Assembly (NCBI GenBank): GCA_019118665.1 | Contig: DWYM01000070.1 | Coordinates: forward strand, 1-41,712 | DNA from: Candidatus Mediterraneibacter intestinipullorum | GTDB lineage: Bacteria > Bacillota > Clostridia > Lachnospirales > Lachnospiraceae | Length of the DNA: 41,712 bases | Direction: 5' to 3' | Part shown: one piece after another, positions 1-41,712 of the stretch | Position numbering within the stretch: the first letter of the stretch is position 1 | Layout of the letters: each line of letters begins with the position of its first letter | Translations under genes and position numbers: made by a program | Notes under the pieces: model-generated | Told to the model about the DNA's origin: nothing | The model's database searches: none | Seen by the model: only the letters and a program-made list of their open reading frames with translations

Positions 1-84
1 TTCCATACACCAGGCCTCTTATCAAGGCATTATGGACTGACCCGCCACAACCATGACACTTTGTCTTATCTGTGAACGTGTCAA

Positions 85-158
85 CGAGCCTGGGGGGATT
101 CGAACCCTCGACCTACGGCTTAGAAGGCCGTTGCTCTATCCAGCTGAGCTACAGACTC
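85..158 (-). tRNA. tRNA-Arg (anticodon TCT)
   Basis: The minus strand folds as a cloverleaf. The acceptor arms GAGTCTG/CAGGCTC pair with one G-U, the T loop is TTCGAAT, and the anticodon loop CTTCTAA gives anticodon TCT (Arg, AGA codons). The discriminator is G and no CCA is encoded. The T stem carries one A-C mismatch. It is the last of three tRNAs in a minus-strand cluster (Pro, Gly, Arg). Confidence 0.93.
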
Positions 159-205
159 ATATGAAAATATCCCCTTTATAAGGCTCTCTGCATCTTCTGC
201 AGAAA

Positions 206-276
206 AGCGGGTGATGGGAATCGAACCCACGTATCCAGCTTGGAAGGCTGGTGTTCTACCATTGAACTACACCCGC
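206..276 (-). tRNA. tRNA-Gly (anticodon TCC)
   Basis: A cloverleaf of 71 nt on the minus strand with acceptor GCGGGTG/CACCCGC, T loop TTCGATT and anticodon loop CTTCCAA, giving TCC (Gly, GGA). No CCA is encoded. It is identical base for base to the tRNA-Gly at 24300-24370, so the window carries two copies in the same orientation. Confidence 0.95.
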
Positions 277-282
277 ACATGA

Positions 283-357
283 TCGGGGTGACAGGATTCG
301 AACCTGCGACCTCCTGGTCCCAAACCAGGCGCTCTAGCCAAGCTGAGCCACACCCCG
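283..357 (-). tRNA. tRNA-Pro (anticodon TGG)
   Basis: A 75-nt cloverleaf on the minus strand with acceptor CGGGGTG/CACCCCG, T loop TTCGAAT and anticodon loop TTTGGGA, giving TGG (Pro, CCA). It is the first tRNA of the minus-strand cluster and sits six bases from tRNA-Gly. The 130 bases between it and the stop of the GH84 gene show no gene. Confidence 0.94.
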
Positions 358-490
358 ATAATCCTCGCGCACCCTGTCTTTCTCGTAGCGCAAGGATTAT
401 TATATTATATGCTTTTTACTATGTCAACAATTTTTTAGTAATTTAGAAGAATTGCCCATTGTCTTTTGATTATTCGCAATCTGATCGCTA

Positions 491-3400
491 TCATACTCCT
501 TTTCTATTTTTCCTCATTCTCCCATTACTTTTCACAGTAACCGCGAATGCTGCCACAGCGCCTGCTGCTGCCAGAAGCAGTACATACATGCCTCCTGCAA
601 AGCTGTCTCCTGTCTCCACAGCTTTGTTAATATTTCCCGCTTGGTTTGATCCGGCAGATGACGGAGCATTGGCACCCGGCTGAGTACTGGGATTTTCCGC
701 TCCCGGAGCCTGTGCCTGTGCAAGCATCGCGACCGCACTATTAAGCTCCGCCAATATCCTGTTTACTGTTGCCTGATCCGCATCGCCCGCTCCGCTGATC
801 CTCACCGCTTCCGCCAACACGTTTTGAAGCACAGCCCAAGTCTCCGGGGTATAGTCTGATGCTGTCAAAGCATATATCTCCTGAATCTTGGCGTCAAGCG
901 CCGTCTTGTCCACTCCCGGCTCCGGTTCCACGACCTTTTCAAGCGCATCTATTGCTTGTTGGAGCTCTGTCAGCGCCTGATCTACGGTCTGCTGATCCAC
1001 ATCACCCGCTCCATTCACTCTCACCGCTTCTGCCAGTGAACTTTGAAGCGCTGCCCACGTTCCAGGCGTGTAATCAGATTCTGTCAGCGCCTGTGCTTCG
1101 TGTATCTTAGCTGACAAAGCTGTCTTATCAACTTCCGGTTCAGGCTCGGGTTCAGGCTCCGGCTCTTCTGTCTCCGGAGTTCCCTTTACCACCACCTGCT
1201 CAGCTCGTACATTATCCGGATTCTGGACATACTGTCCTGCCGGAAGCGTACCGTATATGGTAGTCTCGACATTTTCAAGTTCATTCCATCCAGCCAGCTC
1301 CCAGGTCGGGATCACCTGCACTGTCATACTCTTTCCTGCGTTGTCCAGCCGCACATCAATAAGCTGCTGAAGCTCCAGCTCTTCCGCTGCCACAGTATTC
1401 TCAACCTGGAGCTTCTCCAGTTGTTCTTCCACCGCACTGTAAACAGTGCCCTCTGCCGCCCTTTTTCCTGTAACAGCAAGCTCTTTGATAGAAACGCTGC
1501 CGCCTGCGGCATTCTCATTCAGTCCCCCCACAGGGTAGAACAGACGGATGTATCTCGCCATCACCGGCACTTCCAGATCGATCGTATCTGTAATATCCGC
1601 GGCATCCGAAGACGCTCTCTCGAACGCCTTGATCTCAATCCATGTTTCCTTGTCATTGGATACCTGGATCTGATAATTTGTCGGCCACACCTTACGATAA
1701 TAGTCGATCCTGATCTGGCTGAAGTAAGCATCGTGCCCGCCCAGATCGAGGATAAGCCACTGATCTGCTGGTTCTCCAAAGCTCTTACTATTCAGCGGAC
1801 CGCTGCTCCACCTCGTCTCACTGTTTCCATCAATCGTAAGATCACCTGTAAAATTCGTCTCAGCAGAACCGTCAAGCTCCCACTCTACATCAGAAACCTC
1901 AATGGTACTGCCAGTCGCAAGATTGATATCCTCCTCGCCCGGTTCAGTCCCGACTCCCTCTTTGACCGTCACAGTAAACGCAGCCTCACACCCGAGGGGA
2001 TTGGACAGATTATACCGGTATGGGAGGCTTCCGAACACGTCCACCGCCCCGGCGGCCGATGTATCCACAGACGCCGGACTCCATTCAGGGATTACTTTAA
2101 CTGCTGTATTCTGTTGATCACTTTCAGCAGTTATGACAGCCTCAACAAATGACGGCAGGGCTGTCTCTGCTCCGACCTGAACCTCCAGGTCTTCCATCTC
2201 CTGTACGGAGACATAGGACATCTCTGCATGCCTTCTTACACCGTTTACTTCCAGTTCCCGAAGTCCGATGCAGTTGCCGGCCGCCACACTGTTGATGGAA
2301 CGGAACAGCAACCGGACATATCTCGCCATGACCGGAACTTCAAATTCCTCTTCCACCGTATCTACAGGATATGTAGGACCGTCATTTTCGTGCTGGATCG
2401 TCTTTACTGTGATCCAGCTCTCTTTATCATCGGATACCTGAATATCATAATCGGTTGGATACACTTTATTAAAGTAGCTCATACTCACGCTTGAGATCAT
2501 GTTGGAGTACCCGCCCAGGTCAACGATGATCCACTGAGGGCTCGATGCGTTATTTCCTTTAAGCGGACCGCTGTCCCACTTCGTGTCCAGAGTACCGTCT
2601 ACCGCTGACTCGGGTTTGACGGCTGAAGTCTCTACCCCGGACACTTCCACCGGCTGATCCAAAGCAAGATTGACTGTATCTGTGGAATCCTGCACACTGG
2701 AGTCAAGATAAATGTTATCCACTGCCTGTCCCACATCTTCCGAAGGATCTGCGCCATAGGTGACAATGACCTCGCTGATCTGAGCGGATTTTCCTGCCGC
2801 GAATTCCAGCCGGATCGCATGGATATTTCCCACATCACCCAGCTCAAACGTCTGGTCTGTTTCCGACAGCGTACCTAAATCCTGCTCACTGCCATCCGCT
2901 TTCACGGCCAAAACTGACGCATCACAGGATCCGCTCTGGAGAATACGGAACTTCTCTACATTTACACTGTTCGCAACCTTATACTCCAGATAGTCTCCTT
3001 CTTTTGCCTCGCCTGAAAGGAATACGGTGGACAGGTCTTTGTCATTCAGATAAGATACATTTCCTGACGTGTTTGTAGTTATAAGTGAGGGATCCACATA
3101 ATCTCCCGCTTCTGCAGCGTTTTTATTTACGGCAATTTCACAGAGTGTAAGAGGAGTTTCCGCGGCTTCGGTAAGAGTCAGTTTTATGAATCTCGCCTCT
3201 GCGCCGCCGGCGTCAGCACTATACACCCTCGTAGTCGGACCAACCTCAGCACCGTCTTGTGTAAGTTCCGCGATCGGATCAAAATTCGTATTGTCTGCTG
3301 ATACAGATAACTCTGCGGCTTTGATCAGATCGGAATCTGAGGTAGTGATCGTAATGTCACAGATCGCCTGTGTCCGTCCCATATCTATAATGACATAATC

Positions 3401-5917
3401 ATCAACATTCTGATTCTGCACGGTCTCCGCAGCTGTTGAACTGTCGCCGTCAAATACCGCGCTCCAGTCAGAACCTGCTGCAAGAGACATATTTGTATCT
3501 TTTACTGTAAGTTCTGTGTCCAGATTCTCTATGACAACTGCCAGTTTTGAAAGCACGGCAGCGACAGACTCTGTCCCTTCATTGATAAGCCGTACATAAC
3601 GGACAGCCGCATTGCTGCCCAGCTCTCCCGGCTTGGCATCTGTCCACTCATCCCCATACATGGAATACTGAAGCGTCAGTGAATCTACCCCTGTACCCTC
3701 TAAGGACAGTGCGGAAATATCTGCAATATCGCTCTTCTTGATCCCAATATAATCTCCTGCCTCAAACTGGATTCTTCCCACATTACGGACGCTGTATTCC
3801 TTCTCCTGGATCGTCAGCGGGGTAGCCGCGTATTCCTCCATGTTCGTGTATACTCTGTCCGCTACTTCTTCATTTGCATCGGCAAGAAGATCTTCCATAT
3901 ATCTGCTTACATCTTCCAGACAGGATTCCACAAAAGGAACAACCCTCTTGCTGGCTGCCTTTACCTTGGGTCTGTTATTCCCATCCGGATACTGGTAAGT
4001 CCTCTCATTATATTTGCTCATCTCTGCTGATGCAGAGGCAAAATTCTCCCATATGACCGTCAGATCCGGAGACGCCTTATCCATCTCCATCTCCGCGCTG
4101 AGCAGCAGTTCTCCCGCCAGGGTCGCATTCTTCAGCGCCTGGAGCCAGCCCTCTCCTCCGTCTGTTCTGCCCGGATTGGACAGTTCCTGTACAAGCGCTT
4201 CATTTTCGCACTTCTCCATAAACTCATCCACCGCAGACTGAATATGCCTGAACTCCGCAAGCAGATCTGCCGCCGTCTGGTCTGTGGAGATATCTTCGCC
4301 GGCTTCGATCTTTCCAAGCACACTCTCCAGAGCATCCTTTATATACAGAGACTCTTCAAAGCCTGCCGGAATCCTGGAGGACCCCGGACAATCAGACACA
4401 TTTCTCGCGATCGTCAGGTAAGCGTCATACACCTCCGGCTGGAGATATTTGAAACACTGCTCCCACACTTCCTCTGTATGGGAAGAGTAGTTATTCACAT
4501 TCCAGAAATACGCTCCCAACTGGAACAAAGCTACCTTGTCTGCCTCGGCAAAGAAGATCGGGTTGGACACTGCTCCCGCAAGTCCTGTGATGCTATCCCG
4601 GATATAGTGAGCAATGCTTCCGAGGAAGACTCCGGATTTCGCATGTTCGCTGACAGGATAATTCACCCAGAACACCGGACTGTGACCGGTAAGGTTTGCC
4701 GCATTATCGATCGAATCCTGATAAAATGGTGAGTTTACATCACTGCCTGTCCAGAAAATATGGATGTTTTCATTAAAGCTCTGCATGGCCTCCACTTCAC
4801 CCGGATACCATGTCTCCCACAGATCATTGTATCCCTGCGGGCAGTAGATCATGTCTTCGCAGCCTTTAGCTTTGAGATAATTATCCAGCTCATTGACAAA
4901 GGATACAACGATATTATAATCTCCGCCGCCAAAGTCATCATTAAGGACACAAAATCTCCGCACTCCAATATCATAAAGCTGGTCAAACTTTTCTTTCATC
5001 TTGTATAACTGACTAGTATATTTCGGATCCGATGTACTCGTAATACCCGAAAGTGCAGTGCCCAGATGGACCGACCAGGAAAACTCGCACTTTGTCTTCT
5101 CCTGAAGCGCGATCAGTTCTTTAAATTCGTTGATCGTGCTTTCCGGATACAGCACGTCCCATTGAGACGTGTGATACGGATCTGACTTAGACGCGTAAAT
5201 GTAAATGTTCATCTTGATGTCACTGCTGAACTCCATAAGACTCTTTCTCTGCTCATGCGTCCATCCGCCGTAAAACCCTTCTATGTATCCTCTGGCTTCA
5301 ATGGAGGCATAATCCTGAATCTGCACCGGAAGGAACTTCGCTCCCGCAAAGGAGGAAAACATCATCTTCAGCGTCGCCACTCCGTAGAAAGCCGCATCGG
5401 CATCTTTTCCCAGGATATAGATATTTCCAGCCTCTGCATAAAAAGCATACGCATCCGGATGTTGAAACAGATCTTCCGGCAAACCTTTTTCAGCAAACCA
5501 TTGGTCCGCCTGGTCGCCGCTGCCCTTGATCCCGATCACGATGTTGCCCGCTCCCTCTGCACTCTCCGCAGATGTACCGGTCCTGCCATATCCCTCCAGG
5601 ACTTCATTAAGATAATCCTTCGTGGACTGGTCTATATCAGCTCCCGCCACAATATTGACCTCATTTTCCAACGTAAACTCCTGTCCCTCAGGATAGACAA
5701 CTGACTGAGGGACAGGATAGATCTGGTATGCATCATCTTTTATAGAGTATGCATCCCCCTCCTGCCAATCCGATACCCACGGTGACTCAGACGCCGCCGC
5801 GGTCGTCACGCTGTCACTCGATGCATCATCCGTCCCCTGGCCAAACGCTGCGCCTGGAGTCGTCACTGTCATGGCAGCTGCAAGCAGTAATGCAAACAAG
5901 CCTTTCACCTTTTTCAT
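491..5917 (-). CDS. Secreted GH84 beta-N-acetylglucosaminidase with F5/8C and FIVAR domains
   Basis: A 1808-aa surface glycosidase that should remove terminal beta-GlcNAc from host glycoproteins or hyaluronan-type glycans (NagJ/mu-toxin family). It has a signal peptide (about 1-26), a GH84 N-terminal domain (about 60-200), and a TIM-barrel containing the family's catalytic Asp pair D327-D328 in VLNDDFGGG. Discoidin (F5/8C, CBM32-like) modules follow near 815-930, 1080-1230 and 1330-1475. Two FIVAR helical repeats lie near 1595-1660 and 1667-1735. The C-terminus is ETGD, a hydrophobic helix and a basic tail, which resembles a sortase signal, but the usual Pro of LPxTG or PQTG is absent. The ATG follows AAGGAGGAA at 5927-5935. 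GH84 is confident; substrate choice is inferred. The length exceeds most family members because of the extra binding modules. Confidence 0.93.
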   Translation of the reverse strand: MKKVKGLFALLLAAAMTVTTPGAAFGQGTDDASSDSVTTAAASESPWVSDWQEGDAYSIKDDAYQIYPVPQSVVYPEGQEFTLENEVNIVAGADIDQSTKDYLNEVLEGYGRTGTSAESAEGAGNIVIGIKGSGDQADQWFAEKGLPEDLFQHPDAYAFYAEAGNIYILGKDADAAFYGVATLKMMFSSFAGAKFLPVQIQDYASIEARGYIEGFYGGWTHEQRKSLMEFSSDIKMNIYIYASKSDPYHTSQWDVLYPESTINEFKELIALQEKTKCEFSWSVHLGTALSGITSTSDPKYTSQLYKMKEKFDQLYDIGVRRFCVLNDDFGGGDYNIVVSFVNELDNYLKAKGCEDMIYCPQGYNDLWETWYPGEVEAMQSFNENIHIFWTGSDVNSPFYQDSIDNAANLTGHSPVFWVNYPVSEHAKSGVFLGSIAHYIRDSITGLAGAVSNPIFFAEADKVALFQLGAYFWNVNNYSSHTEEVWEQCFKYLQPEVYDAYLTIARNVSDCPGSSRIPAGFEESLYIKDALESVLGKIEAGEDISTDQTAADLLAEFRHIQSAVDEFMEKCENEALVQELSNPGRTDGGEGWLQALKNATLAGELLLSAEMEMDKASPDLTVIWENFASASAEMSKYNERTYQYPDGNNRPKVKAASKRVVPFVESCLEDVSRYMEDLLADANEEVADRVYTNMEEYAATPLTIQEKEYSVRNVGRIQFEAGDYIGIKKSDIADISALSLEGTGVDSLTLQYSMYGDEWTDAKPGELGSNAAVRYVRLINEGTESVAAVLSKLAVVIENLDTELTVKDTNMSLAAGSDWSAVFDGDSSTAAETVQNQNVDDYVIIDMGRTQAICDITITTSDSDLIKAAELSVSADNTNFDPIAELTQDGAEVGPTTRVYSADAGGAEARFIKLTLTEAAETPLTLCEIAVNKNAAEAGDYVDPSLITTNTSGNVSYLNDKDLSTVFLSGEAKEGDYLEYKVANSVNVEKFRILQSGSCDASVLAVKADGSEQDLGTLSETDQTFELGDVGNIHAIRLEFAAGKSAQISEVIVTYGADPSEDVGQAVDNIYLDSSVQDSTDTVNLALDQPVEVSGVETSAVKPESAVDGTLDTKWDSGPLKGNNASSPQWIIVDLGGYSNMISSVSMSYFNKVYPTDYDIQVSDDKESWITVKTIQHENDGPTYPVDTVEEEFEVPVMARYVRLLFRSINSVAAGNCIGLRELEVNGVRRHAEMSYVSVQEMEDLEVQVGAETALPSFVEAVITAESDQQNTAVKVIPEWSPASVDTSAAGAVDVFGSLPYRYNLSNPLGCEAAFTVTVKEGVGTEPGEEDINLATGSTIEVSDVEWELDGSAETNFTGDLTIDGNSETRWSSGPLNSKSFGEPADQWLILDLGGHDAYFSQIRIDYYRKVWPTNYQIQVSNDKETWIEIKAFERASSDAADITDTIDLEVPVMARYIRLFYPVGGLNENAAGGSVSIKELAVTGKRAAEGTVYSAVEEQLEKLQVENTVAAEELELQQLIDVRLDNAGKSMTVQVIPTWELAGWNELENVETTIYGTLPAGQYVQNPDNVRAEQVVVKGTPETEEPEPEPEPEPEVDKTALSAKIHEAQALTESDYTPGTWAALQSSLAEAVRVNGAGDVDQQTVDQALTELQQAIDALEKVVEPEPGVDKTALDAKIQEIYALTASDYTPETWAVLQNVLAEAVRISGAGDADQATVNRILAELNSAVAMLAQAQAPGAENPSTQPGANAPSSAGSNQAGNINKAVETGDSFAGGMYVLLLAAAGAVAAFAVTVKSNGRMRKNRKGV

Positions 5918-6227
5918 CTGTTCTCATTCCTCCTTATGAATTTTGACTGATTTTCTTCGATTTATTCTTCCTTTTTCAGGCATAACGCTCATATTTATTT
6001 TAGAATAACACACTTTACAGTATATTCCAAACATAATTCTGCCTTTTATAATAGATTTTGTGCAAAGGTTTGCGCTTCATCATATTGGAATAAAAGGCGG
6101 TGATACAACGCTGTCTGTGAAAAAGAAGATCAAAAATTCCGAGTCCGAAAATTCTGTTCACAAAAAAAGCTCCCGGCATCAGTGCGTTTTCAAAAACTGC
6201 TGTTCCAGGAGCCATTTCTCTTTTTAT
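5918..6227. other. Gene-free interval upstream of the GH84 gene
   Basis: An AT-rich interval of 310 bases. It holds the GH84 ribosome site (5927-5935) and, at its right end, the terminator of the YfcE operon. A weak minus-strand promoter candidate, TTGGAA-17-TATTCT, can be read near 5995-6030. The open frames here are short, lack ribosome sites and run through the terminator hairpin, so no gene is called. Confidence 0.5.
6161..6213 (-). terminator. Rho-independent terminator of the rlmL-like/rdgB/yfcE operon
   Basis: On the minus strand GGCTCCTGG pairs with CCGGGAGC, with an inner AAAAAC/GTTTT-type pairing. A run of seven T follows. It lies just after the YfcE stop codon. Confidence 0.75.
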
Positions 6228-6710
6228 TTATTCAAAATATTTTTCTTTAAATGAGGCCTCGCCGTCCGCATCAATCTCCATGACCATATAACTTCCTCTG
6301 TGGCCTTCCTGGCGCGGGAACGAAGCACTCCCCGGATTGAGCACGGTCATTCCGTCTCTCTGCTCAAAATAGGGCTTATGCGTGTGACCGAACATCACGA
6401 TATCCGCTTTCCTCGCCGCGCCCTCCTGCCGCACATATTCCGTATCAAGCGATACATAATACGGATGTCCGTGAGTGATAAAAACCTTATATTTTCCTAT
6501 ATAAAATTCTTCTTCTCTCGGCAGGTCAGAAAAGAAATCATTATTTCCCCTTACCATGTGTTTCTCGCAGTCCACGACCGCATTTATATAATCCTCTCCG
6601 CCCTCCACATCGCCGAGATGGATAAACATATCAATCCCGCCGGCTTCCTCCAGGGCTCTGTCAAGCCCTGCGTGCCGTCCGTGTGTGTCGCTGATGATCA
6701 ATACTCTCAT
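6228..6710 (-). CDS. YfcE/MJ0936-type metallophosphoesterase
   Basis: A 160-aa calcineurin-like phosphodiesterase. The dimetal ligands are all visible: SDTHG near the N-terminus, HLGDVEGG, GNND, HGHPYY and FGHTH. The length fits the small YfcE/MJ0936 class, which hydrolyses phosphodiesters; the natural substrate is unknown for most members. The ATG overlaps the rdgB stop by 4 bp (ATGA), so the two are translationally coupled. It is the last gene of the operon, followed by a strong terminator. Confidence 0.9.
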   Translation of the reverse strand: MRVLIISDTHGRHAGLDRALEEAGGIDMFIHLGDVEGGEDYINAVVDCEKHMVRGNNDFFSDLPREEEFYIGKYKVFITHGHPYYVSLDTEYVRQEGAARKADIVMFGHTHKPYFEQRDGMTVLNPGSASFPRQEGHRGSYMVMEIDADGEASFKEKYFE

Positions 6711-7321
6711 AACTCTCCCTCTCCGAATTTATCCCACAAAATCTCCTTCATCGCACGGAGAGCCTTTCCCCTGTGGCTGAACTCATTTTTCTGTTCAGGT
6801 GCCATCTGCGCTGTTGTGCAGCCATACTCGGGGACATAGAAGATCGGATCATATCCAAATCCATTAGCGCCCTCAGACTCATGCGCGATCCGGCCCTCGA
6901 TCGTCTTACGCACCGTGGCGACAGCCCCATCCGGAAATACCGCAGCTACGGCACAGACAAAACGAGCAGTCCGCTCATCTTCCGGCACACCCTCCAGGCG
7001 GTCCAGCAAAATGCGGTTCTTTATATCATAAGATGTGTCCTCGCCTGCAAAACGAGCGGAATATATTCCCGGCGCTTTGTCCAGATAATCGATCTCCAGC
7101 CCGGAATCATCCGCAAGCACGATGTCATTGGTGAGCACTCTTGCCACAGCCCTGGCCTTGATCTCCGCATTTTCTTCAAAGCTCATACCATCCTCAACAA
7201 TATCTACATCCACTCCCGCTTCCTTCATGGACAGGATCTCCGTCCCCAGGCCGGCAAGGATCATCCGGATCTCCTTCATCTTATTCTCATTCCCCGTTGC
7301 AAATACAATTCTTCTTTTCAT
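6707..7321 (-). CDS. rdgB: XTP/dITP diphosphatase (RdgB/HAM1)
   Basis: A 204-aa house-cleaning nucleotidase that hydrolyses dITP, XTP and ITP to monophosphates, keeping deaminated purines out of DNA and RNA. Family marks are FATGNENKMKEI at the N-terminus, the central ADDSGLEIDYLDKAPGIYSAR and the C-terminal GFGYDPIFYVPEYG with FSHRGKAL. It is full length. It lies 64 bp downstream of the THUMP methyltransferase and overlaps the phosphodiesterase by 4 bp. This pairing with a YfcE-type gene is common in Clostridia. Confidence 0.96.
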   Translation of the reverse strand: MKRRIVFATGNENKMKEIRMILAGLGTEILSMKEAGVDVDIVEDGMSFEENAEIKARAVARVLTNDIVLADDSGLEIDYLDKAPGIYSARFAGEDTSYDIKNRILLDRLEGVPEDERTARFVCAVAAVFPDGAVATVRKTIEGRIAHESEGANGFGYDPIFYVPEYGCTTAQMAPEQKNEFSHRGKALRAMKEILWDKFGEGEL

Positions 7322-7385
7322 CTTACATGTACCTTCTGTTTTCTATGTACCTTCTATATTGTATATTTTTCTGTGTTTTCTGATC

Positions 7386-8534
7386 TCATCTCTTTTTCTT
7401 CGGCGGCTTAGGACCCTGGAACTGGTAAAAATATGTCCGGAGCATCCCATTATATATTTTTCTGTTCCGGTCCGCCTTCCTCCCGAAATACCGCTCCGCA
7501 TCCTCATAACTTGTGATCATGTACGCCGACCAGCTGTCAAGACGCCTGAATGCCTCTCCGAACTCTCTGTACAACTGAGGAAGCGCTGACTTCTCTTCCA
7601 ACCGCTCACCATATGGGGGATTTGTGATGATAAAGCCATATTTCTTTGGATGGCTTAAATCTTTTACTTCCCGCTGCTGAAAATGGATCAGATGAGCCAC
7701 GCCCGCATCCTCCGCGTTGCGGCGCGCTGTCCGGAGAACTTCCGGATCTGCGTCATAGCCCTGGATATCTGTCTCTATCTCATCGCGTATCATATCATGG
7801 GATTCATTTACCGCCTCATACCAGGCTCTCTTTTCGACCAAATTCGCCCACGTCTCCGCGATAAATGACCTGTTCATCCCCGGCGCGATATTTGCCGCCA
7901 TCATCGCTGCTTCTATGGGAAACGTCCCGCTGCCGCAGAACGGATCCACCAGGATCCTGTCCTTTTTCCACGGCGTCAACAGGATGAGCGCTGCCGCCAG
8001 ATTCTCAGCGATAGGCGCTTTTCCCGCAGCCGGCCGGTACCCTCTCTTGTGAAGGGATATACCTGTGGTATCAATACCCACAGTGACGATATCTTTCATC
8101 AGAAAAACTCTGACCGGATAAGACGCTCCGCTCTCCTGGAACCACTGCATATGATATTTTGACTTTAACCGTTCTACCATGGCCTTCTTCATGATGGACT
8201 GGATATCCGAGGGGCTGAACAACCTGCTCTTTACCGAAGCAGCTTTTGCCACCCAGAACTTTCCGTCCTCCGGGATATAGTCCTCCCATGGGATCTCCTT
8301 TGTCCGGTCGAACAGCTCCTCAAATGTCACTGCAGGAAAGCTCCCCACCTTCAGGAGTATCCTCTCCGCAGTCCGAAGAAATATATTCGCCCTACACACA
8401 GCCTCAATCCCGCCGCAAAAAGTCACCCTGCCATCTTCTACCTGTACGGTCTCATATCCAAGATCCTGGATCTCTCTCTTTAAAACAGATTCCAGACCGA
8501 AGTGACAGGGCGCGATCCATTCCATTTTATCCAT
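7386..8534 (-). CDS. THUMP-domain RNA N-methyltransferase (RlmL/YpsC type)
   Basis: A 382-aa S-adenosylmethionine-dependent methyltransferase, probably acting on 23S rRNA guanine-N2 like the N-terminal half of RlmL (Bacillus YpsC is about the same size). Residues about 1-155 form the ferredoxin-like/THUMP RNA-binding part. The Rossmann methylase domain carries DPFCGSGTFP for SAM binding and the catalytic NPPYGERL. The C-terminus is Lys/Pro rich. It begins the minus-strand operon with rdgB and the phosphodiesterase. The family is certain; the exact modified base is inferred. Confidence 0.9.
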   Translation of the reverse strand: MDKMEWIAPCHFGLESVLKREIQDLGYETVQVEDGRVTFCGGIEAVCRANIFLRTAERILLKVGSFPAVTFEELFDRTKEIPWEDYIPEDGKFWVAKAASVKSRLFSPSDIQSIMKKAMVERLKSKYHMQWFQESGASYPVRVFLMKDIVTVGIDTTGISLHKRGYRPAAGKAPIAENLAAALILLTPWKKDRILVDPFCGSGTFPIEAAMMAANIAPGMNRSFIAETWANLVEKRAWYEAVNESHDMIRDEIETDIQGYDADPEVLRTARRNAEDAGVAHLIHFQQREVKDLSHPKKYGFIITNPPYGERLEEKSALPQLYREFGEAFRRLDSWSAYMITSYEDAERYFGRKADRNRKIYNGMLRTYFYQFQGPKPPKKKR

Positions 8535-8577
8535 GAATTCTTCCGCCCTTGCATTTTTCTGTATCCATATTACTATA

Positions 8578-8620
8578 AATTGGGGATGTAGTAAAGTTGA
8601 ACTTTACTACATCCCCAATT
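8578..8620. repeat. Perfect 43-base palindromic hairpin element
   Basis: Two perfect 21-base inverted arms (starting AATTGGGGATGTAG) are separated by a single G. It lies between the divergently spaced THUMP methyltransferase start and the end of the Asn-rich gene. On the plus strand it is followed by a short T run (GACATTTTT). It could act as a terminator. Its perfection also suggests a REP/MITE-like mobile hairpin; a distant cousin with TTGGGGA at the stem lies at 34525-34565. Confidence 0.8.
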
Positions 8621-8678
8621 GACATTTTTCTCTGTTTCCGGCCTGCTGTTCACCGGTAAAAACCGGCTTTACAACGGC

Positions 8679-8876
8679 TTAATAGCGGTCAGACTCGTCA
8701 AAGGCATCATGTGTTCTTCCGCAATTCTTGCTGTCTGATGCATTTGATCCCGCGTTGCTTCCGTTCTTGTTGGAATTTTTGTTCTTACTCTGTGTATCGC
8801 CATATGATGAGTAAGAACTGTTCTTTGAGTTTGCGTTTTTGTTTGAATTGTTTGTATTGTTGTAATTCTTTGCCAT
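8679..8876 (-). CDS. Asn-rich small protein, unknown function
   Basis: A 65-aa protein with about a third Asn and many Lys and Ser, and a less biased end with one Cys (KNCGRTHDAFDESDRY). It has no signal peptide or membrane segment. A strong AGGAGGG at 8883-8889, six bases before the ATG, shows it is translated. Similar Asn/Lys-rich small proteins with an acidic aromatic C-terminus are common in Lachnospiraceae and have no established role. It is probably disordered. No function is assigned. Confidence 0.75.
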   Translation of the reverse strand: MAKNYNNTNNSNKNANSKNSSYSSYGDTQSKNKNSNKNGSNAGSNASDSKNCGRTHDAFDESDRY

Positions 8877-8950
8877 GAGTATCCCTCCTGTTTTTTTGGT
8901 TCAGTGTTAGTATCTCAACCCATGGCAGATTTTATGCATTTTTTTATTCT

Positions 8951-11900
8951 TTAATTTGCTCTTTTTCTTTTCATACACAGGATGATAATCCCACAGGATA
9001 TGATCAAAGCTGTCCAGCCGGCAATCGGGGGGCGGTCTCCTGTCTGAGGCGTACCACTGTCACTGTCTTTTCCTCCCTGATCTGGAGTCTGTCCCGAAGG
9101 GTCGCCGGAAGGTTCCTGAGCACCTGGATCTTCTCCTGTTTCAGATTTTTCCGCTTCTATAAGATTTCCTTTTGCTTCCTGAAGATCCGCCAGCGCCGCA
9201 TCCACTTCTTCCTGGGTCTGGACATTCAGCGCTGCTTTCGCTGCTTCCAGCGCTGTCTGGAACTTCGCCCAGCTGTCCGCTGTGTAATCCGACTCCTGAA
9301 GATCACTGTACTCATTGATGGCTGCTTCCAGTTTCTCTGTATCCACCGTTGGCTCCGGTTCCTCCGGCGTCTCCTGGGAAAGCGCATCCGCGATCTTTAT
9401 CACTGTAAAGGAATGGGGAGCCAGTGTGACAGACGCCCTCTCGCTTTCAATCGTCGCCGTGCTTCTTTCCACATCTACATTATCCGGATTATCCAGGCTG
9501 TTTTCCGCATAGAAAGTATCGCCGGAAAGCTGCTGTATCTCCATTGTCTTTCCTGTCAGATCCAGATCATCAACCCGTATTTTAATCGTATTCTCACCTT
9601 CCAGGTTCAGGTTTACGATCGCAATATATACATTGCCTCCATCATCCTTGTTCGTCATAACAGAGTATTGATTCACCCCGTTATCAAGCTGCAGCTCATA
9701 GTTAAAGGAGCTGTCGATTATCTGGTCACCATAGGAACTGTTCAGCATCTCGAAAACATGTGCGCTCGGAGTAGAGAAAAATCTAAATTCTCCTGTTCCA
9801 TCAACCGTATTGCCTCCCACACTGACAGCCTGAATAACCGCCTGCTGTGTAGGTCCAAGGGAATCTCCCCCGTCAGAATACCAGTCCACAAGACAGTGTT
9901 TCTGGATATAAGGGCTTCCCAGCCGCACATATTCCATGATCTGCCGCGCAATGTACAGTGCATGAGTCTGGGACCGCACCATTGTATCCGTGGAATAATA
10001 AATCCCATACTCGGAGATCACGGGAACCTTTGTCGGATCATACTGCTGCATCAGCTGCACATAATTTTCAACTCTTGAAGCCTGATAGTCGCCTTTGAGC
10101 ATTGCGTCATAATAGAATGCCTCTTTTGTTTCTTCCGTGCTGCTGCCGCCGGACGGAGTTCCCGAATACGGATGGATCGTCAAACCGTCATATAAATCAT
10201 CATTTCCGTCCTGGTGCATTGTGGTGACAAAATTTTCCGTTTCATAGCTGGAATAAATATAGATTTCTTTTTCTTCCAGTCCATTTGCACTGTTGTATTC
10301 ATTAATCTGATCTATTGTGTCTCTCATCGCCTTGGAAATCTGCACGAAACCATCGCGGTCAACACTGTAATCCGCTCTGATTTGACTACCGGATGCCGGT
10401 ACGGCGCCGTGCGTTCCGTCTCCAAAATGGATTGCTCCCGTCTTATAATCCACAGTGTAAACCTGATCATCTGCTCCGGCGCTGCTCAGATCCGTCGTTT
10501 CTGTCCATTCTGCACCGCCCACATAGATGTTGACACTTCCCTCATTCACTGCTGTAAATAAATCATAATCATCCGCTTCCTGATCGCGCTCCACACGCGC
10601 ATAGCGTAAATAGAAGACCTGATCCGCCGCTCCATCAGAATAGGACGTCGTTTCATTCCAGTCGCCTTTTGCGACTACATACTGGTTTGTAAAGCTTGCC
10701 GTTCCGCCGTTGATATATCCCTGCAGCGCCGTGTTGCCTGACACATCATCGATCCAGTACATCTGGCTGGTCGTCCCATCTGTGCCGCCCAGGCTCATCT
10801 CATTTCCGATCTCGAAATATCTGACATTATACGGCTCTTCGTGTCCATTTGCCGCGCGGACCTCTGCCCATGCAGTTCCGCCGTTGGGATTCGAGCCCAC
10901 CTCTGCGTTAAGATATTCGATCAAATCTGCCGCGTCATCGGCATCCCCGCGGGCAAGGGCATAAACATATACAAGTTCTGAACCTTGTTCCGCAACAAAT
11001 TCCGCCGCTTCGTCGACTCCAAAATTAGGCTCGATGCCGTGCTGTCCGGAATTGTTGTAATAGCCATGTATCTGATTTACCCGTTCTTCTTTCTCTCCAA
11101 TTGTTTCCTTCCAGTTAAACAGGTTGGAAATCGTTCCGCCGGGATAGCGCAGAGAACCGAATCCCGCCTCATTATAAAGTTCTGCAAACTCTTCCCTCAT
11201 CTGCATCGTCTCGGGGTCAAAACTTCCGTATCCGTTAAACGCATATCGGTGATTGATGCCGAAAATCGCACCGTCAACCGTCCTCGAAACATTTTCTGTA
11301 TCTATAGTCAGCAGGAGCGATGCCTTTATGTATGCGTCCATGGCGTCTTTCAGCACGCTCATAGCTTCCTTTACCGCCTCGGCGTCTGATGCTTCCACCG
11401 CTTCTTCCGCCTGGCTGATCGCATTCTTAAGCGCCACAGCTTCAGGCTCATCTTCCTCTAAAAGATTCTGATCATAAATCTCCTGAGCTTCACTGATGAG
11501 TTGCTCAAGCACGACTGAACTGTGTTCCGCGAACAAATCCCCGATCTCGTTTTCTGTCAAAGCAGAGTTGTACAATCTGAGCTCATCAATATCTCCCACA
11601 AACTGCCCGGTATCCGAAGTATTTTTATGGGCGCCTATGATCATATCAGTCACATCCTCAACTCCCCCTGCACTCAGGGTCTGCTCACCAGCTTTCTCTC
11701 CATTTATATAAAGTGTAATCGTATACGGAGTTGAATCGCCTGATTTAACAAGGACAAGATGCTCCCATAGATCTGAGCCGGTGCTTGTCCCCAGCGTCAC
11801 ATTCGATCCGGAAATATAAGTTATGTACTGACCGTTGTTTCTGAAAAGAAGCGAACGTCCGTCTCCGCTCTGCTGCAAAATGATTGTGCTTGCAGATGTA

Positions 11901-12928
11901 TTCTGCTCGGACGAGTTATTGACCCAAAGGCTGACGGAAAAATCGTTCCCGGAAATGAGAGCATTTGCGATCCGCATTTCTGAATTCGAGTTCCCCCTCG
12001 TGTCAAAATGCAGTACTCCGCCCATCTCTTCCGTTTCTGACTGCCGGATGCCTACGGCACTACCGGACAATACCCCTGTAAGAGTAGAATCAGTAACGCC
12101 GTTTATCGGCGTATCTCCCTCATCGAAATTCCAGTATCCTGTAAGACCTCCCTCAGAGGACGGATCCTCACCGCCCAAAACGGAACTGTGCTCTGCAAAC
12201 AGAGCCGCAACTTCCTCTTCTGTCACCGCCCTGTCATACAAACGCAGCTCATCGATATCACCGACAAACTGTCCTGTATCGCCTGCAGTCTTGTGAGCTC
12301 CTATAATCAGGTCCGTAACAGCATCCACGGCACCTGCACTCAGATTTTGTTCATTCGCCTTTTCACCATTTACATAAAGCGTTAGTTGATAGGAAGATGT
12401 ATTGCCTGTTTTCACCAAGACAAGATGCTCCCATACATCTGTACCGGTACTGCTGCCCATTGTGGCATCTGCCCCAGCTATATAGGTTACATACTGTCCG
12501 CTTCGTCTGTAAAGAAGCGTCCGTCCAGCTCCGCTCTGCTGGAGAATAATCGTTTTTGCGGAATCACTCTGTGCAGAAGAATTTTTAACCCACAGGCTGA
12601 CCGAAAATTCCGTTCCCCCCGAATTAATCGCAGAGGCTATGGTCATCTTCGCATTTTCCTCCTGTCTTGTACCAAACCGGAGGACATTCCCAAACTCCTC
12701 CACGTCTGACTTCTGCACGCTTACAGCCTCGCCGGACAATTCTCCCTCCAACGAAGAACCCTCAGCTTTGTTTTCCATAGGTTCTTCTTCATTGTCAAAA
12801 TTCCAGTACCCTGTAAGCCCGTCTTCCAGCGCAACCTGCCCCGGCTCTTCCGCCTGTACCAGAAGTATGTTTCCGCTGCAAATCACGCAGGCAACAGACA
12901 AAATCAGCGCCAATGCGGTTTTTCTCAT
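8951..12928 (-). CDS. Wall-anchored GH-A clan glycosidase with two LamG domains (GH51/arabinofuranosidase-like)
   Basis: A 1325-aa surface enzyme. A signal peptide leads into two tandem, closely similar LamG/concanavalin-like domains (about 38-250 and 262-475) and a FIVAR-like helical linker. The catalytic TIM barrel has RYPGGTISNLFNW, probable acid/base Glu in EIGNEMS (E712 counted from the upstream GTG) and probable nucleophile Glu in VISEYG (E975). A module ending IHFGDGTHG..P..G is inserted between them at about 750-855. A beta C-domain, a FIVAR repeat and PQTGD-hydrophobic-KRKRAN sortase signal end it. The layout fits clan GH-A, nearest GH51-like arabinofuranosidases; the sugar specificity is inferred. 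The start at ATG 12928 is chosen because AAGAGGT (12938-12944) is nine bases away; GTG 12934 is too close. Confidence 0.85.
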   Translation of the reverse strand: MRKTALALILSVACVICSGNILLVQAEEPGQVALEDGLTGYWNFDNEEEPMENKAEGSSLEGELSGEAVSVQKSDVEEFGNVLRFGTRQEENAKMTIASAINSGGTEFSVSLWVKNSSAQSDSAKTIILQQSGAGRTLLYRRSGQYVTYIAGADATMGSSTGTDVWEHLVLVKTGNTSSYQLTLYVNGEKANEQNLSAGAVDAVTDLIIGAHKTAGDTGQFVGDIDELRLYDRAVTEEEVAALFAEHSSVLGGEDPSSEGGLTGYWNFDEGDTPINGVTDSTLTGVLSGSAVGIRQSETEEMGGVLHFDTRGNSNSEMRIANALISGNDFSVSLWVNNSSEQNTSASTIILQQSGDGRSLLFRNNGQYITYISGSNVTLGTSTGSDLWEHLVLVKSGDSTPYTITLYINGEKAGEQTLSAGGVEDVTDMIIGAHKNTSDTGQFVGDIDELRLYNSALTENEIGDLFAEHSSVVLEQLISEAQEIYDQNLLEEDEPEAVALKNAISQAEEAVEASDAEAVKEAMSVLKDAMDAYIKASLLLTIDTENVSRTVDGAIFGINHRYAFNGYGSFDPETMQMREEFAELYNEAGFGSLRYPGGTISNLFNWKETIGEKEERVNQIHGYYNNSGQHGIEPNFGVDEAAEFVAEQGSELVYVYALARGDADDAADLIEYLNAEVGSNPNGGTAWAEVRAANGHEEPYNVRYFEIGNEMSLGGTDGTTSQMYWIDDVSGNTALQGYINGGTASFTNQYVVAKGDWNETTSYSDGAADQVFYLRYARVERDQEADDYDLFTAVNEGSVNIYVGGAEWTETTDLSSAGADDQVYTVDYKTGAIHFGDGTHGAVPASGSQIRADYSVDRDGFVQISKAMRDTIDQINEYNSANGLEEKEIYIYSSYETENFVTTMHQDGNDDLYDGLTIHPYSGTPSGGSSTEETKEAFYYDAMLKGDYQASRVENYVQLMQQYDPTKVPVISEYGIYYSTDTMVRSQTHALYIARQIMEYVRLGSPYIQKHCLVDWYSDGGDSLGPTQQAVIQAVSVGGNTVDGTGEFRFFSTPSAHVFEMLNSSYGDQIIDSSFNYELQLDNGVNQYSVMTNKDDGGNVYIAIVNLNLEGENTIKIRVDDLDLTGKTMEIQQLSGDTFYAENSLDNPDNVDVERSTATIESERASVTLAPHSFTVIKIADALSQETPEEPEPTVDTEKLEAAINEYSDLQESDYTADSWAKFQTALEAAKAALNVQTQEEVDAALADLQEAKGNLIEAEKSETGEDPGAQEPSGDPSGQTPDQGGKDSDSGTPQTGDRPPIAGWTALIISCGIIILCMKRKRAN

Positions 12929-13173
12929 CTTCACTTTACCTCTTCATTTCTATATTTATACATTAACAGTTATAGAAAATTATAACATTTTTCACTAATC
13001 CAGTAAACAAAAAATACTTATTTTATTCGTTTTACACAATAACTTTTTACCATTCCGGCTTAACATTGCTTTATTTTTATTTTTTGCTTGCTTTTTCCAG
13101 TTTTATATATTATACTAACTTTCGTAGGAAGGTTACTTTCTACAACCCCTTATTAATTATTTATACTCCCCTC

Positions 13174-13204
13174 AAAAGACCGGTGGCTCCCCCACCGGTC
13201 TTTT
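13174..13204. terminator. Strong bidirectional terminator hairpin
   Basis: AAAAGACCGGTGG and CCACCGGTCTTTT form a perfect 13-bp stem with a 5-base loop and a T run on either strand. It can end the pseudokinase transcript on the minus strand. It also lies 240 bases upstream of the glycosidase start, so it could act as an attenuator or close a short RNA. Confidence 0.8.
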
Positions 13205-13306
13205 ACCATTATCCACTGTTCATAATTTGTTCATTTATTGTATAAAAATCTTTCATTATCTCATCACGTTTTCTTCATTTCTCTCTCATATACTATAACC
13301 ATCGAA

Positions 13307-13335
13307 AGAATAAACATGAAACAAGACGCTGACAA
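13307..13335 (-). promoter_or_regulatory. Candidate sigma-A promoter upstream of the 13174 terminator
   Basis: On the minus strand TTGTCA (13330-13335) is followed by a 17-base spacer and TATTCT (13307-13312). A transcript from about 13300 would meet the 13174-13204 hairpin after about 100-130 nt. Confidence 0.4.
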
Positions 13336-13407
13336 GTTATTTTGAATAAACTTTTTCATAATACATGCCGGGGATCGAGCTGATCGGTTACCCGGCATCC
13401 TCCCTTT

Positions 13408-14511
13408 CTATGGCATTTCTTCTGTCTCAGCATCCACAGACACAGTCTCTCCATCCTCTTCCTCAACGCCCGCATCCGCATTCTCTCTGTCTTCTTCCCG
13501 GCCCGGCTCCAGTTTCATCCTGCTTTGCTCCGCCGCTTCGATCCGCTCCTGGTCTGTCTCGATCTGGATAAGCCTTCCGTATGCTTCTGCTGCTTCCTTC
13601 TCCATATCAAGCTTTTCATACATTTCTGCCAGGCAGCGTACGATATAAAGCTCAGCCCTGCGTCCCAGGGCAAGCCCGGCACGGAGCTCACTCTCTGATC
13701 CTCCCGAAATATATTCTTTCAAAACGCTCCCCGCAGCTTCCAGTATCTCCTCATCTGCCAACGTCTCCAGCACAGGCGTTTCGCTGACAGCCAACTGAGC
13801 CGGTATCTCTTTTCGCACCTGTATACTGCCGGTGACCGCACTTTCCCTTTCATCAGCCGTCAGACTTGTTCCCAGCTTCAGAATAGCGCATGCCAAAACA
13901 CAGACACATGCTGCTGCCAGCAGCTTTTTCCTTTGTGCCGCCCCCGGCTCAGGATCTTTTAGTTTTGCGGCAGGAAGTGCTTTCAGCACATGCGCGATGT
14001 CTTCGTAGCCTCTTTTGGATTCTCCTGTACACCGGCTGATCACTCTGGAAAGTCTGGTTTCTTCCCACCTGGTCAACGCCGGAACGATCTCCGTGTATGC
14101 CAAAAGGAACTGAATGGTCTTTCCATAAGCAAACAGATCTGCCTTCTGATCCTTTCCCGCCCCGATCCGGCAGACCGGTTTCACAAAATGATCCCTTATG
14201 GCGCGCCTCTGCATCTGCTTCATCACGAACGCATTTTCCGGAGCTTCCAGATCCAGCAGGAGCAGTTCCCCTTCCTCAGAGACGATCACACTGTACGGAT
14301 TCAGATACCGGTATTCCTTCCAGTTCCTACATCTGTGATACTGGTCAAGACACACGCACAGTTGACGAAACCACTTAAACAGCCTCCCTTTCCCGATCCG
14401 CGGATCATCTTTCAGATACCGGATCAGAGGCGTTCCTCGTATACAGTCCATGCTCTGCCTGCAGTGAGCGCCATGTTCGATAAACCTCAGAACTTCATAT
14501 ATTTCTTCCAT
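13408..14511 (-). CDS. Membrane-anchored pseudokinase with TPR-like extracytoplasmic tail
   Basis: A protein of 367 aa from the chosen ATG. The N-terminal part resembles a protein-kinase C-lobe: YRYLNPYSVIV sits where HRDLKPENILI is expected, DLE replaces DFG, and ADLFAYGKTIQFLL matches the helix after the activation segment. The catalytic Asp and the metal-binding Asn are missing, so it is probably inactive as a kinase. One membrane helix (about 196-213) leads to an outside region with helical TPR-like repeats and a very acidic tail. The frame stays open upstream to a TTG at 14682, but those 57 codons are Arg/Cys-rich and lack a ribosome site; MEEIYEVL at 14511 looks like the true start, though its ribosome site is also weak. 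Similar kinase-membrane-outside layouts occur in EssB-type secretion proteins, an inference only. Confidence 0.65.
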   Translation of the reverse strand: MEEIYEVLRFIEHGAHCRQSMDCIRGTPLIRYLKDDPRIGKGRLFKWFRQLCVCLDQYHRCRNWKEYRYLNPYSVIVSEEGELLLLDLEAPENAFVMKQMQRRAIRDHFVKPVCRIGAGKDQKADLFAYGKTIQFLLAYTEIVPALTRWEETRLSRVISRCTGESKRGYEDIAHVLKALPAAKLKDPEPGAAQRKKLLAAACVCVLACAILKLGTSLTADERESAVTGSIQVRKEIPAQLAVSETPVLETLADEEILEAAGSVLKEYISGGSESELRAGLALGRRAELYIVRCLAEMYEKLDMEKEAAEAYGRLIQIETDQERIEAAEQSRMKLEPGREEDRENADAGVEEEDGETVSVDAETEEMP

Positions 14512-14759
14512 ATGCGATTTTCTTCGGCTGCACCCAGGGCAGGCGCGGAAGTTCCCTCTTCTCCCGCGCCGTCCCAATACATCCATTTCCCCAATGAAAT
14601 CCATCAGAAACTGATGATAAAAAGATGCTCGGACAGATCGTCCAAGTATTAGTATCATACCTGAAGAGCTAAAAAAATGCAAGACATTCCATTACAATCT
14701 TTCAGATATTCTATTACAATGTTCCGGACATTTCCACTTCATTTTTTACAGGCTGTCTG

Positions 14760-15857
14760 TCACAGGTTCTCCAACTGATCCAGAGCTGCCGAAATAACCT
14801 TATCCATGTCATAATATTTGTAATCTCCCAGCCTTCCGCCGAAGATCACATTCTCCTCCTGTTCCGCCAGTTTCTTATATTCCCGGAAGAGCTTATCATT
14901 CTTCTGGTCATTTACCGGATAATACGGCTCCATGCCCACGCTCCACTCAGAAGAATATTCCCTTGAGATCACGGTCTTTTCCTGTTTCCCAAACTCAAAA
15001 TGCTTGTGTTCGATCACCCGGGTATAAGGCACCTCGCGGTCCGTATAATTCACTACCGCATTCCCCTGGTAATTCGCGCAGTCCAGCACTTCTGTCTCGA
15101 ACCGCACGGACCGGTATTCAAGAGCTCCCAGTTTGTAACCAAAATACTCATCGATTTGCCCGGTGAATATGATCTTGTCCGCAATATCAGGCTCCTCCTC
15201 ACGAAGTCTGAAGAAATCCACTCCCATGCGCACGTCCGCGTCTCTGAGCATTTTCTCTACAATGGGCGTGTACCCTCCGACCGGTATCCCCTGATATCTG
15301 TCGTTAAAGTAATTGTTATCATAAATGAAACGGAAAGGAATCCGCCTAATAATAAATGTCGGAAGCTCCGTACACTTTCTGCCCCACTGCTTCTCTGTAT
15401 AACCTTTGATCAGCTTTTCGTAGATATCGCGTCCCCCGAGATACAGCGCCTGTTCTTCCAGATTTTTCGGCTCGGTGATACCTGTTTCCTTCCTCTGCTT
15501 CTCGATGATCTCTTCTGCCTCCTGGGGAGTGCGTATCCCCCACATTTTACTGAAAGTATTCATATTGAACGGAAGATTATAAATCTCGTCCTTATATACA
15601 GCGACCGGGGAGTTGATGTAATTGTTGAACTCGGCAAACTGATTGATATAATTCCAAATCTTTTTGTCTGAAGTATGGAAAATATGCGCGCCGTATTTAT
15701 GCACATGGATGCCCTCTACATCTTCGCAGTAAATATTTCCGGCGATATGATCCCGCCGGTCAATGACCAGACATTTCTTTCCTTTCCTGCCAAGCTCATA
15801 TGCCATGACTGCTCCATACAGTCCCGCTCCCACGATCAGATAATCATACTTTTTCAT
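14760..15857 (-). CDS. glf: UDP-galactopyranose mutase
   Basis: A 365-aa FAD enzyme converting UDP-galactopyranose to UDP-galactofuranose for cell-surface polysaccharide. The dinucleotide motif VGAGLYGAV is at the N-terminus, followed by KCLVIDRRDHIAGNIY, HKYGAHIFHT and the C-terminal GGRLGDYKYYDMD, all typical of Glf. The start at 15857 has AGAGGCGG six bases upstream; an in-frame ATG 30 bases earlier lacks one. It is the upstream neighbour of the pseudokinase on the same strand, 248 bases away, and is divergent from the phosphofructokinase. No other polysaccharide gene is nearby, so galactofuranose use must be encoded elsewhere. Confidence 0.96.
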   Translation of the reverse strand: MKKYDYLIVGAGLYGAVMAYELGRKGKKCLVIDRRDHIAGNIYCEDVEGIHVHKYGAHIFHTSDKKIWNYINQFAEFNNYINSPVAVYKDEIYNLPFNMNTFSKMWGIRTPQEAEEIIEKQRKETGITEPKNLEEQALYLGGRDIYEKLIKGYTEKQWGRKCTELPTFIIRRIPFRFIYDNNYFNDRYQGIPVGGYTPIVEKMLRDADVRMGVDFFRLREEEPDIADKIIFTGQIDEYFGYKLGALEYRSVRFETEVLDCANYQGNAVVNYTDREVPYTRVIEHKHFEFGKQEKTVISREYSSEWSVGMEPYYPVNDQKNDKLFREYKKLAEQEENVIFGGRLGDYKYYDMDKVISAALDQLENL

Positions 15858-16085
15858 TTTCCGCCTCTCTTTCTGCAGCGTCGCCACACGATATATGCAT
15901 TTTCTGCTTTTTTATCAGTATACCATGCATCGTATATTCACTACCTGCATTTCAGCACTTTTCGTTATTTTGCACATATTTTTCATTTTCACATTTACAA
16001 ATTAGGCATTATGCACTAAACTATTGATATAGCGCAGTGAGAAATACTGTCTCACAGCAGCATTTCATAACGGAGGTACTATAAT

Positions 16086-17318
16086 ATGAAAGGAAATGTA
16101 ATCGTCGGACAATCGGGCGGTCCGACTGCTGCCATCAACTCAAGCCTTGCAGGCGTGTACCGGACCGCCAAAGACCGCGGAGCCGCAAAAGTATACGGTA
16201 TGCTCCACGGAATCCAGGGACTTCTCCAGGAACGCTACATCGATCTGTCCGAATACATTACAAATGATCTCGATGCAGAACTACTGAAGAGAACCCCGGC
16301 AGCTTTTTTGGGATCATGCCGCTACAAACTGCCGGAGATCCATGAGGACAGAGAGGTTTATGAAAAAATATTCGAAATCCTTGAAAAGCTGAATATTGAA
16401 GCCTTCATCTATATCGGCGGAAATGATTCTATGGATACGATCAAAAAGCTGTCTGATTTTGCTATCGTCACAGGACATCCGACCCATTTTATCGGCTGTC
16501 CGAAGACCATAGATAATGACCTCGCTCTCACGGACCACACGCCCGGGTATGGGAGCGCCGCAAAATACATCGGAACTTCTGTCAAGGAGGTCATCCGCGA
16601 CAGTTTCTGCCTGGAATACGGAAAAGGGCTCGTCTCCATCGTGGAGATCATGGGAAGGAACGCGGGATGGCTCACAGGCGCCGCGGCTCTGGCCAAAGGT
16701 GAGGACTGTGCGGGCCCCGACCTGATCTACCTGCCCGAACTTCCATTTGACCTTGAATCATTTGGCATAAAGGTAAAAGAGCTTCTGACCAAAAAACGTT
16801 CCGTAGTCGTTGCTGTATCTGAAGGGATCCGGCTGCCGGATGGACGCTATGTGTGTGAGCTCGGACAGAGTGTGGACTTTGTAGATGCGTTCGGACACAA
16901 ACAGCTCTCAGGTACAGCAAATTATCTTGCAAGCTATATTGCCGGTGAGATCGGATGCAAGACCCGCTCCATTGAACTGAGCACCTTACAGCGCTCCGCT
17001 TCCCACTGTTCCTCCCGGGTGGATATCCTTGAGGCCTTCCAGGTAGGAGGAGCGGCGGTAAAAGCTGCGGATGAGGGTGATTCCGGGAAAATGGTGGTCC
17101 TCAAAAGGATCTCCGATGATCCGTACCAGTGCAGCACAGAAGTAAAAGACGTCCACAAGATCGCAAATGATGAGAAACTCGTTCCGCGTGAGTGGTTGAA
17201 CGAAGATGGAACCTATGTGACAGATGAATTTATCAGCTATGTGCGTCCCCTCATCCAGGGTGATGTGTCGCCTATCGTAGTGGACGGTATACCGCGTCAT
17301 CTCTACCGCCATGTATAA
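16086..17318 (+). CDS. pfp: PPi-dependent 6-phosphofructokinase
   Basis: A 410-aa phosphofructokinase converting fructose-6-phosphate to the 1,6-bisphosphate in glycolysis. Two diagnostic positions point to pyrophosphate rather than ATP as donor: GGND at 111-114 (Asp where ATP enzymes have Gly) and Lys140 in PKTIDND (ATP enzymes have PGTIDND). GQSGGPTAAIN near the N-terminus is the phosphate-binding start, and MGRNAGW lies in the substrate-binding part. GGAGG precedes the ATG by about ten bases. It is alone in its transcript, ending in the terminator at 17378. Donor choice is a motif-based call. Confidence 0.92.
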   Translation: MKGNVIVGQSGGPTAAINSSLAGVYRTAKDRGAAKVYGMLHGIQGLLQERYIDLSEYITNDLDAELLKRTPAAFLGSCRYKLPEIHEDREVYEKIFEILEKLNIEAFIYIGGNDSMDTIKKLSDFAIVTGHPTHFIGCPKTIDNDLALTDHTPGYGSAAKYIGTSVKEVIRDSFCLEYGKGLVSIVEIMGRNAGWLTGAAALAKGEDCAGPDLIYLPELPFDLESFGIKVKELLTKKRSVVVAVSEGIRLPDGRYVCELGQSVDFVDAFGHKQLSGTANYLASYIAGEIGCKTRSIELSTLQRSASHCSSRVDILEAFQVGGAAVKAADEGDSGKMVVLKRISDDPYQCSTEVKDVHKIANDEKLVPREWLNEDGTYVTDEFISYVRPLIQGDVSPIVVDGIPRHLYRHV

Positions 17319-17377
17319 ACTACTTGGGAATCGTATTTAGGAATATCCAAATAATATGCGCATTACCCGGATATCTG

Positions 17378-17427
17378 CCGGGAGAGCAGCCTGCAGGAAC
17401 GCAGGTCCGGCTCTCCCGGTGCTTTTT
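17378..17427 (+). terminator. Rho-independent terminator of the phosphofructokinase gene
   Basis: CCGGGAGAGC pairs with GCTCTCCCGG around an inner CCTGC/GCAGG helix, followed by GCTTTTT. It lies 60 bases after the stop. Confidence 0.85.
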
Positions 17428-17464
17428 GCGCCGGAGCAGAGCATTTTTACCGGCGCACCGCTCC

Positions 17465-17493
17465 TTGTCAGTCTTGCTGTCATAGGGTATACT
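17465..17493 (+). promoter_or_regulatory. Sigma-A promoter of pyrC
   Basis: TTGTCA (17465-17470), a 17-base spacer and TATACT (17488-17493). A second TATACT follows 13 bases later inside a short direct repeat (GGTATACT). The predicted start leaves a leader of about 55 bases before pyrC. Confidence 0.6.
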
Positions 17494-17553
17494 GAAATAC
17501 GGTATACTAAAGCAAAAAATATTCTTATAAATTAATTCCTCAGGAGGTTACTT

Positions 17554-18807
17554 ATGATAATCAAAAATGGTTTTATCACAGATCCGGCCACCCAGCGAGC
17601 CGGCATATATGATATCCGCATCGAAAACGGACTGATACAGGAGATCGCACCCGATATTCCCGCGGCGGCATCTGAAGAGATATTTGATGCCCATGGGCTG
17701 ACGGTGGCTCCGGGGCTGATTGACACGCATGTACACTTCCGCGATCCCGGCTTCACACACAAAGAAACCCTTCACACCGGAGCTCTATCAGCGGCAAAAG
17801 GCGGGTTTACTTCTGTCATATGCATGGCGAACACTTCACCCATTGTAGACTGCGTGTCCGTGCTGGATGATATCCTCACACGCGCCAGGGCAGAAAAGAT
17901 CCGCATCTATCAGGCCGGATCCGTCTCCCATGGCCTCAAAGGGGAAGAGCTGACAGATATGGATGCGTTAAAGACTGCCGGCGCGTGCGGCTTTACGGAC
18001 GACGGCATCCCTCTCCGCAACGCTGCCTTCTTATACCGGGCCATGGAAAAGGCAAAAGAACTGGACATGCCCATCAGCCTCCACGAAGAAGATCCTTCCT
18101 TCATCAAAAATAATGGAGTCAACCACGGTCCTGTCTCTGAAAAGCTGGGCATCTACGGCTCCCCCTCCATCGCGGAAGAATCTCTTGTGGCAAGAGACTG
18201 TATGCTCGCTCTGCAGTCAGGCGCCCATGTAGTTATCCAGCACATCAGCTCCGGCCGTTCTGTAGAGCTGGTGCGCATGTTCAAGGCGTTGGGTGCGAAC
18301 CTTCACGCAGAAGCCACGCCCCATCACTTCACCCTGACAGATGAAGCAGTCCTCAAATACGGCACGCTGGCCAAGATGAACCCACCTCTGCGCACAGAAA
18401 CTGACCGGCAGGAGATCATACGCGGTCTCGCCGATGGAACGATCGACCTCATCGCAACAGACCACGCCCCTCACAGCCGGGAAGAAAAAGAGCGCTCCAT
18501 CACCGCCGCCCCCAGCGGAATCATCGGCCTGGAGACAGCCCTTGCGCTTGGTATCACCTTCCTCGTACGTCCGGGACACCTGTCCATGATGCAGCTTCTG
18601 GAAAAAATGACCATTAATCCTGCCAGACTGTATCATCTCCCCACAGGACAGATCACAGAAGGCGCCCCCGCGGACCTGGTCCTCTTTGATCCGGGAGAAA
18701 AATGGACGCCTGAGCAGTATGCGTCAAAATCCTCCAACTCACCATTTACCGGATGGGAACTTTACGGAAAGGTCAAAGCTGCGATCTGTGGAGGGCACGT
18801 CGTATAA
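17554..18807 (+). CDS. pyrC: Dihydroorotase
   Basis: A 417-aa amidohydrolase closing carbamoyl-aspartate to dihydroorotate in pyrimidine synthesis. Zinc ligands and substrate residues are visible: D57-T-H59-V-H61-F-R63 at the first beta strand, SLHEEDPS for the next His, HVVIQHISS, and the late IATDHAPHS with the catalytic Asp. The class I length (about 420-430) fits. AGGAGG stands eight bases before the ATG. It stands apart from other pyr genes, behind its own promoter, and faces the structured gap at 18808. Confidence 0.96.
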   Translation: MIIKNGFITDPATQRAGIYDIRIENGLIQEIAPDIPAAASEEIFDAHGLTVAPGLIDTHVHFRDPGFTHKETLHTGALSAAKGGFTSVICMANTSPIVDCVSVLDDILTRARAEKIRIYQAGSVSHGLKGEELTDMDALKTAGACGFTDDGIPLRNAAFLYRAMEKAKELDMPISLHEEDPSFIKNNGVNHGPVSEKLGIYGSPSIAEESLVARDCMLALQSGAHVVIQHISSGRSVELVRMFKALGANLHAEATPHHFTLTDEAVLKYGTLAKMNPPLRTETDRQEIIRGLADGTIDLIATDHAPHSREEKERSITAAPSGIIGLETALALGITFLVRPGHLSMMQLLEKMTINPARLYHLPTGQITEGAPADLVLFDPGEKWTPEQYASKSSNSPFTGWELYGKVKAAICGGHVV

Positions 18808-18844
18808 ATCTGCATTTGCCAGAAGGTTTTTGGCTGGGAAATCC

Positions 18845-19045
18845 TCCGAAACCATCGGAGCGGATTATCTAAGACGTATTCAACTCAGGGGCGCAGGTGG
18901 ATTCGGCTCCGCTCCATGGAACAAGAAAAACTACAGCCCTCTTGCAGAGCCTTTCACGGATGGGGATGTGCGGCTCGGTTCCGTTCCGGAATCCACGCAT
19001 CCCCATCCGCAAATAGGTTTTACAAGAATTATCCGAGGTTTCAGA
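18845..19045 (-). ncRNA. Candidate structured noncoding RNA (unnamed)
   Basis: The gap between the convergent pyrC and hemerythrin genes folds as a nested structure. An outer helix pairs 19032-19045 with 18845-18859 (14 bp, one bulge). A 12-bp hairpin stem CGGATGGGGATG/CATCCCCATCCG spans 18957-19009 with further apical stems. A second inner helix pairs 18944-18951 with 18905-18912. An 8-base perfect complement, 18989-18996 with 18897-18904, could form a pseudoknot. The three wobble positions found read G-U on the minus strand and A-C on the plus strand, which points to minus-strand RNA. TTGACA with TAAATT or TATAAA inside the end of the hemerythrin gene (19112-19139) might be its promoter. 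Size is near that of raiA-type RNAs, but identity is not established. The true ends are unknown. Confidence 0.6.
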
Positions 19046-19083
19046 CACTTCACTCAATCGCAGTTCCCCGACAAATCCAGATG

Positions 19084-19506
19084 TCACAGCCGCTCACTGC
19101 TTTCATGCATGAATTTATACTCTGCCACGGACCTGTCAAAACCTTTGATATGTCTGTACAGCCATTCGATCACGTTTTTATTGACCTGTTCTACGAATGC
19201 ATCAGATGGGCCTTCTTCCTCTTCAAGCATATTATAGAGGTCTTTTACAACAGCCCGCAGTTTTTCATGCTCTTTCTTATGTTCCTTGATACCCGGATAC
19301 CGGATGGACTCCTGAAGCTTTTCCTCCTCACCGAAATGAAATTCCGTGTAGTCTGCCAGATAGTCCAGCGTCTTTACTGACACCAATTTGTCTTTGCTCG
19401 TTTCACAGCTGTCCAGAAGCTTGTTGATCTTGTTGATCAGCTCCTTGTGCTGTGTGTCGATCATCTCATTTCCTGTTACCAGACTTTCATCAAATTCTGC
19501 TCTCAT
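19084..19506 (-). CDS. Bacteriohemerythrin
   Basis: A 140-aa single-domain hemerythrin binding a non-haem diiron site that captures or senses O2. The seven expected ligands are all present: H20, H57, E61, H76, H80, H119 and D124, in DTQH, FHFGEEE, HKKEH and RHIKGFD. The start at 19506 is supported by AAGGAGG nine bases upstream; the longer open frame has none. It follows nudC after 112 bases on the same strand. With the flavodiiron protein it points to oxygen handling in an anaerobe. The structured RNA follows directly downstream. Confidence 0.95.
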   Translation of the reverse strand: MRAEFDESLVTGNEMIDTQHKELINKINKLLDSCETSKDKLVSVKTLDYLADYTEFHFGEEEKLQESIRYPGIKEHKKEHEKLRAVVKDLYNMLEEEEGPSDAFVEQVNKNVIEWLYRHIKGFDRSVAEYKFMHESSERL

Positions 19507-19618
19507 TGTCCATATCCTCCTTCGTTTATGAAATAATAATTTTAAATCATGATCAGCAAGAATGCACTCTATCCGAAACCTTGCTCTTATCTTCCGGATT
19601 TCTGTCTCTCCTGCCGAT

Positions 19619-20455
19619 CTAGACTTCTCCACTTTTAAATTTTATGATCATCTCGTTTGTCAGGCTGTCCCTGGACGGCTCTACCGGGATGTCCTCCCGC
19701 TCAAACCACTCTGCAAGGGCAAGCTCCTCCCAGTCAAGCGTGATTTCATCCTCTCCATCCAGCTCACAGTAGAAGCCCATGAGCAGCGTGTCGCTGAATG
19801 CCCACGGCTGGCTTTTATAGTAACGGATATTCCTGACCTTCAGCCCTACTTCTTCCATCACTTCTCTTGCCACTGTCTCCTCCACGGTCTCTCCGATCTC
19901 GGTAAAGCCCGCCAGAAGCGCGTATTTCTTGTAGGTTCTTCCGGCATACTTTGACATGAGGATGCGGTTTCCGTCTGTCACTCCTATGACGACCGCAGGA
20001 CAGATCTTCGGGAATTCCGTATTATGACATGCACTGCACCTGAGCATCCGTTCCCTGTCATCCCGCACCATCAGTTTTCCGCAGCGGCCGCAGTATTTAT
20101 GGTCCTTGTACCAGTTGTAGAGCTGATATCCTGTAACGCCTGCAAATGCATGATACTGGGGGGCTGCTGTGCGGAAGATTTCCGTGTTCTCCATTGTAAA
20201 ATCTGAGAGCGGCTCCCGGTTGATCTCCTGCACCAGATAATATCGTTCTTCATCAACGGAAAACAGGTATATGTAATCCTCATAAATTTCTTCATTCAGC
20301 TGCTCCAGCTCCCTGAAACGCGGAAATACGATCCCTTCCTGTGTTTTTTTCAAAAGCACTGCATGGTCTTCATAATAGAGCGCATAGCAATCTCCGTTTG
20401 GCGGGATGGGATTATACTGGTTGTGCAGATGCTTCGGCTGTATGTCCTGGATCAT
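19619..20455 (-). CDS. nudC: NAD(H) pyrophosphatase / NAD-cap hydrolase (NudC)
   Basis: A 278-aa Nudix enzyme that splits NADH to NMNH and AMP and removes NAD caps from RNA in characterised members. A four-Cys zinc ribbon (CGRC...CSAC) precedes the Nudix box [23 protein letters not shown]-type signature, and the [14 protein letters not shown] motif that defines the NudC subgroup follows it. The ATG overlaps the smpB stop by 4 bp, giving a coupled operon secG-rnr-smpB-nudC. Confidence 0.94.
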
Positions 20456-20916
20456 CGCAGTCTCTCCTTAAATTCTCTTTGCGCTTCCCGCCTCTGGTCC
20501 TTCCTGGCAATATCATCCCGCTTGTCGTAAAGTTTCTTTCCTTTTGCAAGACCGATTTCCAGCTTCACAAGGCTTCCGCTGAAATACACCTGGAGCGGCA
20601 CCACTGTAATGCCCTGCTCCTTCATCTTTCCGAAGATCTTATTGATCTCCTTTTTGTGAAGGAGCAGCTTCCTCACCCGCAGGGGATCCTTGTTGAATAT
20701 ATTTCCTTTCTCATAGGGTGAAATATGCATGCCGTAGATATACATTTCGCCGGACTCCACCCGGATGAACGCCTCCTTAATACTGCACTTCCCCATACGC
20801 AGGGATTTGACCTCCGTGCCATGGAGCACAATCCCAGCCTCATATTTCTCAAGGATAAAATAATCATGATATGCTTTTTTGTCGTTGGCGATCAATTTTG
20901 TCTCTGCCCTTGCCAT
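20452..20916 (-). CDS. smpB: tmRNA-binding protein SmpB
   Basis: A 154-aa protein that carries tmRNA into stalled ribosomes for trans-translation. Typical features are [28 protein letters not shown], the KLLLHKKEI segment, [12 protein letters not shown]-like core and the basic tail [17 protein letters not shown]. The start at 20916 sits just after GAGGAGAGAGG; nine extra upstream codons are not supported. It lies ten bases after rnr. The tmRNA gene itself is not seen in this window. Confidence 0.96.
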
Positions 20917-20926
20917 ACCTCTCTCC

Positions 20927-23041
20927 TCAGTCCATGATCTCAAAATTCACTGTCCGCTGCACTTTATCCGCATCCGACACACGCACTCTGACCGTCTGCC
21001 CGAGTTTGTACGTCTTTCCGGTGTGCTCTCCCGCCAGTTCATAGCTCTGCTCAATGAACTCATAATGATCATCCCACATATCCGCCACATGCACAAGCCC
21101 TTCCACAGTATTGGGAAGCTCCACATATATCCCCCACCGGGTCACACCTGATATCACGCCCTCGTACTCTTCCCCGATGTGAGCTCTCATATATTCCGCC
21201 TTCTTCAGCTTCACGACCTCCCGCTCCGCCTCCTCGGCAGTCCGCTCTTTCGTGCTGCACTGTACGGCCGCCCCGGGAAGGATCTCCGCATAATGAGAAA
21301 CCCTGTCCTCGTTCAGCCTTCCCCGGAGATTCTCCTTGATGATCCTGTGGATCTGCAGATCCGGGTACCTCCGGATCGGGGAAGTAAAATGGGTATAGTA
21401 TTTCGCAGCCAGACCAAAATGCCCTGTATTCTCGGTGGAATAGCGAGCCTGCTTCATGGAGCGCAGCGCCAGGCGGCTGATCAGCGCCTCCTCCGGCGTA
21501 CCGTCCACTTTGCCGAGTAGCTTCTGGATCTCCTTGGGACGCACTTCGTTGCGCACATGGATATGATACCCGAAATTATTGATAAATGTCGAGAGCTGCC
21601 TTATTTTCTCTTCATCCGGCGTGTCATGGGTGCGGTAGAGGAAGGGCACGTCCCTCCAGAAATATTCTTCCGCCACAGTTTCATTTGCCATGAGCATAAA
21701 GTCTTCTATGATCTTTGTCGCCGCATTCCGCTCATAAGGTCTGAGTTCCACCGGTCTGCCGGTTTCATCCAGCACGATCTTCGTCTCAGAGAAATCAAAA
21801 TCAATGGAGCCCCTTCTGCCCCTTCTCTCCCGCAGAATGTCGGAAAGCTCTTTCATCTGCCGGAGCATGGGAACGACCTCCTTATTTTTACGGATAGCTT
21901 CTTCGTCCCCATCCAGTATTTTCGCCACCCCATTATAGCTCATCCTTTTATCCACGCAGATCACTGTCTCCGCAATCTCATGATCCATCATCTCTCCTGA
22001 CGGACTGATCGTCATGATACAGGAAAGGGCCAGTCTGTCCTCCCCGGCATTCAGGGAGCAGCTCCCATTTGAGAGAACGTGGGGAAGCATGGGGATCACC
22101 CGGTCTGCCAGGTACACGCTCGTCCCCCGCTCATAAGCCTCCTTGTCCAAGGCGCTCCTTTCCTGCACATAGTTTGCCACATCCGCGATATGCACGCCCA
22201 GCCGGTAATTCTCTCCTTCTCTTGTAACCGACACGGCGTCATCCAGATCTTTTGCGTCTTCGCCGTCTATGGTCACCATCTGCCAGTTCCGCAGATCAAT
22301 CCTCCCCGCGCGGTCACCATCACTGACCGGCTTTCCCACGCGAACCGCCTGGTTGAGCACTTTCTCAGGAAATTCTGTCTTTATCCCCATGTCCATCACG
22401 ATCGAGAGGATGTCTGTCCCCGGGTCATTGATATGTCCGATGATTTCCGCGACTCTTCCTTCCGGCTTCATGTGCTCCCCGCCGTAAGAAAGCAGCTCCA
22501 CAACGACCTTATGGCCTGTCATAGCGCCCCCTTCCTTTCCCGCCGGGATATAGATATCCTTTAGGTATCTCTGATTGTCCGGGCGGACAAATCCAAAGTC
22601 CCTGCATTTCTCATACAGGCCGACTATCCGCGTCACGCTGTGGGAAAGAACGCGCACGATCTTCCCCTCCATGCGCCTTCTCAGGGGCGCGGCGGTAATG
22701 ATATATTCCACCTCATCTCCCTGGAATGCGCCGCAGAGATTTTCTTCAGGAATAAACACGTCATCCCCGCCGCTCTCCGGAGATACAAAGCCGAACCCTC
22801 TCGCATTGGCCTGAAAAATGCCTTTTAAATGCTCCGCATGACCTCTGCTGTATTTGCCTCTTTTTGAGAGGGCGATCTTCCCCTCCTCCACGAGAGCGTC
22901 CAGGACCTCTTTCAGCGCATCTCTCTGTTCTCTCGGGATCTGTAGGACAGCCGAGATCTCTTTTATCTTCATCGGCACATACAGGTCATCACTGATAAAA
23001 TCAAAGATGACCTTTTTTCGTTTCTCAAATGTCTGATCCAT
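20927..23041 (-). CDS. rnr: Ribonuclease R
   Basis: A 704-aa 3'-5' exoribonuclease that degrades structured RNA and helps decay mRNA during trans-translation. Order: a winged-helix-like N-terminus, a cold-shock domain (FGFVSPE), the RNB catalytic domain with the Asp cluster in [12 protein letters not shown] and HIADVANYV, and a C-terminal S1 domain ([25 protein letters not shown]). GGGGAG stands seven bases before the ATG at 23041; fifteen upstream codons are rejected. It is the classic partner of smpB, and secG precedes it. Confidence 0.96.
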
Positions 23042-23186
23042 AGTTCTCTCCCCGCCGCGTACGGCTGCCCCAAATACACACGGCACTTTCCCAGATATAC
23101 ACAGCCATATATAAATAATATAAGCACCCTATACCATTATAGAGTGCTTACGTTAATCATTATCTTCTGATATAGTAATTTTCATA

Positions 23187-23429
23187 CTAATTAAAGATTC
23201 CCAGATTGAGTACAACTGCCAGTATGATAAAGAGAGCCGCCACTACCCTGGTGACTTTTACGAGAGTTCCCTCCATAGAACGCCCCTTGTTGTGTCCCCA
23301 GTATGTATCTGCCGCTCCGCTGATCGTACCGAGCCCTGCTGACTTTCCTTCCTGAAGCAGAATGATCGCGGCTAACGCAATACAGTCTATAACAAAAACG
23401 ATCGTTAATACAATCTTTAAAACATCCAT
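23187..23429 (-). CDS. secG: Preprotein translocase subunit SecG
   Basis: An 80-aa membrane protein of the SecYEG channel. Two membrane helices (about 4-24 and 58-77) flank the conserved cytoplasmic loop LLQEGKSAGLGTISGAADTYWG, a SecG hallmark. GGGAGGTG stands seven bases before the ATG at 23429. It opens the secG-rnr-smpB-nudC run. In the 145 bases after it an imperfect hairpin (23123-23148) contains TATAAT in its loop, which may be an rnr promoter or a processing site. Confidence 0.94.
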   Translation of the reverse strand: MDVLKIVLTIVFVIDCIALAAIILLQEGKSAGLGTISGAADTYWGHNKGRSMEGTLVKVTRVVAALFIILAVVLNLGIFN

Positions 23430-23507
23430 TTTAACACCTCCCGCGGACAAATCACGATTATTTTATCACAGTTGTCACTGGTTTGCAAGACTAAAAGATG
23501 CCGAATC

Positions 23508-24167
23508 TCAATCAAGAGTCGAACTCCTGTATAGCCCGCCATTTTTCGCCTGCGCGCCGGAAACAGCGGCATTTCCGGCGGATGCTCCCTGATCGCGGAA
23601 CTGGATCTGCCCTGTCGCCGCATCCATTCCATCCACGATCGCCAGAGATTCCAGCTGAAAGCCGAGATTCCTGATGATCCTTCCGCCGGACTGGAATCCT
23701 TTCTCTATGGCAATACCGATCCCTTCCACTGTAGCTCCCGAGGACTGGACGATCTGGATCAGGCCCTGGAGAGCGCATCCGTTCGCAAGAAAATCATCAA
23801 TGATAAGCACATGATCCTCCGACGACAAGAATTTCTGCGCTACAATGACATGGTTGATACATTTGTGGGTGAAGGACTCTACTTCCGCCACATACATGTC
23901 TCCGTCCAGATTGATGCTCTGGGACTTTTTCGCAAATACGACCGGAACATCAAAATGCTGCGCAGCCACGCATGCGATCCCGATACCCGACGCCTCTATG
24001 GTGAGGATCTTGTTGATGGGCTTCCCCGCGAACCGCCTCTTAAATTCTGCTCCCATCTGATCCAGCAGCTTAATATCCATCTGATGATTCAGGAAGCTGT
24101 CAACCTTGAGTACATTTCCTTCTTTTACCACGCCGTCTTTCACGATCCGCTCTTCCAAAAAGTTCAT
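23508..24167 (-). CDS. xpt: Xanthine phosphoribosyltransferase
   Basis: A 219-aa purine salvage enzyme converting xanthine and PRPP to XMP. The PRPP loop is [11 protein letters not shown] (about 120-130), with [11 protein letters not shown] and IEKGFQSGG also typical of Xpt. Family members are near 190 aa; the last 27 residues ([13 protein letters not shown]...) are a low-complexity Ala/Gly/Ser extension. AGGAGG lies upstream of the ATG. No purine riboswitch is visible in the 132 bases upstream, unlike many Firmicute xpt genes. Confidence 0.94.
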
Positions 24168-24299
24168 CCTCTGCTCTCCTCCTCTGTTTCGCTTACATTC
24201 CCTTCACAGATCACAAACTCTTTTCTTCACAAGTTTTTTACAGTATAACACATCTTTCCCCTATGGGGCACACATTCTCTGATTTTGGATAACAAAAAA

Positions 24300-24370
24300 A
24301 GCGGGTGATGGGAATCGAACCCACGTATCCAGCTTGGAAGGCTGGTGTTCTACCATTGAACTACACCCGC
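24300..24370 (-). tRNA. tRNA-Gly (anticodon TCC), second copy
   Basis: Identical to the tRNA at 206-276, same strand, with no encoded CCA. It stands alone between xpt and the CmpB-type membrane gene, with a poly-T tract (minus strand) directly after the discriminator base that may end its transcript. Confidence 0.95.
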
Positions 24371-24446
24371 GTCATCTCTGACACGAATGTTATATTAACA
24401 CAGGCGCGCCAAAAATGCAAGATTTTTATTTACGGATCTTCCGGCA

Positions 24447-25784
24447 TCAGTCTGTCAGCTTCAGGTTCTCATACCTTCTCTCTATAAAGGCATCCGGAAA
24501 ATGCTCATCCAGCAGTTTCCCCACCGCGGTCTGCTCCGGGCCACCTGCCTGACGCTCTGAATACCTCGCCAGCGCCAGCGCCGAGACAAGCATATCTGCC
24601 GCAAGCAGGACGATGAGCACCGTACAGCCTATTTTCCCCGCCCGCGCCGGCAGTTTTTCAATCCATCGGGAGAGCAGGGGATAGACCCCTTTCATCCAGA
24701 CGACCGCCGCGATCCCCCAGAAGAAACAATACAGCAGGTTGATCCTCCCTCCCAGGTTGAAAGGAATCTCACTGTAATCCCAAAACACTGTCCCGAAGGC
24801 AATTTCTGTAAACACGCTGCAGATATACTCATAAGCTCCGCCGAGCACAGCACCGAACACAAAGATAAACCGGTCGCTCCTGTTTCGGTAGCGGTACAGC
24901 ATCCATGTCAGCAAGGCACACGCAAGTCCCCATACGATACTGAACGGTCCAAATACCAGGCTGCTCCTGCTCATCAGCCTTCCCGTGGTCACAAGGCAGA
25001 AGACCGTCTCCACAACATCACCCATAAATGCGCCAAGGATAAAAAGGCTGGCAAGCTTGAAAAATCCGCACCCTTTCGCAAACCAGGCTTTCGCTTTTGC
25101 TTCTGCGCTTCCTTCCGCCCCGCTGTTTTCCAGAGCTTCTTCCGGCTCCCAGGTTTCAATATTCGGGAACGCTCTGACCATTCGTCTCTGAATACGGCTG
25201 GTCAGGGCGTTTTCAAGGAGTTTGGACGTCCGGTAAAGTTCCTCCGTGATGTGGCTGATTCGTCCCTGCCTCTTCAGTCCAAGCACCGCAACGCCCGAGC
25301 CCACCGAGTCGATGACGAGCAGGACTCCAAACACCCACAGCAGGATTTTCCCTGGCAGCGGGGGAAGAAGTTCCAGCCCGCGGCACAGAAGCGGGTCGGA
25401 TATCCTGATCATGAACACGGAACAAAGTCCCCATACAGCTGAATTTTTCATGCACACATACCCATCGAGCTGAAACTTCTGGTCCGAGTAATCCCACCAT
25501 TTCTTATGAAAGATCCGCTCCATGAAACGCCCGGTCAGGTACTCGACAAACGTGGTCACGATCGTGCCTCCCAGGAACAGGAAGAAAAGGCGGTCCTCCA
25601 GCTCAGGCAGGAAGACCGCCACCGCCACGGCGCCTGCTCCATAGATCGGGCAGAGAGGACCGCTGACGAATCCCCGGTTTACAAATTTGTGCCTGTTCAC
25701 TGCGGCCATTGCGACCTCGCCGCACCAGCCGACAAAAGAATAGATAAAAAAGAACCACAAAAGCTGATAAATGTTATAAGTCAT
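24447..25784 (-). CDS. Duplicated CmpB/DUF1113-type membrane protein
   Basis: A 445-aa integral membrane protein annotated in related genomes as putative ABC-transporter permease (ABC_trans_CmpB family), although no ATPase partner or transport role is shown. It contains two copies of the domain: residues about 5-175 (YSFVGWCGEV...GPLCPIYGAG...WWDYS) and about 240-420 (GAFMGDVVET...GPFSIVWG...FWDYS). The repeated GP..IY/VWG and WDYS motifs mark the duplication. A charged cytoplasmic linker joins them. The ribosome site is AGAGGAAG before the ATG. Transport function is not supported by the neighbourhood. Confidence 0.85.
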   Translation of the reverse strand: MTYNIYQLLWFFFIYSFVGWCGEVAMAAVNRHKFVNRGFVSGPLCPIYGAGAVAVAVFLPELEDRLFFLFLGGTIVTTFVEYLTGRFMERIFHKKWWDYSDQKFQLDGYVCMKNSAVWGLCSVFMIRISDPLLCRGLELLPPLPGKILLWVFGVLLVIDSVGSGVAVLGLKRQGRISHITEELYRTSKLLENALTSRIQRRMVRAFPNIETWEPEEALENSGAEGSAEAKAKAWFAKGCGFFKLASLFILGAFMGDVVETVFCLVTTGRLMSRSSLVFGPFSIVWGLACALLTWMLYRYRNRSDRFIFVFGAVLGGAYEYICSVFTEIAFGTVFWDYSEIPFNLGGRINLLYCFFWGIAAVVWMKGVYPLLSRWIEKLPARAGKIGCTVLIVLLAADMLVSALALARYSERQAGGPEQTAVGKLLDEHFPDAFIERRYENLKLTD

Positions 25785-25850
25785 CTGATCTTCCTCTTTT
25801 GTCCATCAACAGATTTCTCTTATAGAAAATATACTGACCCCCGCGATGTT

Positions 25851-28388
25851 TTATGAGATCACATCTTTGTACTGAGCATGCGTCTGCAGAGCCTCCGTCA
25901 TCTTTGCCATCTCCGACAGATCGCCTATGAGGATCACGCCGGCGAGACGATTATTGAGGAAATAATATTTCCGATACTGGCCTTTGCCCATATCGCGGAA
26001 CTCAACTGTCTTATACAGCAGGTCCGGGTTCTTTCCATTATCTCCCGCCGCAAACAATGCGGTGTTCATACCATGGAACGTCAGCGCCGCCGATACCGGT
26101 TCATACTCCAAAGCCTCGCCCGCCGCGTTTGCTCCGGCGACGCGCCCCTGCTCCACAGCTTCCGGCCAGAGCGCGTAGTTGGCGCCTTCATGCTCCGCAC
26201 AGTCCCCACACGCGTACACCCCGGGCACTCCGGTCTCCATCCTGCTGTTTACTTTCACCGCGCGTCCGGTCTCCAGTCCGATATCCTGCGCCAGTCCTGT
26301 ATTGGCGCGTACACCTGCAGAAATGACCACCAGTTCCGCGGGGATAACGGTTCCGTCTGAAAGCCGGACGCCCGCTACATGACCTTCGCCGTCAATCGCT
26401 GTGACAGAGACGCCGGTATGGATCTCAATGCCGTTTTTCCGCGCGGTCTCTTTGAGTATCTCCGCTGAGCCGGTGTCAAGCTGGCGTCCCATGAGCACCG
26501 GAGCCGCCTCAAGCACCTGCACCTCAAGCCCTGCCTTTTTCAGCTCCCACGCAGCCTCAAGCCCCAGGACTCCTCCGCCGATCACAACTGCCTTTGAGGA
26601 GTTCCTGATAAGCTGCTCTACTTTCTCCACATCCGACAGCCGGCGTATCGCCACGACCTCGGGCATGCCGCTCCCCTCCAGAGGCGGGATGAAGCATTCG
26701 CTTCCCAGCGCGTAAATAAGCTTTGTGAAACGTACCTTTTCCCCGCTGTCAAGCAGGACTTCCTTTTCTTTCATGTCTATCGACTGCACCTGTTTTCCGA
26801 GCATCTGCCAGATCTTGTTCTCTTCATACCAGCCCGGTCCTTCTATGGCGATTTGGTCCGCGCTCAGACCTGCCACAATGGACTTTGTCAGCATAGGACG
26901 GTTGTAAGCCCGATACGGCTCATCAGAGATGAGAATGACCGAACCTGTCTTATCCCTCTCTCGTATCGCTTTCGCCGCGTTAAAACCTGCTGCGCCGTTT
27001 CCGAGGATCACATAGTATTCCTGGGTATTGTTTACAAATCCGCTTTCTTCCACTTCCACGGAGACAAAATTCTCTTTTCCGACTCCGCACACCGGGCAGA
27101 TCTCAAGGGAGGAATCAAAGATCTCACCGCATACCAGACACTTCACCAGGCTGCGCGTGCCCTTTTTCTTCGGTTTTACTGGCTCTTTATCCTGAACGAC
27201 ACAGCCGAACTGGTATCCGTATTCGTAGGCGCTGACAAGGTCGGCCTCAGAGGGTTTGAAGCGGACGCGGAACTCTTCCACCACCTTCATCCTGAGCTGT
27301 TTTAAGCGCTCTATGATGTGGGGTACTCCCTCGCCGCTCCAGCCGTAGCTTCCGAATGCTCCGGCATATTTCCCGCCGTGGGTGCCAGGGAACATGTTAA
27401 GCGTCAGATCCCATATTGGCTTCAGCGCTTCCCCGACAATAGTCGGCGTGCCCATCAGGATGCCATCGGCAAAACGGAGCTCTGCATTTACCTTTTCTGT
27501 ATCTGCCTCTACCATATCATAGGCTCGCACATCCACATCGCCGCTGTCCCGCACGCCTTCCGCGATCTTTTCCGCCAAGGACTTTGTATACCCATACGCG
27601 CTCACATAGGGGATGATAACGGTTTTCCTGGGATTTGGGTTCACGACCGTAGACCACTCTCTGTACTGCTTCATGACCGCCTTGATACGGTCACCCAAAA
27701 GCACTGGACCATGTCCGGTACAGATCATGGAAATATCCATATCCTCCACCCGATCCAGAGCTTTCAGCATAAAAGGCCTGAACGGCGCGATAATGCAGTC
27801 AAAGTAATATTTCAGCGCGCTCTGGTAATCCGCTTCATTCTTGATCTCCGTGGACACCACCTCAGGCAGGCAGTAATGCGCCCCAAAGGAATCACAGGTG
27901 ACAAGGATCTGCTCCTCCTCGATAAATGTATACATCGTGTCCGGCCAGTGCAGGTTTGGCACGAACATAAACCGGAGCGTCCGATTTCCGATCTCCATTT
28001 TATCTCCGTCTCTTGCAGGTATCCCCACAAAATCCCGGTTTACGATCTCCTTTAAAAACCCGAGCGCGCATCCGGTCCCGACGACCTTCATCTGCGGGCT
28101 CAGCTCCAGAAGCATCTCCACACTCCCCGCGTGATCCGGTTCTGTATGGCTGACTACCAGGTAATCGATTTCATGCACATCGATGACCTCTTTTAACTTC
28201 TCCAGATACTCATCAAAAAATTTCGCTTTCGCCGTCTCGAAGAGAACGGTCTTGTCCCATGCTTTCATCACATACGAATTATAGGTTGTTCCAAACTCCG
28301 TGTACATGATGATATCGAACACTCTCAGGTTTTCATCAATTACGCCTGTCCAATAAAAATTCTCTCTCAGCTTTATGCTTTTCATCAT
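25851..28388 (-). CDS. Flavodiiron protein fused to rubredoxin and NADH:rubredoxin reductase
   Basis: An 845-aa single-chain NADH:O2 (or NO) reductase. The metallo-beta-lactamase diiron site has H81, E83, D85, H86 (HTEPDHAG), H147, D166 and H226. A flavodoxin domain (about 255-400) follows, then a short rubredoxin-like knuckle C417-C420/C431-C434, then an FAD/NAD(P)H reductase with GNGAAGFNAA and a second Rossmann motif VIGGGVLGLEAAW. The whole electron path from NADH to the diiron centre is thus in one polypeptide, the class F layout described from Clostridioides difficile. Start may be either of two adjacent ATGs behind GGAGAGGAGA. It likely protects this anaerobe from oxygen. Confidence 0.94.
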   Translation of the reverse strand: MMKSIKLRENFYWTGVIDENLRVFDIIMYTEFGTTYNSYVMKAWDKTVLFETAKAKFFDEYLEKLKEVIDVHEIDYLVVSHTEPDHAGSVEMLLELSPQMKVVGTGCALGFLKEIVNRDFVGIPARDGDKMEIGNRTLRFMFVPNLHWPDTMYTFIEEEQILVTCDSFGAHYCLPEVVSTEIKNEADYQSALKYYFDCIIAPFRPFMLKALDRVEDMDISMICTGHGPVLLGDRIKAVMKQYREWSTVVNPNPRKTVIIPYVSAYGYTKSLAEKIAEGVRDSGDVDVRAYDMVEADTEKVNAELRFADGILMGTPTIVGEALKPIWDLTLNMFPGTHGGKYAGAFGSYGWSGEGVPHIIERLKQLRMKVVEEFRVRFKPSEADLVSAYEYGYQFGCVVQDKEPVKPKKKGTRSLVKCLVCGEIFDSSLEICPVCGVGKENFVSVEVEESGFVNNTQEYYVILGNGAAGFNAAKAIRERDKTGSVILISDEPYRAYNRPMLTKSIVAGLSADQIAIEGPGWYEENKIWQMLGKQVQSIDMKEKEVLLDSGEKVRFTKLIYALGSECFIPPLEGSGMPEVVAIRRLSDVEKVEQLIRNSSKAVVIGGGVLGLEAAWELKKAGLEVQVLEAAPVLMGRQLDTGSAEILKETARKNGIEIHTGVSVTAIDGEGHVAGVRLSDGTVIPAELVVISAGVRANTGLAQDIGLETGRAVKVNSRMETGVPGVYACGDCAEHEGANYALWPEAVEQGRVAGANAAGEALEYEPVSAALTFHGMNTALFAAGDNGKNPDLLYKTVEFRDMGKGQYRKYYFLNNRLAGVILIGDLSEMAKMTEALQTHAQYKDVIS

Positions 28389-28425
28389 CTTCTCCTCTCC
28401 CTGTCAAGCCGTAAAAGAGCTGCCG

Positions 28426-29061
28426 TTACACGCCGTTTTTCTTGCAGATGTCCGCAAGACAGCATTTGTCACAATAGGGCTTTGTCCTGGCTGTACACAC
28501 ATCCCTGCCGTGGTACACCAGCCTGTGGCAGAAATCGCTTCCTTCCTCCGGGGGAATGATCTTCCACAGCGCCATCTCCACCTTTTTCGGCTCTTTGATC
28601 CCATCTACAAGCCCGATCCGGTTCACCAGGCGGATACAGTGGGTGTCTGTCACAATAGCCGGCTTCCCGAACACATCGCCCATGATCAGGTTCGCGCTCT
28701 TTCTTCCCACGCCGGGAAGTTTTAAAAGCGCGTCAAAATCATCCGGCACTTTACCGCCGTACTCATCTCTCAGTATTTTCATGCAGGCGCTGATATCTCT
28801 CGCCTTGCTTCGGCCGAGCCCGCACGGACGGACGATCGCTTCGATATCATCCTCATCCGCGTCAGCCAGCGCCCCCACATCCGGATATTTCTCATACAGC
28901 CCTTCAACGACTACATTAACACGGGCATCGGTACACTGCGCCGCCAGCCTTACGCTGACCAGCAGCTTCCATGCCTGGTCATAATCCAGAGTACATCCGG
29001 CATCCGGATATTCTTTTTTCAGACGCCCTATTACTTCTAATGCTCGCTGCTTCTTTGTCAT
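28426..29061 (-). CDS. nth: Endonuclease III
   Basis: A 211-aa DNA glycosylase/AP lyase for oxidised pyrimidines. The helix-hairpin-helix LPGVGRKSANLIMG carries the catalytic Lys, and VTDTHCIRLVNRIG holds the catalytic Asp. The [4Fe-4S] loop is CTARTKPYCDKCCLADIC; the first spacing is seven residues rather than the usual six. AAGGAAAC precedes the ATG. It lies 38 bases from the flavodiiron gene on the same strand, fitting an oxidative-damage grouping. Confidence 0.94.
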   Translation of the reverse strand: MTKKQRALEVIGRLKKEYPDAGCTLDYDQAWKLLVSVRLAAQCTDARVNVVVEGLYEKYPDVGALADADEDDIEAIVRPCGLGRSKARDISACMKILRDEYGGKVPDDFDALLKLPGVGRKSANLIMGDVFGKPAIVTDTHCIRLVNRIGLVDGIKEPKKVEMALWKIIPPEEGSDFCHRLVYHGRDVCTARTKPYCDKCCLADICKKNGV

Positions 29062-29078
29062 TTGTCTGTTTCCTTTCT

Positions 29079-29141
29079 ATTCACTATGCCCCGGAATCCA
29101 TTCACTATGCCTCAGAGTCCATTCACTATGACCCAGGATAC
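29079..29141. repeat. Three tandem 21-base repeats
   Basis: Three head-to-tail units each begin ATTCACTATG, then vary (CCCCGGAATCC, CCTCAGAGTCC, ACCCAGGATAC). They fill the gap between the rpiB stop and the nth ribosome site. The unit is a multiple of three, but no gene uses it. Confidence 0.8.
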
Positions 29142-29147
29142 AGTGCT

Positions 29148-29594
29148 TTATTTCTCCTTATTCTCAATCTCCATGATCAAATCTACTCTTCTCTGGTGCC
29201 GTCCGCCCTCAAACTCCGTATCCAGCCATGTATCCACGATCATTTTTGCCAGCTCCGCACCAACCACCCTTGCGCCGAACGCAAGGATATTACAGTTGTT
29301 GTGGGCGCGCGCCATCTTCGCGGTAAACGGCTCGCTGCACACTGCTGCGCGGATGCCTTTCACCTTGTTCGCCGCCAGCGAGATGCCCAGTCCGGTTCCG
29401 CAGATCAGGATACCCTGCTCCACTTCTCCCGAAGCAACAGCACGCGCTACGATCTCGCCGTATATGGGGTAGTCGCAGCTCTCCTCTGAAGCTGTTCCAT
29501 AGTCAACTACCTGATGGCCTTTTTCTTCCAGAAAAGCGATGATCTCTTTTTTCATTTCCAGCGCGGAATGATCATTCCCTATGCCAATTTTCAT
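29148..29594 (-). CDS. rpiB: Ribose-5-phosphate isomerase B
   Basis: A 148-aa RpiB/LacAB enzyme interconverting ribose-5- and ribulose-5-phosphate in the pentose phosphate pathway. GNDHSALEMK at the N-terminus, the catalytic Cys in ICGTGLGISLAANK and the HNNCNILAFGARVVG segment are diagnostic. AAAGGAAA precedes the ATG. An allose-6-phosphate isomerase role cannot be excluded from sequence. It is separated from dnaJ by the terminator at 29624. Confidence 0.93.
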   Translation of the reverse strand: MKIGIGNDHSALEMKKEIIAFLEEKGHQVVDYGTASEESCDYPIYGEIVARAVASGEVEQGILICGTGLGISLAANKVKGIRAAVCSEPFTAKMARAHNNCNILAFGARVVGAELAKMIVDTWLDTEFEGGRHQRRVDLIMEIENKEK

Positions 29595-29623
29595 ATAATT
29601 TCCTTTCTAACTCCTGAATCATT

Positions 29624-29652
29624 AAAAATGCCCCCGACAGGAATGCCGGAGG
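29624..29652 (-). terminator. Terminator of the dnaJ-like gene
   Basis: On the minus strand CCTCCGGCA pairs with TGTCGGGGG (two G-U pairs), followed by CATTTTT. It lies 55 bases after the dnaJ-like stop. Confidence 0.7.
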
Positions 29653-29707
29653 CTGTATCTGCCGCATCATTCTTATCATAACAAATACATTCTTCAAACG
29701 CAACCGA

Positions 29708-30652
29708 TTATGCAGTTTTCGCGCGGCCCGCGCATGCTGACTCAAACTCTCTGAGCTTTTGTTCCGCCTCCGGACTTAAATGCCGGGGCACCTGGATCTG
29801 AACTGTAACATACTGATCTCCGTGTACGCAAGGATCCTGCATGGACACGATCCCTTTTCCTTTCAGGCGGATCTTTGTGCCGGACTGCATTCCTTTTCTG
29901 ATCTTGCACACCACATTGCCGTAAAGAGTGCCAACAACAGCTTCTCCGCCGAAAACAGCAGTAGTATAGGGAATCTGCACTGTTGTAAACACATCCTGTC
30001 CCTTTCTCTCATACCCGGGTTTCTCGCCCACATCCACCACAAGCAGGAGATCGCCGTTTTCTCCTCCGTTCACTCCCGGCATGCCTTTGCCTTTCAGGCG
30101 GACTGCCTTCCCGGTGTCGATCCCTGCGGGAATATGCACCTGCAGTGACTGCACGGAGCCGTTCCGCGACGCTGCATCCTGGAGCCGGATTACCTTGTCG
30201 CATCCAAATGCAGCCTCGTCAAAGCTGACGAATACCTGCGCCTTCACATCTCGGCCTTTCTGACGGAACCCGCTGCGGTCAAATCCGCCAAAAATATCTC
30301 CGAACATATCCCTGAACATATCGTCCATATCGCCGCCCTCGAAATGGTACTCCTGATACCCGCTCCGGGGACCTCCATATGACTGCCAGTAGCCGTTACC
30401 CTGCCCGCTTCCCGCACCGCTCTGATTAAACGGGACATGACCGAACTGATCGTACAGCTTCCTTTTTTCTTTATCGCTCAGGATGTTATATGCCTCTGTT
30501 ACTTCCTTAAACTTCTGTTCCGCGTCCTCGTTTCCTGCATTTGTATCAGGATGATATTTCTTCGCGAGCCTGCGGTATGCTTTTTTTATCTGATTTTCAT
30601 CGGCATTTCTGCTGATGCCCAGTATTTCATAATAATCTTTCTTTACTGACAT
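29708..30652 (-). CDS. DnaJ-family co-chaperone without zinc finger (CbpA type)
   Basis: A 314-aa Hsp40. A J domain (1-70) has the Hsp70-stimulating HPD at 34-36. A Gly/Phe-rich linker (about 80-130) leads directly to two beta-barrel substrate-binding domains; no CxxCxGxG zinc repeats occur, so it is class II/CbpA-like rather than canonical DnaJ. AGGAGGG lies eight bases before the ATG at 30652; a GTG nine bases upstream overlaps the ribosome site and is rejected. It is divergent from lon across 306 bases that hold promoters and a CIRCE site. Confidence 0.93.
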
Positions 30653-30764
30653 AACGATCACCCTCCTGCATCATAACTGTACAACACCCACCTGAGTCTG
30701 TGTTTCATCTCTATTTTCAGAACAGTCCTTGAATGGGCATAAAATCTCAATTTGTTCTATTTGT

Positions 30765-30793
30765 AATATAATAACTATTTTCCATATTGTCAA
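30765..30793 (-). promoter_or_regulatory. Sigma-A promoter of the dnaJ-like gene
   Basis: On the minus strand TTGACA (30788-30793), exactly 17 bases, then TATATT (30765-30770). The leader would be about 105 bases. No CIRCE lies on this side, so its heat control, if any, differs from that of lon. Confidence 0.7.
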
Positions 30794-30866
30794 GGAGGAA
30801 CGGAGACTGCGGACAGCTCCGGATCTGTGATGATCTTATGAATACTTTTTTGGAAATCAGTCTCTA

Positions 30867-30903
30867 TTGACATCTCGCTATTTCTGTGCTAATTTTCTAT
30901 AAT
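30867..30903 (+). promoter_or_regulatory. lon promoter region
   Basis: TTGACA at 30867-30872 with TAATTT after 17 bases, and a TATAAT at 30898-30903 directly before CIRCE. The TATAAT lacks a good -35 at 17 bases, so the exact start is uncertain. Confidence 0.45.
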
Positions 30904-30910
30904 AAAGCAA

Positions 30911-30937
30911 TTAGCACTCTCGTTTGACGAGTGCTGA
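30911..30937 (+). promoter_or_regulatory. CIRCE operator (HrcA site) before lon
   Basis: TTAGCACTC, nine bases (TCGTTTGAC), GAGTGCTGA. This matches the HrcA consensus TTAGCACTC-N9-GAGTGCTAA with one change. It lies between the promoter boxes and the lon start, the usual place for repression. It predicts heat-induced, HrcA-controlled lon expression. Confidence 0.9.
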
Positions 30938-30958
30938 CAAAAGATGGGAGGAATTTAT

Positions 30959-33262
30959 ATGCTTATACAGCCTGTTTATAATATATTACTTTTACCTGAT
31001 GTGACTTACTATTTTAAGAAGGATTTCTTTTCAGAGCGCGCAGATGAATTAAAGCCGGATACGGATCTGCTCTTTATGATCCTAAAAAACGAGACCGGGG
31101 GCAGCGACCTGCAGACCGATGACTTCTATTCCATCGGTCTGACCGCAAAAGTGGAGAGCATCTCAGAGGAGGATGTGATCCAGATACGCACCATAGACCG
31201 GGTGGAGATCATAAGCCCTGTCATTGAAGATGGATCAGTGCGCGCGGCCTTTGCGGTCCGCCCATCCATCGAAGACCTTTCCTCCAGGGAACAGCAGGAG
31301 ATCTTCAGCGGAATCCGTACCGCTCTCCTGCGTTTTGTCCAGGGATATCAGTGGGGGCTGTGGGCAAGAGGTTTCATCCTGCAGCGGAAGAATATCTGTG
31401 ACCTTGCCTCTTCATTGTCCGAATATCTGAACCTGTCTGTACAGGAGAAATACGATATCCTGGCAGTGGATTCTGTAAAGGGGAGATACTCGCTCATCGA
31501 AAAAGCCGTCAACGAATTCATGGAAGTGGCCAAGGTCTCCGCGGAGGCACAGGAAGCGCAGAAAGATGGACAGGAACAGCTCTACCGGGAAGCTGCCCTG
31601 AAAAAGCAGATCGACTATCTCCAGAAGGAGCTCGATGAGATGCACCCGGAGAACATCTCCGATGTGAGAAAATTCGAAAACAAGATTTCTGAGTCCGGTA
31701 TGAACAAAGAGGCACGCCGGGAAGCGGAAAAAGTACTGAACCGAATGAGACAGGAGGGCAAAGAAAGCCATGAATATGGTCTTCTGTATGACTATCTTGA
31801 CTTTGTCACCAGCCTGTCGTGGAAAGCTCCCGTATACAACCCCATTGATCTGGAACGCGCGGAAAAAATCCTGGACGAGGATCACTACGGATTAAAAAAA
31901 GTAAAACAGCGCATCATCCAGCAGCTCGCAGTCATGGCGCTGAACCAGAAGCAGTACGGCTCCATCCTTCTCTTTGTGGGCGCGCCCGGCACAGGCAAGA
32001 CCAGCATCGGGCAGAGTATTGCCCGGGCTCTCGGGCGGGAGTACGTCCGCATCAGCCTGGGCGGCATCCGCGATGAGGCTGAAATCCGGGGACACCGGCG
32101 GACTTATATCGGGGCTATGCCCGGCCGGATCATGGAAGCCATGAAACAAAGCGGCTTCTCCAATCCGGTCGTGGTACTGGACGAAGTCGACAAGCTGGCA
32201 AAGGACTACGGCGGAGACCCGGCGAGCGCGCTCCTCGAAGTGCTTGACCCGGAACAGAACAGCACGTTCACAGACCATTACATGAACGTGCCGTACGACC
32301 TGTCCAACGTTCTTTTCGTCTGCACAGCAAATTCAACGGACACGATTCCCGAGCCACTCCTGAACCGTATGGAAGTGATCTCATTCCCAGGATATACGGC
32401 AGTGGAAAAATTCCATATCGCTAAAAAGCATCTGATACCAAAGGCAATGGACGCCATGGGAATCAAGAAAAATATGCTCAAAATCTCGGACGGCGCCCTT
32501 CGCAGGATCATCGAGGAATACACGATGGAATCCGGCGTCCGCGACCTGAAAAAATCCGTTGAAGCCCTGTGCCGCACCGCGGCCGTAGAGCTGGTGAAAA
32601 ACAATTCCGCAGAAAACCGTTCCGCGGATGGGACCGGAACCGGCATCTGCATTTCTGTCACGAAGAGCAATCTTTCCGAATACCTGGGGAGAAAACAGCT
32701 CCGGTCCGAACAGAAGCTTTCCTCCCGGACTCCCGGCGTGGTGACCGGTCTTGCATGGACCCGGGCAGGCGGAGCCATCCTGTTCATAGAGACAAAACTG
32801 ACAAAGGGCAAAGGCAAACTGCTCATCACAGGACAACTGGGCGACGTCATGAAGGAATCCGTCCAGATCGCCCTCACCCTGGTCCGCTCCCTTTACCCGA
32901 AAGAGAGCCGGATACTGGAGGATCACGATCTGCACATCCATGTGCCCGCCGGTGCGGTTCCAAAAGACGGACCGTCTGCCGGAATCACGCTTACCACAGC
33001 GCTGGCCTCCCTTGTCACCGGAAAAGCCGTGGATACGGAATGTGCCATGACCGGGGAAGTTTCCCTGCGCGGCGGCGTAATGCCCATCGGCGGCCTCCTG
33101 GAGAAACTGATGGCTGCCCAGAGGGCTGGTATCAAAAAGGTATATATTCCCGCTGACAACACGGAAGATCTGGAAGATGTAGCGGATGAGGTGAAAGATA
33201 AACTGAAAATCATACCTGTCAAAAAAGCTATAGATGTACTGAAAGACCAGGCTCTCATATAG
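30959..33262 (+). CDS. lon: ATP-dependent protease Lon
   Basis: A 767-aa AAA+ serine protease for misfolded proteins. An N-terminal LON domain and coiled region (to about 290) precede Walker A GAPGTGKTS and Walker B VVVLDEVDK. The protease domain has the catalytic Ser673 in DGPSAG and Lys716 in LLEKLMAA, 43 residues apart as in the family. The ATG at 30959 has GGGAGG eight bases upstream; an upstream ATG that overlaps this site is rejected. HrcA control through CIRCE is likely. The stop lies inside the terminator at 33242. Confidence 0.96.
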   Translation: MLIQPVYNILLLPDVTYYFKKDFFSERADELKPDTDLLFMILKNETGGSDLQTDDFYSIGLTAKVESISEEDVIQIRTIDRVEIISPVIEDGSVRAAFAVRPSIEDLSSREQQEIFSGIRTALLRFVQGYQWGLWARGFILQRKNICDLASSLSEYLNLSVQEKYDILAVDSVKGRYSLIEKAVNEFMEVAKVSAEAQEAQKDGQEQLYREAALKKQIDYLQKELDEMHPENISDVRKFENKISESGMNKEARREAEKVLNRMRQEGKESHEYGLLYDYLDFVTSLSWKAPVYNPIDLERAEKILDEDHYGLKKVKQRIIQQLAVMALNQKQYGSILLFVGAPGTGKTSIGQSIARALGREYVRISLGGIRDEAEIRGHRRTYIGAMPGRIMEAMKQSGFSNPVVVLDEVDKLAKDYGGDPASALLEVLDPEQNSTFTDHYMNVPYDLSNVLFVCTANSTDTIPEPLLNRMEVISFPGYTAVEKFHIAKKHLIPKAMDAMGIKKNMLKISDGALRRIIEEYTMESGVRDLKKSVEALCRTAAVELVKNNSAENRSADGTGTGICISVTKSNLSEYLGRKQLRSEQKLSSRTPGVVTGLAWTRAGGAILFIETKLTKGKGKLLITGQLGDVMKESVQIALTLVRSLYPKESRILEDHDLHIHVPAGAVPKDGPSAGITLTTALASLVTGKAVDTECAMTGEVSLRGGVMPIGGLLEKLMAAQRAGIKKVYIPADNTEDLEDVADEVKDKLKIIPVKKAIDVLKDQALI

Positions 33263-33279
33263 AGTCCGGTCTTTTTTTC
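33242..33279 (+). terminator. Terminator of lon, overlapping its last codons
   Basis: AAGACC.GGCTCT pairs with AGAGTC.GGTCTT (one mismatch, one wobble), followed by seven T. The TAG stop of lon is in the stem-loop. Confidence 0.85.
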
Positions 33280-33402
33280 TCTGCTTATTTTCCACATTTC
33301 ACGCATGCATGGAGATCCCACAGAAAATCCTTATTGCCCTGCCTGCCGCAAGTCTTTATAATGGAACTAGACGCATGATAAATATAATAAAAAGGAAACA
33401 CT

Positions 33403-34518
33403 ATGAATTTACATACAGTATTGATCAAACCGGCATCCAGCCAGTGCAGCATGGTCTGCGATTATTGTTTTTACTGCGATGAAGCGTCGAAAAGAGAGAC
33501 ACCGTCCTATGGAATGATGTCAGAAGAGACGATCCGGAATATCATCAAAAAGACTCTGTTCCGCGCGTCTTCTGACGTCTGTTTCGCCTTTCAGGGGGGA
33601 GAGCCCACGCTTCGGGGACTGCCTTTCTTTCAGAAAGTAATCGAATTCGAGCAGAGATATAACCGGAACGGAGTCAAAATATCCAACACGCTCCAGACCA
33701 ATGGACTTTGTATCGACGAAAGCTGGTGCACATTTTTTAGAGACAATCATTTTCTTATCGGGATATCCGTGGATGGGACACAGGAGACTCATGACCTGTG
33801 CCGCCATACAAAAGGCGGCGGACCTACATATGAAAGAGTCCTTGAATCCACTCAAATGTTCGATGAATATCAGGTGGAATACAATATCCTGACCGTTGTA
33901 AACGCATATACGGCCTCCCGCATACGCGAAATTTATGGAGATTATAAGAAAAAGGGATGGAAATTCCAGCAGTATATTGCCTGCTTGGATCCGCTGGGCG
34001 AAGAGGGAAAACAGACTCCATGGTCTCTGACTCCCGAGCTCTACGGAGAATTTCTCAGCACTCTTTTTGACATGTGGTACAAAGACTGGAGACGCGGGAA
34101 AGCGCCTTACATACGCGACTTTGAAAATTATATCGGCATCCTCATGGGATATGTGCCGGAAGCATGCTCTCAGCGAGGGGTCTGCACGGTACAGGGAGTC
34201 GTCGAAGCGGACGGAAGCGTGTATCCCTGTGACTTTTATGTGCTTGATGAGTACAGACTGGGGAATTTTTACGAAAACCGCATCAACGGATTTTTTGAAA
34301 ATGAACGCGCCTGGCTCTTCATAAATGAGTCAAAAAAAGTCAGCGATGTCTGCAAAGCCTGCAAATACTATGTCCTATGCCGCGGCGGATGCAGACGGAC
34401 AAGAGTGGAAGAGCCCGGCACAGATACATACCGCAGCTATTTCTGCAAAAGCTATCAAATGTTTTTCAGCAGGGCAGAAAAACAAATGGAAGAAATCGCC
34501 AGGTTTTTAAAAAAATAA
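33403..34518 (+). CDS. Anaerobic sulfatase-maturating radical SAM enzyme (anSME type)
   Basis: A 371-aa radical SAM protein that in its family oxidises a sulfatase Cys or Ser to formylglycine. The radical [4Fe-4S] motif is C15-x3-C19-x2-C22. The SPASM part has CSQRGVC, ADGSVYPCDFYVLDEYRLGN and CKACKYYVLCRGGC for two auxiliary clusters. The length equals that of the clostridial enzyme (about 370). AAGGAAAC precedes the ATG. No sulfatase lies in the window, so the target is encoded elsewhere; a different SPASM peptide-modifying role is possible but less likely. Confidence 0.88.
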   Translation: MNLHTVLIKPASSQCSMVCDYCFYCDEASKRETPSYGMMSEETIRNIIKKTLFRASSDVCFAFQGGEPTLRGLPFFQKVIEFEQRYNRNGVKISNTLQTNGLCIDESWCTFFRDNHFLIGISVDGTQETHDLCRHTKGGGPTYERVLESTQMFDEYQVEYNILTVVNAYTASRIREIYGDYKKKGWKFQQYIACLDPLGEEGKQTPWSLTPELYGEFLSTLFDMWYKDWRRGKAPYIRDFENYIGILMGYVPEACSQRGVCTVQGVVEADGSVYPCDFYVLDEYRLGNFYENRINGFFENERAWLFINESKKVSDVCKACKYYVLCRGGCRRTRVEEPGTDTYRSYFCKSYQMFFSRAEKQMEEIARFLKK

Positions 34519-34524
34519 GGCGCC

Positions 34525-34565
34525 TGACAATGCTGTCCCTCATTTGGGGACAGATAATGTTGTCA
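34525..34565. repeat. Imperfect inverted-repeat hairpin spanning the ogt stop
   Basis: TGACAA-CTGTCCC and GGGGACAG-TTGTCA arms surround TCATTT. It lies between the convergent anSME and ogt genes. The last seven codons and stop of ogt fall within it. It resembles in stem motif (TTGGGGA) the palindrome at 8578-8620. Confidence 0.65.
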
Positions 34566-35058
34566 CATCCGCTTTCTCCAGTGAAAGCAGTTTGATCTTC
34601 TTCTCGATCCCGCCTGCATATCCGGTCAGGCTCCCATCCGTTCCCACGACCCGGTGGCAGGGAATGATAATGCTGATCTTATTGTGCCCCACCGCGCCCC
34701 CTGCAGCCTGAGCAGACATGTGGGGTATCCCCTTATGGGCGGCTATCCTCCGGGCAATTTCCCCATATGTGATCGTTTCACCGTACGGAATCTGCTTTAA
34801 TATCTCCCATACCATCAGCTGAAAGTCCGTGCCCACCATATGGACAGGCGGCATAAAATCCGGTTCCTGTCCGGAAAAATAAATATCAAGCCACTGTTTC
34901 GTCTCACGAAATACCGGCAGTTCCCTCTCCTCATGCTCGGGTGAGAGGGTCTGAGCATAGTACTTCTGACCTTCAAACCACAATCCTGTCAGTCCCACAT
35001 CATCCGCCGCAAGCAGGATACTGCCCAGCGGGGATTCATAATGATCCACATATCGCAT
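34540..35058 (-). CDS. ogt: Methylated-DNA--protein-cysteine methyltransferase
   Basis: A 172-aa suicide repair protein that takes methyl groups from O6-methylguanine or O4-methylthymine. The acceptor is C134 in IIPCHRVVG, preceded by the helix-turn-helix region YGEIARRIA. AGGAGG stands about seven bases before the ATG at 35058; fourteen upstream codons are not supported. The C-terminal VTTLSVPK is encoded by the hairpin at 34525-34565, suggesting the original end was altered by the element. Confidence 0.94.
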   Translation of the reverse strand: MRYVDHYESPLGSILLAADDVGLTGLWFEGQKYYAQTLSPEHEERELPVFRETKQWLDIYFSGQEPDFMPPVHMVGTDFQLMVWEILKQIPYGETITYGEIARRIAAHKGIPHMSAQAAGGAVGHNKISIIIPCHRVVGTDGSLTGYAGGIEKKIKLLSLEKADVTTLSVPK

Positions 35059-35164
35059 AGAAATCCTCCTGTCCTGAATCTTACTCATTTTCTCTGTCAT
35101 AACCTGATTCTATCACAGAAACAGGATACGTCAACCCGATCTATCAGTCATGCATTCTCGATAA

Positions 35165-35266
35165 TCAGTCATTTATGTATTCCCGATAATCACTTTCACT
35201 TGCAAACAGCATGTATTTTCCATCCACATAGCCCATATAACCATCACTTACCAAATATCCTTTCAT
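35165..35266 (-). CDS. 33-residue small protein, unknown function
   Basis: A short frame read as MKGYLVSDGYMGYVDGKYML, then FASESDYREYIND. AAAGAGG lies eight bases before the ATG. It is rich in Tyr, Gly and acidic residues, with no membrane helix. It lies upstream of the divergent WYL regulator and of ogt on the same strand. Its third-position pattern and ribosome site suggest a real gene. The end of its coding sequence is duplicated just downstream (DYREYIND versus DYRECMTD). No function is assigned. Confidence 0.6.
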   Translation of the reverse strand: MKGYLVSDGYMGYVDGKYMLFASESDYREYIND

Positions 35267-35437
35267 AATCAAAACCTCTTTCCTGTAATTATTTGTTTAT
35301 CTGGTGTCCATGGTCTTTATTTTACACATATGGATGTCCAAAAAACTCCCCAACCTGTATTTTCATGATCCTGCGTTTCTGGTAAAATAGTCATATCCGC
35401 AAAACGAATATGATATCAAGGAGGGCATGATCCCATT

Positions 35438-36424
35438 ATGGCAAGGGGTAGACATCAAAAACTGAAGCTGTTATATCTGATGAAAATATTTATGGAGGAA
35501 ACTGATGACGGCCACGGTCTTTCGCGGCAGGATCTGATAGACCGGCTCAATGCCTGCGGCATCACCGCGGACAGAAAGACGCTTTATGCGGATTTTGAAG
35601 AGCTCCGGACATTTGGCATAGACATTATCACCGAGCATGAGGGAAATGACTGGACCTACCATATAGGCGAAAGGGAATTCGAGCTGGCAGAACTGAAACT
35701 TCTTGTAGATTCCGTGCAGTCCGCAAAATTCATCACGGAAAGAAAATCCAGAGACCTCATAAAGAAACTGGAAAATCTCGTCAGCAGACACGAGGCAAAA
35801 CAACTCCACCGACAGGTCCTCATCTCCGGCCGTGTCAAGACAATGAACGAGAGCATTTACTATAATGTTGACAAGCTCCATACTGCCATCCACGCTGACT
35901 CCCGCATCAGATTTCAGTATTTTCAGTGGAATGTGAAAAAAGAAATGGTGCTGCGCCACGGAGGCGCGTGGTATAACGTCAGCCCCTGGGCTCTTGTGTG
36001 GGACAATGAAAACTACTATCTGATCGGATATGATTCCGCATCCGGTCAGATCCGCCATTACCGCGTTGACAAAATGCTGAAAATTTCTGCCACAGATAAA
36101 AAGCGTGAAGGGGAGGATGCGTTCTCCCGCATTGATATCCCCGGTTACTCCCGCCAGCTCTTTGGCATGTACGGCGGGGAGGAAACCCGCGTCTCCCTTG
36201 AGGCGTCAGACCATATGGCAGGTATCCTGATCGACCGGTTCGGACAGGATATCCGCATCATCCCCGGAAAAAGCGGCACTTTTACTGCCTATGTGAGCGT
36301 TTCTGTCAGTCCCCAGTTCCTGGGATGGGTGTTCAGCCTGGGAAGAGATGTCCGGATCACAGGCCCCGAGAAAGTGATGCAGATGATGAGGGAAGAAGGG
36401 ATACGGCTAATCGAGCAGTACTGA
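35438..36424 (+). CDS. WYL-domain transcriptional regulator
   Basis: A 328-aa DeoR/YafY-like regulator. The N-terminal winged helix (about 1-70, LSRQDLIDRLNACGITADRKTLYADFEEL) binds DNA. The WYL domain (about 145-220) has IRFQYFQW, VSPWALVWDNENYYLIGYD and IRHYRVDKM, and a C-terminal extension follows. The ligand is unknown. AAGGAGGG stands eleven bases before the ATG; a nearer ATG is in another frame. Divergent to the 33-codon gene and ogt, it may control either. It ends near the terminator shared with the M26 gene. Confidence 0.93.
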   Translation: MARGRHQKLKLLYLMKIFMEETDDGHGLSRQDLIDRLNACGITADRKTLYADFEELRTFGIDIITEHEGNDWTYHIGEREFELAELKLLVDSVQSAKFITERKSRDLIKKLENLVSRHEAKQLHRQVLISGRVKTMNESIYYNVDKLHTAIHADSRIRFQYFQWNVKKEMVLRHGGAWYNVSPWALVWDNENYYLIGYDSASGQIRHYRVDKMLKISATDKKREGEDAFSRIDIPGYSRQLFGMYGGEETRVSLEASDHMAGILIDRFGQDIRIIPGKSGTFTAYVSVSVSPQFLGWVFSLGRDVRITGPEKVMQMMREEGIRLIEQY

Positions 36425-36539
36425 TGCGGAAATTATCGTACTTGTCCGTAGTCCCATCTCCGCCCAATCCTGCCTTCACGCTGCCCACACCGGAAACAGC
36501 AGTGAACCCATTACAAAAATTTTCATATTCCGGATATAT

Positions 36540-36582
36540 AAAAACTGCTCCGGCGTCCACATGGGACTGCCGGGAGCAGTTC
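36540..36582 (-). terminator. Terminator of the M26-like peptidase gene
   Basis: On the minus strand AACTGCTCC.GGC pairs with GCC.GGAGCAGTT (one bulge), followed by TTTTTATAT. It also lies after the WYL gene on the other strand, where the T run is weak. Confidence 0.75.
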
Positions 36583-36626
36583 TCATCTTTCTATGGATTT
36601 GTCTTCTTTTCGAGGGTATCCCCTGA

Positions 36627-39600
36627 CTAATCAATTCCTGTCTCCAGTTCAACTCCAGTTTCTGTCTCCGTTTCAGTTCCCCCAACCTGCTCTGGCTCAG
36701 TTGAAGGTGTCTGGATCGGCGGCATCTCTACAGAAGGCGTCTCCGGCACTATCTGCGATGCCTCCGGCACTACCGCCTCCTCAGTCTGATCTTCCGGCTG
36801 AACCGTCAGATTCTCATCCTGAACAGTACTTTCGTCCCCCTCCGGCTCCTGGATCGAATATACCGCGATATTATTATCATACGGCGTGATCAGAGCACCC
36901 TGCAGCCTTGGCGTACCGCCGGTTGACACGGCATCCAGATTCCACACCGTTTTTCTCCACAGCAAGTTCGTTGTATAATATTGAGGCATTTTCAGCATAG
37001 CATCATCCGCCAGCTTAACCACTTTACTGTCAGCCTTTACATTTGTTACACTGTCAGAGCCTGCATGCTCATACACATTGCTGCTTCCAGCCAGAGTATC
37101 AAATCCCGCGACACGGTATGCCTTCTCGCCGGTACTCATGCTGAGTGAGTTGGTAATCTTCACCGTACCATATCGCTGTCCACCCACAAGTCCTCCGTTT
37201 CCTACGAGGTTCGGAGCCTTGATGTCTGCTTTTGCATAGCACTTATCAAGACTGGAGGAGCCGTCAAGCCATCCCACGAGTCCTCCCACTCTTGCACCGG
37301 CAGATTTATTTGTGCTTGTTCCTTCCAGAGTTCCGGTGACAAGACAGTTCTCTATCGTTGTACTGTTTACCTGTCCACCCAGGCCTCCTATCGTATCTCT
37401 TCCTTTAATGCTTATATTTTCAAGTGAGACTTCCTTGATGGTGCTTCCGGTTATGATTCCGGCAAGACCGCCCACCTGTGCCGCATTGTTCTGAATACTG
37501 AAGTTCCCCAGATAAACCTTCTCTATTGTCGAGCGGTCAATTTTATTTGCCAGTTTTCCTCTCTGCGCGTCACCTGTGATATTGCCTCCGTCAATACCCA
37601 GGTTGGTCACCGTCGCTTCTGACAGATTACTGAAAACTACACCGCTCAGATTAACGATCTTATGGCCGGCGCCATCTAATTCACCTGTGAAAGTTCCGTT
37701 AACTGCAACATTAGATATTTCTTCACCACTAAAGTCAAGGTCTGCTGCCAAAACATAACTTCCCGCCAGGCTCTCTGCATCTGTTCCGATTGCAAGGAAC
37801 TGCTCCACAGTGTTGATCTTTATCCTTCCAATCTGGATGTCAATTGTTCCGTACTCTTTATACGTTCCCTTTTTGGTCGTTACCAGAGGCAGTTCTTTTC
37901 CTGTCTCCAGCGCTGTAATATTTCTTACGGAGAAGTTTCTGGCTGTTCCTACCAGCATGGAAGTCACGGAATCACCAAAATTCGGATTTTCTATAGTAAG
38001 ATCACTGATCTGGGCATAGGCAGACTCTTTAAAGAGCGTGCTGTTCATTCCGGTTATTTTATGTCCGTTTCCATCAAGGATTCCGATAAAACGTTTCTCA
38101 ATATAGTATCCATCCTTTGCCTGGATTTCACTGAAATCAATATCCTCATCCAAACGGTAGTTTCCAAACTCATTCGCTTCTGCCAGATCAACCAGCTGCT
38201 GGGCTGATGTAATAGATGTCTGCTGAGGCGCTTCATAAATCGTACCGTTAGTAAAGTCATTTGTCGCCCTCTTGACCGTACCGTAGAGAAGCCTTTTCAC
38301 TCCATTTGTCTGATTTCTGTTTCCGTTCTTTGCATCCTGAGCCAGGGCTTCCTTGAATTGCTCGATCACTTCGTCAGAATCAAAATATGGAATTTTTTCC
38401 AGGTTTTCCGCAACCTCCTGATAGCGCTTCATTTTATAGTCTTTCCATGTGATCGATGGGTCATTGGTAATTTTCCTCAGGGCGTCAAGGTCATTTTCGC
38501 TCTTGCCTGACATGAAAGTCACATATCCGTCCATATATCCGGCTACGCCAAGCATCTCCTGTCCCAGCCTGCGGAAACTCTTGGCCGTTCCGCTTCCCTC
38601 GTCGTTATGTATCTGATACCAGTTAGAATCATAGAAGGACTCCCAGCCATATGCACCGCCTTTCGCCGATGCCTGTGCCCCTGTCTCTTTGATTGCAATC
38701 TGATTGTCCCACAAATCTTCCATATCCTGCAGATTCATTTTCTCAAAGTCTGCCGCTGTCAGTCTCTTGTTATTTGCCTTAAGAGAAGTTCCATCTTTGC
38801 CTGTATAAGTCACCTGAACCGCCACCTTTGCCTGCTGCTCCGGCGTCAGTTCGAGGAAGGCCTGTCCTGCCATATATTCAAGGACATACATGGTGTCAAA
38901 CATATCTTTATAGTAATCCTGAATTTTCTCCGGTGTGTCGATCCTTGTATAACTAAAGTTATTCGTTACATCAGAGTTCATATCTTTTTCAGTACTCATA
39001 TTGAAGACTGTGCTTCCATCCACAATGTCCTGCGCGATATTTCCATCCGCATGGGCCTCCCCGCCGGTTCCGGCTCTTCTTCCCGCCCCCGCGTAGAAAT
39101 ATCTTCCATCCTGATTGTGAGCTGTCTCATGAGTGGTTGTACTCAAATCATTTTTCAATGCCGCATATACAGCCCACCACACATTTGTCCCATTGGCATA
39201 TGCGCCGCTTCCATTTCCCGCAGGCCATGAGTTGACCGCTTCATAAACCCATTTCATTACAGGATCATTGGTCTTACCCGGTTCCTGCGTTCCTGCAGTA
39301 ATACCGTCGGATTTTGGAAATGAAAATCTTGTGTCATACTGGATATTGACAAATCCGTTCAGAATATCAGATGAGTCTGGCACAAGGTTTCCTGACACCC
39401 CATAAAAATGACCCATCCGAGCCGCATAAGCGTCAATGATCTCCTCCATCTTCTGTCGTCCGTTGGCCTGGTGATACTCAGGATATCTGTTCAAGCTTCC
39501 GATCATAAGCTGTGACGGCATGGATATCATATACATATCTTCCTGCGGTGCCGTCAGTATGGGCAGAATATGGTTCATCCTGCCGCTTAAGCCCTCCATA

Positions 39601-41712
39601 ATATCCCATATCCGGTACCGTGTTGTTCCGTCCGACTGATCCCGATCTTGTTCTTTTAAAATACCATCAAAATTATCCTTCATCCAATCATTGGCATCCA
39701 CATACCTTGCTACCCGCTCTGCCATCCATGTCAGGAAATCCATCATCCCTTTCCCCGTCTCACTCTGCAGTACATTACTGTAAAAGTCCTGAGTACGGTT
39801 TGTTGCACGCAGTCCTTGCCCGACACTTAACACCTTTTCTGTAAGGTAATCGGCTGTAAAGTCTTCAGAGAACACAGTACCATTGAAATAGAGCACGTCA
39901 CTTAAGACCACTCCGCCAAATTCAATATGGTACCATTTATCAATATAATTGTAGCCGTACAGAAAACGCTTTAAATTGTCTTCATTAAGCAGGGCGGCTT
40001 TCACCTGTTCTTTCACGCCCTCCTGCGTACAGTATGTAGGGAACTCATCTCCGGCCCCGATCCATTTCAGAAGAACTTCTTCAAGATTCGGTTTCACAGT
40101 GTCGTTATAATAGTCTGTATAGAGCCTGCTCTCCTCCTCGTCAGTCAACAGCGAGATCTGCTTCGCATAATCGAGACTTTCCGCCTTTTCCACGACCTCA
40201 TCCAGCATTTCCGCATCAATCCTGGTGATATACTTCTCGAACTGGTAGCTCACGCCTCTGTTGGCCGCTTTATACTGTGCAACTGCACCGCCCACTTCTT
40301 TTTCAAACTGTACTGCGATATCTTCCGTCTGGTCATTGTCATATATGACCCGAAGTTTCTTTATAACGCCTTCCTCTGACTCAGTCACCGAAGAAACAAG
40401 GCTGTTCCCATCCCCCAGCGGCAGAATCATTTTTATTTTGCGAAAGGCAAGAGCGTCATAACTGTCTATCTTGTTTCCACTCTCCACCCAATAAGCAGTA
40501 TCCGCAAAAGGCATCAGTTTCGCCATGTTCGCATATGCGATTTCTTTATTCGCCTGATATGCGCTGTTTTTTCGCACTTCCTTATAGTTTGGAATTTCGT
40601 TCTCATTATCATGGATCTCATATTCATCTATCTTCTTTGGAACCGGATCATCCTTTAAGCTTGGAAGGATCTCGTTGCCTAACAGGTCAAAGTTCCATAT
40701 ATCCTCTGAAAATCCCAGCGTTTCTATGTAAAAGTCTTTGTTATAGATATTCGAAGTCTCCTTGACAGTGTTGTTATCATTTATATTGGTAGCACTGTCT
40801 GACTCTGTATACTCATACACAGACTGCGCTTTATTTAGAGTGTCAAATCCCGCGATCCGATACGCAGTTCCGGTACTCATGCTCAAACTGTTCTCTATCG
40901 TCACCTGACCGCTGCCCGGTCCGCCGATAATTCCGCCGTTTCCCTTTTTTGCCGGAGCTGTGATGCTGACTTTTGTAAAGCAGTGGTCAATGGCTTTCCC
41001 GGAATGCCATCCGGTGATGCCTCCCACTCTTGTCCCAAGATTATGGGACAGAGTGCCTTCAAGGGTACCTGTCACATAGCAGTTTTCTATCTTTGTTGTG
41101 CCGTTGGTCTGCCCTGCAATCCCTCCGATAGTATTAGAGCCCTTAATAGTGATATTTATAGCTGCACTGTTGCTTACCGTGGAATTCGTGATAACCCCTG
41201 CAAATCCCCCGATCTGGTTCTGATTGTTTATCAAACTCGAATCAACAATATATGTAGATGTAATCTGTGACTGATTCAGAATCTGTCCTGCTAGGATGCC
41301 CTTGGAATTCTTTGTAATAGTAGCATTCCCAATGACCAGATTCTTGATCTTGGCGCCCTTCAATACTTCAAACAGCGGCCGGTCCAGATTTTTAATCCTG
41401 TGTCCCTTGCCATCTAATGTTCCGGTAAAAGTCCCTTTTACCGCCGCTGCCGCGTCAGCAAGTCCAGATGCGTCAAGGTCCTCTGTCAGTTCATATGTTC
41501 CATCCAGATCTTTAGACATCTTGTCAAAAAACTTTGAGGCCGCACTTTCCTGCTGATTGGTCGTAGTCGGTACAGTGAAGGAAAATCCGCTCTTTCTCCC
41601 GGTTCCCTTCTCTCCATACTGGACGACAGCCTCCTGATCAATCATAACCGTGACCTCTTCTGAATCCTCTGAAACCTCAAATCCCTTTATTCCAGCATAA
41701 TAATCCGGAAGA
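36627..41712 (-). CDS. M26/ZmpB-like zinc metallopeptidase, 5' end outside the window
   Basis: At least 1694 codons of a giant extracellular peptidase related to IgA1 protease and ZmpB. The first in-window ATG (41645) has no ribosome site and the frame stays open to the edge, so the true start is beyond it. The active site HETAH has H839, E840, H843 (numbered from that ATG) and the third ligand E863 in GRRAGTGGE, as in ZmpB. Two homologous GLUG-rich beta-helical arms, about 60-330 and 1290-1590, flank the catalytic part. An acidic Thr/Glu-rich tail ends it; no C-terminal sortase motif is seen. Pneumococcal members carry their anchor at the N-terminus, which may explain this. The target is probably a host glycoprotein, by inference. 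Confidence 0.9.
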   Translation of the reverse strand, partial: LPDYYAGIKGFEVSEDSEEVTVMIDQEAVVQYGEKGTGRKSGFSFTVPTTTNQQESAASKFFDKMSKDLDGTYELTEDLDASGLADAAAAVKGTFTGTLDGKGHRIKNLDRPLFEVLKGAKIKNLVIGNATITKNSKGILAGQILNQSQITSTYIVDSSLINNQNQIGGFAGVITNSTVSNSAAINITIKGSNTIGGIAGQTNGTTKIENCYVTGTLEGTLSHNLGTRVGGITGWHSGKAIDHCFTKVSITAPAKKGNGGIIGGPGSGQVTIENSLSMSTGTAYRIAGFDTLNKAQSVYEYTESDSATNINDNNTVKETSNIYNKDFYIETLGFSEDIWNFDLLGNEILPSLKDDPVPKKIDEYEIHDNENEIPNYKEVRKNSAYQANKEIAYANMAKLMPFADTAYWVESGNKIDSYDALAFRKIKMILPLGDGNSLVSSVTESEEGVIKKLRVIYDNDQTEDIAVQFEKEVGGAVAQYKAANRGVSYQFEKYITRIDAEMLDEVVEKAESLDYAKQISLLTDEEESRLYTDYYNDTVKPNLEEVLLKWIGAGDEFPTYCTQEGVKEQVKAALLNEDNLKRFLYGYNYIDKWYHIEFGGVVLSDVLYFNGTVFSEDFTADYLTEKVLSVGQGLRATNRTQDFYSNVLQSETGKGMMDFLTWMAERVARYVDANDWMKDNFDGILKEQDRDQSDGTTRYRIWDIMEGLSGRMNHILPILTAPQEDMYMISMPSQLMIGSLNRYPEYHQANGRQKMEEIIDAYAARMGHFYGVSGNLVPDSSDILNGFVNIQYDTRFSFPKSDGITAGTQEPGKTNDPVMKWVYEAVNSWPAGNGSGAYANGTNVWWAVYAALKNDLSTTTHETAHNQDGRYFYAGAGRRAGTGGEAHADGNIAQDIVDGSTVFNMSTEKDMNSDVTNNFSYTRIDTPEKIQDYYKDMFDTMYVLEYMAGQAFLELTPEQQAKVAVQVTYTGKDGTSLKANNKRLTAADFEKMNLQDMEDLWDNQIAIKETGAQASAKGGAYGWESFYDSNWYQIHNDEGSGTAKSFRRLGQEMLGVAGYMDGYVTFMSGKSENDLDALRKITNDPSITWKDYKMKRYQEVAENLEKIPYFDSDEVIEQFKEALAQDAKNGNRNQTNGVKRLLYGTVKRATNDFTNGTIYEAPQQTSITSAQQLVDLAEANEFGNYRLDEDIDFSEIQAKDGYYIEKRFIGILDGNGHKITGMNSTLFKESAYAQISDLTIENPNFGDSVTSMLVGTARNFSVRNITALETGKELPLVTTKKGTYKEYGTIDIQIGRIKINTVEQFLAIGTDAESLAGSYVLAADLDFSGEEISNVAVNGTFTGELDGAGHKIVNLSGVVFSNLSEATVTNLGIDGGNITGDAQRGKLANKIDRSTIEKVYLGNFSIQNNAAQVGGLAGIITGSTIKEVSLENISIKGRDTIGGLGGQVNSTTIENCLVTGTLEGTSTNKSAGARVGGLVGWLDGSSSLDKCYAKADIKAPNLVGNGGLVGGQRYGTVKITNSLSMSTGEKAYRVAGFDTLAGSSNVYEHAGSDSVTNVKADSKVVKLADDAMLKMPQYYTTNLLWRKTVWNLDAVSTGGTPRLQGALITPYDNNIAVYSIQEPEGDESTVQDENLTVQPEDQTEEAVVPEASQIVPETPSVEMPPIQTPSTEPEQVGGTETETETGVELETGID

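Follow-up and report, generated by a model that had tools for sequence, protein, structure and literature searches.

What occupies the gap between two convergent genes when nearly the whole of that gap can fold back upon itself? The window, as we call the whole stretch of 41,712 nucleotides analysed here from Candidatus Mediterraneibacter intestinipullorum, holds pyrC on the plus strand (17554..18807, stop TAA at 18805-18807), encoding a dihydroorotase with Amidohydro_1 and DHOase domains, and facing it a hemerythrin-domain gene (Hemerythrin, PF01814) on the minus strand (19084..19506, stop TGA at 19086-19084). NUDIX, smpB and rnr-type genes follow in a row upstream of the latter, on the same strand (19619-23086). 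The original prediction placed between pyrC and the hemerythrin gene a structured RNA of nested helices, read from the minus strand and resembling raiA-type RNAs. The stretch looks instead like a reduced copy of a large palindromic DNA element that gut bacteria of the genus Mediterraneibacter carry many times over, often directly against the stop codons of genes.

The structure as such is partly borne out. Folded over 343 nt, the minus strand beats its shuffled versions with a z of -3.84 (0 of 100 shuffles as good), and the plus strand does so as well (z -2.87, 1 of 100). All four predicted helices were found in place by base complementarity, but their support from folding is weaker. The central hairpin (18957..19009, minus strand) is the firmest, with 12 perfect pairs (18957-18968 with 18998-19009) that are present in both minimum-energy folds tested and extend to 17 pairs, 15 of them Watson-Crick. 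The stretch 18845..19045 (minus strand) is closed by an outer helix of 14 pairs with a one-base bulge (18845-18859 with 19032-19045), which forms when the element is folded alone (14/14 bases) but is missing from the 343-nt fold (0/14). The second helix (18905-18912 with 18944-18951) has Watson-Crick pairs at seven of its eight positions but appears in neither minimum-energy fold, and the candidate pseudoknot complement (18897-18904 with 18989-18996) consists of 8 perfect pairs of a kind that the fold programs used cannot score. As context for such short 8-base complements, 17 inverted pairs are listed in the 501 bases around the stretch. The further claim that wobbles read G-U on the minus strand only breaks down at one position, where the hairpin extension holds a plus-strand G-T pair beside a minus-strand G-U pair; a strand argument from three wobbles is weak.

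The original prediction had looked to homologues, and BLASTN found them both in the own genome and in genomes of the genus. With the gap (18808-19083) as query, the own genome gave 21 matches (E up to 1, itself included); at E up to 0.001, 9 of 61 genomes matched, the own among them, and all nine belong to one genus, Mediterraneibacter to go by named orthologues of the hemerythrin gene. A full-length own-genome copy, L012, matches 20 of 58 genus genomes (E up to 1e-6). Of 397 genomes of the family, two matched the composite copy L196, namely the own genome and another of its genus, in a search by DNA similarity only that diverged relatives elsewhere could escape. Among possible mobile carriers, 72,556 plasmid records and 50,697 phage records gave no match to the composite; viral contigs scanned for the pattern contained 73 stretches with a single exact match each, which may be chance. 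With up to one mismatch, the end core described below occurs at 107, 187 and 128 sites in genomes G000, G062 and G010, against 12, 8 and 12 for a control pattern written backwards. As far as DNA similarity can tell, the family is thus seen to be dispersed, apparently non-coding and present in one genus only. A literature search with most subscription journals outside its scope returned no published account of it among the matches listed.

Terminal inverted repeats, AAATCTGNATTTG and the inverse form CAAATNCAGATTT, delimit the copies, and each of these ends is itself near-palindromic over 12-13 bp. In the relative G062, the full unit measures ~957 bp and consists of two imperfect palindromes of ~355 bp, T1 and T2, around a spacer of ~247 bp. 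This order of T1, spacer and T2 recurred in 13/13 fetched units of ~950 bp from that genome, where pairs of ends are found repeatedly some 950 and 350 bp apart. The corresponding parts of L196 measure 362, 247 and 352 bp, and the spacer only 81-88 bp in three own-genome composites. Folding of 15 copies gave -46.6 kcal/mol for a 151-bp short form, -111.6 for the window copy and -154 to -201 for the others. With a GC content of 0.509 in the window copy and 0.537 in L196, against 0.493 for the window, the elements are not AT-rich. A shared long open reading frame is absent across 13 composites, the longest frames (69-151 codons) varying in place and strand. Some units have TA on both sides and others lack it on one, leaving no clear target duplication, and no clean empty site with a known ancestor was found. 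At L405 (G000) and L407 (G010), a small hairpin stands at the stop where G062 has a composite, with the short form AATCTT...CAGATT in G000; apart from its element-like ends, this short form looks like a plain terminator, and it may be either an ancestor or a remnant.

Seen against this anatomy, the window copy is an internally shortened member of the family, 277 bp in length (18807..19083, minus strand), its ends located and its multiple copies found by own-genome BLASTN. The left end, AATCTGCATTTG (18807..18818, plus strand), matches the end pattern exactly and overlaps the pyrC stop codon by one base, 18807, which closes that codon and opens the end; the stop at +1 of this end closes an open frame of 423 codons. 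The right end, CATCTGGATTTG (19072..19083, minus strand), carries one mismatch to the pattern and directly adjoins the hemerythrin stop codon. Both edges therefore touch stop codons, and the gap is filled by the element alone. A T1-type outer arm (18806..18933, minus strand) shares 71.9-74.4% identity with three own-genome T1 copies and 72.4%, over a shorter stretch, with the T1 of G062. Next to it, a T2-type hairpin with a shortened tip (18957..19021, minus strand) is 80% identical over 40 nt to the T2 of L017, parts of it reaching 88% identity to a copy in G014 and 86% to one in G010. The outer arm on the hemerythrin side (18989..19082, minus strand) is 68% identical to the reversed outer arm of the T1 copy L013. 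Judged by these identities, the window copy combines the two palindromes in shortened form, a T2-type hairpin being joined to a T1 outer arm, and is probably a deletion product.

Contact with stop codons is a habit of the family. We counted an edge as flush when an open frame of 80 codons or more has its stop between -3 and +2 relative to the end of the element. By this measure 26 of the 40 edges are flush in 20 units of G062, which were selected among the listed end pairs, and both edges are flush in 8/20 units. When the edges were shifted outward by 60-480 bp, a control that falls mostly inside genes and not at random places within intergenic gaps, stops were flush at 7/880. The own genome has 8/16 flush edges, a twice-entered locus being dropped. 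Many element edges read TA followed by AATCTG. The stop codons at the element ends look native, to go by the encoded C-termini, since the hemerythrin end is mostly unchanged with or without an element (...SSERL in most genus loci, NEKL in L147 and L151) and that of the deacetylase gene of L229 shifts by a few residues at most.

The same gene ends are occupied in sister species. We sought 18 flush gene ends of G062, from 16 units, in the sisters G030, G077 and G078 and obtained 44 matches, one of them at a contig end. Among the 43 that could be judged by eye, an element end adjoins the corresponding stop at 41 orthologous gene ends, including three reduced forms (L228R in G078, where the end stands alone, L243R in G078, a 51-bp form, and L230R in G077, a shortened copy); none was seen at L232R in G078 and L244L in G077. 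The contents of the sites do not follow suit. At 16 of the 18 ends, the other half (T1 for T2 or the reverse) faces the gene in at least one species, a count that becomes 14/18 when scores of 100 bits or more are required. Among 48 copies of 250 nt or more, 45 had a match, and the nearest relative among the sampled copies was the orthologue for 8, a copy of the same genome for 19 and a paralogue of another genome for 18 (8, 19 and 17 without one copy that had no orthologue in the set).

In genomes less closely related, fewer of the sites are occupied. A search for these gene ends in G000, G010 and G076 gave 37 matches, and by eye, with remnants and diverged ends counted, 9/12, 7/12 and 7/13 were occupied. 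The gap between pyrC and the hemerythrin gene itself varies in length: G000 has 276 bp and G062 968 bp, G010 has 680 bp and turns T1 towards the hemerythrin gene, and G077 has no more than 9 bp (AATCCGGAT). At L144 and L091 of G077, only AATCCGGAT separates the convergent genes, and TAAAATCCGGATTTA spans both stop codons. The G077 gap is a candidate empty site or excision scar. L401 in G000 has a single 12-bp core; the corresponding place holds a 51-bp form in G078 and a longer copy in G062. A solo-core pattern, TAAATCNNGATTTA, occurs in 12/58 genomes, against 1/58 for the reversed control; because several of its matches are ends of elements, only L401 and the G077 gap remain as candidates for a scar or an empty site. 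In species with diverged ends (ATTCG.., ATTTCGATTTTTCG and similar forms), the sequence at the same stops looks element-related by eye, at L111, L112, L118, L119, L132, L253, L255, L262, L270, L412 and L424, which suggests that the sites are older than the AATCTG-type ends.

The palindromes have been kept foldable. Covariation of the helices, another expectation attached to the original prediction, was found at the level of the family: RNAalifold predicts 85 pairs on 26 T1 copies, 42 of them with at least one compensatory change, and the alignment shows the predicted pairing of the arms to be kept through such changes. Covariation alone does not show an RNA, because arm-to-arm correction of palindromic DNA could also keep pairing. 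On the question of strand, a first count over all self-alignment columns of 91 copies, some of them present in both orientations, gave 418/364 G-U versus A-C for T1 and 263/226 for T2, hence little or no bias. In a later test restricted to well-paired columns, picked regardless of strand, G-U-only stood to A-C-only columns as 33/18 in T1 (p 0.049) and 21/10 in T2 (p 0.071), or 54/28 column pairs when pooled (p 0.005), the copies being related and the p values a guide only. The strand with the G-U excess runs from the spacer to the outer end (T1/T2 forward) and is the minus strand in the window; forward folds are the more stable in 22/26 T1 and 15/17 T2 copies. The excess is modest, and a strand bias of mutation would leave the same trace.

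We therefore read the window copy, with a probability of roughly 0.7, as a decayed copy of a dispersed family of long palindromes at gene 3' ends, in which the contents of the sites have been exchanged since an ancestral entry and which likely serves as a 3'-end barrier or terminator. The elements would have entered gene 3' ends in the ancestor of the clade, and copies may since have been exchanged or inverted between fixed sites, either by recombination at their ends or by gene conversion. As the element fills the whole convergent gap, it would have to stop or tolerate transcripts arriving from both the pyrC and the hemerythrin side, and a two-way 3'-end hairpin barrier or terminator is its most likely role. 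A simple consensus scan of the window stretch and of L196 saw no strong intrinsic terminator, giving one weak terminator-like site in the former (shuffle mean 0.4) and one in the latter (shuffle mean 1.8). The G-U excess strand points outward from the spacer, opposite to read-through from the flanking genes, and counts against selection for 3'-UTR hairpins, for which the read-through strand would be expected.

How such elements could have spread calls for comparison with mobile sequences, and neither the end-pair spacing in G062 nor the flanks of Y1 genes identified an enzyme moving the family. A classical MITE is possible, if doubtful: a DDE transposase acting in trans would insert the element at TA with duplication, and TAA stops would be hit since TA followed by A restores the stop. 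The terminal inverted repeats, the want of a long open frame common to 13 composites and the many edges reading TA before AATCTG agree with this, TA ends being typical of bacterial MITEs according to the review PMC2229807. However, the other edge lacks TA at the one-sided flush units L230, L233, L235, L241, L243 and L244, and a single TA insertion leaves unexplained the units flush on both sides (8/20). Moreover, no end pair much above 961 bp is clear by eye among the listed exact G062 end sites, one-mismatch sites being only partly covered.

It is unlikely that the family is a giant relative of REP/BIME sequences moved by a Y1 (RAYT-like) transposase, an enzyme that would account for hairpin recognition, for the missing target duplication and for the position at gene ends. 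A Y1_Tnp match exists in 49/58 genus genomes, with many frames of about 245-310 aa, and the Y1 frames read have HFH or HVH motifs; these genes are putatively RAYT-like. REP sequences with GTAG ends, moreover, often give a TAG stop to flanking open reading frames, according to PMC3733652. Against this, 0/18 fetched Y1 loci (17 of the longer type and one plain IS200-type, with about 1.3 kb or less on each side) show similarity nearby to seven T1, T2 and spacer sequences, and by eye 14/18 have GGGAC-type palindromic repeats instead. The element ends carry, by eye, neither a GTAG nor a CGTC tag, and the units are about ten times the size of REPs. G078, in an assembly of about 310 pieces, has many copies and no Y1 match. 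As for the Y1 genes themselves, L450 (1316-2116, G000:C42) exemplifies a type, mostly of 261-274 aa with HFH, that lies beside palindromic repeats of the GGGACGTAGT / ACTACGTCCC type; L451, L453, L454, L457-L464, L466 and L467 are like it, and L452, L455 and L456 have a second Y1 type (HVH) with other flanks.

Equally conjectural is an extension in which the fixed stop-codon sites would be docking places for exchangeable hairpin cassettes, swapped, inverted or lost at the core AAATCYRGATTT, and the two halves would encode outward-read hairpin RNAs of ~350 nt. The near-palindromic core would then be the exchange site, loss would leave one core behind (L401 and the 9-bp gap of G077 are perhaps such cases), and the excess of G-U over A-C could be the trace of a hairpin RNA read outward from each half. 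We hold this to be improbable.

Less credible still, and in our judgement very improbable, is a functional structured RNA of this locus, of raiA type or of a new class, transcribed from the minus strand. The raiA motif RNA is a structured RNA of about 200 nt in Firmicutes, and the stretch is like it in size and structure but has no covariance-model match: cmscan of 17800-20200 with E up to 5 found no raiA (RF03072), only mir-674 (22.6 bits, cut-off 93) and snoZ188 (17.2 bits, cut-off 50). At the gathering score, the whole window yielded four tRNAs only, with no raiA and no other Rfam family; two tRNA-Gly(TCC) genes have equal Rfam scores, one at 206-276 within a tRNA cluster (84-358) and the other, at 24300-24370, alone and 24 kb off. 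The family copies gave six matches of miRNA-precursor type, all far below the cut-offs (the best being MIR1858, E 0.00019, 41.1 bits, cut-off 137), which look like plain long hairpins. The candidate raiA and other Rfam RNAs were accordingly rejected. So was a lone RNA gene, the same sequence type being scattered over the chromosome, often flush with the stops of different genes. What remains of the RNA proposal is the folding (z -3.84), the homologues, the family covariation and the modest G-U excess on the strand that reads T1/T2 forward, in the window the minus strand; what falls is the single RNA gene and membership in raiA. Multiple copies, variable content, a shortened copy and an orthologous gap that shrinks from 968 and 680 bp in G062 and G010 to only 9 in G077 all speak against it. 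An ordinary bidirectional terminator, suggested by the position between convergent stops and by the simple hairpin that, by eye, follows the stop in several element-free orthologues, has the least chance of all, as the own-genome BLASTN copies disfavour it and homology dispersed with common ends over >100 sites per genome is unlike independent terminators.

The nearest known kinds are BOX/RUP/SPRITE, REP/BIME and MITEs. Like the family described here, BOX, RUP and SPRITE are dispersed, structured and non-autonomous; in Streptococcus pneumoniae, 36 genes have their extreme 3' end and stop codon within a BOX repeat, with no strong evidence of truncation, and SPRITE is enriched near the 3' ends of convergent genes, as PMC3049150 reports. 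Compared by description only, BOX differs in its boxA/boxB/boxC modules from the two ~355-bp palindromes around a spacer, and the present family adds flush placement on both sides in 8/20 units and shared sites with differing contents. REP/BIME sequences are likewise palindromic, extragenic, located at gene ends and able to supply stop codons, but they measure 20-40 bp and bear GTAG/CGTC tags (PMC3733652), whereas the present palindromes reach ~355 bp and have AAATCTG ends; the Y1 genes examined, unlike RAYT genes with their REPs, are not flanked by the family. MITEs such as Correia/NEMIS, ERIC/RU-1 and YPAL/RU-2 are similarly non-coding, with terminal inverted repeats and strong secondary structure (PMC2229807), and differ from the family here, which is larger (~957 bp), has a GC content of 0.51-0.54, is not AT-rich and shows no clear target duplication.

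Dispersed palindromes at gene ends, some of them supplying stops, are already in print (PMC3049150, PMC3733652). The unusual aspect lies in the combination: the palindromes are very long, their ends stand exactly at native stops on one or both sides, and sister species share the positions while the contents fail to track the species. One such copy, met alone, is easily misread as a new RNA class, and caution is warranted on that account. Both the flush placement without clear target duplication and the exchange between sites are open to testing in an isolate. By extrapolation from the counts of end sites and flush edges, perhaps a hundred genes may have 3' ends shaped by these hairpins.
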